DNA from: Pseudomonas oryzihabitans
Lineage (GTDB): Bacteria; Pseudomonadota; Gammaproteobacteria; Pseudomonadales; Pseudomonadaceae
Direction: 5' to 3'
Assembly: GCF_001518815.1 (NCBI RefSeq)
Contig: NZ_CP013987.1
Span: forward strand, 661,001 to 725,000
DNA length: 64,000 bases
Part shown: positions 1 through 64,000 of the stretch, one piece after another
Layout: each line of letters begins with the position of its first letter
Position numbering within the stretch: the first letter of the stretch is position 1
The notes under the pieces: generated by a model
Database searches by the model: none
The model's input: only the letters and a program-made list of their open reading frames with translations
What the model was told of the DNA's origin: nothing
Made by a program: the position numbers and the translations under genes

Positions 1-786
1 GCTCTCGCCTTTGACGTCGGCCGGAGTCAGCTTGACGTTGAGGCGGTCATAGACCTCCTGGCAGTGGGACAGGGAGACGGCGTTGAATCGCTCCCAGAGG
101 CGCAGGCAATGGGCATCGCCCGCCTGCAGCGCCACCACCAGTTCGCGAGCACGGGCGGCGAACTCCGGCGAGGCGTCGAAGCGGCCCTTGGCCGCGCGGT
201 AGAACACCTCAAGATCCGCCAGCTCGCCCTCGGCGGCCTGGGGTTGTTCTTCCATGTAGGCCAGCAGCATGCCGAACTGGGTACCCCAGTCACCCACGTG
301 GTTCTGGCGGATCACCTCGTCGCCGAGGAACTCCAGCACCCGCGCCACGGCATCGCCGATGATGGTGGAGCGCAGGTGACCGACGTGCATCTCCTTGGCC
401 AGGTTCGGCGAGGACAGGTCCACCACCACCCGCTGGCGCGGGCCGCCCTTGTGCACGCCCAGCTGCGGATCGGCAAAGGCCGCATCCAGCCGCGCGGCTA
501 GTTGCGCGTGGTTCTGAAAGAAGTTGAGGAAGCCGGGGCCGGCGATCTCCACCTTGCTTACCGCCGGGTCGGCGGGGAGGGCGGCCAGCAGCTTCTCGGC
601 CAGTTCGCGTGGCTTGGCGCGGGCCGGCTTGGCCAGCAGCAGGGCGACGTTGCTGGCGAAGTCGCCGTGGCTCTTGTCCTTGGTGTTCTCGACCTGGATG
701 GCCGGCGCCACGTCGGCCGGCAGGGTGCCGTCGACGATCAGGCGGTCGAGGGCGTGCTGGATGAGCTGGCGGATGCTGTCTTTCAT
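1..786 (-). CDS. argS: Arginyl-tRNA synthetase, N-terminal part (cut by window start)
   Basis: The 262 visible codons encode the N-terminal part of the class I enzyme that charges tRNA-Arg in the cytoplasm. The translation starts [16 protein letters not shown], typical of Pseudomonas ArgS. It contains the N-terminal additional domain (about residues 1-110), then the HIGH-type signature as [15 protein letters not shown] (about 120-135) and the VGDWGTQFG block (about 158-166), both diagnostic of ArgS. The catalytic KMSK loop and anticodon-binding domain lie beyond position 1. I chose the ATG at 784-786; an ATG two codons upstream is possible but would add residues not usual in the family. priA follows upstream on the same strand after a gap of about 96 bases with no obvious signal. 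Identity is secure; only the C-terminal half is missing. Confidence 0.97.
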
Positions 787-882
787 GGTCATTGGCCTTC
801 GGCGTGCGCCGAGCGCGCACTGCGATGAAAACCCGGCATTATCCGTGGCAAGCCCGGCCTTGCCAATGGTAAGCCAGTGCCA

Positions 883-3096
<2,214 letters not shown>

Positions 3097-3152
3097 GGCA
3101 AGGCTCGCAGGCGTAAAGCCCGATGGTAGCAGACAGGCGGTGTGGGGGTTGC

Positions 3153-3180
3153 TTGCACGTCCTATCCGCTCTGGTATGAT
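3153..3180 (+). promoter_or_regulatory. Candidate sigma-70 promoter of rpmE
   Basis: TTGCAC at 3153-3158 and TATGAT at 3175-3180 are separated by 16 bases. The -10 is preceded by TGG, giving an extended -10 element. It lies about 74 bases upstream of the rpmE ATG in the rpmE/priA divergent region. Read by eye; no transcription start is known to me. Confidence 0.55.
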
Positions 3181-3253
3181 TCGCAGCCCAAATCTGTGCG
3201 GTATCCGGCAATGGCGCCGGGTGGCGGCACAGCTAGACCCCGAGGATAGTTCC

Positions 3254-3469
3254 ATGAAAGCTGATATTCATCCGCAGTACGATGCTATCGAAGCCACCTG
3301 CAGCTGCGGTAACGTCATCAAGACCCGCTCGACCCTGAGCAAGAACATTCACCTGGACGTCTGCTCCGAATGCCACCCGTTCTATACCGGCAAGCAGAAG
3401 GTCCTGGACGCTGGCGGTCGTATCGATCGCTTCAAGCAGCGCTTCGGCGTGTTTGGCAGCAGCAAGTAA
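3254..3469 (+). CDS. rpmE: 50S ribosomal protein L31, zinc-binding form
   Basis: This 71-residue protein of the large ribosomal subunit bridges toward the 30S subunit. It starts [20 protein letters not shown] and carries Cys16, Cys18, Cys37 and Cys40. That is the zinc-binding (C+) type of L31, which in many bacteria is replaced under zinc limitation by a cysteine-free paralogue. Length is normal for the family. The ATG at 3254 follows GAGGATAGTTCC. The stop codon shares a base with the ATG of the downstream nuclease gene (TAATG), and a strong intrinsic terminator for rpmE lies inside that gene at 3508-3537. No Zur-type operator was recognised upstream, consistent with this being the constitutive paralogue. 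Confidence 0.98.
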
Positions 3470-4296
3470 TGCGCTGCCGTCGACCATCTCCGTATGGCTC
3501 GACACTGAAAAAGGCGTCCCTCTGGGGCGCCTTTTTTATTGGTGCTCTCGTTGGCGCACCACTGGTTCTAGGGGCGGAGTGCCCGCTGCTGCCTGGTGGG
3601 CAGGAGGTCACGGTGCGCCAGGTGGTGGACGGCGATACCCTGCGCCTGGCCGATGGCCGCGCGGTGCGCCTGATCGGCGTCAATGCTCCGGAGCTGGGCA
3701 AGTCCGGCGGTACTCCCCAGCCCTATGCCGAAACCGCGCGCCGTCGCCTGCAGGAACTGGTCGCGGCCAGCGACGAGCGCCTGCGCCTGGTGCCGGGCAG
3801 CGAAGAAACCGACCACTATGGCCGTACCCTGGCGCACCTCTATGATCGCCAGGACAGCAACCTGGAAGCCCGGCTGATTGCCGAGGGGCTCGGTTACGCG
3901 GTGGCCATCGCCCCCAATACCCGGCTGGCCGCCTGTCAGGCCGCCGCGGAACGCCAGGCGCGCCGGGCGCGATTGGGCATCTGGAAACAGGATCCGACCA
4001 TCGCCGCCACCCGCGTCGAAGAAGGGGGCTTCGCCGTAGTGCAGGGGCGCCTGCGGGAGGTCGAGCGCAACCGCGGCGGACTCTGGCTGCAGTTGGAAGG
4101 AGACCTGGTGGTCAATGTCCCCGATCGCTTCGTAGACGCCTTCGACGAGGTGCCGCTGCAGCAATGGATAGGTCGTGACCTCGAGGTGAGGGGCTGGATT
4201 TCCGACCGCAATCGCCGCAGGGAACCTGGCCGGGCGCGTTGGCAGATGACCCTGAACGACCCGCACATGCTGGGTTTGCGGGTTGAATCGTTTTAG
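3469..4296 (+). CDS. Secreted/periplasmic thermonuclease-family (SNase-like) nuclease
   Basis: The 275-residue protein has an N-terminal signal peptide (hydrophobic core WGAFFIGALVGAPLVLGA, probable cleavage before ECP). A staphylococcal-nuclease fold follows: VVDGDTLRL, VRLIGVNAPE and YGRTLAHLY supply the calcium- and phosphate-binding Asp, Arg and Glu residues of the family. After about residue 190 comes an OB-like C-terminal segment, found in related Pseudomonas proteins. It probably degrades nucleic acid outside the cytoplasm. The only sensible start is the ATG at 3469, overlapping the rpmE stop, and no alternative start keeps the signal peptide. The signal-peptide codons contain a strong terminator hairpin (3508-3537), so readthrough from rpmE should be limited and expression low unless an internal promoter exists. 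Substrate preference cannot be read from sequence. Confidence 0.88.
   Translation: MRCRRPSPYGSTLKKASLWGAFFIGALVGAPLVLGAECPLLPGGQEVTVRQVVDGDTLRLADGRAVRLIGVNAPELGKSGGTPQPYAETARRRLQELVAASDERLRLVPGSEETDHYGRTLAHLYDRQDSNLEARLIAEGLGYAVAIAPNTRLAACQAAAERQARRARLGIWKQDPTIAATRVEEGGFAVVQGRLREVERNRGGLWLQLEGDLVVNVPDRFVDAFDEVPLQQWIGRDLEVRGWISDRNRRREPGRARWQMTLNDPHMLGLRVESF
3508..3537 (+). terminator. Intrinsic terminator of rpmE, inside the nuclease gene
   Basis: Arms AAAAAGGCGTCCC (3508-3520) and GGGGCGCCTTTTT (3524-3536) pair over 13 positions, with one G-U, around a TCT loop; a T-run closes the 3' side. It follows the rpmE stop by 38 bases and coincides with codons about 14-23 of the nuclease signal peptide. 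Confidence 0.85.
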
Positions 4297-4340
4297 CCGA
4301 AAGTCGTATTGCGATTGATTTCAGGCATATGGCCGATTGC

Positions 4341-4369
4341 TTGTGGCACCTTGAGTCTTTGCGTATTCT
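4341..4369 (+). promoter_or_regulatory. Candidate sigma-70 promoter of maeB
   Basis: TTGTGG (4341-4346) and TATTCT (4364-4369) are separated by 17 bases, 40 bases upstream of the malic enzyme ATG. The hexamers are only moderate matches, so this is tentative. Confidence 0.4.
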
Positions 4370-4408
4370 CGCCCGACCCAAGACCCACACCACGCGGATA
4401 TACCAATA

Positions 4409-5677
4409 ATGTCTGATCTCAAAACCGCCGCCCTCGAATACCACGCCCAGCCGCGCCCCGGCAAACTCAGCGTCGAGCTGACCAAGCCCACCGCTACCGC
4501 CCGTGACCTGTCCCTGGCCTACAGCCCCGGCGTCGCCGAGCCGGTCCGCGAGATCGGTCGCGATCCCGAACTGGCCTACCGTTACACCGGCAAGGGCAAC
4601 CTGGTTGCCGTGATCTCTGACGGTACCGCCATCCTCGGCCTGGGCAACCTCGGTCCGCTGGCCTCCAAGCCGGTGATGGAAGGTAAGGGCGTGCTGTTCA
4701 AGCGCTTCGCCGGTGTGGATGTTTTCGACATCGAGGTGGACGCGGAGAGCCCCCAGGCCTTCATCGACACCGTCAAGCGCATCTCCATCACCTTTGGTGG
4801 CATCAACCTGGAAGACATCAAGGCGCCCGAGTGCTTCGAGATCGAGCGCGCCCTGATCGAGCAGTGCGACATCCCGGTCTTCCACGATGACCAGCACGGT
4901 ACTGCCATCGTGACCGCCGCGGGCATGCTCAACGCCCTGGAAATCGCCGGCAAGCGCCTGGAAGATGCCAAGATCGTTTGCCTGGGCGCCGGTGCTGCCG
5001 CCATCTCCTGCATGCGTCTGCTGGTGAGCATGGGCGCCAAGGTCGAGAACATCTACATGATCGACCGTCAGGGCGTGGTCCACAGTGGCCGCAACGACCT
5101 GAACCAGTACAAGTCGGCCTTCGCCACCGAAACCAGCAAGCGCACCCTGGACGACGCCCTCGAAGGGGCCGACGTCTTCGTGGGTCTGTCCGGTCCGAAT
5201 CTGCTGTCGGCCGAAGGCCTCAAGCGCATGGCGGCCAACCCCATCGTCTTCGCCTGTTCCAACCCGGATCCGGAAATCACCCCCGAGCTGGCCCACGCCA
5301 CGCGCGATGACGTGATTATGGCGACCGGCCGTTCCGACTACCCGAACCAGGTCAACAACGTCCTGGGCTTCCCCTTCATCTTCCGTGGTGCCCTGGACGT
5401 CCGCGCCCGCGTCATCAACGAAGAGATGAAGATCGCCGCCGCCCTGGCCCTGCGCGACCTGGCCAAGCTGCCGGTGCCCAAGGAAGTGTGCGAGGCCTAC
5501 AACGTCGAGAGCCTGAGCTTTGGTCGCGAGTACATCATTCCCAAGCCCATGGATGCGCGCCTGATCACCCTGGTATCCGATGCCGTGGCCAAGGCCGCCA
5601 TCGAGACCGGCGTGGCCACGCTGCCCTATCCGGCGAACTACCCGCTGAAGTCGGTGGACGACGTCTTCGCCAAGTAA
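4409..5677 (+). CDS. maeB: NADP-type malic enzyme, short form
   Basis: This enzyme decarboxylates L-malate oxidatively to pyruvate, feeding NAD(P)H and pyruvate from the TCA cycle. The 422-residue protein starts MSDLKTAALEYHAQPRPGK. It has the malic-enzyme N domain (TARDLSLAYSPGVAEPVREI, about residues 30-50), the metal-binding VFHDDQHGTA segment (about 158-167) and a Rossmann NAD(P) domain (CLGAGAAAISC, about 192-202). It lacks the phosphotransacetylase-like C-terminal extension of the long MaeB proteins. The cofactor assignment (NADP over NAD) is by family resemblance. It is monocistronic, ending at a bidirectional terminator shared with the convergent mrcA gene. Confidence 0.93.
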   Translation: MSDLKTAALEYHAQPRPGKLSVELTKPTATARDLSLAYSPGVAEPVREIGRDPELAYRYTGKGNLVAVISDGTAILGLGNLGPLASKPVMEGKGVLFKRFAGVDVFDIEVDAESPQAFIDTVKRISITFGGINLEDIKAPECFEIERALIEQCDIPVFHDDQHGTAIVTAAGMLNALEIAGKRLEDAKIVCLGAGAAAISCMRLLVSMGAKVENIYMIDRQGVVHSGRNDLNQYKSAFATETSKRTLDDALEGADVFVGLSGPNLLSAEGLKRMAANPIVFACSNPDPEITPELAHATRDDVIMATGRSDYPNQVNNVLGFPFIFRGALDVRARVINEEMKIAAALALRDLAKLPVPKEVCEAYNVESLSFGREYIIPKPMDARLITLVSDAVAKAAIETGVATLPYPANYPLKSVDDVFAK

Positions 5678-5690
5678 GTCTTGGCGCAAT

Positions 5691-5718
5691 AAAAAACCCC
5701 GCCAAGGCGGGGTTTTTT
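5691..5718. terminator. Bidirectional terminator between maeB and mrcA
   Basis: AAAAAACCCCGCC and GGCGGGGTTTTTT form a perfect GC-rich stem with A/T tails on both sides, so it can end transcription of maeB (plus) and of mrcA (minus). Both stop codons lie within about 15 bases. Confidence 0.92.
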
Positions 5719-5730
5719 ATTGGCTGGAGA

Positions 5731-8151
5731 TCAGAAGATATCCATGGGCACGTTTTCGCTGGAGGGCAGCGGCGTACCCGGCGCCACGCCCGGCGGCAGC
5801 TCGTCCAGGCTCGGCGGGGTGTCCTCGCTCTTGAACAGCTCGAAATAGGCGTTGGGCGTACCGGGTGGCGCGGCGCGACCGGTAGTGGGGTCGACACGGA
5901 TGGAGACGATGCCGTCCGGCTCCTTGAGCTGATGCGGCGGCTTGTCCTTGAGCGCGGCACCCATGTATTTCATCCAGATCGGCAGGGCCACGGTGCCGCC
6001 GAATTCCTGGCGGCCCAGGGTCTCGGGCTGGTCGAAGCCGGACCATACCGTGGTCACGTAGTCGCCGTTGTAGCCAGAGAACCAGGTGTCCTTGGATTCG
6101 TTGGTGGTACCGGTCTTGCCGGCCAGGTCATTGCGACCCAATTCCAGGGCCTTGCGTCCGGTACCGCGCTTGATCACGTCCTGCAGCATGCTGTTCATGA
6201 TGAAGGCGTTGCGCGGGTCGATGACCTGAGGCGCGAACACGGGCGCCGGATTGGCCGGGTCGGCGGACGCGGTATCGGCGGCAGGTGTCACCTCGACGCC
6301 CGGGGTGGCCTTGGCCTGCTCCTGCTGGGGTACACGCGGCGGTGCGGCGCGATAGACCACCTTGCCATCGCGGTCGGTCACGTGGTCCACCACGTAGGGC
6401 GTCACCTTGTAGCCCTCGTTGGCGAACACCGACCAGCCAGTGGCCACCTCCAGCGGTGTCAGACCGGGTGTCCCAAGGGCCAGGGACAGGTTGCGCGGCA
6501 ACTGGTCCCGCTCGAAGCCGAAGCGGCTGACATAGTCCAGTGCATAGTCGATGCCGATGGCCTGCAACACGCGAATGGACACCAGGTTGCGCGACCGGTA
6601 GAGCGCTTCACGCAGGCGGATGGGGCCGAGGAAGGTGTTGTTGTCGTTCTTCGGGCGCCAGGCTTCGTCGGGGTTCTCGTCCATGAAGACGATGGGGGCG
6701 TCGTTGACCAGGCTGGCCGCGGTGAAGCCTTTTTCCAGTGCCGCGCTGTAGATGAACGGCTTGAAACTCGAGCCGGGCTGACGGCGGGCCTGGGTCGCGC
6801 GGTTGTAATTGCTCTGCTCGAAGGAGAAGCCGCCGATCAGGGCGCGGATGGCGCCATCCTGGGGATCCAGCGATACCAGTGCGCTCTGCGCCTTGGGCAC
6901 CTGCGAGAACTTCAGGCTGCCATCGTCCTGGCGCTCCACCCGGACCAGGTCGCCGACCTTGACCACGTCGGCCGGACCGTTCGGTCGCGGCCCCAGGCTG
7001 TTGGCGCTGAGGTAGGGACGGGCCCACTTCATCGACTCCCAGGCGACGGCCTCTTCCTTGCCGTCGCGGGTCAGCACGAGGATGCCACTCTTTTCCACCT
7101 GGGTGACGACGGCCGGATCCTGGCCGCCGACGATGCGCTGCTTCTGCAGCAGGGCACTCCATTCGGGCTGGCTGCGGTTGGGCCACTGGGCCTCGGGGCC
7201 ACGGTAGCCATGGCGCTGATCGTAGTCGGTCAGGCCGTCACGCACCGCCTCGAAGGCGTCCGTCTGCAACCGGCTGTCGATGGTGGTGTAGACCTGATAG
7301 CCATCGGTATAGGCATCGCCGCCATAGCGACCGACCATTTCCGCCCGCGCCATCTCGGCGATGTAGGGGGCGTTGAGTTCGGGTACGGCGACGTGGTGAT
7401 AGGCCTCGAGCGGCTCGGCGATCCCGGCCTGGTAGGCCGCCTGATCGATATAACCGAGCTTGAACATGCGTTCGAGAATCCAATTGCGTCTTTCCAGGCT
7501 ACGCTCAGGATTAGCGACCGGGTTGTAACGCGACGGCGCCTTGGGCAGGCCGGCGATCATCGCCATCTGGGCGACGGTCAGGTCCTTGATGGATTTGCCG
7601 TAGTAGACCTGGGCAGCGGCCTCGATACCGTAGGCGCGGTTGCCCAGGTAGATCTTGTTGACATAGAGCTCGAGGATCTCGTCCTTGGTCAGTTGGCGCT
7701 CGATTTGCAGTGCCAGGAGGATCTCGGTGAATTTGCGCGAGAAGCTGCGCTCGCTGGTCAGGAAGTAGTTCTTCGCGACCTGCATGGTGATGGTGCTACC
7801 GCCGGTCTGGATGTGTCCGGTCCTGACCAGCTGGCTCACTGCACGCGCCAGGCTCTTCACATCCACGCCATAGTGATTGGCGAAGTTGTCATCCTCGGCG
7901 GAGAGCAGGGCATGGATGAAGTTGGGCGGTATCTCGTTGAAACGCAGTGGCGAGCGGCGCATTTCCCCGAATTCGGCGATGAGCTTGCCGTCCGCGCTGT
8001 ACACCCGCAAAGGGATCTGCAGTTGCACGTTACGCAGGGCATCGATGGACGGAAGGCTGGGGCTGAGGTAGAGGAAGGCACCGCTGAGACCCAGCAACAG
8101 GCTGCAGACCAGGGCGACCAACGACCACCAGAAAAACTTCAGAACACGCAT
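5731..8151 (-). CDS. mrcA: Penicillin-binding protein 1A, bifunctional peptidoglycan synthase
   Basis: Called ponA in P. aeruginosa. The 806-residue inner-membrane protein polymerises and cross-links peptidoglycan. It has one N-terminal membrane segment (about residues 5-28). The GT51 glycosyltransferase domain has catalytic Glu86 in SAEDDNF and the GGSTITMQVAKN motif. An OB-like insert follows, then a class A transpeptidase domain with the active-site Ser in PGSSFKPF, the SRN motif (YRSRNLVSI) and KTGTT. I chose the ATG at 8149-8151; a TTG immediately before it also opens the frame. It is divergent from pilM and convergent with maeB. The C-terminal tail is Pro-rich. Order relative to the pilM cluster is the familiar Pseudomonas one. 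Confidence 0.96.
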   Translation of the reverse strand: MRVLKFFWWSLVALVCSLLLGLSGAFLYLSPSLPSIDALRNVQLQIPLRVYSADGKLIAEFGEMRRSPLRFNEIPPNFIHALLSAEDDNFANHYGVDVKSLARAVSQLVRTGHIQTGGSTITMQVAKNYFLTSERSFSRKFTEILLALQIERQLTKDEILELYVNKIYLGNRAYGIEAAAQVYYGKSIKDLTVAQMAMIAGLPKAPSRYNPVANPERSLERRNWILERMFKLGYIDQAAYQAGIAEPLEAYHHVAVPELNAPYIAEMARAEMVGRYGGDAYTDGYQVYTTIDSRLQTDAFEAVRDGLTDYDQRHGYRGPEAQWPNRSQPEWSALLQKQRIVGGQDPAVVTQVEKSGILVLTRDGKEEAVAWESMKWARPYLSANSLGPRPNGPADVVKVGDLVRVERQDDGSLKFSQVPKAQSALVSLDPQDGAIRALIGGFSFEQSNYNRATQARRQPGSSFKPFIYSAALEKGFTAASLVNDAPIVFMDENPDEAWRPKNDNNTFLGPIRLREALYRSRNLVSIRVLQAIGIDYALDYVSRFGFERDQLPRNLSLALGTPGLTPLEVATGWSVFANEGYKVTPYVVDHVTDRDGKVVYRAAPPRVPQQEQAKATPGVEVTPAADTASADPANPAPVFAPQVIDPRNAFIMNSMLQDVIKRGTGRKALELGRNDLAGKTGTTNESKDTWFSGYNGDYVTTVWSGFDQPETLGRQEFGGTVALPIWMKYMGAALKDKPPHQLKEPDGIVSIRVDPTTGRAAPPGTPNAYFELFKSEDTPPSLDELPPGVAPGTPLPSSENVPMDIF

Positions 8152-8248
8152 CAAGAGACTTTTCGAATGGAAAGAAGGAAAGGGCGACAGGTGACGGTCA
8201 GCCTACACGGCGTCGCCATTATAGGCGCGTTTGGCGGTTGGCCGCTAT

Positions 8249-8277
8249 TTGCTCGGGTGTCAAGTCTGTTATCTAAT
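8249..8277 (+). promoter_or_regulatory. Candidate sigma-70 promoter of the pilMNOPQ operon
   Basis: TTGCTC (8249-8254) and TCTAAT (8272-8277) are separated by 17 bases, 42 bases upstream of the pilM GTG. The -10 matches five of six consensus bases. Confidence 0.55.
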
Positions 8278-8309
8278 GCCCGTCTACGGAATACCACCGT
8301 CGCTCATAG

Positions 8310-9383
<1,074 letters not shown>

Positions 9384-9971
9384 ATGGCCCGCATCAACCT
9401 CTTGCCCTGGCGGGAACAGCTGCGCGAAGAAAGGCGCAAGCAGTTCCTGGTGATCCTGGGCGGCATCTTCGTGCTCTCGTGCGGCGCCGTATTTCTCGGG
9501 GATCAATACCTGTCCGGCGAAATCGCCCGTCAGGAGGCCCGCAATGCCTTCATCCAGCAGAACATCGCCCAGCTCGACGTGCGCATCAAGGAAATCAGCG
9601 AACTCAAGACCCGCCGTCAGCAGCTGCTGGCGCGGATGAAGATTATCCAGGACCTGCAAGGCAATCGGCCGGTCATCGGTCATGTCTTCGACCAGCTGGT
9701 GCGGACGCTGCCGGATGGCGTGTATTTCCGCGAGCTGAAGATGCAGGGCGATACCCTGTCGATCAGTGGCGAGGCGGAATCCAACAACCGGGTCTCCAAC
9801 CTGATGCGTAATCTTGACGCCTCCGACTGGTTTACGTCGCCAACGCTGATCGAGGTGAAGGCGACCACCGCCGGTGCGGTGGATCAGGCCAATACCTTCC
9901 AGCTCACCGTCAAGCAGACCCAGCCCGGTGCTCCGGCGACAGCCCCGCTCGCCAAGGGAGGCAAACCATGA
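9384..9971 (+). CDS. pilN: Type IV pilus alignment protein PilN
   Basis: The 195-residue inner-membrane protein begins MARINLLPWREQLREERRK; the INLLPWR box is the conserved PilM-binding segment. One transmembrane helix follows (about residues 22-42), then a periplasmic coiled coil and ferredoxin-like fold that heterodimerises with PilO. It starts one base after the pilM stop and overlaps pilO by four bases (ATGA), indicating translational coupling. Confidence 0.96.
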   Translation: MARINLLPWREQLREERRKQFLVILGGIFVLSCGAVFLGDQYLSGEIARQEARNAFIQQNIAQLDVRIKEISELKTRRQQLLARMKIIQDLQGNRPVIGHVFDQLVRTLPDGVYFRELKMQGDTLSISGEAESNNRVSNLMRNLDASDWFTSPTLIEVKATTAGAVDQANTFQLTVKQTQPGAPATAPLAKGGKP

Positions 9972-10621
9972 GTCTCGCCGATTCCCTGGCCAGCCTGCGC
10001 AAGGTCGACATCAACGAGCTCAGCCTGGAGAATCTGGGTTCCTGGCCCAAGCCGGTCAAAGTCATCGCCTGCCTGCTGATCGTGCTGGTGGTGCTGTTGC
10101 TTGGCTATCAGTTCCATCTCAGCGACATGCAGGCGCAGCTGGACAACCAGCGCACCCAGGAAGAAACCCTCAAGCAGCAGTACGCCAGCAAGGCCTTCCA
10201 GGCCGCCAATCTGGATGCCTACAAGCAGCAGATGGTCGAGATGGAGGAGTCCTTCGGGGCCCTGCTGCGGCAATTGCCCGGCGATACCGAGGTGCCGGCG
10301 CTGCTCGAGGACATCACCCGTACCGGTCTCGGTAGCGGCCTCGAGTTCGAGCAGATCAAGCTGCTGCCGGAAGTCACGCAGCAGTTCTATGTCGAGTTGC
10401 CGATCCAGATCACCGTGGTGGGCAGCTATCATGACCTGGCGACCTTCGTCAGCAGCGTTTCTAGCCTGCCGCGCATCGTGACTCTGCACGACTTCGATCT
10501 GAAGCCGGTGGATGACAAGAACGCTAACGGGGGCGGCTCGGTGTCAGGTACCGGCGGCAAGTTGCGCATGAACGTCCTGGCCAAGACCTACCGCTACAAT
10601 GATAAGGGGCTCAGCAAATGA
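9968..10621 (+). CDS. pilO: Type IV pilus alignment protein PilO
   Basis: The 217-residue bitopic inner-membrane protein pairs with PilN in the periplasm. It has a short cytoplasmic N-terminus, one membrane helix (about residues 33-53, VIACLLIVLVVLLLGYQF), a coiled-coil stretch (about 55-100) and the PilO fold containing GSYHDLATFVSSVSSLPRI. It overlaps pilN by ATGA and pilP by ATGA. Length is typical of the family. Confidence 0.96.
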   Translation: MSLADSLASLRKVDINELSLENLGSWPKPVKVIACLLIVLVVLLLGYQFHLSDMQAQLDNQRTQEETLKQQYASKAFQAANLDAYKQQMVEMEESFGALLRQLPGDTEVPALLEDITRTGLGSGLEFEQIKLLPEVTQQFYVELPIQITVVGSYHDLATFVSSVSSLPRIVTLHDFDLKPVDDKNANGGGSVSGTGGKLRMNVLAKTYRYNDKGLSK

Positions 10622-11136
10622 AGACGCCCCTGTTGCTCTGCCTGTTGACCAGCGTGCTGGTTGGCTGTGGTTCCAGCGATACCAGCGACCTGCAGGCGTT
10701 CATGGACGAAACCCGCGCCAAGCCGCGTGGGTCCATCGAGCCACTGCCGCAATTTCGCGCCTACGAACCTTTCACCTATGCCGCCTCGGCGATGCGCAGC
10801 CCCTTCCAGGCGCCGGTACGCATCGACCCCACGGTGCGCCAGCGCGGGACCGGCAACATCAAGCCTGACGTGAATCGGCCGAAGCAGTTTCTCGAAGGCT
10901 TCAACATCGAGACCTTCAGCATGGTGGGCATCCTGGCCAACGCCAGTGGCCGCTATGCGCTGGTCAACGGCGCCGGGGGCGTGCATCGCGTCAAGGTGGG
11001 TGACTACCTGGGGCGTAATGACGGGCGCATCACCAAGATCACTGACGGTGAGATCGACGTGATCGAAATCGTCCCGGATGGCGAGGGTGGCTGGCTGGAA
11101 CGGCCGCGCACCATCACCTTGAAGGAAAAGACTTAA
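10618..11136 (+). CDS. pilP: Type IV pilus lipoprotein PilP
   Basis: The 172-residue inner-membrane lipoprotein connects the PilN/PilO dimer to the secretin PilQ. A lipobox LVGC places the lipidated Cys at about residue 17. A disordered linker follows, then the beta-sandwich domain (about 90-165) with FSMVGILANASGRYALV and VKVGDYLGRNDGRI. It overlaps pilO and pilQ by single start/stop codon junctions. Confidence 0.96.
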   Translation: MKTPLLLCLLTSVLVGCGSSDTSDLQAFMDETRAKPRGSIEPLPQFRAYEPFTYAASAMRSPFQAPVRIDPTVRQRGTGNIKPDVNRPKQFLEGFNIETFSMVGILANASGRYALVNGAGGVHRVKVGDYLGRNDGRITKITDGEIDVIEIVPDGEGGWLERPRTITLKEKT

Positions 11137-13385
11137 TGGGCGGGGCAAGTACAGTGAAGACGAATAGCGCAAGACGGCTGGGACTGGGATTGGCCTTGTT
11201 GCTGGGCAGCCTGGCCGGCCAGGCCCTGGCAGCCGATCTGCAGGCCTTGAACGTCGCCTCCCTGCCCGGGGATCGCATCGAGCTCAAGCTGACCTTCGAT
11301 CAGCCGGTCCCGGTACCCAAGGGCTACACCATCGAGCAGCCGGCGCGGATCGCCCTGGACTTGCCGGGGGTGGCCAACAAGCTGGGCACCAAGAGCCGCG
11401 ACCTGGGTAACGGCAATGCCCGTAGCGTGACGGTGGTAGAGGCGGGCAACCGGACCCGGCTGATCATCAACCTCACCAACCTGGCCAGCTACGACACCCG
11501 CGCCGATGGCCGCAATCTGTTCGTCACCATCGGTGGCACCGCCGGTCGTCAGGCAGCTACCGCCCAGGCCAACCTGACGCCGAATCTGCCGCGCGCCGCC
11601 GCTCCAGCCACCGTGACCGCACCGGCGCCAGCGCCTCTGCCAGGCGCTGTCACCCGCACGCCGCTGCCGCCGACTCAGGCCACCTCCACCGTCGCCGCCA
11701 TGACCGCGCCCCGCCCGCAGCTGCGTGGCAAGGCGATCCGTCATATCGACTTCCAGCGTGGCCCCCAGGGTGAGGGCAACGTGGTCATCGACCTGAGCGA
11801 GACCGGCATCAACCCGGATATCCAGGAACAGGGCGGCAAGATCCGCCTGACCTTTGCCGGCACCCAGTTGCCGGAAGAGTTGCGGGTACGGCTGGACGTC
11901 AAGGACTTCGCCACTCCGGTGCAGTTCGTCAATGCCTCGGCCGACAGCAGTGGCGCGAGCATCGTCATCGAGCCTACCGGGACCTACGATTACCTGGCCT
12001 ACCAGACCAATAACCGCCTGACCCTGAGCGTCAAGCCGCTCACTACCGAAGAGAAGGAAAAGCGCGCAGCCGATCGCTTCACCTACACCGGTGAAAAGCT
12101 GTCGCTGAATTTCCAGGACATCGATGTGCGCTCGGTGCTGCAGTTGATCGCCGACTTCACCAACCTCAACCTGGTGGCGAGCGACACCGTGCAGGGCAAC
12201 ATCACCCTGCGCCTGCAGAACGTGCCTTGGGATCAGGCGCTGGATCTGATTCTCAAGACCAAGGGGCTCGACAAACGCCAGATCGGCAATGTGCTGCTGG
12301 TGGCCCCGGCCGACGAGATCGCTGCCCGCGAACGCCAGGAGCTGGAGTCGCAGAAGCAGATCCAGCAGCTGGCGCCGCTGCGCCGTGATCTGATCCAGGT
12401 CAACTACGCCAAGGCCGCCGATATCGCCAAGCTGTTCCAGTCGGTGACCAGTGCTGACAAGACCGCCGACGAGCGCGGCTCCATCTCGGTGGACGAGCGC
12501 ACCAACAGCATCATCGCCTACCAGACCCAGAATCGCCTGGATGAACTGCGCCGTATCGTCTCGCAGCTGGATATCCCAGTGCGCCAGGTAATGATCGAGG
12601 CGCGCCTGGTGGAAGCCAACGTCGACTACAGCAAGCAGCTGGGCGTGCGCTGGGGGGGTAACTCCACGTCGGGCAACTTCGCCGTCTACGGCAAGGACGG
12701 CGCCACCACCGTCGATCCCACTACTCGTCAGGTTTTCCTGCCGGGTAGCAGTACCGTGGGTAACTTCACTTCTACCAACGGCGTGGCCCCTACGCCCTTC
12801 GTGGATATGGGTGTCGCCGGTAGCACCTCGGGTATCGGCATCGGCTTCATGGCCGGTGGCCATATGCTGGACCTGCAGCTGTCCGCCCTGCAGTCCAGCG
12901 GCAACGGCGAAATCATCTCCCAGCCCAAGGTGGTCACCTCGGACAAGGAGACCGCGAAGATCCTGCGCGGTACCGAGATTCCCTATCAGGAAGCCAGTTC
13001 CAGTGGCGCGACCAGCACCAGCTTCAAGCAGGCAGCCCTGTCGCTGGAGGTCACGCCGCAGATCACGCCGGACAACCGCATCATCATGGAGGTCAAGGTC
13101 AACAAGGATGCCCCTGACTACCAGAACGCCTTGAATGGTGTGCCGCCGATCAGCAAGAACGAGGTCAATGCCAAGGTGCTGGTGAGCGATGGCGAGACCA
13201 TCGTGCTGGGCGGGGTGTTCTCCAATACCCAGACCAAGTCCACCACCAAGGTGCCGATGCTGGGCGATATTCCTTATGTCGGCCGGTTGTTCCGCCGGGA
13301 TTCGGTCACGGACAGCAAAGTCGAGCTGCTGATCTTCCTCACGCCGCGTATCATGAACAACCAGGCGATAGCGGTTGGTCGATGA
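11136..13385 (+). CDS. pilQ: Type IV pilus secretin PilQ
   Basis: The 749-residue product forms the outer-membrane ring through which the pilus passes. After a signal peptide (cleavage probably after LAGQALA) there are two AMIN domains (about 30-130 and 195-290) joined by an Ala/Pro-rich linker. Then come the secretin N domains (STN-like, from about residue 320: LNFQDIDVRSVLQLIADF) and the C-terminal secretin barrel with VPMLGDIPYVGRLFR and IFLTPRIMNN. I used the ATG at 11136, one base into the pilP stop; a GTG seven codons later is also possible. The AMIN domains bind peptidoglycan in this family. Confidence 0.95.
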   Translation: MGGASTVKTNSARRLGLGLALLLGSLAGQALAADLQALNVASLPGDRIELKLTFDQPVPVPKGYTIEQPARIALDLPGVANKLGTKSRDLGNGNARSVTVVEAGNRTRLIINLTNLASYDTRADGRNLFVTIGGTAGRQAATAQANLTPNLPRAAAPATVTAPAPAPLPGAVTRTPLPPTQATSTVAAMTAPRPQLRGKAIRHIDFQRGPQGEGNVVIDLSETGINPDIQEQGGKIRLTFAGTQLPEELRVRLDVKDFATPVQFVNASADSSGASIVIEPTGTYDYLAYQTNNRLTLSVKPLTTEEKEKRAADRFTYTGEKLSLNFQDIDVRSVLQLIADFTNLNLVASDTVQGNITLRLQNVPWDQALDLILKTKGLDKRQIGNVLLVAPADEIAARERQELESQKQIQQLAPLRRDLIQVNYAKAADIAKLFQSVTSADKTADERGSISVDERTNSIIAYQTQNRLDELRRIVSQLDIPVRQVMIEARLVEANVDYSKQLGVRWGGNSTSGNFAVYGKDGATTVDPTTRQVFLPGSSTVGNFTSTNGVAPTPFVDMGVAGSTSGIGIGFMAGGHMLDLQLSALQSSGNGEIISQPKVVTSDKETAKILRGTEIPYQEASSSGATSTSFKQAALSLEVTPQITPDNRIIMEVKVNKDAPDYQNALNGVPPISKNEVNAKVLVSDGETIVLGGVFSNTQTKSTTKVPMLGDIPYVGRLFRRDSVTDSKVELLIFLTPRIMNNQAIAVGR

Positions 13386-13390
13386 CATAA

Positions 13391-13909
13391 GTGCGTAATC
13401 TGTTTCTCGTAGGACCGATGGGCTCGGGCAAGAGCACCATCGGTCGGCTCCTGGCGAAGGAATTGCGGCTGCCGTTCAAGGATTCCGACAAGGTAATCGA
13501 AGAACGCACCGGTGCCGACATCCCCTGGATCTTCGATGTGGAAGGCGAGCAGGGCTTTCGCGAGCGTGAACACGCCGCGATCGCCGAGCTATGCGCGGAG
13601 AACGGTCTGGTGATGGCCACCGGGGGCGGCGCTGTGCTGCGCGAAGACAATCGCCAGGCACTCAAGCATGGCGGGCGGGTCATCTATCTGCATGCCTCCA
13701 TCGAGCAGCAGATCGAGCGGACCTCGCGGGACCGCAATCGGCCACTGCTGCAGACCGCCGATCCCGCGGCCGTATTGCGCAATCTCATGGCCATGCGCGA
13801 TCCGCTGTATCGCGAGATCGCCGACATCATCATCGAGACCGACGAGCGGCCACCGCGGCTGGTGGTGTTGCAGATACTCGACCGTCTGAAAGCCCTGGCA
13901 CCACATTAA
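13391..13909 (+). CDS. aroK: Shikimate kinase
   Basis: This enzyme phosphorylates shikimate with ATP in chorismate synthesis. The 172-residue P-loop kinase has Walker [10 protein letters not shown] (about residues 7-15), the shikimate-binding [11 protein letters not shown] segment and the TGGGAV motif (about 78-83). It starts at GTG 13391, five bases after the pilQ stop, so it is probably co-transcribed with the pilus genes. The aroK-aroB-damX order is also seen in enterobacteria. Confidence 0.95.
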
Positions 13910-13961
13910 AGCCGCGGGCGTTCTGCGCTATGCTAGGCGCCCTTTGAATCAAGGTGATGGC

Positions 13962-15056
13962 ATGCGGACTCTTCACGTCGAGCTCGGTGAGCGCAGCTAC
14001 CCGATCTACATCGGCCAGGGCCTTCTGGATCGACCGGAATGCTTCCTGCCCCATCTCGCCGGACGCAAGGTGGCGATTGTCACCAATGACACCATCGCGC
14101 CGCTTTATCTGGAGCGCCTGCTGCGCACCCTGGGCGATCGGCAGGTCAGCGCCATCGTGCTGCCCGACGGCGAGGCGCACAAGAACTGGGAAACCCTGCA
14201 GCTGATCTTCGATGGTCTGTTGCAGGATCGCCATGACCGCAAGACCACCCTCATCGCCCTGGGCGGCGGGGTGATCGGCGACATGGGCGGCTTTGCCGCG
14301 GCCTGCTATCAGCGTGGGGTGGACTTCATCCAGGTACCCACCACGCTCCTGTCCCAGGTGGATTCCTCGGTGGGCGGCAAGACCGGCATCAACCACCCGC
14401 TGGGCAAGAACATGGTCGGCGCCTTCTATCAGCCGAAGGCGGTAATCATCGACACCGACAGCCTGGCGACCCTGCCGGCGCGCGAGCTGTCGGCTGGCCT
14501 GGCCGAGGTCATCAAGTATGGCCTGATCTGTGACGAACCCTTTCTTGGCTGGCTCGAAGAGCACGTCGAGGCGCTGCTGGCACTGGATCAGACCGCGCTC
14601 ACCGAAGCCATCGAGCGCTCCTGCGCGGCCAAGGCCCAGGTGGTGGGCAGCGACGAGCGCGAGTCGGGCCTGCGGGCGATCCTCAACCTCGGCCATACCT
14701 TCGGACATGCCATCGAGACCCACCAGGGCTATGGCGTCTGGCTGCATGGCGAGGCGGTCTCCGCCGGCATGGTGATGGCGCTGCAGATGTCCCTGCTGCT
14801 GGGCTGGTTGAGTCCTGCGCAGCGTGACCGGGCGATCCGCCTGCTGGTCAAAGCCAAGCTGCCCGTGGTGCCCCCGGCCGATATGCAGCCGGCCGATTTC
14901 GAACGCCTCATGGCGGTGGACAAGAAGGTCCTGGACGGACAACTACGGCTGGTGCTGCTCAGTGACCTGGGCCAAGCCGTGGTGACCGCTGACTTCGCCC
15001 GCGACATTCTCGAGCAGACGCTGCGTACCGATTACCAAGCGCTGACCGCCCAGTAA
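13962..15056 (+). CDS. aroB: 3-dehydroquinate synthase
   Basis: It converts DAHP to 3-dehydroquinate, the second step of the shikimate pathway, using NAD and a divalent metal. The 364-residue protein starts [18 protein letters not shown]. It shows the nucleotide-binding [13 protein letters not shown], the [19 protein letters not shown] block, and the metal-ligand histidines in [12 protein letters not shown] and [10 protein letters not shown]. The ATG at 13962 fits the conserved N-terminus better than a TTG six codons earlier. It lies 52 bases after aroK and 18 bases before the DamX-like gene. Confidence 0.96.
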
Positions 15057-15074
15057 GGAGAACAAGAGAGTCCC

Positions 15075-16667
15075 ATGTCCAATCTGCATGCCGACGAAGC
15101 CTTTCTCGGTCACTATCAGTTCACTCACGACCCGTTCGCTGCCCGCGTTCCCGGTTTCAAATTCTTTCCGGCGCAGCGCAAGCCGGTACTTGGCCAGTTG
15201 CATCACCTGGCTCGCTACAGCCAGCTCCTGCTGGTGGTCAGTGGTCCCGAGGGCAGTGGCAAGACCTTGCTGCGCCAGGCGCTGGCGGCCAGCACCAAGA
15301 AGGAAGCCGTGCATTGCGTGGTGATTTCCGCGCAGAACGGCGGCGACGTCCGCACCGTGCTGGCCCAGGTAGCCAAGGGCGTGGGCGCTGACAGCCAGAC
15401 GCCGGCGGCCATTCTCGAACAGGCTGCGGAAGTGCGCCTGGCGGGGCAGGAGGTCTACATCCTGGTGGACGATGCCGAGGCGCTGGCGACCCCCGCGCTG
15501 GAAGCCCTGCTGGAGTTGGCTGGCGGCACCGAAAAGGAGCGCCTGCACGTCTTCCTGTTTGGCGAGGCGGAAGTAGTGATGCGCCTGGAGGATATCGCTC
15601 AGGGCGAAGAGCGCTATCACGCCATCGAATTGCTGCCCTACAGCGAAAGCGAAGCCGAAGAGTATCTGGCCCAGCGCCTGGAAGGTGCCGGTCAGGGGCT
15701 GGAAATCTTCACCGACGAGCAGCTCGCGACCATTCACGAGCGCTCCGGTGGCTGGCCTGGTCGCCTTAACGAAGAGGCTCGCGATGTCCTGGTGGCGGGC
15801 ATGAGCGCCCGTCGCAAGAAGGCGGCTGCGCCGGCGAAAGGATCGCGCAACCTGCTGGCGGCCCTGCCGCGCAAGCATCTGATCATCCTCGGCGTTGTGG
15901 TGGTGGCGGTAGGTGCCGCGGCCCTGTCGCTCAAGGGTGGCAAGAGCGAAGCACCGACCACCGCGAACGAGCAGAACCTGCCCCTGGGCGGCCAGAGCAC
16001 GGCCGGCACCAGCAGGGATGCCCAGGGCGCGCCCATCCAGTTCGACGGTTCCTCCAAGCCGCTTCCCCTGCCGCTGGTGGGTGATTCGCAACCGGTCATT
16101 CGCGAACCGTTGGCGGAAGCAGCGGGCGGTCGCCAGGCTGGAACCGCGGCGGGCAACGACATGGAAGCCGGCGGAGTGCCGCCTACCGTGAGCACCGAGG
16201 CCCCGCCCGTGAGCGATGAGGACGAGCTGCCCAGCCGTACCCCGGCCCGCTCCTCCGCGCCCAGCGCCCCAGCGGTGACTGCACCGGCTCCCCGGCATAC
16301 GGCGCCTGCCGCGCCGACTCCGGCACCGACCAAGCCAGCCCCAGCCGCGGCGCCTGCCCATTCGGCTGGCACTGCGGCAGGTTGGTATGGCAGCCAGTCG
16401 GGCAGCAAGTACGCCCTGCAGGTAGTGGGCACCAGTACCGAGAAGGCAGCGCAGGACTTCATCGCCCGCCAGACCGACAGTGGCAGCTTTCACTACTTCA
16501 AGAAAAGCTACCAGGGCAAGGCGCTCTATGTAGTGACCTACGGCAGCTTCGCCAATCGTGCGGCAGCCGAGGCGGCGGCCAAGCAGTTGCCGGCCAAGGT
16601 GCAGGCCAGCAAGCCCTGGCCACGGACCTTCGCCAGCATCCAGCAGGACATCGCCACCAGCCGTTGA
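15075..16667 (+). CDS. damX: DamX-like SPOR-domain cell-division protein with N-terminal AAA+ domain
   Basis: The 530-residue protein combines an ExeA-like AAA+ ATPase domain (about 20-255; Walker A GPEGSGKT at about 58-65, Walker B-like ILVDDAEAL), one transmembrane helix (about 270-290, HLIILGVVVVAVGAAAL), a long Ala/Pro/Thr-rich periplasmic linker, and a C-terminal SPOR domain (about 445-525) that binds denuded glycan at the septum. This matches DamX by domain content at the C-terminus and by position after aroB. The AAA+ part is kept in pseudomonads, whereas E. coli DamX lacks a clear ATPase domain. Start ATG 15075 follows GGAGAACAAGAG. A strong terminator follows the gene. The division role is by homology; the ATPase function is unknown to me. 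Confidence 0.85.
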   Translation: MSNLHADEAFLGHYQFTHDPFAARVPGFKFFPAQRKPVLGQLHHLARYSQLLLVVSGPEGSGKTLLRQALAASTKKEAVHCVVISAQNGGDVRTVLAQVAKGVGADSQTPAAILEQAAEVRLAGQEVYILVDDAEALATPALEALLELAGGTEKERLHVFLFGEAEVVMRLEDIAQGEERYHAIELLPYSESEAEEYLAQRLEGAGQGLEIFTDEQLATIHERSGGWPGRLNEEARDVLVAGMSARRKKAAAPAKGSRNLLAALPRKHLIILGVVVVAVGAAALSLKGGKSEAPTTANEQNLPLGGQSTAGTSRDAQGAPIQFDGSSKPLPLPLVGDSQPVIREPLAEAAGGRQAGTAAGNDMEAGGVPPTVSTEAPPVSDEDELPSRTPARSSAPSAPAVTAPAPRHTAPAAPTPAPTKPAPAAAPAHSAGTAAGWYGSQSGSKYALQVVGTSTEKAAQDFIARQTDSGSFHYFKKSYQGKALYVVTYGSFANRAAAEAAAKQLPAKVQASKPWPRTFASIQQDIATSR

Positions 16668-16684
16668 TTCTTGCCTGCCGCGAA

Positions 16685-16727
16685 AGAAAGCCCTGGCGCT
16701 ATCACGAGAGTGACGCCGGGGCTTTCT
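16685..16727 (+). terminator. Intrinsic terminator after the DamX-like gene
   Basis: AGAAAGCCCTGGCG (16685-16698) pairs with CGCCGGGGCTTTCT (16714-16727), with one wobble, around a 15-base loop; ATTTTG follows. It closes the pilM-to-damX run before the gltB promoter. Confidence 0.85.
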
Positions 16728-16766
16728 ATTTTGCGTCATGGAATTTTCATCAGGTGTCATCAGTGT

Positions 16767-16794
16767 TTGTCGAAGGCGTTTTTTTCGCTACACT
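16767..16794 (+). promoter_or_regulatory. Candidate sigma-70 promoter of gltBD
   Basis: TTGTCG (16767-16772) and TACACT (16789-16794) are separated by 16 bases that include a run of seven T, about 88 bases upstream of the gltB ATG. Tentative. Confidence 0.5.
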
Positions 16795-16806
16795 GGTCAG
16801 CCTTTG

Positions 16807-16839
16807 ACTGTCCGAAAAAAGTTCAAATAAGCGGACAGT
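16807..16839 (+). promoter_or_regulatory. Inverted repeat in the gltB leader
   Basis: ACTGTCCG (16807-16814) and its exact complement CGGACAGT (16832-16839) flank a 17-base A-rich centre, with TTTTG after the second arm. It lies just downstream of the candidate promoter and 43 bases before gltB. It could be an operator or an RNA hairpin; sequence alone does not decide. Confidence 0.5.
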
Positions 16840-16882
16840 TTTGTGATGCCTTCGCAATAACCTGATTGCCGGTGAGAGCGCT

Positions 16883-21331
<4,449 letters not shown>

Positions 21332-21394
21332 CGACTTCGATGCCGGCTCCCTCAGGCGCCGGTTTCACCGTGATAGCTCGTGGCGCCCATCTGA

Positions 21395-22840
<1,446 letters not shown>

Positions 22841-22859
22841 GCCCAGTCCGCTGGACAGG

Positions 22860-22890
22860 AGCCGACCGGTGCAAGCCGGTCGGCTTTTTT
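22860..22890 (+). terminator. Intrinsic terminator of gltBD
   Basis: AGCCGACCGG and CCGGTCGGCT form a perfect 10-bp stem around a six-base loop TGCAAG, followed directly by six T. It begins 20 bases after the gltD stop. Confidence 0.95.
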
Positions 22891-22920
22891 ATGCCTGAAG
22901 GATTATCGTGCCCATGGGGT

Positions 22921-22997
22921 GCTCCTACAGGACATCCTGATCCTGTAGGAGGGGCCGCACCGCTACGTAGGGTGGAAAACCGCGCAGCGATTTCCAC
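22921..22997. repeat. Two adjacent intergenic palindromes (REP-like plus GTGGAAA type)
   Basis: First palindrome: GCTCCTACAGGA (22921-22932) against TCCTGTAGGAG (22941-22951), an 11-bp stem whose GTAGGAG core is the hallmark of Pseudomonas REP sequences. Second: GTGGAAA (22972-22978) against TTTCCAC (22991-22997). The same two motif types occur together at 41518-41738. Located between gltD and hemE. Confidence 0.7.
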
Positions 22998-23045
22998 GCG
23001 GCTGCCATTTCGCGAAGACAACTACCACCCCATCACCCCGATAGA

Positions 23046-23076
23046 CAAAAGGCACGACCCCCTGCCGTGCCTTTTG
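23046..23076 (+). terminator. Hairpin upstream of hemE, possible terminator
   Basis: CAAAAGGCACG (23046-23056) and CGTGCCTTTTG (23066-23076) pair perfectly over 11 bp around a nine-base loop. The A/T ends make it look like a terminator usable in either direction. No further T-run follows the stem, so its activity is uncertain. Confidence 0.5.
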
Positions 23077-23123
23077 CCAGCCGCTTTGCGACAATGCCGG
23101 CACTTTTGCTGCCGGATGTCGCC

Positions 23124-24191
23124 ATGACTGCCCTGAAGAACGACCGTTTCCTGCGTGCCCTGCTCAAGCAGCCGGTGGACGTCACCCCGGTGTGGATGAT
23201 GCGCCAGGCCGGGCGCTACCTGCCCGAATACCGCGCCAGCCGGGCCCGCGCCGGTGACTTCATGAGCCTGTGCAAGAACCCGCAATTCGCCTGCGAGGTG
23301 ACCCTGCAGCCGCTGGAGCGCTATCCCCTGGATGCGGCCATCCTCTTCTCCGACATCCTCACCATCCCCGATGCCATGGGTCAGGGTCTCTACTTCGAGA
23401 CCGGCGAGGGCCCGCGCTTTCGCAAGGTGATTGATACCCCGGCGGACATCGAAGCCTTGCCGATTCCCGATGCCGAATCCGACCTGGGCTACGTGATGGA
23501 CGCCGTGCGCACCATCCGCACGGCGCTGGACGGCCGGGTACCCCTGATCGGCTTTTCCGGCAGTCCCTGGACCCTCGCCACCTACATGATCGAAGGCGGC
23601 TCCAGCAAGGATTTCCGCAAGGCCAAGGCCATGCTCTACGACACCCCCGAGGCCATGCACCTGCTGCTGGACAAGCTGGCCCAGGCGGTCACCGCCTACC
23701 TCAACGGCCAGATCCGCGCCGGTGCTCAGGCGGTGCAGATCTTCGATACCTGGGGCGGCAACCTGTCCGCCGCGGCCTACCAGGAATTTTCCCTGGCCTA
23801 TATGCGCAAGATCGTGGCCGGTCTGCTCCGCGAGCATGAAGGACGGCGCGTGCCGGTGATCCTCTTCACCAAGAATGGCGGTCTCTGGCTGGAAAGCCTG
23901 GCCGACAGCGGTGCCGAGGCCTTGGGCCTGGACTGGACCTGCGACATCGGCGAGGCGCGCCGTCGCGTCGGCGGCAAGGTCGCGCTGCAGGGCAACATGG
24001 ACCCGAGCGTGCTCTATGCCAAGCCGGCGGCCATCCGTGCCGAGGTGGGGCGCATCCTGGAAAGCTACGGCCAGGGCAGCGGTCACGTCTTCAATTTGGG
24101 TCACGGCATCACTCCCGAGGTGGACCCGGCCCATGCCGGCGCCTTTATCGAAGCCGTGCACGAGTTGTCGGGACGCTACCACCAGGGCTGA
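23124..24191 (+). CDS. hemE: Uroporphyrinogen decarboxylase
   Basis: It decarboxylates the four acetate side chains of uroporphyrinogen III to give coproporphyrinogen III in heme synthesis; it is cytoplasmic and cofactor-free. The 355-residue protein starts [20 protein letters not shown] and has the signature [16 protein letters not shown] (about residues 21-36), the catalytic Asp in [15 protein letters not shown] and the GFSGSPWTL block. The ATG at 23124 matches the conserved N-terminus; an ATG 19 codons earlier adds atypical residues. Downstream, an inverted repeat overlaps its stop codon. Confidence 0.97.
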
Positions 24192-24258
24192 CTATGCCGG
24201 GATCGGCGTGTCCACTCCCAAGTCGAACGAGCGGGGCGCGGCCGGTTGCGGCATAGTC
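24190..24258. repeat. 10-bp inverted repeat spanning the hemE stop and next gene's upstream region
   Basis: GACTATGCCG (24190-24199) and its exact complement CGGCATAGTC (24249-24258) are 49 bases apart. They lie between the last base of hemE and the start of the DpkA-like gene. A long-loop RNA stem or a pair of protein sites are both possible; no T-run is attached. Confidence 0.5.
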
Positions 24259-24283
24259 GGGGTTTTCCCGATGGAGCGCCACC

Positions 24284-25297
24284 ATGGCCCAGATGACCCC
24301 GGAAGAGCTGCAGCAACTGGCCGAGGAGGTGCTCGCGGCCCAGGGTTTCAGTCAACCGCAGGGCGCGGCTATCGCCGCCATGATGGTGGCCGGCCAGCGC
24401 GATGACTGTGCCTCCCACGGCATCTACCGACTGCTGGGCATCGTCAAGACGCTGAAGGCCGGCAAGGTGGTGCCGGATGCCGTTCCCCGCGTCGAGGACG
24501 TGGCACCGGCCATCGTCCGGGTCGATGCCGGGGGTGGCTTCTCGCCGCTGGCCTTTCACGCCGGTCTGCCACTGCTCGATGCCAAGGCGCGCACCTGCGG
24601 CCTGGCGGCCCTGGCGATCAACAACTGCGTGCATTTCTCGGCGCTCTGGGTGGAAATGGAAGCCCTTACCGCCCGCGGCCTGGTGGCTCTGGCGTGCAAT
24701 CCCACCCAGGCCTATGTCGCTCCGGCGGGTGGGCGGCGGCCGCTGTTCGGCACCAATCCCATCGCCTTCGGCTGGCCACGGCCGGAAGGGCAGCCCTTCG
24801 TCTTCGACTTCGCCACCAGTGCGGTGGCTCGCGGCGAAATCGAATTGCATCGTCGCGCCAGCAAGGCCCTGCCCGAGGGCTGGGGAGTGGATGCCGAGGG
24901 CGCCCCGAGCAACGATGCCCGCACCGTGCTGGAGGAGGGCGCCATGCTGACCTTTGGTGGCCACAAGGGCTCGGCGCTGTCGGCCATGATCGAGTTGCTC
25001 GCCGGACCGCTGATCGGCGATCTCACTAGTCCGGAGTCCTCGGCCTTCGACGCCGGAGCGGGCGGATTGCCCTATCACGGCGAACTCATCCTGGCCTTCG
25101 ATCCCCAGCGGTTTCTCGGCGCGGCGGTGGCCGACTATCAGCAGCGTGCCGAACAGCTGTTCGCCGGCATTGAGGCCCAGGGCGCCCGCTTGCCGTCGCA
25201 GCGCCGCTATGCGGCGCGCGCTCTTAATACCACCCGTGGCTGGCTGGAGGTGCCGGACGAAATGCTCGCCGAGGTGCGGGCGCTGCTGCCCGGCTGA
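24284..25297 (+). CDS. Ldh2-family NAD(P)H-dependent reductase, DpkA-like
   Basis: The 337-residue protein belongs to the malate/L-lactate dehydrogenase-2 fold, which uses an NAD(P)H-binding arrangement distinct from Rossmann enzymes. It has the family's active-site His in CASHGIYRL (about residue 46), the FGTNPIAFGWP block (about 155-165), DFATSAVARG, and FGGHKGSALS (about 225-234). Its pattern resembles delta1-piperideine-2-carboxylate/delta1-pyrroline-2-carboxylate reductase (DpkA) of pseudomonads, used in D-lysine/D-proline or hydroxyproline breakdown, more than malate or ureidoglycolate dehydrogenases. No amino-acid catabolic genes lie nearby, and the neighbour is an MFS transporter, so the substrate is an inference. 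Start ATG 24284 has only a weak ribosome-binding site. Confidence 0.75.
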   Translation: MAQMTPEELQQLAEEVLAAQGFSQPQGAAIAAMMVAGQRDDCASHGIYRLLGIVKTLKAGKVVPDAVPRVEDVAPAIVRVDAGGGFSPLAFHAGLPLLDAKARTCGLAALAINNCVHFSALWVEMEALTARGLVALACNPTQAYVAPAGGRRPLFGTNPIAFGWPRPEGQPFVFDFATSAVARGEIELHRRASKALPEGWGVDAEGAPSNDARTVLEEGAMLTFGGHKGSALSAMIELLAGPLIGDLTSPESSAFDAGAGGLPYHGELILAFDPQRFLGAAVADYQQRAEQLFAGIEAQGARLPSQRRYAARALNTTRGWLEVPDEMLAEVRALLPG

Positions 25298-25408
25298 TCC
25301 AGGACGCGATTCGCATCACCTGGCGGAGGCTGCGACAACGCGGTCTCTGAACCCCATGCCAGACGCAGGGTCCACGACTGGCCCCCTTCGTGCCAGCCCT
25401 GGGTCTTC

Positions 25409-26932
25409 ATGTACGCCGACGACACCGATCGCCCCCATCACCGCGGCCTGCTGCTGCTGAGCATCACCCTCATGGTGCTGGTGTACTTTCTCGACAATCT
25501 CTCCATCGCCCTGGCCAATCGCTATGTCTACGGCGGCCTGGGCATCGACCAGCGCAGCTACAGCCTGGCAACCGCCTGCTACAGTGCCGCCGTCATCGTC
25601 ACCAGCGCCCCGCACCAGTGGTTCGCCCAGCGCCTGGGCTATCGCAACCTGATCTTCACCGCCGTCGGCATCCACCTGGTCGGCCAGGTGTGCTGCCTGG
25701 TCGCGAGCGATCTGCCGACCTTCATCGTCGGTCGGGTACTGATGGGTGCCGGCGCCGCCACCTTCTTTGCCGGGGCGCGGGTACTGGTGCAGATGTATTT
25801 CTCCGGTCCCCAGTTGCCGACCGGCATTCGTGCCTTTGCCTCGGGCGTGCCCCTGGGGGGTGCGCTGGCCTCCTTTACCACCGCGGAATTGCTGGAAGGC
25901 CATCAGTGGCGCGCCATCTTCTTGGTGCCGGCGCTGGCCTGTGGGTTGGTCGCGCTAGGTGCCTGGCTGTCGCTACCCCGGCGCTCCCATCCGCTGGAGA
26001 ATTCCGGCGCCCCCTCGCTGCTGTCCATGATGCTGCTGGCCGGTGGCAGCCTGCTGCTGACCACCACCACCCAGCGGCTGGCCTTCGACTTCTTCAGCGA
26101 CGGCCTATGGCTGGCGCTGGAGCTGCTGTTGGGAGTCGCCATCCTCGGGCTGTACGTCTATTACGAGCGAGGCCTCGCGCGGCCGACCCTGGACTTCAAG
26201 CACGCCATCACCCCCGGGTTTCTCGCCGGCATGCTGTTCATGATGCTCAACTACTTCCTGCTCGGGGCCTACAACTTCATCATCCCCCAGTACGTGGTCA
26301 ACGGCCTGCAGCTGCCGGTCTATACCGCCGGTGGGGTCATGGCGCTCGGTTGGCTGTGCGGTCTGGCGCCCCTGCTGATGATCACCTCGGTGCGGCTGCG
26401 CGAGCGCTTTCCCTGGGGCGGCTTTCGCAAGTACCTGGTGGCGGGCTATCTGCTGCTGGCCGGCTACGGCTTCTGGATGGTGCGGCAGCACGCCGACGTG
26501 CCCCTCTATCAGCAACTGGTGCCGGGTCTGATGATGCATGGCACCTACCTGATCGGCACCTTCGCGGTGATCATCATGTACACCTTCATGCGCGTCGAAC
26601 CGGCCTATTTCAGCCAGGCCTACCAGATCAAGAACATGACCCAGCAGCTGGTGATGCCCATGGGCATCGTCCTGTCCAACGTCTTCCTGCAGTGGCGCGA
26701 CGCCTTCCATGCCTCGGTGCTCAGCGCCTCGGTCAATCCCTATGCCCAGACCTACCAGGCCTATGAGGAACGCTATCGGCAGGCCACCGGTGCCGATAGC
26801 GCCCTGGCGCAGATCTCCAGCCTGGTCACCCGCCAGAGCCAGGTGCTGGGCTATCTCGACTATTTCTGGCTGGTTGGCTGGATCGGTCTGGCGCTGGCGG
26901 TCTACATGGCCGTGCAGCGGCATTTTCGCTAG
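25409..26932 (+). CDS. MFS transporter, 14-helix DHA2-like
   Basis: The 507-residue inner-membrane protein has about 14 hydrophobic segments starting near residue 14 ([19 protein letters not shown]). The loop between helices 2 and 3 carries [10 protein letters not shown], and the [15 protein letters not shown] segment resembles the helix-4/5 region of drug:proton antiporters. It most resembles the EmrB/DHA2 group, but no EmrA-type adaptor or TolC-like gene is adjacent and no regulator is visible. Substrate unknown. It follows the DpkA-like gene by 111 bases on the same strand; co-transcription is possible but not shown. No terminator was seen after it. Confidence 0.8.
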
Positions 26933-27123
26933 CGCGCGACGATTGCCTGCCTTTAAGCCGATGTTCAGCTAGCGGCCACCATAATGCGGGCTTTTGCAGG
27001 CCGCGCCGTTCCCCCGGACCCTGCGCCGGTCGGCCGCGCCCCGGTCGGTCCGGAGCTTGCATTGCTGGGCTGTCGGGCTTTGTGGAACAATGCGGGCAAC
27101 GATATTTTTCAAGGGTGGCAGCC

Positions 27124-27597
27124 GTGATCGACGCTGATGGTTTTCGCCCCAATGTCGGCATCATTCTCGCCAACGATGCTGGCCAAGTACTGTGGGCCCG
27201 CCGTATCAACCAGGATGCCTGGCAGTTTCCCCAGGGTGGGATCGATGACCGGGAAACGCCCGAGGAGGCGCTGTACCGGGAGCTGAACGAAGAAGTGGGG
27301 CTGAGCCCCGAGGATGTCCGTATCCTGGCCTGTACCCGGGGCTGGCTGAGGTATCGACTGCCGCAGCGCATGGTGCGTACCCACAGCCGTCCGCTGTGCA
27401 TCGGCCAGAAGCAGAAGTGGTTTCTGTTGCGTCTGACCGCGGAAGAGCAGCGGGTGCGGATGGATGTGACGGGCAAGCCTGAATTCGATGGCTGGCGCTG
27501 GGTAAGCTACTGGTACCCCCTGGGCCAGGTGGTGACCTTCAAGCGTGAGGTCTATCGGCGGGCGCTCAAGGAGTTGGCACCCCGCTTGCTGGCCTGA
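27124..27597 (+). CDS. rppH: RNA pyrophosphohydrolase
   Basis: The 157-residue Nudix hydrolase removes pyrophosphate from the 5' triphosphate end of mRNA, triggering RNase E decay. The Nudix box is [22 protein letters not shown] (about residues 38-59), within the conserved contexts [23 protein letters not shown] and [17 protein letters not shown] chose the GTG at 27124, matching the family N-terminus; the longer ATG reading from 27082 adds 14 atypical residues. ptsP follows 111 bases later, a pairing common in gammaproteobacteria. Confidence 0.95.
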
Positions 27598-27708
27598 TTA
27601 CCGGTACGGCCGGTGCGAAAGTGGTGAGGAGAAGCTGTGGTCATGCAGGATGAACGACACGTGATGCACGCCGGCGGCTCCGCCGGGCGTCGGCTGCGGA
27701 GGCGCTAG

Positions 27709-29988
27709 ATGCTTGCAGTTCTGCGCAAGATCGTCCAGGAGGTCAATGCCGCCAAGGATCTGGGGTCGGCACTGTCCATCATCGTGCAGCGCGTCCGCGC
27801 GGCCATGCAGTCGCAGGTCTGCTCCGTCTATCTGCTGGATCCGGATACCAATCGTTTCGTGCTGATGGCCACCGAAGGCCTGAACAAGAAATCCATCGGC
27901 CGGGTCAGCATGGCGCCCAACGAAGGCCTGGTCGGCCTGGTCGGGACGCGTGAAGAGCCGCTCAACCTCGAAGACGCCGCCAGCCACCCGCGCTTCCGCT
28001 ATTTCGCTGAAACCGGTGAGGAACGTTATGCGTCCTTCCTCGGCGCACCCATCATTCACCACCGACGCGTCATGGGCGTGCTGGTGGTGCAGCAGAAGGA
28101 ACGTCGTCAGTTCGACGAGGGCGAGGAAGCCTTCCTGGTCACCATGAGCGCCCAGCTGTCCGGGGTGATCGCCCATGCCGAGGCCACCGGGACCATTCGT
28201 GGTCTGGATCGGCAGGGCAAGGGGATCCAGGAAGCGCGCTTCGTCGGCATTCCCGGCTCGCCCGGGGTCGGCGTCGGCAAGGCGGTGGTGGTCCTGCCGC
28301 CAGCCGACCTGGAAGTGGTCCCCGACAAGACGGTGACCGACATCGACGCCGAGCTGCAGCTGTTCCGCACCGCGCTGGAAGGCGTACGGGCGGACATGAA
28401 GGCGCTCTCCAAGCGGCTGTCCACCCAGCTGCGCAAGGAAGAGCAGGCGCTGTTCGACGTCTACCTGATGATGCTCGACGACGCCGCCCTCGGTAACGAG
28501 GTGACCACCATCATCAAGAGTGGCCAGTGGGCCCAGGGCGCCCTGCGCCAGGTGGTGATGGAGCACGTCCAGCGCTTCGAGCTGATGGACGACGCCTATC
28601 TGCGCGAACGGGCCGCCGATGTGCGAGACCTGGGCCGCCGGCTGCTCGCCTATCTGCAACAGGCGCACCAGGCCTGCCTGATCTATCCGGAAAACACCAT
28701 CCTGGTCAGCGAGGAACTCTCGCCGGCCATGCTGGGCGAGGTGCCCGAGGGGCGTCTGGTCGGCCTGATCTCGGTACTGGGTTCGGGCAACTCCCACGTG
28801 GCCATCCTGGCGCGCGCCATGGGCGTGCCCACCGTCATGGGCGCGGTGGACCTGCCGTATTCCAAGGTGGACGGCATCGACCTCATTGTCGATGGCTACC
28901 ACGGCGAGATCTTCACCAACCCTTCGCCGACGCTGATCAAGCAGTATGGCGACGTGGTGGAGGAGGAGCGCCAGCTGACCCAGGGCCTCGATGCCCTGCG
29001 CAGTCTGCCCTGCGAGACCCTCGACGGCCATCGCATGCCGCTGTGGGTCAACACCGGCCTGATGGCCGACGTGGCCCGTGCCCAGCAGCGCGGGGCCGAA
29101 GGGGTCGGGCTGTATCGCACCGAAGTCCCCTTCATGGTCAACGAGCGTTTTCCCAGCGAAAAGGAGCAGCTCTCGATCTACCGTGAGCAGCTGGCCGCCT
29201 TCCATCCGGCGCCGGTGACCATGCGCACCCTGGATGTCGGCGGTGACAAGGCGCTGTCCTATTTCCCGATCAAGGAAGACAACCCCTTCCTGGGCTGGCG
29301 CGGTATCCGCGTCACCCTGGATCATCCGGAAATCTTCCTGGTACAGACCCGCGCCATGCTCAAGGCCAGCGAGGGGCTGAACAACCTGCGCATCATGCTG
29401 CCGATGATCTCCGGTGTGCACGAGGTAGAGGAATCCCAGCACCTCTTGCACCGCGCCTGGTGCGAAGTACGCGACGAAGGCGTCGACATTCCCATGCCGC
29501 CCGTGGGTGTGATGGTCGAGGTGCCCTCGGCGGTCTACCAGGCCCGCGATCTGGCGCGCCAGGTGGATTTCATCTCGGTGGGCTCCAATGACCTGACCCA
29601 GTACCTGCTGGCGGTGGACCGTAACAATCCGCGGGTGGCCGATCTCTACGACTACTTCCACCCTGCGGTGCTGCAGGCGTTGCAACAGGTGGTCGATGGC
29701 GCCCATGCCGAAGGAGTGCCGGTGAGCATCTGCGGCGAAATGGCTGGCGATCCGGCGGCGGCGGTGCTGCTCATGGGCATGGGCTTCGACACCCTGTCGA
29801 TGAACGCCACCAACCTGCCCAAGGTGAAATGGCTGCTGCGCCAGGTCACCCTGGAGAAGGCCCGGGAGCTGGTGCAGCAGATGCGCCAGATCGACAACCC
29901 CCAGGTCATCCACAGCGCCTTGCATCTGGCCTTGCGTAACCTCGGACTGGGCCGGGTGATCAACCCGGCGGCCAGCGTCCAGAGCTGA
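27709..29988 (+). CDS. ptsP: PTS-Ntr enzyme I (phosphoenolpyruvate phosphotransferase)
   Basis: PtsP starts the nitrogen-related phosphorelay by taking phosphate from PEP and passing it to NPr (PtsO) and then PtsN. The 759-residue protein has an N-terminal GAF domain (about 15-165) that senses nitrogen status in related proteins, then the enzyme I domains. The phosphorylated His363 lies in GSGNSHVAILARAMG, and the PEP-binding barrel shows VGLYRTEVPFM, MRTLDVGGDKAL, SVGSNDLTQY and the Cys in VSICGEMAGD. Full length. It lies downstream of rppH and upstream of a decayed transporter gene. A GC-rich hairpin without T-run follows the stop. Confidence 0.95.
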   Translation: MLAVLRKIVQEVNAAKDLGSALSIIVQRVRAAMQSQVCSVYLLDPDTNRFVLMATEGLNKKSIGRVSMAPNEGLVGLVGTREEPLNLEDAASHPRFRYFAETGEERYASFLGAPIIHHRRVMGVLVVQQKERRQFDEGEEAFLVTMSAQLSGVIAHAEATGTIRGLDRQGKGIQEARFVGIPGSPGVGVGKAVVVLPPADLEVVPDKTVTDIDAELQLFRTALEGVRADMKALSKRLSTQLRKEEQALFDVYLMMLDDAALGNEVTTIIKSGQWAQGALRQVVMEHVQRFELMDDAYLRERAADVRDLGRRLLAYLQQAHQACLIYPENTILVSEELSPAMLGEVPEGRLVGLISVLGSGNSHVAILARAMGVPTVMGAVDLPYSKVDGIDLIVDGYHGEIFTNPSPTLIKQYGDVVEEERQLTQGLDALRSLPCETLDGHRMPLWVNTGLMADVARAQQRGAEGVGLYRTEVPFMVNERFPSEKEQLSIYREQLAAFHPAPVTMRTLDVGGDKALSYFPIKEDNPFLGWRGIRVTLDHPEIFLVQTRAMLKASEGLNNLRIMLPMISGVHEVEESQHLLHRAWCEVRDEGVDIPMPPVGVMVEVPSAVYQARDLARQVDFISVGSNDLTQYLLAVDRNNPRVADLYDYFHPAVLQALQQVVDGAHAEGVPVSICGEMAGDPAAAVLLMGMGFDTLSMNATNLPKVKWLLRQVTLEKARELVQQMRQIDNPQVIHSALHLALRNLGLGRVINPAASVQS

Positions 29989-29991
29989 GCG

Positions 29992-30023
29992 TGCCCGGCG
30001 GGAAGGCCGCTTTCCGCCGGGCA
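29992..30023 (+). other. GC-rich hairpin after ptsP
   Basis: TGCCCGGCGG (29992-30001) pairs with CCGCCGGGCA (30014-30023). There is no T-run after the stem, so it could stabilise the ptsP message end or be a weak terminator. Confidence 0.45.
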
Positions 30024-30061
30024 GGCAGCGGCGTACCATGCCGCCTCCTGCGCCCGAGGTG

Positions 30062-30419
30062 ATGATGGATCTCTTGCTCTTCCTGGTGCCTGGCGTCTGC
30101 GCCGGGTTGCTGGCCGGTCTGATCAGAGGTAGTTGCTGCCTGATCATCATGCCGGTGCTGGCCTACCGTTCTACCGCCACGGAACTCGATCCGCACATCC
30201 CTGCCCACCTGGCGGTGGGGACCTCGCTGGCCACCAGCGTCTCCACTTCGCTCCCTTTCGTCTGCGCCCATCATCAGCTCGGCGCCGTGTGCTGGCGGCT
30301 GTTCGCTCGGATGCCCCTGGGCAGCGTCTTCGGTAGCGCCCTGGATGGGTTGAACGCCGCGGCTGCTCAAGCGTCCATTCGCCTTGCTGTCTGGCGTCGG
30401 CCTCAATTTTCTACTCTGA
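30062..30419 (+). pseudogene. Decayed TSUP (TauE/SafE-type) membrane transporter gene
   Basis: The reading frame from ATG 30062 gives about 95 residues that follow a TSUP transporter N-terminus: MDLLLFLVPGVCAGLLAGL, then CLIIMPVL, HLAVGTSLATS, and an AHHQLGAVCW stretch. The glycine-rich turn normally after the first helix is corrupted to IRGSCC. After about 30345 the match is lost in that frame. In the next frame, bases 30357-30419 read [20 protein letters not shown] then TGA, which is the usual C-terminus of this family. Intact relatives are about 260 residues, so roughly 130-140 internal codons are gone and the ends are joined out of frame. The position between ptsP and lgt is where pseudomonads carry the intact gene, as I remember it. 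Any product would be non-functional. Confidence 0.85.
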
Positions 30420-30438
30420 TCCCTGTCAAGGAGGCACC

Positions 30439-31251
30439 ATGCTGCCGTATCCGCAAATAGACCCGGTGGCCCTGTCGCTGGGGCCGCTGAAGATCCACTG
30501 GTACGGCCTCATGTACCTGGTGGGCATCGGCGGTGCCTGGTGGCTGGCCAAGCGCCGGCTCAATCGCTTCGATCCGCGCTGGACCAGCGAAACCCTGTCG
30601 GATCTGGTGTTCTGGGTGGCGCTGGGGGTCATCGCCGGGGGACGGCTCGGCTATGTGCTCTTCTACAACCTGGCGGAGTACATCGCCAATCCGACGCTGA
30701 TCTTCGAGGTCTGGAAGGGCGGCATGTCCTTCCACGGCGGCCTGCTCGGGGTGATCCTGGCGGTCTGGTGGTTCGGCAAGCGCCACAACAAGGGCTTCTT
30801 CGAACTGATGGATTTCATCGCGCCACTGGTGCCCATTGGCCTGGGTGCCGGTCGCATCGGCAACTTCATCAACGCCGAACTCTGGGGCAAGCCTACCGAT
30901 GTGCCCTGGGCGATGATCTTCCCGCCCTACAGCGACCCGGCCCAGTTGCCGCGCCATCCCTCGCAGCTCTACCAGTTCGCCCTGGAAGGCGTGGCGCTGT
31001 TCGTGATCCTCTGGCTGTACTCGCGCAAGCCGCGGCCGACCATGGCCGTGTCCGGCCTGTTCGTACTCTGCTACGGCATCTTCCGCTTCATCGTCGAATT
31101 CGTGCGAGTGCCCGATGCCCAGCTCGGCTATCTGGCCTGGGGCTGGCTGACCATGGGCCAGGTGCTCTGCGTGCCCATGGTGCTGGGCGGTATCGCACTC
31201 ATGGTCTACGCCTACCGCCGTGCGCCGCAGCCGGTCGTCCGCGCCGAATGA
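30439..31251 (+). CDS. lgt: Prolipoprotein diacylglyceryl transferase
   Basis: Lgt transfers diacylglycerol from phosphatidylglycerol to the lipobox Cys, the first step of lipoprotein maturation in the inner membrane. The 270-residue protein has about seven hydrophobic segments and the essential motifs SFHGGLLG (about residues 95-102) and [15 protein letters not shown] (about 135-149). A strong ribosome-binding site (AAGGAGG) precedes ATG 30439. It begins 20 bases after the end of the decayed TSUP gene. Clients in this window include PilP and an M16-like lipoprotein. Confidence 0.96.
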
Positions 31252-31269
31252 CGTCTGGGGACCGCTCGC

Positions 31270-31297
31270 ATGACAAGTGCGGGCGGCCTGTTATAGT
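31270..31297 (+). promoter_or_regulatory. Strong candidate sigma-70 promoter of the small envelope gene
   Basis: ATGACA (31270-31275) and TATAGT (31292-31297) are separated by 16 bases; each hexamer matches five of six consensus bases. It lies 39 bases upstream of ATG 31337 and just after lgt. Confidence 0.7.
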
Positions 31298-31336
31298 TCA
31301 GGGACCACCATCACTACCGCGCAAGGGATCAGCCGT

Positions 31337-31693
31337 ATGAATCCGTTCCGTAGCCTGGCTGCCGTGCTGGCGCTGACCCTGACGATGCAGGTCCTGCCGG
31401 CGCAGGCACAGCAGGCTCAGGGTGACGTCACCGAGTATCAGACCGCCGACCAGGCATTTGGTGAAGCCCAGGCTCCCGCCGCCTTTTCCATGATCGGTGA
31501 TCTCTTGATCGCACGGCCACTGCTGATCGCCGCCACCGTGATCGGGGCGGGGGTTTTCGTGGTCAGCCTGCCATTCACCGCCGCGGGCGGTAACATCGGC
31601 AAGGCCGGCAAGGCCCTGGTGGTCGAGCCGGGCAAGGCGGCCTTCGTGCGCTGCCTCGGCTGCACCCAGAGCGGGTACGGTCGTACCGAATAG
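31337..31693 (+). CDS. Small conserved envelope protein of unknown function
   Basis: The 118-residue product begins [18 protein letters not shown] with a signal peptide probably cleaved after VLPAQAQ. A single long hydrophobic segment follows (about residues 56-80, [25 protein letters not shown]) and a C-terminal [16 protein letters not shown] segment. Similar small proteins are common in pseudomonads and are sometimes labelled multidrug transporter, a name this sequence does not support. It is probably anchored in the inner membrane. It has its own promoter and is convergent with the ferredoxin gene 23 bases away. I cannot assign a function. Confidence 0.7.
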
Positions 31694-31716
31694 GCCCTGG
31701 TGCCAGGCCTGGCTGC

Positions 31717-32574
<858 letters not shown>

Positions 32575-32652
32575 CTATTGGGGCTTGGATGGTAGCTCAG
32601 GGGCGGGGTGAGGCCAAGGCGACAGGGGGCGGGATCGCCGACCCGTGGGCGT

Positions 32653-33657
32653 TTATCGGCCGGATGGCGAGGTCTGCTGGCTGACCAGCCAGTCGGGAAT
32701 GCGTCTTTCCAGATAGTAATCGGGGTGGCGGAAGGTGCCGCCGATGAAACCCACGTGTCCGCCATGGGGCAGGCGCTCGAACAGGGTGCCGGGCGCCAGT
32801 TCGGCGCGTGCTGGCAAGGCGTCGGTGCCGATGAAGGGGTCGTCCTCGGCCTGGATCAGCAGGGCGGGGATGCGGATGCCGCCCAGGTAGTAGCGGCTGG
32901 AAGCCTGTCGGTAATAGTCCTGGGCATCGCGAAAGCCGTGCAGCGGCGCGGTGTACTTGTCGTCGAAATCCCAGAAGGTCTTGAGCCCTTCGGGTGGCCC
33001 CAGGCGCGCGAGGATCTCGTGCTGCTCGGGGTGGCGCTCCTGATCGAACAGCGCCTGCTTGTCGCGCACGTAGCGCGCCAGTTCACGGATGAAGTGCCGC
33101 TGATAGATACGCGAGAAGCCGATGCCGATGCGATCGGCGCAGAGGTCCAGGCGAAAGGGCACCGAGACCGCCGCCGCGGCCCTCAGTCCGCTTTGCGCGC
33201 CGTGTTCGCCCAGGTATTTGAGCAGGACATTGCCGCCCAGGGAGAAGCCCACGGCATACAGCGGTGCGTCCGGGCGGCTGATCTGCAGGTGGCGGACCAC
33301 CGCCGCCAGGTCGTCGCTGACGCCGGAGTGATAGCCGCGCGGCAGGCGGTTGGGCTCGCCAGAGCAGCCACGCCAGTTGAGGCCGACGCTGGCCCAGCCG
33401 CGGGCGGCGAGGGCGAATTGCAGCCCGAGCACATAGTGGGAGCCGGAGCTGCCGGTGAGGCCATGGGCGATCAGCACCAGCGGCGCCCGTGGGTCCTCGG
33501 CGTGATACCAGTCCAGATCCAGGAAGTCGCCATCCTCCAGCCACAGCCGTTCGCGTGGTCGGGTGATGGGCGGCAGATGCCGCCACAACGAGCCCCAGAG
33601 GGTCTGCAGGTGTGGGCCGGGTAGCCAGCGTGCCGGCCGAAAGGGTGCGCCGCTCAC
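32653..33657 (-). CDS. yheT: YheT-type alpha/beta hydrolase
   Basis: The 334-residue protein belongs to the AB-hydrolase/YheT family of predicted esterases. It starts with the family N-terminus PARWLPGPHLQTLWGSLWR, then the oxyanion region LIAHGLTGSSGSHY, the nucleophile elbow GFSLGG (about residues 157-162) and a late LPHGGHVGF segment with the catalytic His. The start is GTG 33657, overlapping the rsmD stop (GTGA), so it is translationally coupled to rsmD. The natural ester substrate is not known. Confidence 0.88.
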   Translation of the reverse strand: MSGAPFRPARWLPGPHLQTLWGSLWRHLPPITRPRERLWLEDGDFLDLDWYHAEDPRAPLVLIAHGLTGSSGSHYVLGLQFALAARGWASVGLNWRGCSGEPNRLPRGYHSGVSDDLAAVVRHLQISRPDAPLYAVGFSLGGNVLLKYLGEHGAQSGLRAAAAVSVPFRLDLCADRIGIGFSRIYQRHFIRELARYVRDKQALFDQERHPEQHEILARLGPPEGLKTFWDFDDKYTAPLHGFRDAQDYYRQASSRYYLGGIRIPALLIQAEDDPFIGTDALPARAELAPGTLFERLPHGGHVGFIGGTFRHPDYYLERRIPDWLVSQQTSPSGR

Positions 33658-34223
33658 GCCTGGCGGTGCCAGAGGGCGTAGTGGACGTTGCCGGTCTTTT
33701 TCTCGCGGTGCAGCTGCCAGGTCGCGGGCAGGGTCAGCCGGGAGGGCTGGGTTTCGCTCTCGGTGTAGATCCAGGCGTCTGCGGCGAGCCAGCCCTGGGT
33801 TTCCAGCGCCGCGCAGGCCGGCTCCAGCAGGTCCTTGCCAAAGGGCGGGTCGAGAAACACCAGGTCGAAAGGCGTCTCCACCGGCTTGGCCAGCGCCTGG
33901 AGGGCATCGGTCTGGCGTACCTCGGCGTGCGCGCAGCCCAGGGTCTGCAGATGACCGCGCAGGGCATTGACTGCCTGGGCGTTGAGGTCGAAGGCCAGGG
34001 CCTGACCGGCACCGCGGGAGAGGGCTTCCAGCAGCAGCGCACCGCTGCCGGCGAAGGGGTCCAGGACTCGGGCGCCGGGCGTCACCACGGCCAGCCAGTT
34101 GAACAGGGTCTCGCGCACCCGATCCGGGGTGGGCCTCAGGCCCAGGGCATCGGGAAAGGCGAAGCGCCGGCTGCGCCAGTCGCCACCGATGATGCGCAGT
34201 TGGTTGGCGGGCTTCTGGGCCAT
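33654..34223 (-). CDS. rsmD: 16S rRNA (guanine966-N2)-methyltransferase
   Basis: The 189-residue SAM-dependent enzyme methylates G966 of 16S rRNA. It shows LRIIGGDWRSRRF near the N-terminus, the SAM-binding VLDPFAGSGALLLEAL and the catalytic DPPFG (in LVFLDPPFGK). The ATG at 34221-34223 gives the normal start. An upstream in-frame ATG would extend it into the M16 gene by 45 residues and is rejected. It lies one base after the M16 lipoprotein gene and overlaps yheT, so probably one operon. In many bacteria rsmD sits near coaD and ftsY, as here. Confidence 0.95.
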   Translation of the reverse strand: MAQKPANQLRIIGGDWRSRRFAFPDALGLRPTPDRVRETLFNWLAVVTPGARVLDPFAGSGALLLEALSRGAGQALAFDLNAQAVNALRGHLQTLGCAHAEVRQTDALQALAKPVETPFDLVFLDPPFGKDLLEPACAALETQGWLAADAWIYTESETQPSRLTLPATWQLHREKKTGNVHYALWHRQA

Positions 34224-34224
34224 G

Positions 34225-35664
34225 CTAGTGCTCCGGAACGCCGCTGGGCGGCAAGGTGGGAAGGGGGCGAGGCGGCGGCAGCGGTTGCTGGGCGACCCGG
34301 GGGCCGGCGGTGACCACCACGAAGTTGGCCGGATCCAGGTGACGCTGCAGGGCGGCATGCACCTGGGCCACCGTTAGGCTGCGGACCTGCTGGAGGAAGT
34401 CGTCCAGGTAGCTGCTGGGCAAGTCATAGAAGCCGATATTGCCCAGCTGGGCGACGATGGCGCCGTTGCTGGCATTGGTCAGCGGAAAGCTGCCTTCGAT
34501 CTGCCGCTTGGCGCGGTCCAGTTCGGCCTGGGTCGGGCCCTGGGCCAGGTAGTCGCGCAGCAGGTCGCGGACCAGCGCCAGGGTGGCATCGCCCAGTTCG
34601 GCGCGGGTCTGCAGGCCGATGGTGAAGGGGCCCGGCTGGCGCATCGGTGTAAAGCCCGAGCTGACGCCATAGGTGAGGCCACGGCGTTCACGCAATTCGG
34701 TCATCAGGCGACTGCCGAAACCGCCGCCGCCAAGGATCTGGTTGCCGACGAACAGGGCCGCGTAATCGGGATCGCGGCGGGTGATGCCGAGCTGGCCGAG
34801 CAGCAGGCGGGTCTGCTGGGCCGGGAGCTCCAGCGCCACTTGTGCCGGTACGGCGGGGACCGGCGCGGGCAGCGGCGGCAGCGCCGGGCCGTGGGGCAGG
34901 GCACGCGACAGCTGGGCGGCGATCCGTTCGGCCCGGGCGCGATCCAGATCGCCGGTGATGGCGATCACGGCATTGCCGGCGGCATAGGCCCGGGCATGGA
35001 AGGCCTGCAGGCTGGCGGCATCGAGGCGTGCCAGGCTGGCTGCCGTACCGAGCGGTGAGTGGGCATAGGGGTGGCTGCCATAGAGGCGCTGCTGCAGGGC
35101 CTCGCCGGCAAGGCTCGCCGGTTCACGGCGACTGGCGGCGATCAGGGTCAGCAGCTGGTCGCGGATACGCTGGATGGCCTCGGCAGGAAAGGTCGGGCGG
35201 CCGACCACGTCGGCGAGCAGTGCCAGGGCCGGCTCGCTGTGGGCGGGATCGGCAAGGGTGCGCAGGCCGGCTACGGCCTGGTCGCGATAGGCGCCGTTGC
35301 TGAAGTCGGCGCCCAGGCGCTCGAAGCCATCGGCGATGGCGCCGGCATCGCGTCCCGGGGTGCCTTCGTTGAGCAGGCCGTTGGTCAGCATGGCGAGGCC
35401 TGGGCTGGCGCCGTCCCGGCTGCTGCCGGCGGCAAAGATCAGGCGTACATCGAACATCGGCAATTCCGGCGCCGGCACGAACAGCACCTGGGCGCCCTCG
35501 GCGGTACGCCAGCGCTGGATATCCAGCTGGCGGCCCAAGGGCGGTGCCGCCTTGAGGGTCTTCAGGCTATCCACGGCGGGATAGGCGCGCGCCAGGTCGC
35601 CCACCGGCGAAGGGGCCTGGCAGCCCGCGAGCAGGCACAGCGAAAGGCTGAGCAGGCGTTTCAT
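34225..35664 (-). CDS. M16-family protein without zinc motif, predicted lipoprotein
   Basis: The 479-residue protein starts with a lipoprotein signal (CLLAGC, lipid on about Cys15). It has two M16 half-domains but no HxxEH zinc-binding motif; the corresponding region reads GLAMLTNGLLNEGT. It keeps the RRGLTYGVSSGF segment that supplies the Arg/Tyr substrate-binding pair in heterodimeric M16B proteases. It overlaps the active M16 gene by four bases (ATGA). The natural reading is the non-catalytic partner of that protease, as in processing-peptidase heterodimers. Location in the periplasm is inferred from the lipobox. Confidence 0.85.
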   Translation of the reverse strand: MKRLLSLSLCLLAGCQAPSPVGDLARAYPAVDSLKTLKAAPPLGRQLDIQRWRTAEGAQVLFVPAPELPMFDVRLIFAAGSSRDGASPGLAMLTNGLLNEGTPGRDAGAIADGFERLGADFSNGAYRDQAVAGLRTLADPAHSEPALALLADVVGRPTFPAEAIQRIRDQLLTLIAASRREPASLAGEALQQRLYGSHPYAHSPLGTAASLARLDAASLQAFHARAYAAGNAVIAITGDLDRARAERIAAQLSRALPHGPALPPLPAPVPAVPAQVALELPAQQTRLLLGQLGITRRDPDYAALFVGNQILGGGGFGSRLMTELRERRGLTYGVSSGFTPMRQPGPFTIGLQTRAELGDATLALVRDLLRDYLAQGPTQAELDRAKRQIEGSFPLTNASNGAIVAQLGNIGFYDLPSSYLDDFLQQVRSLTVAQVHAALQRHLDPANFVVVTAGPRVAQQPLPPPRPLPTLPPSGVPEH

Positions 35665-37022
35665 CGACGGGCCTCCGCGGCGGGTTCGGGACGCAGCTGG
35701 CCCAGGGTCAGGCGCTCGCGGGTGAAGTAGGTGCGGGCCACCCGGCGGAGGTCATCGGGGGTGACCTTGCCCAGCTCATCGAGCAGCAGATCCCCCTGGC
35801 GCCAGCCGAGGCCGACGCTTTCCAGCTGGCCGATGCTGCTGGCCTGGGCGGTGATGGAGTCGCGGCCATAGACCAGCCCGGCCACCAGCAGGGCACGGAC
35901 CCGTGCCACCTCCTCGGCGCTGGGTGGTTCGCGCTTGAGGGTGTCCAACTGGTCCCAGAAGGCTGCTTCCAGCTGCTCGAGGGTCTTGCCGCGCTGGGTA
36001 TTGGGCATGCCGCTGAGCAGGAACAGACTGTCACCGCGGGTGTAGGCGCCATAGGCGGCGCGCACGCTGCTGGCCACTTCCTGCCCCCGTTCGAGGCGAC
36101 TGGGCAGACGTGCGCCCGAGCCGCCGCTGAGCAGGGCGGCAAGCAGTTGCAGGGCATAGGCGTCGCGCGGCTGGGTGGCGGTGGCCAGGCTGGGCACGTT
36201 GAAGCTCATCAGCAGGCTGGGTACCTCGCGGGCCTGCAAGGCCAGGCGGCGCTCACCTGGCGCAGGCAGTTCCAGCGGACGCCTGGGTGCGGGCAGATCG
36301 CTGCGGGGGATGGCGCCGAACCAGCGTTGCACCTCGGCGCGGATCACCGCAGGTTCGACATCGCCCACCACCACCAGGGTGGCGTTATTGGGCGCATACC
36401 AGGCGTGGTACCAGCGTCTGAGGTCGTCCACGGTCAGGCGCTGCAGGTCCTGGGGCCAGCCGATGGTGGGGTTGCGATAGCCGCTGGCAGGGTAGGCCGC
36501 CGCCTTGAAGCGCTCGAAGGACAGTGCCTCCGGGCGGTCATCGGTGCGCAGCCGGCGTTCTTCCTTGATCACTTCCAGTTCCCGGGTGACCTCGTCGGGC
36601 GCCAGGAGCAGATGAGCCATGCGATCGGCTTCCAGCTCCAGGGCGACCGGCAGGCGGTCGCGGGCAAGCAGCTGGTAGTAGACGGTGTAGTCGTCGGTGG
36701 TGAAGGCGTTTTCCTCGGCGCCCAGGTCGCGCAGCAGGTGCGAGGCCTCGCCCGCGCCCAGCTTGCGGCTGCCCTTGAACATCAGGTGTTCGAGGGCATG
36801 GGAGAGCCCGGTCGCGCCGGGCGCCTCCAGGCTCGAACCCACGCGATACCAGAGCTGCACCACGGCGACCGGTGCCCGATGATCTTCGCGGACCACCAGC
36901 TTCAGGCCATTGTCGAGGGTGAACTCCTCGGTGTGCTGCTGGCTGGCAGCCGCGAGGGCGAGGGTAGGAAGCAGGCCGAGCAGGGCGACCAGGGTGGTCC
37001 GACGGGAGCGGGAGGCGGGCAT
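35661..37022 (-). CDS. M16-family zinc protease, catalytic partner
   Basis: The 453-residue protein has a signal peptide (cleavage probably near LALAAA) and the inverted zinc motif HALEH at residues 75-79, with downstream acidic residues in DLGAEENAFTTDDYTVYY. The C-terminal M16 domain follows. It is probably periplasmic and forms a heterodimer with the lipoprotein encoded next. Substrate unknown. It is divergent from ftsY with about 200 bases between; the pair upstream of ftsY is a common Pseudomonas arrangement. Confidence 0.9.
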   Translation of the reverse strand: MPASRSRRTTLVALLGLLPTLALAAASQQHTEEFTLDNGLKLVVREDHRAPVAVVQLWYRVGSSLEAPGATGLSHALEHLMFKGSRKLGAGEASHLLRDLGAEENAFTTDDYTVYYQLLARDRLPVALELEADRMAHLLLAPDEVTRELEVIKEERRLRTDDRPEALSFERFKAAAYPASGYRNPTIGWPQDLQRLTVDDLRRWYHAWYAPNNATLVVVGDVEPAVIRAEVQRWFGAIPRSDLPAPRRPLELPAPGERRLALQAREVPSLLMSFNVPSLATATQPRDAYALQLLAALLSGGSGARLPSRLERGQEVASSVRAAYGAYTRGDSLFLLSGMPNTQRGKTLEQLEAAFWDQLDTLKREPPSAEEVARVRALLVAGLVYGRDSITAQASSIGQLESVGLGWRQGDLLLDELGKVTPDDLRRVARTYFTRERLTLGQLRPEPAAEARR

Positions 37023-37224
37023 TGCGAGAGCAGGCCTTGTAGCGCGGTAGGGGACGAAGCGGCTGCGTCCTGGGGACGGTCGCGCGTTTTTCGCCGACGG
37101 GGAGGTCTTCCGCCCGGCAGGCTGCTAGGATACGCATCCCTTTTCCCGACGGCCATGCCTGACGGTCGAGCGCCGCCTGGCGGAGCTCCCGCAGCCTGAT
37201 CGTCCGTTCGATACAGAGCCCCGC

Positions 37225-38709
37225 ATGTTTGGATCCGACGACAAGAAGTCTCCCCCCACGGAGAAGAAAGGCCTGTTCGGCTGGTTCCGCAAGAAGACCG
37301 CCGAACCCGTAGAAACGCCTGCCGAAGTGCCCGCAGCCACGCCGGAAGAGCGCTTGCCCGAGCCGCTGGCCAGCGAGCCGGTGCAGCATCCGGAGCCAGT
37401 GCCCGAGCCGCCTGAGGCGATTCCCTCGATGGCACCGGTACCGGTGGCCGAAGAGGAGGCGCCGTCGCCGGTTGCTCTGACGGCGCTGGTCGAGCCCCTG
37501 GTGGCCGATCCCATCGTGCCGCCGGTCGAACTAGAGCCGTTCGTGGAGCCTGAGCCTGAGCCTGAGCCTGAGCCGGTCGCCGAGCCCGCCCCGGCACCAG
37601 TTGCACCCGTCACGCCGCTGCCTCCGGTTGTTCCTGAGCCCGTCGCAGAGCCCGCATCTGCGCCAGTCGTGCCCGCTGCGCCGTTGCCCCCGGTTCCCGA
37701 ACCGGTCGTGGCTTCTGAACCCGAGCCGGAGCCCGAGCCTGCTCCGCACGTGGTCGCGGCAGCCGCCGAACCGGCCAAGCTGGGTTTCTTCGCCCGCCTG
37801 CGCCAGGGCTTGTCCAAGACCAGTGCCAGCCTCGGCGAAGGCATGGCCAGCCTGTTCCTTGGCAAGAAGGCTATCGACGACGACCTGCTCGAAGAGCTGG
37901 AGACGCGTCTGCTGACCGCCGACGTCGGCGTCGAGGCCACCGGCGTCATCATGCGCAACCTGACGCAAAAGGTGGCGCGCAAGCAGTTGGCCGACAGCGA
38001 GGCGCTGTACCAGGCCCTGCAGCAGGAGCTTACCGAGATGCTGCTGCCGGTGGAGCAGCCGCTGGTGATCGACACCTCGCACAAGCCCTACGTCATCCTG
38101 GTGGTCGGCGTGAATGGCGCCGGCAAGACCACCACCATCGGCAAGCTGGCCAAGCGTCTGCAGAACGAAGGCAAGAAGGTCATGCTGGCCGCTGGAGACA
38201 CCTTCCGCGCGGCCGCCGTGGAGCAGCTGCAGGTCTGGGGCGAGCGCAACCGCATCCCGGTGATTGCCCAGCACACCGGTGCCGACTCCGCCTCGGTGAT
38301 CTTCGACGCCGTGCAAGCCGCCAAGGCCCGGGGCGTCGATGTGCTGATCGCCGACACCGCCGGCCGCCTGCACACCAAGGACAACCTCATGGAAGAGCTG
38401 CGCAAGGTACGCCGGGTGATCGGCAAGCTGGACGAGGCAGCGCCCCACGAGACCTTGCTGGTGCTGGATGCCGGTACCGGCCAGAACGCCCTCAACCAGG
38501 CCAAGCAGTTCCACAATGCGGTCCCCCTGACCGGTCTGGCGCTGACCAAGCTCGACGGCACCGCCAAGGGCGGGGTGATCTTCGCCCTGGCCAAGCAGAG
38601 CGCCCTGCCGATCCGCTATGTCGGCGTCGGCGAAGGCATCGACGACCTGCGGCCCTTCGAGGCGCGTCCCTTCGTCCAGGCCCTGTTCGCGGAGCGTGGC
38701 GTCTCATGA
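37225..38709 (+). CDS. ftsY: Signal recognition particle receptor FtsY
   Basis: FtsY is the membrane-associated GTPase that docks SRP-ribosome complexes at the translocon. The 494-residue product has a long acidic, Pro/Glu/Val-rich N-terminal A domain (about residues 25-180, with PEPEPEPEPV at 109-118), the N helix bundle (about 185-275) and the G domain with GVNGAGKT (295-302), DTAGR and TKLDGTAKGG. The low-complexity A domain is unusually repetitive. It overlaps ftsE by four bases, starting an ftsY-ftsE-ftsX operon. Confidence 0.97.
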   Translation: MFGSDDKKSPPTEKKGLFGWFRKKTAEPVETPAEVPAATPEERLPEPLASEPVQHPEPVPEPPEAIPSMAPVPVAEEEAPSPVALTALVEPLVADPIVPPVELEPFVEPEPEPEPEPVAEPAPAPVAPVTPLPPVVPEPVAEPASAPVVPAAPLPPVPEPVVASEPEPEPEPAPHVVAAAAEPAKLGFFARLRQGLSKTSASLGEGMASLFLGKKAIDDDLLEELETRLLTADVGVEATGVIMRNLTQKVARKQLADSEALYQALQQELTEMLLPVEQPLVIDTSHKPYVILVVGVNGAGKTTTIGKLAKRLQNEGKKVMLAAGDTFRAAAVEQLQVWGERNRIPVIAQHTGADSASVIFDAVQAAKARGVDVLIADTAGRLHTKDNLMEELRKVRRVIGKLDEAAPHETLLVLDAGTGQNALNQAKQFHNAVPLTGLALTKLDGTAKGGVIFALAKQSALPIRYVGVGEGIDDLRPFEARPFVQALFAERGVS

Positions 38710-39380
38710 TCCAGTTCGACCGCGTCTCCAAGCGCTATCCCAACGGTCACGTCGGCCTGCAGGAGCTGAGCTTCCGTGCCGAACGCGGCGAGATCCTCTT
38801 CGTCACCGGTCACTCCGGCGCCGGCAAGAGCACCCTGATGCGGCTGATCCTGGCCATGGAGCGCCCCACCGGTGGCAAGCTGACCCTGGCCGGCCAGGAC
38901 ATCTCGCGCATCACCAATGCGCAGATTCCCTTCCTGCGGCGGCAGATCGGAGTGGTCTTCCAGAATCACCAGCTGCTGTACGACCGCACCGTGTTCGACA
39001 ACGTCGCCCTGCCGCTGCAGATCCTTGGCCTGTCCAAGCCCGAGATCGCCAAGCGTGTGGCCGCCGCCCTGGAGCGGGTCAGCCTCAAGGACAAGCTCGA
39101 CGACTATCCGGCCGAGCTGTCCACCGGCCAGCAGCAACGGGTCGGCATCGCCCGTGCCGTGGTGCATCGCCCGGCCCTGCTGCTCGCCGATGAACCCACC
39201 GGCAACCTCGATCCGCGCCTGGCCTCGGAAATCATGGGTGTCTTCGAAGACATCAACAGCCTGGGCACCACGGTACTGATCGCCAGCCACGACCATGCCC
39301 TCATCGCCCGCCTGCACCATCGCATGCTGACCCTGCAGCGCGGCCGCCTGATCGGCGACGAAGAGGAGAGCCAGCCATGA
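38706..39380 (+). CDS. ftsE: Cell-division ATP-binding protein FtsE
   Basis: The 224-residue ABC ATPase pairs with FtsX at the divisome to control peptidoglycan amidase activation. It has Walker A GHSGAGKST (about 36-44), the signature LSTGQQQRVGIARA (the usual second Ser/Gly of LSGGQ is Thr-Gly here) and Walker B LLADEPTGNLD. It overlaps ftsY and ftsX by ATGA junctions. Confidence 0.97.
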   Translation: MIQFDRVSKRYPNGHVGLQELSFRAERGEILFVTGHSGAGKSTLMRLILAMERPTGGKLTLAGQDISRITNAQIPFLRRQIGVVFQNHQLLYDRTVFDNVALPLQILGLSKPEIAKRVAAALERVSLKDKLDDYPAELSTGQQQRVGIARAVVHRPALLLADEPTGNLDPRLASEIMGVFEDINSLGTTVLIASHDHALIARLHHRMLTLQRGRLIGDEEESQP

Positions 39381-40387
39381 GCGCCACTGAACTGCCCCGT
39401 GGCCAGGAGCAGGGCGGCAAGCCCCAGCGTCCGCAGCGCCAGGCCCCGAAGAAACCCAAGAGCGACTGGCGCAGCCCGCTGCACGCCTACCTCGAAGCCC
39501 ACCGCACCGGCCTGAGGGACAGCCTCAGGCGCATGGTGCAGCAGCCCATAGGTACCTTTCTCACCTGCCTGGTGATGGGCATCGCCCTGGCGCTGCCCAT
39601 GGGCGTGTCGCTGCTGCTGAAGAACGTCGAGCGCCTGGGTGGCTCCTGGCAGCGCGCGGCACAGATCTCGGTCTTCCTCGACCTGCGCACCGGTCAGGAC
39701 CAGGCCGAGGTGCTGATGAGTCAGATCAAGGTCCTGCCCGATGTGGCCGAGGCCCGTTGGATCAGTCCGGACGATGCCTTGAAGGAATTGCAGCAGGACG
39801 CCGGTCTGGGCGAGGCGCTGCGCGAATTGCCGCAGAACCCGCTGCCTGGCGTCATCGCGGTGACGCCCAAGGAAGTCGACAAGAGCCGCCTCGACATGCT
39901 GCGCAGTCAGCTGGCCGAGATGAACGGCGTGCAGCAGGTGCAGCTGGACATGCAGTGGGTCGAGCGTCTCACCGCCATCCTCAAGCTGGGCGAGCGCTTC
40001 GTCTTCGGCCTGACCGTGGTGCTGGTGATCGCCCTGTTGTTGGTGATCGGCAATACCATCCGCCTGGCCATCGAGAATCGCCGTACCGAGATCGAGGTGG
40101 TCAAGCTGGTGGGTGGCACCGACGGCTACGTGCGCCGGCCCTTCCTCTACATGGGCGCGTTGTTCGGCCTGGGCGCCGGCATCGCCGCCTGGGCGCTGCT
40201 GGTGTTTGGCCTCAATTGGCTCAACGCCGCGGTGCTGGATCTGGCCGGCCTCTATGGCAGCGATTTCGCCCTGGGCAGCGTTGCCGTCGAAGACGGGCTA
40301 CAGTTGCTGATCGGCGCCGTGCTGCTCGGCTACATAGGCGCCTGGTTGGCCGTCGCCCGCCATTTGCGCGAGCTCGCTCCACGCTGA
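39377..40387 (+). CDS. ftsX: Cell-division permease-like protein FtsX
   Basis: The 336-residue protein has a Gln/Lys-rich cytoplasmic N-terminus, one membrane helix (about 55-75), a periplasmic domain (about 80-205) that contacts amidase activators, and three C-terminal helices of FtsX type. It forms a complex with FtsE. An 11-bp hairpin (40393-40421) follows the stop. Confidence 0.95.
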   Translation: MSATELPRGQEQGGKPQRPQRQAPKKPKSDWRSPLHAYLEAHRTGLRDSLRRMVQQPIGTFLTCLVMGIALALPMGVSLLLKNVERLGGSWQRAAQISVFLDLRTGQDQAEVLMSQIKVLPDVAEARWISPDDALKELQQDAGLGEALRELPQNPLPGVIAVTPKEVDKSRLDMLRSQLAEMNGVQQVQLDMQWVERLTAILKLGERFVFGLTVVLVIALLLVIGNTIRLAIENRRTEIEVVKLVGGTDGYVRRPFLYMGALFGLGAGIAAWALLVFGLNWLNAAVLDLAGLYGSDFALGSVAVEDGLQLLIGAVLLGYIGAWLAVARHLRELAPR

Positions 40388-40392
40388 CGAAC

Positions 40393-40421
40393 GACCGTTT
40401 CCGACATCTCCGGAAACGGTC
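40393..40421 (+). terminator. Hairpin after ftsX, possible weak terminator
   Basis: GACCGTTTCCG (40393-40403) and CGGAAACGGTC (40411-40421) pair perfectly around a seven-base loop. TAAACCCC follows rather than a T-run, so intrinsic termination is doubtful. Confidence 0.45.
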
Positions 40422-40472
40422 TAAACCCCTGATGTGACAGGCCTTTCAGGGCGGTTTTCAGCTGGGGTTAAG

Positions 40473-40502
40473 GGAACCTCGGCTAGTCTGGCGCTGTCCA
40501 AA
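40473..40502 (+). promoter_or_regulatory. Candidate AlgU/sigma-E-type promoter of rpoH
   Basis: GGAACCT (40473-40479) and TCCAAA (40497-40502) are separated by 17 bases, close to the GAACTT/TCaaA form read by extracytoplasmic sigma factors. P. aeruginosa rpoH is known to have an AlgU-dependent promoter. About 46 bases lie between it and the start codon. Confidence 0.45.
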
Positions 40503-40548
40503 AAATCAGTGTTAGACTGTCCAGTGCTTAGTGAATCGGAGGATTCGC

Positions 40549-41403
<855 letters not shown>

Positions 41404-41421
41404 TCCGCGCCTTGCTCGAAG

Positions 41422-41447
41422 AACCGCACCTCAGGGTGCGGTTTTTT
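41422..41447 (+). terminator. Intrinsic terminator of rpoH
   Basis: AACCGCACC (41422-41430) and GGTGCGGTT (41435-41443) form a stem around TCAG, followed by T to 41447. It starts 19 bases after the rpoH stop. Confidence 0.95.
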
Positions 41448-41517
41448 ATGTCTGAGAGAAAAGCCGTCGTGGCTATCGCGGTTCGTCGAAGCAGCCAAGT
41501 TTGCCGGCCCACGCTGC

Positions 41518-41738
41518 TGTAGGAGCGGCCCATAGCCGCGATAAACCGCAGGTGGGGTGGAAAGCCGCGCAACTTTTCTTGCGCCGGTTCGAGAAGGCGC
41601 GATCATCTAGCTCCGTTACCAGCTACATCATGATCGCGGCCATGGGCTGCTCCTACAGGTGCTGGTGAATCCGTAGGAGCGGCCCATGGCCGCGATTAAA
41701 CGCAGGTAGATGGAAAGCTGCTCAGCGTTTTCCAAGCG
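41518..41738. repeat. REP-like repeat cluster between rpoH and mtgA
   Basis: This explains most of the 423-base gene-free stretch 41404-41826. Unit A (41518-41546) reads TGTAGGAGCGGCCCATAGCC then GCGATAAAC. Unit B (41631-41658) is the same motif inverted, ending GCTCCTACAG. Unit C (41671-41702) is direct again, starting CCGTAGGAGCGG. B and C face each other 12 bases apart, as in a REPIN. Each outer side carries a GTGGAAA-type palindrome: degenerate at 41555-41585, and ATGGAAAGCTGCTCAGCGTT then TTCCA at 41710-41734. No REP-associated transposase is present in the window. I see no gene in the rest of the stretch. Confidence 0.8.
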
Positions 41739-41826
41739 TGAGCTTCAGCGTTACCTAGGCAGCTCGCTGGGGCCAGGTATCCCGCTGGAAAAGGCGGCGC
41801 CGTCTTCCACCCTGCGGCGCCTGGCG

Positions 41827-42528
41827 CTACTGCCCGGTCATCCGCCGCAGGTAGTCGCTACCACCCAACTGGCGCTCCTGCTGGCGGATCCAGGCGGCGC
41901 GTTCGGCGACGTAGGCGCTCGGACGACTCGGGCTCCATTCGCGAGGATTGGGCAGCACGGCGGCCAGCAGGCTGGCCTGGCGGTCGGACAGGTAGGGCGC
42001 GCCTATGCCGAAATGGTGTCGGGCCGCAGCCTCGGCGCCAAAGACGCCATCGTCCCATTCCACGCTGTTGAGATAGACCTCGAGGATGCGCTGCTTGGAC
42101 CAGAAGGTTTCCAGGAGCACGGTGAACCAGGCTTCGAAGGCCTTGCGCAGGTAGCTGCGCCCGCTCCAGAGAAAGAGATTCTTGGCGGTCTGCTGGCTGA
42201 TGGTGCTGGCGCCGCGCAGGGAGCCGCCGGCCTCGTTGTGGCTGAAGGCCTGGCGGATCGCCGCCATGTCGAACCCCCAGTGCTCGGCGAAGTGCTGGTC
42301 TTCACCGGCGATCACCGCCATCTTGAGATCGTCCGGCAGCTCCTTCCAGGGGCGCCAGTCACGCTGCAGGTCGATGGGCTTGCCGTCGATCCAGGACTCG
42401 ACCTTGCGCTCGACCATCAGCATGCTGCCCGGTGGGGGCACCCAGCGCAGGAGCAGCACCAGGGCGGCACTGAGGACGGCGAACCAGAGGGCGATACGCA
42501 GGATACGGCGGAGGAGGGTGAGCAGCAT
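41827..42528 (-). CDS. mtgA: Monofunctional peptidoglycan glycosyltransferase
   Basis: The 233-residue GT51 enzyme polymerises lipid II into glycan strands without cross-linking. It has one N-terminal membrane helix (about 10-28), catalytic Glu76 in AGEDQHFAEHWGFD, GASTISQQTAKNLFLW and the KQRILEVYLN motif. No transpeptidase domain. Length typical. It is divergent from the DUF423 gene, with about 68 bases between. Confidence 0.95.
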   Translation of the reverse strand: MLLTLLRRILRIALWFAVLSAALVLLLRWVPPPGSMLMVERKVESWIDGKPIDLQRDWRPWKELPDDLKMAVIAGEDQHFAEHWGFDMAAIRQAFSHNEAGGSLRGASTISQQTAKNLFLWSGRSYLRKAFEAWFTVLLETFWSKQRILEVYLNSVEWDDGVFGAEAAARHHFGIGAPYLSDRQASLLAAVLPNPREWSPSRPSAYVAERAAWIRQQERQLGGSDYLRRMTGQ

Positions 42529-42596
42529 CGGCTTGGTCTTTGGCGGTTAGCGGGCCATTATAACCAGCGCTTTCCTTCCATCGCCCGGTAAAACCC

Positions 42597-42974
42597 ATGT
42601 TGCGTCTCTTCCTGCTGTTCGCCGCCCTGGCCGGGTTCACCGGCGTCGGGCTCGGTGCCTTCGCCGCCCATGGTCTCAAGGGGCGACTGTCCGCCGACTA
42701 CCTGGCCGTGTTCCAGACCGGCGTGCTCTACCAGCTAATCCACGCCCTGGCGCTGCTCGGCGTCGCCCTGTTGTCGTTGCACTTCCAGGGTCGCCTGGTG
42801 GCCTGGGCGGGAGGCTTCTTCATCGCCGGTATCCTGCTGTTTTCTGGCAGCCTCTACCTGCTGACGCTGACCGGCATCTCGCGGCTGGGAATCATCACCC
42901 CCTTTGGCGGGTTGTGCTTTCTCGCGGGCTGGGCCTGCCTGGCCATACTGGCCTGGCGCCTGAGTAGCCTCTAA
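42597..42974 (+). CDS. DUF423 (YgdD-like) membrane protein
   Basis: The 125-residue protein has four hydrophobic helices. It carries the family marker LGAFAAHGLKGRL (about residues 18-30) and a C-terminal ITPFGGLCFLAGW. Function of the family is not established to my knowledge. It stands alone between mtgA and thiS, all with different orientations or own signals. Confidence 0.88.
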   Translation: MLRLFLLFAALAGFTGVGLGAFAAHGLKGRLSADYLAVFQTGVLYQLIHALALLGVALLSLHFQGRLVAWAGGFFIAGILLFSGSLYLLTLTGISRLGIITPFGGLCFLAGWACLAILAWRLSSL

Positions 42975-43067
42975 CCGAGCGCAGGCCGTCGTTCCCGGCC
43001 TGGCGCCGCTGCAATGAACGCCCGACCGGCGTAGAATGCCGGCTCACCCCGCGACGATGCCTTTGCC

Positions 43068-43268
43068 ATGCAGATCCTGTTGAACGGCGAATCCCTTGAA
43101 TTGCCGGACGGTGCCACCGTCGCCGACCTGCTCGTGCGTCTCGACTTGACCGGACGGCGGGTAGCGGTGGAACGCAACCTCGACATCGTGCCGCGCAGCC
43201 AGCACGCCACCACCGCTCTGGTGGACGGCGACCGGCTGGAAGTGGTCCACGCCATCGGCGGCGGCTAG
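43068..43268 (+). CDS. thiS: Sulfur-carrier protein ThiS
   Basis: The 66-residue ubiquitin-fold protein carries sulfur as a C-terminal thiocarboxylate for thiazole synthesis in thiamine biosynthesis. It starts [17 protein letters not shown] and ends in the required Gly-Gly (AIGGG). thiG follows 19 bases later. A TAGAAT box at 43032-43037 may be the -10 of its promoter. I saw no TPP riboswitch (no CTGAGA/ACCTGATC pair) in the 93-base upstream gap. Confidence 0.95.
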
Positions 43269-43287
43269 CCGCGAAAGAGGAATCCAG

Positions 43288-44070
43288 ATGAAAGACACTC
43301 CCTTGACCCTGGCCGGGCGCACCTATGAGTCGCGCCTGCTGGTCGGCACCGGCAAGTACCGTGATCTCGAAGAGACCCGGCTGGCCATCGAGGCCTCCGG
43401 TGCCGAGATCGTCACCGTGGCGGTGCGCCGCACCAACATCGGCCAGAATCCCGGCGAGCCCAACCTGCTCGACGTGATCTCTCCCGAGCGCTACACCATC
43501 CTGCCCAACACCGCCGGCTGCTACGACGCGGTGGAAGCGGTGCGCACCTGCCGCCTGGCCCGAGAGCTGCTCGACGGCCACAACCTGGTCAAGCTGGAAG
43601 TCCTGGCTGACCAGAAGACCCTGTTCCCCAACGTCATCGAGACCCTCAAGGCGGCCGAGACCCTGGTGGCCGACGGCTTCGACGTCATGGTCTACACCAG
43701 CGACGACCCCATCGTCGCCCGCCAGCTGGAAGCCATCGGCTGTATTGCCGTCATGCCGCTGGCCGGTCTGATCGGCTCGGGTCTGGGCATCTGCAATCCC
43801 TACAACCTGCGCATCATCCTCGAGGAGGCCAAGGTGCCGGTGCTGGTGGATGCCGGGGTGGGTACCGCCTCCGACGCCACCATCGCCATGGAGCTGGGTT
43901 GCGAAGCCGTGCTGATGAACAGCGCCATTGCCCACGCCCGCGAACCTGTGCTGATGGCCGAAGCCATGAAGCACGCCATCGTCGCCGGCCGCCTGGCCTA
44001 TCTGGCCGGGCGCATGCCGCGCAAGCTCTATGCGACCGCGTCCTCGCCGCTGGATGGCCTGGTCAACTAA
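43288..44070 (+). CDS. thiG: Thiazole synthase
   Basis: ThiG condenses deoxyxylulose phosphate, dehydroglycine and ThiS-thiocarboxylate to the thiazole phosphate of thiamine. The 260-residue barrel starts [24 protein letters not shown]. It contains VRRTNIGQ, the substrate-lysine region NLVKLEVL, and [14 protein letters not shown] near the phosphate-binding loop. It ends at a hairpin terminator before trmB. Confidence 0.97.
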
Positions 44071-44091
44071 GGCCTGGAGCTATCCTCCATG

Positions 44092-44119
44092 CGCCCGGCC
44101 CCTGCCGGGCGTCTCTTTT
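44092..44119 (+). terminator. Intrinsic terminator after thiG
   Basis: CGCCCGGC (44092-44099) and GCCGGGCG (44104-44111) form an eight-bp stem around CCCT, followed by TCTCTTTTTC. It lies 21 bases after the thiG stop. Confidence 0.85.
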
Positions 44120-44138
44120 TCTCACTATCGATAATGCC

Positions 44139-44849
44139 ATGACCGATCATCAAGACGACCAGACCCCCGACCGCCCCCTGCGCACCATCAAGAGCTTCGT
44201 GATGCGCGCAGGCCGCATGACCGAAGGCCAGCAACGTGGCCTTGACCAGGGTTGGCCGCGGTTCGGTCTGGACCTGGCCGACGGCCTCCAGGATTTCGAC
44301 CAGGTGTTCGGGCGTCAGGCATCGCGCACCTTCGAGATCGGCTTCGGCATGGGCCATTCCACCCTGGAAATGGCCGCCGCCGCACCTGAGCAGGATTTCA
44401 TCGGCGTCGAGGTGCATCGTCCGGGCGTGGGTGCGCTGCTCAACGGGGCCATGACCCAGGGCCTGACCAATCTGCGGGTCTACAGCTGCGATGCGCTGGA
44501 AGTGCTGCGCCAGGGTGTGGCCGATGCCAGTCTGGACCGGGTACTGCTGTTCTTTCCCGATCCCTGGCACAAGAGTCGCCATCACAAGCGTCGGATCGTC
44601 CAGCCGGCCTTCGCCGAGCTGGTGCGGCAGAAGCTCAAGGTCGGTGGGGTGCTGCACATGGCCACGGATTGGCAGGCCTATGCCGAACACATGCTCGAGA
44701 TCATGAACGCTGCCCCTGGTTTCCGTAACCTTGGCGACGCCTCGGGCTACGTGCCACGACCCGAGGAGAGACCCATCACCAAGTTCGAACGCCGGGGCGA
44801 ACGACTGGGGCACGGTGTCTGGGATTTGAAGTTCGCACGCCTCGACTGA
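44139..44849 (+). CDS. trmB: tRNA (guanine46-N7)-methyltransferase
   Basis: The 236-residue SAM enzyme methylates G46 in the tRNA variable loop. It shows [19 protein letters not shown], the SAM motif [15 protein letters not shown], and the catalytic [17 protein letters not shown] block. ATG 44139 gives the conserved start and follows the thiG terminator; a longer reading upstream lies inside thiG. The thiS-thiG-trmB order is common in gammaproteobacteria. Confidence 0.95.
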
Positions 44850-44992
44850 CCGCGTGTCGCTGATGAGCAGTGGTTGAGCCGTCGACAGGCTCTTGGCATG
44901 ATGGCGTTTTGCTTTGATGGGCCCAGCCTGTCGTAATGCGCATGGACAAGCGAGATGTCAGTCGATAAGCACGAGCTGCCAGGGCTTGGGCG

Positions 44993-46732
44993 GTGATCCG
45001 CCCGTCGGACGGCACGTTGGCCGAAATGGACGCCCTGCGCCAGCTAGAGGTCGAGCGGAGCGCCCGCCAGCGTACCGAGCGCTCGCTGAACCTGATGGCC
45101 TCGGCTTTCGCGCTGTGCCGTGATGCCATGGCCGTGCTGAGCGAAAGTGGCCAGATCATCGAGGCCAACGAGGCGCTGTGCAGACTGATGCTCAGCGCCG
45201 GCAAGAGCGTGTCCGGTCAGTACCTGTCGCATTACATCAAGCTGCCGGAGGCGGCCATCCAGGCCTTCGAGCGCCATGGCTATGCGCTGTCCGAGGCCAG
45301 TTTCCATGTCTCGGCCAAGCGCGCGACGCCGATGGAGATCAGCCTCAGTCGTTTCGCCGGCGAAGGCGGAGCCGAGGGCTATGTCATCGCCAGCCTGCGT
45401 GACATCACCGAGCGCAAGCGTGCCGAGCAGGCGCTGGAGCGTCTGGCGCTGAGCGATGGCCTGACCCAGCTGCCCAACCGTTCCGGTTTCTATCGCCGTT
45501 TCGAAGACTGCCTGCGCGGTCTGGCGCCGGACCGTAGCCTGGCCGTGCTGTTCATCGACGTGGATGGGTTCAAGGAGGTCAACGACTCCCTGGGCCACGA
45601 GACGGGTGATGAGCTACTCAAAACCCTGGGCGCCTCTTTGCAGGACAGTCTGGGGGAGGGCGAACTCCTGGCGCGTTGGGGTGGCGATGAATTCGTCGCC
45701 GCCGTCGCGGTGGACGGTCGCAGTCAGGCCCGCCAGATTGCCGAGCGTCTGTTGCAGGTGGTCGGCCGGCCGCAACGTATCACCGAGCACGATATCCGGG
45801 TATCCGCCAGCATAGGCCTGAGCTTGAGCCCCGAGGACGGGCAGAACGCCGAGACCCTGCTCAGCAATGCCGATGCCGCCATGTACGCGGCCAAGAGCGC
45901 CGGCAAGAGCCGGGCACGCTTCTACGATCCGGAATTCACCGCCGAGGCGTTGCGCAAGGTCACGCTGCTGGCCCACCTGCATGCCGCCATCGAGGCGGAA
46001 GAAATCAAGTTCGTCCTGCAACCCAAGTTCGATGCCCAGCGGCGCCTGGTCAGTGCCGAGCTGCTGGCGCGCTGGGAGTGTCCCGGCGTGGGGGTGGTGC
46101 TGCCCAGCGTCTTCGTTGCCCTGGCCGAGCAGAATGGCATGGCGTCTTCCCTGGGCCGCCTGGCGATCCGGCGTGCTGCTGCCTATGCCCGTGACTTGCA
46201 GCTGGCGGGGGTGAACATTCCGGTGGCGGTGAACATCTCCGCACGTCAGGTGGCGGATGACGAGCTGGGCCTGGTGCTGGAGCGCGCCTGCACCGAGTTT
46301 GGCGTGCGGCCGCGGGCCCTGGAGCTGGAGGTGACCGAGTCGGTGTTCCTGCAGCGCGGCACGCCGGAACGGCGCCTGGGCCGGCTGCGCGACCAGGGCT
46401 TCCGCGTGGCCATGGATGACTTCGGTACCGGTTACTCGTCGCTGAGCTATCTGCACCGGCTGTCGTTCGACACCATCAAGATCGACCGTAGCTTCCTGCT
46501 GTCGGTGGATCGTGACGCGCGCTCGCGGCAATTGCTGGCCGGTATCGTCAGCCTGTGCCGGGCGCTCAACATGCAGATCGTCGCCGAGGGCGTGGAGACC
46601 CAGGCGCAGTTCGAACTGCTCAAGAGCCTGGGCGTGGATACCTTTCAGGGCTTTCTGCTCGGCCGACCACAGTCGCTGGAAAGTCTGCTGCTGCTGGCTG
46701 GCACCACGGACTATGCGCCGGTGCTCTATTAG
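44993..46732 (+). CDS. PAS-GGDEF-EAL cyclic-di-GMP signalling protein
   Basis: The 579-residue cytoplasmic protein has a short coiled N-terminus, a PAS domain (about 36-140, ending VIASLRDITERKRAE), a GGDEF domain (about 150-312) with the intact active site GGDEF at 230-234, and an EAL domain (about 322-565). The EAL signature reads ELL (Glu356). The other catalytic residues are present: Asn414, Glu446, Asp475/Asp476 in MDDFG, Lys496, Glu532 in EGVET and Gln552. Both synthesis and hydrolysis of c-di-GMP are therefore possible. The inhibitory RxxD site upstream of GGDEF is absent (EGEL). The start is GTG 44993, with ATG 45028 as an alternative. A 13-codon ORF ends on the GTG. It overlaps the convergent DUF3392 gene by four bases. 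Confidence 0.88.
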   Translation: MIRPSDGTLAEMDALRQLEVERSARQRTERSLNLMASAFALCRDAMAVLSESGQIIEANEALCRLMLSAGKSVSGQYLSHYIKLPEAAIQAFERHGYALSEASFHVSAKRATPMEISLSRFAGEGGAEGYVIASLRDITERKRAEQALERLALSDGLTQLPNRSGFYRRFEDCLRGLAPDRSLAVLFIDVDGFKEVNDSLGHETGDELLKTLGASLQDSLGEGELLARWGGDEFVAAVAVDGRSQARQIAERLLQVVGRPQRITEHDIRVSASIGLSLSPEDGQNAETLLSNADAAMYAAKSAGKSRARFYDPEFTAEALRKVTLLAHLHAAIEAEEIKFVLQPKFDAQRRLVSAELLARWECPGVGVVLPSVFVALAEQNGMASSLGRLAIRRAAAYARDLQLAGVNIPVAVNISARQVADDELGLVLERACTEFGVRPRALELEVTESVFLQRGTPERRLGRLRDQGFRVAMDDFGTGYSSLSYLHRLSFDTIKIDRSFLLSVDRDARSRQLLAGIVSLCRALNMQIVAEGVETQAQFELLKSLGVDTFQGFLLGRPQSLESLLLLAGTTDYAPVLY

Positions 46733-47055
46733 CCTCTGCGCTCGGCCAGCACGCCCAGCAGGCAGACGCCGATCAGCAGCACCGGGGCCAGGGCGTAGTT
46801 GTTGAACTGCGCGAGCCCCTTGACCACCCAGGGCGTCAGGAAGGTCATGGCAGCGCCATAGAGGGCCAGGCTCGCCAGGGCGAAGGCCGGGATTCGGATG
46901 GCGGTCGGCAGGCTGCCCAGGCGGGCCTGGATGAAGCCATTGACCTGGCTGCCGAACAGCACCAGCAGGGTAGCGGTGACCGCCAGGGCCACCTCGTCCA
47001 GGTGGCTGCGGCTCCAGCGGGAGAGGTCGGCGATATGGTCGAGCACGAAGTCCAA
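46729..47055 (-). CDS. DUF3392 family inner-membrane protein
   Basis: The 108-residue protein has three hydrophobic segments (about 22-42, 55-75 and 87-103) and matches the DUF3392 pattern of small pseudomonad membrane proteins. It appears to use a TTG start at 47055, supported by GAGGAG eight bases upstream; the next in-frame Met is internal. It lies 14 bases after hemW on the same strand, so it may be the last gene of an rdgB-hemW-DUF3392 operon. Function unknown. Confidence 0.75.
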   Translation of the reverse strand: MDFVLDHIADLSRWSRSHLDEVALAVTATLLVLFGSQVNGFIQARLGSLPTAIRIPAFALASLALYGAAMTFLTPWVVKGLAQFNNYALAPVLLIGVCLLGVLAERRG

Positions 47056-47069
47056 GGCAGAGCTCCTCG

Positions 47070-48221
47070 TCAGTCAGGTAGAAAGGATTGCAAGAGGTCG
47101 TTCAGGAACAGCTGGCCGCGGGCCGTTGGGCGCAGACGCTCCGCGTCTTCCGCCAGCAGGCCGGTACGCCGCGCCGCCGCCAGCGCGGGCGCCAGGCTGT
47201 CCAGCGACTGGCCGGTCCGTTGCGGATACCAGGCGGCGGGTACCCCGTCCACCAGGCGCAGGGCGTTCATCATGAAATCGAAGGGCAGGTCGGCCGGTTC
47301 CAGTCGCTTCGCACCGGCCTGGAAAGCCCTGGCCGGATCGAGATAGTCCCTGGGCAGACGGGTCTTCCAGGTACGCATCAGGCTGCCATCCGGCGCGCTG
47401 AGCTTGGCGTGGGCACCGGCGCCGATGCCGAGGAAGTCGCCAAAGCCCCAGTAGTTGAGATTGTGCCGCGCCTGGCGCCCGGGCTGGGCATAGGCGGAGG
47501 TCTCGTACTGCTGGTAGCCGGCGGCCGCCAGGCGCGCCTGGCCGGCTTCCTGGATGTCCCAGAGGGTGTCGTCTTCGGGCAGCTCGGGCGGCTGGCTCCA
47601 GAACACCGTATTGGGCTCCATGGTCAGCTGGTACCAGGACAGGTGCGTGGGCGCCAGGGCGATGGCCTGATCGAGATCGCCGAGGGCATCGGCGACGCTC
47701 TGCTCCGGCAGGCCGTGCATGAGATCCAGGTTGAAATTGTCGAAGCCGGCGGCGCGGGCCCGATCGGCGGCGCGGATGGCTTCGTCGCGCCCATGGATGC
47801 GCCCCAGGGCCTTGAGCTTGGCGTCCTGGAAACTCTGGATGCCGATGGATAGCCGATTGATGCCCAGCCCACGATAGGCGACGAACTTGGCCTGCTCGAA
47901 GGTGCCGGGATTGGCCTCCAGGGTGATCTCGATGTCCGGCGCGAAGGCCAGCCGCCGGGCCACGCCCTCCAGCAGTCGGCCCAGGGCGTCAGCGGAAAAC
48001 AGACTGGGTGTGCCGCCCCCGAAGAAGATCGAGGTCAGCGGCCGGCCATGGACGTGGATCAGGTCGTTGTCCAGATCCGCCAGCAGGGCGTCGACGTACT
48101 CCGTTTCCGGTAGCGTCGGGCCAGCGGCATGGGAGTTGAAGTCGCAATAGGGACACTTGCGCACGCACCAGGGGATATGGACGTAGAGCGCCAGTGGCGG
48201 CAGGGCGAAGGTATCGGTCAC
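47070..48221 (-). CDS. hemW: Radical-SAM heme chaperone HemW
   Basis: The 383-residue protein has the radical-SAM cysteines CVRKCPYC (Cys19, 23, 26), followed by FNSHAAG, which marks HemW rather than true coproporphyrinogen dehydrogenase HemN. HemW binds heme and delivers it to respiratory proteins. GGGTPSLF and the C-terminal HemN_C domain are present. The start is GTG 48221, overlapping the rdgB stop (GTGA). Confidence 0.93.
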
Positions 48222-48811
48222 AGCTGGAGCCGTTGCTTGAGCTGGGCCATGGCGCGGGCGCGATGGCTGCGCTGGTTCTTTTCCGCCGGGGCCAGTTCGG
48301 CCGCGGAGACCGCTTCGCCGTCGGGCTGGAACAGCGGATCGTAGCCGAAGCCGTGTTCGCCCTGGGCCGCGTGCAGGATACGGCCAGGCCAGAGACCTTC
48401 GCAGAGGATCGGCAGCGGGTCATCGGCGTGGCGCACCAGGGCCAGTACGCAGACGAACTGGGCGGTGCGCTCGGCGTCGGGGATGTCACGCAGGGTGTCG
48501 AGCAACTTGGCGTTGTTGGCCGCGTCGCCCTGACCATCGGCGTAGCGCGCGGAATAGATACCGGGAGCGCCGCCGAGGGCGTCGACCGCCAGCCCCGAAT
48601 CGTCGGCCAGGGCCGGCAGGCCGGACAGACGCGCTGCGTTGCGCGCCTTGAGGATGGCATTCTCGACAAAGGACAGGCCGGTTTCCTCGGGCTCCACCTG
48701 ACTGAACTCACCCACCGAGCGCACCCGCACCCGGTCGCCGAGCATGGCCTGGAGTTCCTTGAGCTTGCCGGCGTTGTGGCTGGCGAGGACCAGTTCGGTA
48801 AGGTCGGACAT
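48218..48811 (-). CDS. rdgB: dITP/XTP pyrophosphatase
   Basis: This house-cleaning enzyme removes non-canonical purine nucleotides (ITP, dITP, XTP) from the pool. The 197-residue protein starts [20 protein letters not shown]. It has [31 protein letters not shown] and the GFGYDPLF block. It is coupled to hemW by a four-base overlap. Confidence 0.96.
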
Positions 48812-48893
48812 GAGGGCACCGTGTCACGTTGGGAAGGGCGGCGTATTGTACGCGAAGCCACGCCCAGGCTGGGCGCGCCACCCATGCCTTACG

Positions 48894-49514
48894 TCATATG
48901 GCGACGTGATGCTCGTGCAGGCGGGGGGCGCTGACCCGGTAGATGCCGATCTCGCCGAGCAGATTGGGCCACAGGCGACTGGCCCAGCCATGGCGATGCA
49001 GGCGGTCCACAGCGAGGCGATCCAGTACCCGGGCGCGCTGTTCGCGGCAGAGACGCTCGAAGTCCTCGAAGGTGCAGAAGTGGATGTTCGGCGTGTTGTA
49101 CCAGGTGTAGGGCAGGAAGTCCGAGACCGGCATCCGCCCCTTGCCCCCCAGGTACAGCCGGCAACGCCAGTGGCCGAAATTGGGAAAGGTGATGATGCAC
49201 TGGCGCCCGACCCTGAGCATCTCCTGGAGGATGCGATCAGGGTACTGCATGGCCTGCAGCGACTGGGTCATCACCACCACGTCGAAGCTGTCGCTGGCGA
49301 AGTTGGCCAGGCCGCCGTCGAGGTCCTGCTCGATGACGTTGACGTCCTTGAGCAGGCATTCGGCGATCTTGTCCGGGTCGATCTCCAGACCGTAGCCGGT
49401 GACCTGCTTGTGATCACGCAGCCAGGCAAGCAACTCGCCGGTGCCGCAACCGAGGTCGAGGACCCGGCTGCCAGCGGGGATCCATTCCTGAATGATGTCC
49501 AGATCGGCGCGCAC
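48894..49514 (-). CDS. metW: Methionine biosynthesis protein MetW
   Basis: The 206-residue SAM-binding-fold protein starts VRADLDIIQEWIPAGSRVLDLGCG (GTG 49514), with the SAM motif at about residues 17-26. It pairs with MetX in most pseudomonads and betaproteobacteria; some studies report that it is needed for, or modulates, homoserine acyltransferase activity. It lies five bases after metX. Confidence 0.94.
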   Translation of the reverse strand: MRADLDIIQEWIPAGSRVLDLGCGTGELLAWLRDHKQVTGYGLEIDPDKIAECLLKDVNVIEQDLDGGLANFASDSFDVVVMTQSLQAMQYPDRILQEMLRVGRQCIITFPNFGHWRCRLYLGGKGRMPVSDFLPYTWYNTPNIHFCTFEDFERLCREQRARVLDRLAVDRLHRHGWASRLWPNLLGEIGIYRVSAPRLHEHHVAI

Positions 49515-49519
49515 GGCAG

Positions 49520-50659
49520 CTATACCTCGATGCGGGTCATGTAGTGGGAGAAGGCCTGCAGATAGCGCGGGATGGGAATGAGGAAGGCGTCATGGCCCTG
49601 GGGTGCGTCGACCTCCAGGTAGCTGACGTCCTTGCGCGCGGCCATCAAGGCGTTGACGATCTCCTTGGAACGCGCCGGCGAGAAGCGCCAGTCGGTGGTG
49701 AAGGAGACGATCAGGAAGCGCGCCTGCACCCCGGCCAGGGTCTTGGCCAGGTCGCCGCCGTGGGCGTGGGCCGGATCGAAGTAGTCCAGCGCCTTGGTCA
49801 TCAGCAGGTAGGTGTTGGCGTCGAAGCGGCCGGAGAATTCCTCGCCCTGGTAGCGCAGGTAGCTCTCCACCTGGAATTCGACGCTGTGGAAGTCGTAGTT
49901 GAGCTGGTCGGTCTTGAGTTCGCGACCGAATTTCGCGCCCATGGCCTCGTCGGACAGGTAGGTGATGTGGCCGACCATGCGCGCCAGCATCAGGCCGCGC
50001 TTGGGGATCACGCCCTTTTCCTGGAAGTGGCCGGCATGGAAGTCCGGGTCCGAGAGAATGGCCTGGCGCGCCACCTCGTTGAAGGCGATGTTTTCCGCCG
50101 ACAGCTTGGACGCCGAGGCGATGGCCAGGCAGTGGCGGATGCGCTCGGGATAGCTGATGGTCCACTGCAGCGCCTGCATGCCGCCCAGGCTACCGCCGAT
50201 CACCGCCGCCCACTGCCCGATGCCCAGGCGATCGGCCAGCCGCGCCTGGCTGTTGACCCAGTCTTCCACGGTGAGCACCGGGAAGTCCGCGCCGTAGGCC
50301 CGGCCGGTCTCGGGATTGGGGCTGCTAGGGCCGGTGGAGCCGTTGCAACCGCCCAGGTTGTTGAGGGCGACCACGAAGAACTTGCGGGTGTCGATGGGCT
50401 TGCCGGGGCCGATGCAGCTGTCCCACCAGCCGGGCTTGCGGTCGTCGAGGCTGTGGTAGCCGGCCGCGTGATGGTGACCGGAGAGCGCGTGGCAGATCAG
50501 TACGGCATTGCTGCGGCTGGCGTTCAGCTCGCCATAGGTCTCGACCATCAGGTCGTAGGCCGGCAGGGTGCGGCCACAGGCCAGGGCCAGGGGCTCGCTG
50601 AAGTGCAGCAGCTCGGGGGTGACCAGGCCGACGGAATCTTCGGGAATGACGCTGGGCAT
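49520..50659 (-). CDS. metX: Homoserine O-acyltransferase (probably succinyltransferase) MetX
   Basis: It activates homoserine for methionine synthesis. The 379-residue alpha/beta-hydrolase protein has [28 protein letters not shown], the nucleophile [12 protein letters not shown] (Ser at about 145) and the Asp/His pair in [11 protein letters not shown]. In pseudomonads this family (MetXS) uses succinyl-CoA rather than acetyl-CoA; the sequence alone does not prove this. ATG 50659 gives the conserved N-terminus [13 protein letters not shown]; a start 31 codons earlier is rejected. Confidence 0.93.
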
Positions 50660-50767
50660 TGACGGCTCGTCCGGGGCGGGGTTCGCCAGTCTAAAGAGCG
50701 TCGCCAGGAGCGGCAAGGGCAGGCACGGCGCGGCGGTCAAGGACCGCGCCATGGGTGTCCGGCAGGG

Positions 50768-52726
50768 CTAGCCGACCCGCGCCAGCGGCAGCGCGACCAC
50801 GTTGTCGTGGCGCTGGGAGGGCGCCGGCCGGCTGATCTGCTTGAGCATGTCGCTGACCTCGCTGAGCTGGCGATGCAGAACGTCCTCGTGCACCTGCAGC
50901 CGCCGCACCTGCTCCTGGCTGTTGAGGTTCTGCTGGGTCAGCTGCTTGAGCGCCAGCATGCTGGTTTCCAGCAGCTGCTTCTGCTCGCGGGTGTGCTGGA
51001 CCAGCGGGGTCAGGGCGCCGTCGTTCCAGCGCAGCACCTGGGCATGGGCGCCTTCCTGCAGCGCCTGGACCTCCTGGGCCACGGTGGCGAAGAAGCGACG
51101 GGCCAGGGCGCTCTGCTCGGTGAGCAGGGTCTTGACCTGGCGCTGCACCTCCTCGGTCTTGAGTTGCAGCTGGCGCAACTCGCGGACATGGGGGCGGATG
51201 CGCAACCGCGGCGCTTCCAGCGGATGCAAGGGGTTCTCCGCATTGTGCCGCTGGTAGACCGCGCCAAGCACCTTGTTGGCCCGGTCCGCCTCGTTGTCCA
51301 GGGCCAGCAGGTCATGCTCGACCACGCGGAAGAAGCGGGCGATGGACTGGTTGATGCCGACGGTGGTCAGGCTGCTGCGGAATTCCCGGCGGGCGGTTTC
51401 CAGATGGGCGTCCAGGCGATCGGTGGCGACCAGGTCGGTCAGCAGCTTGCGCTGGCCGGCCAGCATGTTCTGGGTGGTGCGCAGGTCCAGCAGGCGGCGG
51501 TGGTACAGGTCGTACTCCTGGCGCGTACGGGCGGTCTGCAATTCCAGTCCGGCGCCGGGCAGTTCTTCGTCGGCCAGTTGCGCATACTGCGCACGAATGG
51601 CTTCCAGCCGCTGCTCGATGAGCGTCCGGCTGGCACCCAGCAGACCACTGGCCTGCTGCACGATGCGCTGCTGCAGAAGACGCTCGCGGGCGCCGACGAT
51701 GCGTTCGGCGAGCAGCTGTTCGAGGCTGTCCAGCTGGCTGCGCGCCAGCAGTTCCAGGTCGCCACGGACCTTGCCCAGCAGTGCCTGCTTGGCGGACAGC
51801 GGCAGGATGTGCTCGGCCGGCAGGGCCAGTTGCCGGGCGCTGGCCTGGCGGACGTTTTCCAGGGACTGGGCGACATGGGCGACGCCGCCGAGGTCGTCCC
51901 AGAGGCTGTCGATCTTGTTCATCACCGCGAACAGCCGCTCGGGCGCATCACCCAGGGAGGGCTTGACGCACTGCTCCCAGAGCGCCAGGTCCGATGCGGT
52001 CACCCCGGTGTCGGCACCGATGAGAAAGAGCACGGCCTGGGCATGGGGCAGCAGCGACAGGGTCAGTTCGGGTTCGGCGCCCAGGGCGTTGAGGCCGGGC
52101 GTATCGAGGATGCGCAGGCCCTGGCGCAGCAAGGGATGATCGATGCTGATGAGGGCATGGCGCCAGGCCGGGACGCTGACCAGGCCGGCGTCATCGATCT
52201 GCTCCAGTTGTTCTGGATCGAAACCCAGCTGCACGGCAGTGGCGGTTTCCACCTCGCGCGTCTCGGTGACCTTGGCCAGCAGGGTGGCCATGGCGTCCGG
52301 GTGGCGGTCATCCAGGGCGAAACGCTGCCAGGCCTCGGGCGCCTGGCGCCAGGCGCCCAGGCTGCGCTCGTCCAGACGGCTGTCGATGGGCAGCAGCTGC
52401 AGATAGGAGCCGTCGGCCCCGGCGTCGAAAAAGATCTCTGTGGGGCACATGGTGGTGCGCCCGGCCTGGGACGGCAGCATGCGCTGGCCGTAGTCGGCGA
52501 AGAAGAGGGCGTTGATCAGCTCGGTCTTGCCGCGGGAGAACTCACCGGCGAAGGCCAGGGTGATGCCATCGGTCTGCAGTTCGCTCTGACAGCTGGCCAG
52601 GGCGGCGTCCAGGGCAGGGGAGGCCAGACGATTACGCTGCAACCAGTCGCGGTAGCGGCCCAATTGGGTATCGAGTTCGGCTTTCCACGTGGCATAGGCA
52701 TCGACGTGGCGGAACAGGCGTTCCAT
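50768..52726 (-). CDS. Bacterial dynamin-like GTPase
   Basis: The 652-residue protein has a G domain near the N-terminus: P-loop GEFSRGKT at 61-68, switch I TTMCPTEI (91-98), DTPG at 208-211 and NKID at 270-273. Long helical regions follow, with predicted coiled coils at about 380-480 and 540-630. No transmembrane hairpin is obvious, unlike FzoA-type bacterial dynamins. The phosphate-binding and base-recognition elements are intact, so GTP hydrolysis is likely. Function is unknown; membrane remodelling is the family theme. It starts at ATG 52726 after AAGGAAG; an earlier ATG at 52804 runs into the hairpin region. It lies between metX and yggT, all minus strand, but with gaps of over 100 bases. 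Confidence 0.82.
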   Translation of the reverse strand: MERLFRHVDAYATWKAELDTQLGRYRDWLQRNRLASPALDAALASCQSELQTDGITLAFAGEFSRGKTELINALFFADYGQRMLPSQAGRTTMCPTEIFFDAGADGSYLQLLPIDSRLDERSLGAWRQAPEAWQRFALDDRHPDAMATLLAKVTETREVETATAVQLGFDPEQLEQIDDAGLVSVPAWRHALISIDHPLLRQGLRILDTPGLNALGAEPELTLSLLPHAQAVLFLIGADTGVTASDLALWEQCVKPSLGDAPERLFAVMNKIDSLWDDLGGVAHVAQSLENVRQASARQLALPAEHILPLSAKQALLGKVRGDLELLARSQLDSLEQLLAERIVGARERLLQQRIVQQASGLLGASRTLIEQRLEAIRAQYAQLADEELPGAGLELQTARTRQEYDLYHRRLLDLRTTQNMLAGQRKLLTDLVATDRLDAHLETARREFRSSLTTVGINQSIARFFRVVEHDLLALDNEADRANKVLGAVYQRHNAENPLHPLEAPRLRIRPHVRELRQLQLKTEEVQRQVKTLLTEQSALARRFFATVAQEVQALQEGAHAQVLRWNDGALTPLVQHTREQKQLLETSMLALKQLTQQNLNSQEQVRRLQVHEDVLHRQLSEVSDMLKQISRPAPSQRHDNVVALPLARVG

Positions 52727-52794
52727 AGGGGACTTCCTTGACCTGGACAGCAAAGGCTGGACGGTGCCCCAGCGTCCGGAGGACGTCAATGCCG

Positions 52795-52830
52795 CCTCCG
52801 CCACGACGCGGCAGGCGGTCGTGGCGGAGG
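52795..52830. repeat. 13-bp perfect palindrome between yggT and the dynamin-like gene
   Basis: CCTCCGCCACGAC (52795-52807) and GTCGTGGCGGAGG (52818-52830) pair exactly around a ten-base loop. It is very stable and lies just past the yggT stop in the direction of transcription, but no T-run follows on the minus strand. Confidence 0.6.
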
Positions 52831-52855
52831 GGCGAGTGGTGCTGCTGTTCTGACG

Positions 52856-53449
52856 TCAGAGGAAGGGAGCGAGGATCTGCGGCATGCCGGTGGCCGCGGC
52901 CAGCTGGCCGATGACGAAGCGATCCAGCAGGTTGATCACGATGAAGGCGAAGATCGGCGACAGATCCAACCCACCCAGGTTCGGCAGAAGACGGCGGAAG
53001 GGCGCCAGCAGTGGCTCGCAGATCTGGTTGACCAGCTCGGCGGCGGGGTTGTGGGTCTGGGGCGCGACCCAGGAGAGGATGACGCTGACGATCAGGGCAA
53101 AGAAGAACACCTTGAGGAACAGCGACGCCACGCCCAGCAGGGCCCAGATCAGCAGGGCGGGGAACAGGCCGCCGATGCTGGCGCCGAGCAGCACCACCAC
53201 GACCATCATCAGCGCCAGCTGGACCAGGATCGCCAGTACCAGGGCCGCCAGATCGACGCCACCGAAGCCGGGAATGATGCGCCGCACGGGCTTGAGCAGC
53301 GGCTGGGTGGCGCGCACGGTGAATTGCGACAGCGGATTGTAGAAGTCGGCCCGGACCAGCTGCAGGATGAAGCGCAGCAGGATGATCAGCAGATAGAGGC
53401 TGCCAAGGGTCTGGATGACGTAGACGAGAGCTTGGGCGAAAGCGGACAT
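52856..53449 (-). CDS. yggT: YggT-family membrane protein
   Basis: The 197-residue protein contains two copies of the YggT unit. Each has a helix followed by NPLSQFTVRATQPLLKPVRR (about 38-57) or NPAAELVNQICEPLLAPFRR (about 133-152) and a further helix. It is predicted in the inner membrane; homologues have been linked to osmotic tolerance and assembly processes, but without a fixed mechanism. AAGGAG precedes the ATG at 53447-53449. It follows proC by nine bases, in the conserved yggS-proC-yggT order. Confidence 0.92.
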   Translation of the reverse strand: MSAFAQALVYVIQTLGSLYLLIILLRFILQLVRADFYNPLSQFTVRATQPLLKPVRRIIPGFGGVDLAALVLAILVQLALMMVVVVLLGASIGGLFPALLIWALLGVASLFLKVFFFALIVSVILSWVAPQTHNPAAELVNQICEPLLAPFRRLLPNLGGLDLSPIFAFIVINLLDRFVIGQLAAATGMPQILAPFL

Positions 53450-53458
53450 GGATACTCC

Positions 53459-54277
53459 TTATCGATCCGGCAACTGGGCCAGTTCCGCAGCCCGGTCGGC
53501 CGCGGCGGTGAGGGCTTCTTCCACCAGGTCCTCGAAGGCCCCGGCTTGGAAGGTTTCGATGGCGCGTTCGGTGGTGCCCTTGGGCGACATCACCGAGCGA
53601 CGCAATTGTTCGGGGCTGCGCTCGCCCTGGCAGGCCATGGCGGCGGCGCCGCGGGCGGTGTGCAGGGTCAGCTGTTCGGCCACCGCGGCCGGCAGGCCGA
53701 GCTTGGTGCCGGCCTGGGTCATGGCTTCCATCAGCAGAAAGAAATAGGCCGGACCGCTGCCGGAAACGGCGGTGACCGCGTCCAGCTGCTGTTCTTCGTC
53801 GATCCAGAGGGCCAGGCCGACCGCGGCGAGTATTTCCTGGGCACGGTCGCGTTGCGCCGGGCTGACCTGCTCGTTGGCGAACAGGCCGCTGGCACCCAGG
53901 CGCAGCTGCGAGGGCACGTTGGGCATGCAGCGCACCAGTGGCCGCTCGCCCAGCCAGCGCGTCAGGCTGGCGCAGGTAATGCCGGCCGCGACCGAGACGA
54001 TCAGCTGCTCCGGACGCAGGTGGGGGGCCAGTTCCTGGCAGACCTCGCCCATTACCTGGGGCTTCACGCCCAGCACCACCACGTCGGCGTTGTCGAGCAC
54101 GGCGCTGTTGCTGGCCTCGACGCGGATGCCGTGGTCCCGGGCCAGCGCCTCGCGCTTGGCCGGGTTGCGATTGCTGGCGCTGAGCTGCCGGGCCGGCACG
54201 CCCTGGGCGAGCAGCCCGCCGATGATGGCACCGGCCATGTTGCCGGCACCGATGAAGGCGATGCGGGTATCGTTCAT
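53459..54277 (-). CDS. proC: Pyrroline-5-carboxylate reductase
   Basis: It reduces delta1-pyrroline-5-carboxylate to proline with NAD(P)H. The 272-residue protein has the Rossmann motif IAFIGAGNMAGAIIGGLL at the N-terminus and the C-terminal family signature AVSGSGPAYFFLLMEAM with ATGARGAA-like MLHTARGAAAMA context. AGGAAG lies seven bases before the ATG. It lies nine bases after yggS and nine before yggT, forming one operon. Confidence 0.96.
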   Translation of the reverse strand: MNDTRIAFIGAGNMAGAIIGGLLAQGVPARQLSASNRNPAKREALARDHGIRVEASNSAVLDNADVVVLGVKPQVMGEVCQELAPHLRPEQLIVSVAAGITCASLTRWLGERPLVRCMPNVPSQLRLGASGLFANEQVSPAQRDRAQEILAAVGLALWIDEEQQLDAVTAVSGSGPAYFFLLMEAMTQAGTKLGLPAAVAEQLTLHTARGAAAMACQGERSPEQLRRSVMSPKGTTERAIETFQAGAFEDLVEEALTAAADRAAELAQLPDR

Positions 54278-54286
54278 CGAGACTTC

Positions 54287-54985
54287 CTAGGTTGAAGAGG
54301 CGGCGGCGCCATAGTCGCGGGCGCCGAAGAGAGCGGTACCGATGCGGACCCAGGTGGCGCCTTCGGCGATGGCGGCTTCCAGATCCTGGCTCATGCCCAT
54401 GGACAGGGTGTCCAGGCCCAGGTTCAGCGCCTCGCTCAGGGTGCGCAGCCGGGCGAAGGCGGCGCGCTGGCTGGCAGGGTCGTCGGTGGGTTCGGGAATG
54501 GCCATCAGGCCACGCAGACGCAGGTTGGGCAACTGGCTCACCGCGGTGGCCAACGCTGGGAGTTCGTCGGGGTGGCAGCCGGACTTGCTGGCTTCGCCGC
54601 TGACGTTGACCTGCAGGCAGATGTTCAGTGGCCCGCGCTCGGGCGGACGCTGTTCGGCCAGGCGCTGGGCGATCTTCAGGCGATCCACCGAATGCACCCA
54701 GTCGAAGTGGCTGGCGATGGCGCGGGTCTTGTTGGACTGGATGGGACCGATGAAATGCCACACCAGTGGCAGGTCGGCCAGCTCCAGTTGCTTGTCCAGC
54801 GCCTCCTGCAGATAGTTCTCGCCGAAGTCGCGCAGGCCGGCGCCAGCGGCCTCCCGCAGCGCCGCGGCGGGCTTGGTCTTGCTCACCGCCAGCAGGCCGA
54901 CGGTCGCGGGATCGCGGCCTGCCGTCCGGCTGGCGGCGGCGATGCGTTCGAGTACGGTTGCGCTATTCTCGGCTATCGTGGACAT
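54287..54985 (-). CDS. yggS: PLP-homeostasis protein YggS
   Basis: The 232-residue protein adopts the alanine-racemase-like barrel and binds pyridoxal phosphate through the Lys in LLAVSKTKPA (about residue 36). HFIGPIQSNKTRAIA and the C-terminal SMGMSQDLEAAI / VRIGTALFGARDYG are family marks. It balances PLP and amino-acid pools and has no known enzymatic activity. It is first gene of the yggS-proC-yggT operon and divergent from pilT. Confidence 0.94.
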   Translation of the reverse strand: MSTIAENSATVLERIAAASRTAGRDPATVGLLAVSKTKPAAALREAAGAGLRDFGENYLQEALDKQLELADLPLVWHFIGPIQSNKTRAIASHFDWVHSVDRLKIAQRLAEQRPPERGPLNICLQVNVSGEASKSGCHPDELPALATAVSQLPNLRLRGLMAIPEPTDDPASQRAAFARLRTLSEALNLGLDTLSMGMSQDLEAAIAEGATWVRIGTALFGARDYGAAASST

Positions 54986-55111
54986 TCAGCCCCTGCTTGC
55001 GTCGGCGCACCCGGCAGGCCTTGGCGTACCGGATGAAGGAGTGGCGGTGACCAGGTCAGACCGCCAGTGCTGCGCGGCATTCTACCTGCTTGCTCGACAT
55101 CTGGGAGTCCC

Positions 55112-56146
55112 ATGGATATCACCGAATTGCTGGCCTTTTCCGCGCGGCAAGGCGCCTCCGACCTGCACCTGTCCGCCGGCCTGCCGCCGATGATCCGCGT
55201 CGACGGCGACGTGCGCCGCATCAACCTGCCGGCCTTCGAGCACAAGCAGGTGCACGCGCTGATCTACGACATCATGAACGACAAGCAGCGCAAGGACTTC
55301 GAGGAATTCCTGGAGACCGACTTCTCCTTCGAGGTGCCGGGCGTGGCGCGCTTCCGGGTCAATGCCTTCAATCAGAATCGTGGCGCTGGCGCGGTGTTCC
55401 GGACCATCCCTTCCAAGGTGCTGAGCATGGAAGAGCTGGGCATGGGCGAGGTGTTCAAGAAGATCACCGACGTGCCGCGCGGGCTGGTGCTGGTGACCGG
55501 ACCGACCGGTTCGGGCAAGTCCACCACCCTCGCGGCCATGCTCGACTACCTCAACAACACCAAGTACCACCACATCCTCACCATCGAGGATCCCATCGAG
55601 TTCGTCCACGAGTCCAAGAAGTGCCTGGTCAACCAGCGCGAGGTGCATCGCGACACCCTGGGCTTTTCCGAAGCCCTGCGCTCGGCGCTGCGCGAGGACC
55701 CGGACATCATCCTGGTGGGCGAGCTGCGCGACCTGGAAACCATCCGCCTGGCACTGACCGCGGCCGAGACCGGGCACCTGGTGTTCGGCACTCTGCACAC
55801 CACCTCGGCGGCCAAGACCATCGATCGGGTGGTGGACGTCTTTCCGGCGGAAGAGAAATCCATGGTGCGTTCCATGTTGTCCGAATCCCTGCAGGCGGTG
55901 GTCTCCCAGACCCTGCTCAAGAAGGTCGGCGGCGGTCGGGTAGCCGCTCACGAGATCATGATCGGCACCCCGGCCATCCGTAACCTGATCCGCGAGGACA
56001 AGGTGGCGCAGATGTATTCCTCGATCCAGACCGGTGGCGGCCTGGGCATGCAGACCCTGGACATGTGCCTCAAGGCGCTCCTGGCCAAGGGGCTGATCAG
56101 CCGCGACGCGGCCCGCGAGAAGGCCAAGACGCCGGAGAACTTCTGA
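55112..56146 (+). CDS. pilT: Type IV pilus retraction ATPase PilT
   Basis: The 344-residue hexameric ATPase depolymerises pili to drive twitching. It starts MDITELLAFSARQGASDLHL. It has Walker A TGPTGSGKSTT (about 130-140), the Asp box ILTIEDPIEFVH, Walker B PDIILVGELRD and the PilT-specific AIRNLIREDK near the C-terminus. The ATG at 55112 matches the conserved N-terminus; a start 15 codons upstream is unlikely. Its stop overlaps the pilU start (TGATG). Confidence 0.97.
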   Translation: MDITELLAFSARQGASDLHLSAGLPPMIRVDGDVRRINLPAFEHKQVHALIYDIMNDKQRKDFEEFLETDFSFEVPGVARFRVNAFNQNRGAGAVFRTIPSKVLSMEELGMGEVFKKITDVPRGLVLVTGPTGSGKSTTLAAMLDYLNNTKYHHILTIEDPIEFVHESKKCLVNQREVHRDTLGFSEALRSALREDPDIILVGELRDLETIRLALTAAETGHLVFGTLHTTSAAKTIDRVVDVFPAEEKSMVRSMLSESLQAVVSQTLLKKVGGGRVAAHEIMIGTPAIRNLIREDKVAQMYSSIQTGGGLGMQTLDMCLKALLAKGLISRDAAREKAKTPENF

Positions 56147-57288
56147 TGGATTTCGACAGGTTCCTGCAGCTGATGGTGGACAAGGGGGCGTCCGACCTCT
56201 TCATCACCACCGGCGTGCCCCCTTCGATGAAGATCAATGGGCGCATGACGCCGGTCACCAAGGATTCGCTGTCTCCCGAGCAGTGCCGGGCCCTGGTGCT
56301 GGGGGTGATGACCGACGAGCAGCGGCAGGAATTCCAGCAGAAGCGCGAGTGCAACTTCGCCATCAGCGCCCGGGGCATCGGTCGCTTCCGGGTCAGTGCC
56401 TTCTACCAGCGCAATCTGGTGGGCATGGTGCTGCGCCGCATCGAGGTCAACATTCCCACGGTCGAGCAGCTGCGCCTGCCGGAGATCATCAAGAAGCTGG
56501 CCATGACCAAGCGCGGCCTGGTGATCTTCGTTGGCGCCACCGGCACCGGCAAGTCCACCTCGCTGGCGGCCATGATCGGCCATCGCAACAAGAACTCGGC
56601 GGGGCACATCATCTCCATCGAGGATCCCATCGAGTACATCCACCAGCACCAGGGCTGCATCGTCACCCAGCGCGAGGTAGGGATCGACACCGAGTCCTTC
56701 GAGGTGGCGCTGAAGAACACCCTGCGCCAGGCGCCTGACGTGATCATGATCGGCGAGATCCGCAGTCGGGACACCATGGAGCATGCTCTGGCCTTCGCCG
56801 AGACCGGCCACCTGTGCCTGGCCACCCTGCACGCCAACAACGCCAACCAGGCGCTGGATCGCATCATCCACTTCTTTCCGGCCGATCGACACAGCCAGAC
56901 CTGGATGGACCTGTCGCTCAACCTCAAGGGCATCGTCGCCCAGCAGCTGGTGCCGACCATCGATGGTCAGGGGCGCCGCGCGGTGATTGAGGTGCTGCTC
57001 AACACCCCGCTGGCCACCGACCTGATCCGCAAGGGCGAGGTGCACGAACTCAAGGCGCTGATGAAGAAGTCCGGCGAACTGGGCATGCAGACCTTCGACC
57101 AGTCGCTCTACAGCCTCTATCGCGACGGCGAGATCAGCTACGAAGCGGCCCTGGCCCACGCCGATTCCGCCAACGACCTGCGGCTGATGATCAAGCTGGG
57201 GTCGGAGACGGATGCCGATCACCTCAATCAGACCACCCGCAATCTCTCGGTGGACATGGGCGACGACCCACCCAGGCGCTTCCGCTAG
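56146..57288 (+). CDS. pilU: Type IV pilus retraction ATPase PilU
   Basis: The 380-residue paralogue of PilT boosts retraction force. It has MDFDRFLQLMVDKGASDLF, Walker A VGATGTGKSTS, IISIEDPIEYIH, and Walker B PDVIMIGEIRS. The C-terminus is longer than PilT's, ending DDPPRRFR. The gene's TAG stop overlaps the stop of the convergent glycosylase gene within a CTAG palindrome, leaving no room for an intergenic terminator. Confidence 0.96.
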   Translation: MDFDRFLQLMVDKGASDLFITTGVPPSMKINGRMTPVTKDSLSPEQCRALVLGVMTDEQRQEFQQKRECNFAISARGIGRFRVSAFYQRNLVGMVLRRIEVNIPTVEQLRLPEIIKKLAMTKRGLVIFVGATGTGKSTSLAAMIGHRNKNSAGHIISIEDPIEYIHQHQGCIVTQREVGIDTESFEVALKNTLRQAPDVIMIGEIRSRDTMEHALAFAETGHLCLATLHANNANQALDRIIHFFPADRHSQTWMDLSLNLKGIVAQQLVPTIDGQGRRAVIEVLLNTPLATDLIRKGEVHELKALMKKSGELGMQTFDQSLYSLYRDGEISYEAALAHADSANDLRLMIKLGSETDADHLNQTTRNLSVDMGDDPPRRFR

Positions 57289-58727
57289 CTCTCGCCGTCG
57301 GCTGCCAGGGTCCTGGCCTCGCGCAGGGCAGCGACCAGCGCCTGGCGTGCCTGCTCCTGCTGCCCTGCGTCCGGGGTGCGCAGGATGTAGGACGGATGAT
57401 AGGTGGCGATGATCCAGCGCTCGTCCAGCCGCAGGGGCCGACCCATGAATTGCGCGAGGCCCCGTGGCTTGCGCTTGAGCAGGGCTTCCAGGGCCGTCGA
57501 CCCCAGAGCCACCACTACCGTCGGCTGGATGTCGCGCAGCTCCTGCTCCAGCCAGTAGCGGCAGGGGGCGATCTCCGGTCCTGGGGTGACGTGCTTGCGT
57601 CTCCGGCCCTGGGGAATCCACTTGAAGTGCTTGACCGCATTGGTGAGGAATACCTCGCTGCGGTCGAGACCTGCCTCGGCCAGTGCCGCCATCAGCACCT
57701 GCCCGGCCGGCCCGACGAAGGGGCGACCCGCCAGGTCTTCCTGGTCGCCGGGCTGTTCTCCCAGCAGCAGGATGCGCGCCGTGCGTGGGCCTTCGCCGGC
57801 CACCGGCTGGGTGGCCTTCTCCCAGAGTTCGCAGCGGCGGCATTCGTCGAGGGTGGTGGGCAGCGGTCGATCCGGCTGGGCGCGTTCCGCGGCGATCAAT
57901 ACCTCGCGACCGCCCTGACGACCCACGGCCTCGGCCTGGGCCAGGCGCTGGGCGCCGGCTCGGGCCTCGCTAAGCAGTGCCGGGATAAGCGGCCCTTCCG
58001 GCAGATCCTTCCAGAAGCGCGCCGGCATGTTTCCCCTCAGGGTGCGCGGATTGGCCCGTGCTGGATTGAAGGTGCTGCGGTAATAGGCGCGCCAGAGTTC
58101 GTCACCAGCGTTGCGGTCATCGTCCTCCGGCGTCTGGCGGGCCAGTTGCTGCAGCTCGGCGGGGCAGGGCTCCACCAGTTGCAGCGCCTGGCCATCCCAG
58201 AGCGCGGCGGCCTCCGGGGTCGCGATCAGCCAGCTGCTATTGCCCATGCGGTCGCAGAAATGCGGCGCCGCCAGGGCCAGGACGTCGTGGGCGGGCTGGT
58301 GCCAGGCCACCCAGGCCGGCGGACCGGCGCTTTCCGCACGCGGGCGGAATCTGAGGAAGGCATGCACGTGGTGGATCTCGCGGCGGATCGCCTTGACCCG
58401 ACGCTGTAGTTCGCTGCCGTCTTCATCGCCGGCCAGCATGGCCGCGCGCTCGCCCTGGGCGACCCGCCAGAGCACCTGATAGAGCAGTGCCCAGCGATCG
58501 TCACTGCGAAAGCAGGCGGCGTAGGTCAGGGCCTCGGCCAGTTGCGGCGGGATGCGCACGGCGCTACTGGGTGGCGTCGGCACCGCCTCGACCGGTTCGT
58601 CGAACAGGTCGCCCAGTCCACGGCTCTCCTGCCAGCTCACCAGAGCTGGTGCGATACCGGCCTGAAGCAGCCGGCGTGCCTCCTGGCGCCAGCCGGCGAA
58701 GGTGCCGTCGAAATCGACCCTGTGCAT
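57285..58727 (-). CDS. DUF4130 / UdgX-type uracil-DNA glycosylase fusion
   Basis: The 480-residue protein has two parts. Residues about 1-240 match the DUF4130 family linked to radical-SAM/UDG loci (marker EIHHVHAFLRFRP at 117-129). Residues about 288-475 form a uracil-DNA glycosylase of family-4/UdgX type. Its motif A is GEQPGDQED (323-331). An extra loop QGRRRKHVTPG (373-383) corresponds to the UdgX KRRIH loop, with His379 at the position that bonds covalently to uracil-site DNA in Mycobacterium UdgX. The final motif is HPSYILR (444-450). Cys296, Cys299 and Cys389 can bind an iron-sulfur cluster; the usual fourth ligand position holds His367 (VKHFKW). The loop differs from canonical KRRIH at its fourth residue. 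It follows the radical-SAM gene with zero spacing. Confidence 0.88.
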   Translation of the reverse strand: MHRVDFDGTFAGWRQEARRLLQAGIAPALVSWQESRGLGDLFDEPVEAVPTPPSSAVRIPPQLAEALTYAACFRSDDRWALLYQVLWRVAQGERAAMLAGDEDGSELQRRVKAIRREIHHVHAFLRFRPRAESAGPPAWVAWHQPAHDVLALAAPHFCDRMGNSSWLIATPEAAALWDGQALQLVEPCPAELQQLARQTPEDDDRNAGDELWRAYYRSTFNPARANPRTLRGNMPARFWKDLPEGPLIPALLSEARAGAQRLAQAEAVGRQGGREVLIAAERAQPDRPLPTTLDECRRCELWEKATQPVAGEGPRTARILLLGEQPGDQEDLAGRPFVGPAGQVLMAALAEAGLDRSEVFLTNAVKHFKWIPQGRRRKHVTPGPEIAPCRYWLEQELRDIQPTVVVALGSTALEALLKRKPRGLAQFMGRPLRLDERWIIATYHPSYILRTPDAGQQEQARQALVAALREARTLAADGES

Positions 58728-59939
58728 CTAGAGCAGGGCGAGCTGGGCGGGCGGTTCGGCCAGCTGCCGACGCAGGTCGAGTGATTCGGCCAGCCGTGGT
58801 TGCGGCCGGTAGTCCTGGGTGATGATGAAGGGGCGAGCCTTCTCCACGCTGCATTTCAGGCGGATCAGATCGGCGTAGCGGATGCGCCGTTCGCGTCTGA
58901 GTTCCACCAGGCGCTTGGCCGAGAGCACACCGATACCGGGTACCCGGGCGATCAGTGCCTGGTCGGCGCGATTGAGATCCAGCGGGAAGATGGCGCGATT
59001 GTGCAGCGCCCAGGCGAGTTTGGGATCAACGTCCAGCGGTAGCTGGCCGTCTTCGGTGGGCAGCTCTTCCGCCTGGAAGCCGTAGCCGCGCATGAGGAAG
59101 TCGGCCTGGTACAGGCGGTGCTCACGCAGCAGGGGCGGCGGTTGCAGTGGCACCGTGCCCGGGCTTTCCGGAATCGGACTGAAGGCCGAGTAGTAAACGC
59201 GCTTCAAGCGATAGGCGCCATAGAGTGTCTGGGCGGTATCGAGAATGGTGCGGTCGTCGGTGGCGTCGGCGCCCACGATCATCTGGGTGCTCTGGCCGGC
59301 CGGTGCGAAGCGCGGCGCCTTGGCTTCGGCCTCGGCTTCCTCCAGGCCCAGGCGGATGTTGCCCATGGTCTTGCGGATGCTGCTGCCGTTCTTTTCCGGC
59401 GCCAGCTTGATCAGGCTGCTCTCGGTGGGCAGCTCGATGTTCACCGACAAACGATCGGCATAGAGACCGGCCTGGGCAATGATCTCGGGATCGGCGTCGG
59501 GAATGGTCTTGAGATGGATGTAGCCGCGGAACTGGTGCTGTTCGCGCAGCAGCTGGGCCACCCGGGTCATCTGCTCCATGGTGTAGTTGGAGGAGCGGAT
59601 GATGCCGGAGCTGAGGAACAGCCCGCTGATGACGTTGCGCCGATAGAAATCGAGGGTCAGCTGCACCACTTCCTCGGGCGTGAAGCGCGCCCGCGGGACG
59701 TTGCTGCTGCGGCGATTGACGCAGTACTGGCAGTCGTACTGGCAGAAGTTGGTCAGCAGCACCTTGAGCAGCGCCACGCAGCGCCCGTCGGGGGTGAAGC
59801 TGTGACAGATGCCCATGCCGTCGGTCGAGCCCAGGCCGTCCTTGCCCTTCGAGCTGCGCTTGGGCGCACCGCTGCTGGCGCAGGATACGTCGTACTTGGC
59901 GGCATCGGCGAGAATGATCAGCTTGTCAGCGAGCTCCAT
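58728..59939 (-). CDS. Radical-SAM protein linked to uracil-DNA glycosylase, with helix-hairpin-helix
   Basis: The 403-residue protein has the radical-SAM motif CQYDCQYC (Cys66, 70, 73) after LLKVLLTNF. Three further cysteines lie near the N-terminus (20, 45, 54), and a C-terminal helix-hairpin-helix covers about 322-350 (LNRADQALIARVPGIGVLSA). It matches the family described as putative DNA modification/repair radical SAM protein that travels with UDG and DUF4130 genes. The HhH implies DNA contact; the radical chemistry and substrate are unknown. ATG 59939 has AGGAG six bases upstream. A LexA-type box (59952-59971) lies just before that, so SOS control of this gene and the fused glycosylase is expected. 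Confidence 0.9.
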   Translation of the reverse strand: MELADKLIILADAAKYDVSCASSGAPKRSSKGKDGLGSTDGMGICHSFTPDGRCVALLKVLLTNFCQYDCQYCVNRRSSNVPRARFTPEEVVQLTLDFYRRNVISGLFLSSGIIRSSNYTMEQMTRVAQLLREQHQFRGYIHLKTIPDADPEIIAQAGLYADRLSVNIELPTESSLIKLAPEKNGSSIRKTMGNIRLGLEEAEAEAKAPRFAPAGQSTQMIVGADATDDRTILDTAQTLYGAYRLKRVYYSAFSPIPESPGTVPLQPPPLLREHRLYQADFLMRGYGFQAEELPTEDGQLPLDVDPKLAWALHNRAIFPLDLNRADQALIARVPGIGVLSAKRLVELRRERRIRYADLIRLKCSVEKARPFIITQDYRPQPRLAESLDLRRQLAEPPAQLALL

Positions 59940-59951
59940 CGAGATCTCCTG

Positions 59952-59971
59952 TACTGTGATTGCATACAGTA
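59952..59971 (-). promoter_or_regulatory. LexA/SOS box upstream of the radical-SAM-UDG operon
   Basis: TACTGTGATTGCATACAGTA contains CTG-N10-CAG with perfectly complementary outer arms TACTGT/ACAGTA, the consensus form for gammaproteobacterial LexA. It sits 13 bases before the ATG at 59939. On the minus strand, TTGAAC about 18 bases upstream of the box could be the -35, so LexA would block the -10. Confidence 0.85.
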
Positions 59972-60071
59972 TCCAGGAAGCGGAGCGTCGTTCAATGGCT
60001 TTGCGCCGGGCGGCGCCGAGTGGAGCGACACTCCGCCGAGCGGTAGCAGCCCGGCGGAGCGAGGGGAGGGA

Positions 60072-60833
60072 TCAGGACTTGCGGGTACGCTTGGTACGCG
60101 GCTTGTCCGCGACGGGACTGGTTTCCGCCGCCAGGGTGGGCTGCTGCAACACACGCTTGGCCGACGCGAACCTTTTGGTCCAGTAGGGCTTGCTCAGGTG
60201 ATCGACCCGCACGCTTTCGCCGCTGCGCGGGGCATGGACGAAGCGATCGTTGCCCAGGTAGATGGCGACGTGGTCGATGCCGCTGCGCTGACCGGTCTTG
60301 AAGAACACCAGGTCACCAGCCTTGAGGTCGCCACGGGCGACCTTGGGGCCCTTGAGCTGGGACAGCTCACGGGAGGTGCGCGGCAGCTTGACGTTGTGCA
60401 CGTCACGGTAGACGTAGTTCACCAGGCCGCTGCAATCCAGGCCGTTCTGCGGATTGGTCCCGCCGTAGCGATAGGGGGTACCGACCAGGTCCATGGCACG
60501 GGTCGCGACCTGGGCGCCGACGTTGCGGGTGGCGGCCTGAGCGGTGGCCTGTTTGCGGTGCATAGCACTGGTGGCCCGGGCTGCGCGCTTGGCGCGGGCC
60601 GCGGAAGCCGCCTGGGTATGGTCCACGGCGGCAACGTGCCGAGTCGCGGCCTTGCGAGCCGGAGTGGCGGCTACATGCCGAGCGGCGGTCTTAGGAGCTG
60701 AAGCGGCGGTGACATGCCGGGCTGCGACCTTATGGACCGGAGCGGCAGTGCGCGCTGCAGAGTTCTCTTTCGCTTGTACTGCCGCGGGCAGCACAAGACA
60801 GGCGGAGAGCCATGTCAGAAGAAATAGACGCAT
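60072..60833 (-). CDS. NlpC/P60 cell-wall endopeptidase with repeat linker
   Basis: The 253-residue protein has a signal peptide (cleavage probably after AAVQA), a basic Ala/His-rich linker (about 25-100) and an NlpC/P60 domain (about 105-215). The catalytic Cys is in DCSGLVNY and the His in IDHVAIYLG, with FVHAPRSG following. Such enzymes cleave peptidoglycan stem peptides in the periplasm. The linker holds about three copies of a unit built on AARHVAA. A Lys/Arg-rich tail (TKRTRKS) ends the protein. It is divergent from the double-TM2 gene. Confidence 0.88.
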   Translation of the reverse strand: MRLFLLTWLSACLVLPAAVQAKENSAARTAAPVHKVAARHVTAASAPKTAARHVAATPARKAATRHVAAVDHTQAASAARAKRAARATSAMHRKQATAQAATRNVGAQVATRAMDLVGTPYRYGGTNPQNGLDCSGLVNYVYRDVHNVKLPRTSRELSQLKGPKVARGDLKAGDLVFFKTGQRSGIDHVAIYLGNDRFVHAPRSGESVRVDHLSKPYWTKRFASAKRVLQQPTLAAETSPVADKPRTKRTRKS

Positions 60834-60868
60834 TGTCGTAGGGGTGTCTGAAGATCGAAGCGAGGGAT

Positions 60869-60877
60869 TCTATACCA
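60869..60877 (-). promoter_or_regulatory. Candidate extended -10 of the NlpC/P60 gene
   Basis: Read on the minus strand, TGG-TATAGA forms an extended -10 element 36 bases upstream of the ATG. No good -35 is visible. Confidence 0.4.
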
Positions 60878-61060
60878 ACCCTGTGGATATTTTGTGCACC
60901 TCTCATCAAGAAATTATGTAATTTTTAGCGGAAAGTGAGGTCCCTAAAGCGCCAACCAGTGAGACTCCCTGGGCATTCATCCAGTTTTCGACATAAAGTC
61001 ATGGTGAAGGTAAGGGTGTAGGTAAGGTGGGTCTTTTCCGTCAGTCGCGAGGTCGTAGAC

Positions 61061-61465
61061 ATGCAGTATCAGGACACCCATAGCAAGGTCATGGGCTATC
61101 TGCTGTGGATTTTCGGGTTTCTCGGCGCGCATCGCTTCTACTATGGCAAACCGGTCACCGGCACCCTCTGGTTCTGCACCCTGGGATTGCTGGGCATCGG
61201 CTGGCTGATCGATCTCTTCCTGATCCCGGCCATGGATCGCGAGGCGGACCTGCGCTTCCAGTCCGGTTCGCTGAACTACAGCCTGGGCTGGATCCTGCTG
61301 ACCTTCCTGGGCATCTTTGGCGTGCACCGCCTCTATATGGGCAAGTGGATCACTGCCATCCTCTATTTCTTTACCGCCGGTTTCTTCCTGCTCGGCGTGC
61401 TCTACGACTTCTGGACGCTCAATTCGCAGATTTCCGAAGAGAATCGTCGACGGCTGGTGCGCTAA
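61061..61465 (+). CDS. Double TM2-domain membrane protein
   Basis: The 134-residue protein carries two TM2 units. Each starts with a glycine-rich G-A/V-HRFYYGK or HRLYMGK segment (FLGAHRFYYGKPVTG at about 19-33; IFGVHRLYMGKWITA at about 85-99) followed by two helices and a short WxxD loop. Most TM2 proteins have one unit, so this looks like an internal duplication. Function of bacterial TM2 proteins is not known to me. It ends at a terminator shared with the pyr operon. Confidence 0.85.
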   Translation: MQYQDTHSKVMGYLLWIFGFLGAHRFYYGKPVTGTLWFCTLGLLGIGWLIDLFLIPAMDREADLRFQSGSLNYSLGWILLTFLGIFGVHRLYMGKWITAILYFFTAGFFLLGVLYDFWTLNSQISEENRRRLVR

Positions 61466-61483
61466 GACCGGCTGAGAGGCAAA

Positions 61484-61511
61484 GAAAAGGGGCTCCGCGG
61501 AGCCCCTTTTC
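61484..61511. terminator. Bidirectional terminator between the TM2 gene and the pyr operon
   Basis: A perfect 28-base inverted repeat, GAAAAGGGGCTCCG followed by CGGAGCCCCTTTTC, has A/T tails on both sides. It lies 19 bases after the TM2 stop and four bases beyond the pyrC' stop. Confidence 0.95.
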
Positions 61512-61514
61512 TAT

Positions 61515-62792
61515 TCAAGCGCCGCGCTGGTAGGTCGCGCGCCCCCCTACCAGGGTGCGCTCGATGCGGCCGGGCAGGATGAGGCCATGGAAGGGGCAAT
61601 TGCGGCCACGGGAGAGCCAGGGCGTAGCGGCCTGGGCGGTCGGCTGCTGGGCGAACAGCACCAGGTCCGCCGGCAGCCCCTTGGCCAGACGACCCGCCTC
61701 GAGGCGCAGGGCCTGGGCCGGGCCGCTGGTCAGACGGGCCAGGAGGGTCGGCAGATCCAGCAGGCCGTCCGCCACCAGGGTCAAGGCCAATGGCAGGAGC
61801 AATTCGACGCTGCTGATGCCTGGTTCGGTGGCGGCGAAGGGCGCCAGCTTGGCATCCGCCTCATGTGGCTGATGATGGCTGGAAATGGCGCCAATCACGC
61901 CGTCACGCACCCCGGCACGCAAGGCGTCGCGGTCACGGGCGGTCCGCAGCGGCGGTTTGACGTGATAGAGGCTGGAAAAGCCCTGCAGGGCTTCATCGGT
62001 GAGCAGCAGTTGATAGAGCGCCACGTCGGCGGTCACCGGCAGGCCACGCGCCTGGGCTGCGGCGATCATCTCCACCGCGCGCGCGCTGGTCAGTTGGCCG
62101 AAGTGGGCGCGCACGCCGCTCTGTTCCACCAGCAGCAGGTCGCGGGACAGGGCGATGGTTTCCGCCGTCTCCGGGATGCCGGTGAGACCCAGGAAGCTGG
62201 CGGTGGGGCCTTCGTGGGCCAGGCCGCCCTCGGCCAGATCGGCGTCCAGGGCAGTAAAGACCACGGTGAGATCGAAGGTGGCGGCGTATTCCAGGGCCCG
62301 CCGCTGTACCCGCAGGTTTTCGAAGCGCTGCAGGCCGTTGGTGAAGGCGACGCAGCCGGCATCGCGCAGCGCCATCAGTTCGGAGAGCTGTTCGCCACCC
62401 AGGCCCTTGGTCAGGGCACCGATGGGGTGAACCCGGGCATGATCGGCGGTACGCGCTCGGTCGAGGATGAGTTCGGCCACCGCGGTGGTGTCCAGCACCG
62501 GGCGGGTGGTCGGCGGACAGCACAGGCTGGTGACGCCACCGGTCGCGGCGGCGCGGGTCTCGCTGTCGACGTTGCCCTTGCGGGTCAGGCCCGGCTCGCA
62601 CAGGGCGACGTCCAGGTCGACCAGGCCGGGTGCCAGGATGAGGTCGCTGGCGTCCAGCTGCTCGGCGGCCTGGAAGCCCTGGGGCGCCTCGCCGATGGCC
62701 AGGATGCGGCCCTCGTCGACATGGACGTCGCTGATCTGGTCGAGGCCAGAGGCCGGGTCGATCACCCGGGCGTTGCGGATGCTCAGGCTCAC
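61515..62792 (-). CDS. pyrC': Catalytically inactive dihydroorotase homologue PyrC'
   Basis: The 425-residue amidohydrolase-fold protein lacks the metal-binding HxH: the region reads [13 protein letters not shown], with Asp61 and Ala63 where the two histidines should be. In Pseudomonas, PyrC' is a structural partner that holds aspartate transcarbamoylase (PyrB) in its dodecameric form, while true dihydroorotase is encoded elsewhere. It starts at GTG 62792, overlapping the pyrB stop (GTGA). Also annotated pyrX. Confidence 0.93.
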
Positions 62793-63787
62793 TGCGCATT
62801 CTCCTGTAGCTGACGCTGGGCCGTCTGCCCGCTCATGGTCATCGACAGCACCGCCATGCGGACCGCGATGCCGTAGGTGACCTGATTCAGGATGACCGAC
62901 TGCTCGCCATCGGCGACCGCCGATTCGATCTCCACGCCGCGATTGATCGGCCCCGGGTGCATGACGATGGCGTCGGGTTTGGCACGGGCCAGGCGCTGGC
63001 GGGTCAGGCCGAACAGCCGGTAGTACTCGCCCTCGCTGGGCAAGAGGCCGCCCTGCATGCGTTCGCGCTGCAGGCGCAGCATGATCACCACGTCCACCCC
63101 TTCCAGGCCCTCGGCCAGATCGGTGCAGGTGCGTACGCCATAGAGGTCTTCCAGGCCGACCGGCAGCAGGGTGCGCGGCGCGACCACGCGGATGTCGCGG
63201 CAGCCCAGGGTACGCAGCGCCAGCATGTCGGAGCGGGCCACCCGCGAGTGCAGGATGTCGCCGACGATGGCTACCGACAGGTTGGCGAAGTCGCCCTTGT
63301 GCCGGCGGATGGTCAGCATGTCGAGCATGCCCTGGGTGGGGTGGGCATGGCGGCCGTCGCCGCCGTTGATGATGGCGACATCGGGGCAGACGTGTTCGGC
63401 GATGAAGTGGGCCGCGCCGGAATCGGCATGGCGCACCACGAACATGTCGGCGGCCATGGCCTCCAGGTTGCGCAGGGTGTCGAACAGCGTCTCACCCTTG
63501 CTGGTTGAGGAGGTGGAAACATTGAGGGTGATGACGTCCGCCGACAGCCGCTTGGCCGCCAGCTCGAAGGTGGTACGGGTGCGGGTCGAGTTCTCGAAGA
63601 AGACGTTGCACACCGTCTTGCCGCGCAGCAGCGGCACCTTCTTCACCGCCCGGGCGCCGACTTCCAGAAAGGAGTCGGCCGTATCGAGCAATTCGGTGAG
63701 GAGTTCGGCGGGCAGGTCATCGAGCGAAAGGAAATGGCGCAATTGGCCCTGGGCGTTGAGTTGCAGCGAACGCGTAGCGTCGGTCAT
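62789..63787 (-). CDS. pyrB: Aspartate carbamoyltransferase catalytic chain
   Basis: It makes carbamoyl-aspartate, the committed step of pyrimidine synthesis. The 332-residue protein has an N-terminal extension typical of pseudomonads, the carbamoyl-phosphate motif [24 protein letters not shown], and [12 protein letters not shown]. In this group it works with PyrC' rather than PyrI. It lies between pyrR and pyrC' in one operon. Confidence 0.97.
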
Positions 63788-63802
63788 GGCAGCGAATCCA
63801 GG

Positions 63803-64000
63803 TCAGGCGGCGGGGACGTCGCGGTATTCGAGGGCGAGCGGCGTGGGGCCGGTCAGCTTGACGCGCTGGGTGGCGGCGAGCGTCAGGGTGGCGCCCACCA
63901 CGTCGGGCTGGATCGGCAATTCGCGGGCATTGACGTCCAGCAGGCAGACCAGGGTCACACTGGCCGGGCGGCCATAGTCGAAGAGTTCGTTGAGCGCCGC
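63803..64000 (-). CDS. pyrR: Pyrimidine operon regulator PyrR, C-terminal part (cut by window end)
   Basis: The visible 66 C-terminal residues (beginning [20 protein letters not shown], ending [11 protein letters not shown]) match the end of PyrR, the uracil-phosphoribosyltransferase-fold regulator of the pyr operon in Pseudomonas. The start and the PRPP loop lie beyond position 64000. It precedes pyrB by 15 bases. Confidence 0.9.

Follow-up and report, generated by a model that had tools for sequence, protein, structure and literature searches.

A LexA-type operator before a radical-SAM/DUF4130 gene pair in Pseudomonas oryzihabitans, with UdgX as an apparently optional partner

Here we describe a locus of Pseudomonas oryzihabitans in which a radical-SAM gene stands directly before a gene fusing DUF4130 to UdgX, and we argue with moderate confidence that it is a DNA-damage operon repressed by LexA and built around a constant core, a DNA-directed radical-SAM enzyme that works with DUF4130, UdgX being accessory. 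The computed features behind this reading are the conservation of the operator, the constant pairing of the two families, the absence of UdgX from many pairs, the retention of UdgX catalytic residues and the conservation of cysteines. To our knowledge few radical enzymes of DNA repair are known, and the TIGR03916 family to which this one belongs is common, occurring in 53 of 299 sampled Pseudomonadota genomes. Coordinates refer to the window, the whole 64,000-nucleotide stretch analysed, and all features lie on its minus strand.

The operator and its two genes

The LexA-type (SOS) operator, TACTGTATGCAATCACAGTA (59952..59971), is recognised by direct reading and by its conservation upstream of relatives. 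Read from 59971 to 59952, this 20-mer has perfect 6-bp inverted arms, TACTGT/ACAGTA, in line with the perfect-arm LexA site of the initial annotation. That annotation also placed the site correctly upstream of the radical-SAM gene, although the spacer is 12 bases and not the 13 it gave, since the radical-SAM ATG begins at 59939. An AGGAG adjoining the operator (59946..59950) is a probable ribosome-binding site, from direct reading and inference.

Taken alone, such a sequence could well arise by chance: the window has one CTGT-N8-ACAG where 0.6 would be expected. The strict LexA consensus CTGTATATANNNNTACAG gave 0 matches in the window at up to 3 mismatches, and in its place we searched with the arms CTG-N10-CAG and CTGT-N8-ACAG. 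In the P. oryzihabitans genome CTGTAT-N6-ACAG is found at 12 places against 1 match for the reversed control; among these, one is followed by a LexA-like open reading frame and another by a UmuD-like one (both named by eye), and five are without a reading frame by a simple rule. The operator is meaningful because it is conserved in relatives and other such sites exist in the genome.

The radical-SAM gene (58728..59939; 403 aa) was assigned by hmmscan to TIGR03916 (rSAM_link_UDG), with a whole-length match of 544.1 bits over residues 3-396 (curated cut-off 343.5). Its SAM-cluster motif, C66-x3-C70-x2-C73 (59721..59744), is present in 66/66 aligned proteins. Three further cysteines precede it, C20, C45 and C54 (codons within 59778..59882), of which C20 is found in 65/66 and the other two in 66/66 aligned proteins, and all three are kept in 16/16 proteins of a second alignment (A1). 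The structure model is weak (pLDDT 67, and 30-49 over the cysteine region) and unreliable at these residues, so it is their conservation that suggests a second Fe-S cluster at this putative auxiliary site. A Gemmatirosa paralogue (L219), a single case, is without the three N-terminal cysteines and has no DUF4130 or UDG match. The C-terminal helix-hairpin-helix named in the initial annotation corresponds to a segment at residues 320-350 (58890..58982) that scores 22.3 bits against Pfam HHH_3, under the cut-off of 27 in this protein; among aligned family proteins, 13/16 match HHH_3 at E<=0.01, this one included.

The stop codon of the radical-SAM gene, TAG, is followed immediately by the ATG of the second gene (57285..58727; 480 aa). 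Its profile matches agree with the fusion reported earlier, at zero gap: a DUF4130/TIGR03915 domain at residues 5-244 (57996..58715; 199.8 bits, cut-off 112) and a UdgX domain at residues 247-469 (57321..57989; TIGR03914, 236 bits, cut-off 190). The AlphaFold2 model of the DUF4130 domain has a mean pLDDT of 87, and neither the PDB nor a viral structure library held a match to the predicted fold at E<=0.001. The best fold matches were PAP phosphatase and RecJ/DHH-type phosphoesterases; with E from 0.06 and a query-length TM no higher than 0.32 among the 50 matches listed, we did not adopt DUF4130 as a DHH enzyme. Because no structural match is confident, the fold gives no pointer to a DUF4130 substrate.

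The solved chains nearest to the UdgX domain are themselves UdgX entries, such as 6ajo and 6ail (E ~3e-44). Alignment with solved UdgX locates the R-loop, RRRKH, at 57591..57605, where H379 falls in the same alignment column as H109, the residue through which Mycobacterium smegmatis UdgX cross-links. Motif A (GEQPG), the nucleophilic R-loop histidine and motif B (HPS..R) are all kept here; among the UDG domains of the sample, the R-loop histidine, the asparagine and the motif-B residues are present in 36/36 and the E/Q in 35/36. Judged by family and by these residues, the domain probably captures uracil covalently.

LexA-type sites upstream of relatives

CTG-N10-CAG lies upstream in 93/93 close loci (L001-L093); 80 of these (L014-L093) are close kin, as they are the top-scoring 80 from a set of at least 592 relatives. 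We also compared 299 Pseudomonadota genomes, 53 with TIGR03916 and 246 without. Among the radical-SAM genomes of the same class, 16/18 carry CTG-N10-CAG upstream (the box of G237, found in one scan, fell outside the stretch covered by a second, and the count is 16 rather than 15), and outside the class GAAC/GTTC-N7 repeats replace it in 35/35, with gene starts in the second scan estimated by script. Against these counts, Markov resamples gave 0.7 and 0.2 and a coding-region control 1 and 0, respectively. The operator was looked for and found absent upstream in the other two same-class genomes, G086 and G106. By eye, the G086 protein resembles the Acinetobacter one. LexA is absent from Acinetobacter, according to the available part of PMC7273328.

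Sites of LexA type also accompany DUF4130 in 3/3 genomes without the radical-SAM gene, all of one genus and not independent, and are found at 0/12 lone UdgX genes (gene starts again estimated by script). A spot check of seven Bacillota-like loci, with starts likewise estimated, comprised one Acetoanaerobium locus and six phage-labelled faecal contigs for which the label "Bacillota-like" is a guess. GAAC-N4-GTTC within one mismatch occurs in three of the seven, against a resample mean of 0.24, with two exact copies in L228, and is absent from the other four.

Across these upstream regions the pattern is that of an operon very probably induced by DNA damage under LexA control. The SOS control put forward in the initial annotation gains strong comparative support from sequence, in that orthologous upstream regions keep CTG-N10-CAG in the close loci and same-class genomes counted above and the other repeat takes its place elsewhere. 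Our literature search did not find LexA binding or damage induction of the radical-SAM/DUF4130 operon. We take COG4277 to be the radical-SAM family of TIGR03916. In its available text, PMC8565304 counts a UDG operon, COG1573-COG4277, among the predicted members of the Bacteroidetes SOS network, and cites it for Verrucomicrobia and Alphaproteobacteria too. The portions available of two other papers put the Clostridium acetobutylicum radical-SAM pair CAC3343-CAC3344 under LexA (PMC3828012) and report that a gene bearing the radical-SAM family's name is upregulated when Acinetobacter Tol 5 is desiccated (PMC13130816). For other groups, published work already predicts SOS control of such operons, so that this control is less new than was first thought.

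Relatives are also encoded in 10 phage-labelled records and 2 IMG/VR contigs. In the one annotated record examined the neighbours are glyQ-glyS, and the locus looks chromosomal; we did not take these relatives as evidence of a phage system. Plasmid records with relatives number 158 of 72,556, and 142 of the 158 are non-mobilizable.

The core pair, UdgX and competing explanations

The TIGR03916 family description records a genomic pairing with TIGR03915. In our sample DUF4130 lies downstream of the radical-SAM gene, on the same strand, in 53/53 TIGR03916 genomes, and exceeds its cut-off in 3/246 genomes without TIGR03916 (Fisher p ~1e-55); the coupling of the two genes claimed earlier is supported, in one order and on one strand. 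The constant unit is radical-SAM plus DUF4130, and the UdgX fused to DUF4130 at this locus looks like an optional extra. A control genome, that of Caulobacter vibrioides, gave matches to all three families at E<=0.001. A UDG domain is present at 28 of 80 named loci, absent from 51 and not judgeable at one, and the Bacillota-like spot check found DUF4130 in 6/7 and UDG in 0/7. On a quick tree of 139 radical-SAM proteins, parsimony gives 7 changes in UDG presence, of which at least 4 fall on starred branches. The tree leaves out L048 and L200, whose contigs end, counts L112, L114 and L117 as UDG-positive by hand label (their UDG match falls outside the fetched locus) and scores L016, with its degenerate UDG domain, as positive. 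These changes on the tree may be either losses or gains.

In the reading that we favour, DNA damage would lead to LexA cleavage and to production of both proteins. The C-terminal helix-hairpin-helix would tether the radical-SAM protein to DNA, a substrate suggested by context; the protein would probably carry a second Fe-S cluster on its three N-terminal cysteines and, judging from its family, would generate a 5'-deoxyadenosyl radical. Together with DUF4130 it may repair or tailor a damaged DNA base, the specific lesion and reaction here being guesses. UdgX, where present, would excise uracil and keep the abasic site bound covalently via H379, and the bound site might thereby be shielded or coupled to the same repair event. 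More tentatively, and with less than even confidence, we propose that radical-SAM/DUF4130 pairs represent a class of SOS-induced DNA repair not recognised before, with a three-cysteine second cluster, a DUF4130 of new fold and a damaged base that is reverted or tailored, under LexA motifs particular to each lineage and sometimes joined by UdgX as a covalent uracil trap.

The nearest competitor, though rather unlikely, is that the system acts like spore photoproduct lyase (SplB) and directly reverses a photoproduct of UV or desiccation. SplB and TIGR03916 proteins are both radical-SAM and both SOS-linked, DUF4130 is reported beside "SplB-like" radical-SAM genes and UDGs in the available part of PMC3765255, and the Acinetobacter desiccation induction (PMC13130816, as available) would fit. 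Against this, no SplB model appeared among the family matches at E up to 0.1, in libraries that may hold none, and PMC8565304, as far as its text is available, enters SplB (COG1533) and COG4277 separately, taking the latter's identity as above.

The initial annotation had the glycosylase find the lesion and the radical enzyme follow. An explanation of this kind, which makes UdgX essential as the reader of uracil or of some other base damage and brings the radical enzyme to that site afterwards, could draw on the single frame shared by DUF4130 and UdgX in 38/40 radical-SAM genomes with UdgX, and on the retained residues for covalent chemistry. We consider it improbable. UdgX falls below cut-off in 13/53 radical-SAM/DUF4130 genomes, 6 of the 13 having no match at E<=0.001; the UDG domain is missing from 51 of the 79 judgeable named loci, though the operator is in all; the Bacillota-like loci have no UDG. 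UdgX is unlikely to be an obligatory lesion reader, because those 13 pairs are without it and LexA-type sites track DUF4130 and not lone UdgX.

Less probable still is that the radical-SAM/DUF4130 pair frees covalent UdgX-DNA complexes. UdgX does form a covalent bond to the abasic sugar, and its authors leave it to RecA pathways, or to proteases, to resolve the complex and describe the physiological role of UdgX as largely unknown (PMC10359453, in the part available), but the pair persists in UdgX-free genomes, and in 12 genomes of the sample UdgX passes its cut-off and no radical-SAM gene passes its own. DNA modification or anti-phage defence instead of repair is the least probable of all: the NCBI name of TIGR03916 includes "DNA modification/repair", and viperins, which are antiviral radical-SAM enzymes, are among the Foldseek matches of the weak radical-SAM model (human LIAS being the top match), yet neither protein matches PADLOC models at E<=0.01, LexA-type control extends within and beyond the class, and gene order and strand never vary in the radical-SAM genomes.

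For the core-pair reading, the split between a constant pair and an optional UdgX shows which two proteins to study as a pair and makes UdgX-free species natural controls, while the conserved cysteines offer a direct handle for spectroscopy. The earlier statement that no reaction has been assigned to the radical-SAM partner agrees with the parts available of the literature searched, which yielded no measured activity for the operon.

Comparison with known systems

From the TIGR03916 family the locus shows no family-level difference: the match is whole-length (544 bits), the partner is the same and so is the gene order. The available parts of the literature on this family held no mention of the three extra cysteines. 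As radical-SAM enzymes, TYW1, lipoyl synthase and MiaB have N-terminal three-cysteine auxiliary clusters. The three cysteines that precede CX3CX2C in our protein are putative ligands of a like kind, and these three enzymes are absent among its 22 PDB sequence matches at E<=1. SplB (COG1533) is likewise a radical-SAM protein of DNA repair that is SOS-linked in print, and is a separate family in the available text of PMC8565304.

The COG1573-COG4277 operon (same source and same assumption on COG4277) likewise consists of two genes, one of them for a UDG, and has a LexA-type site. It is presented there as a uracil base-excision system, whereas here UDG is often absent and DUF4130 constant, which puts the printed view in question. 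In CAC3343-CAC3344, too, a radical-SAM repair protein and a gene without known function are placed under a predicted LexA site (PMC3828012, in part); the second gene may be a DUF4130 by likeness. M. smegmatis UdgX (6ail, 6ajo; E ~3e-44) has GEQPG, the asparagine, the R-loop histidine and motif B with its arginine in common with the UdgX of the window, and differs in that ours is fused to DUF4130 and sits beside a radical-SAM gene in an SOS-type operon.

Operon layout and the upstream LexA-type site

The operon occupies the minus strand of the window as two abutting genes running from 59939 down to 57285. The first encodes a 403-aa radical-SAM protein of family TIGR03916 (544 bits against a cut-off of 343.5; hereafter rSAM), and direct reading places the ATG of the second gene immediately after the rSAM stop codon, TAG, as the initial annotation had stated in describing a DUF4130-UdgX gene without spacing. 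In the 480-aa product of this second gene, residues 5-244 form a TIGR03915/DUF4130 domain and residues 247-469 a TIGR03914/UdgX domain, fused in one chain and both above their curated cut-offs. Two ORFs that by eye resemble type-IV pilus ATPases (pilT/pilU type) lie on the plus strand at 55067-57288, and the end of the second shares 4 bases with that of the UdgX gene.

The 20-mer TACTGTATGCAATCACAGTA (59952-59971) is found 12 bases upstream of the rSAM ATG, adjoining an AGGAG ribosome-binding site. Taken alone, this LexA-type site gives little support for LexA control; CTGT-N8-ACAG was found once in the window against 0.6 expected. It is comparison between genomes that turns the site into strong evidence. 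The proposed SOS site proved to be conserved: CTG-N10-CAG precedes rSAM in 93/93 close loci (L001-L093: the window's genome, 12 congeneric genomes, and 80 named Pseudomonadaceae and Burkholderiales records), its first base 25-36 nt upstream of the start; Markov resampling of the final 120 nt put it in a mean of 2.8 loci and a maximum of 9.

We also sampled 299 Pseudomonadota genomes evenly; TIGR03916 is above cut-off in 53 of them, 18 in the window's class and 35 outside it. CTG-N10-CAG lies upstream in 16 of the 18 (G237 included) and was absent upstream of rSAM in genomes G086 and G106. Outside the class, GAAC-N7-GAAC or GTTC-N7-GTTC was present in 35/35 and CTG-N10-CAG in 1/35. The former is the alphaproteobacterial LexA motif, from which we take these genomes to be Alphaproteobacteria. 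Resample means were 0.7 of 18 for CTG-N10-CAG and 0.2 of 35 for the GAAC/GTTC-N7 motifs, and the coding-region control gave 1/18 and 0/35, respectively. One operon with a site at one position, in the LexA motif that differs with lineage, points to LexA control, and alternatives would find this pattern hard to explain. Among seven Bacillota-like loci, GAAC-N4-GTTC-like sites occur in three and none in four. Within the P. oryzihabitans genome CTGTAT-N6-ACAG occurs at 12 places, versus 1 for the reversed pattern; one is upstream of a LexA-like ORF and one of a UmuD-like ORF, and five had no ORF by a simple rule.

We take COG4277 to be the TIGR03916 family. In the accessible parts of the literature, a COG1573-COG4277 UDG repair operon belongs to a predicted Bacteroidetes SOS network, with Verrucomicrobia and Alphaproteobacteria cited for its SOS control (PMC8565304), and Clostridium acetobutylicum CAC3343-CAC3344 is placed under LexA (PMC3828012). 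Similarly accessible portions report that a gene bearing this rSAM family's name is raised when Acinetobacter Tol 5 is desiccated (PMC13130816), place one among genes up in a Fusobacterium coculture (value 1.585; PMC9848294), and list vnz_31145, an unspecified radical-SAM protein, in the Streptomyces LexA regulon (PMC9380542). The openly accessible LexA/SOS radical-SAM literature yielded no description of the Pseudomonas operon, and a search on UdgX plus radical SAM found no paper.

A constant pair with an optional UdgX

TIGR03915 lies downstream of TIGR03916, on the same contig and strand, in 53/53 genomes. In 45 of them the matches are at most 163 bases apart; the other 8 have gaps of 207-3,075 bases, with further genes intervening in G253 and G241. 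TIGR03915 is above cut-off in merely 3/246 remaining genomes (Fisher p about 1e-55), upholding the earlier remark that these families co-occur. Computation shows both this pairing and the conservation of the site.

A hemerythrin-like gene (HHE, by eye) sits between rSAM and DUF4130 at L220, L221 and L222 (three genomes, one family), adjoins a UdgX gene that stands alone in another genome from this family (L195), and lies downstream of rSAM at L202, an IMG/VR contig; its product could guard an oxygen-sensitive radical-SAM enzyme. L202 (IMGVR_UViG_3300006947_003566), a contig catalogued as viral that may be host flank, carries GAACGTATATCGAAC upstream of its rSAM gene. In the L217 record (CAKLQH020000003.1), titled Acinetobacter phage MD-2021a, the surroundings of rSAM appear chromosomal, with glyQ and glyS as neighbours.

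UdgX is above cut-off in 52 sample genomes, 40 of the 53 with rSAM and 12 without rSAM above cut-off. The 13 genomes having the pair without UdgX above cut-off comprise G035, G086, G202, G249, G273 and G298, with no UdgX match at E<=0.001, and G058, G094, G111, G195, G208, G237 and G310, with matches weaker than cut-off and nothing stronger. Among the 80 named loci the UDG domain is present in 28 and absent in 51 (L048 ends too early to judge). In a tree built quickly from 139 rSAM proteins, the presence of the domain takes 7 changes, be they gains or losses, at least 4 of them on starred branches. In UdgX-free Pseudomonas the short DUF4130 tail resembles, by eye, the linker of the fused form, and in Pseudomonas sp. 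ML96 (L016) the UDG domain of the second gene, which seems to be decaying next to rSAM and DUF4130, no longer has the R-loop histidine or GEQPG; together these suggest loss.

The operator accompanies DUF4130. It is present at 3/3 loci with DUF4130 but no rSAM (all one genus), and at L187 (genome G083, without rSAM above cut-off) a LexA-type repeat lies upstream of a UdgX gene adjoining a DUF4130 relic; lone UdgX genes have it in 0/12, three of these being second copies in rSAM genomes.

Predicted roles of the proteins

We propose that rSAM and DUF4130 form an SOS-induced pair that would together repair a DNA lesion, with UdgX, where present, as an optional part that would covalently trap a uracil or abasic site. 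The radical chemistry and the capture of uracil are predicted from family membership. The window's UdgX retains E324 and Q325 (GEQPG), N363, H379 (R-loop), H444 and R450, positions proposed as crucial in PMC10359453; among the UDG domains available from 36 sample loci, the His, Asn and motif-B residues are kept in 36/36 and E and Q in 35/36. DNA as the substrate of rSAM/DUF4130 is inferred from the helix-hairpin-helix, SOS-type regulation and UdgX fusion.

The DUF4130 AlphaFold2 model is good (pLDDT 87), with no confident structural match in the PDB or a viral library, and a sequence search of the PDB gave no relative at E<=10. Residues H119, R126, R160, W166, W212, Y215, R224, W239 and E244, invariant among 15 aligned sequences, suggest a catalytic or nucleic-acid-binding site.

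The rSAM helix-hairpin-helix occurs in 13/16 aligned family proteins, and the profile's best PDB sequence match is weak, to a ComEA-related protein (E 0.012). The rSAM AlphaFold2 model has pLDDT 67 overall and 30-49 in the extra-cysteine region, and the fold matches of this low-confidence model are general radical-SAM barrels, topped by human LIAS, HydE and viperins. C66/C70/C73, C45 and C54 are present in 66/66 aligned rSAM proteins and C20 in 65/66; the three extra cysteines are also seen by eye in an Acinetobacter protein and 7/7 Bacillota-like proteins. On Gemmatirosa kalamazoonensis plasmid 1 (L219), a distant radical-SAM paralogue is without the three N-terminal cysteines, and that locus gave no DUF4130 match. 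Auxiliary clusters are often marked by three additional cysteines ahead of the radical-SAM motif, as in TYW1, lipoyl synthase and MiaB, and rSAM may carry such a putative cluster.
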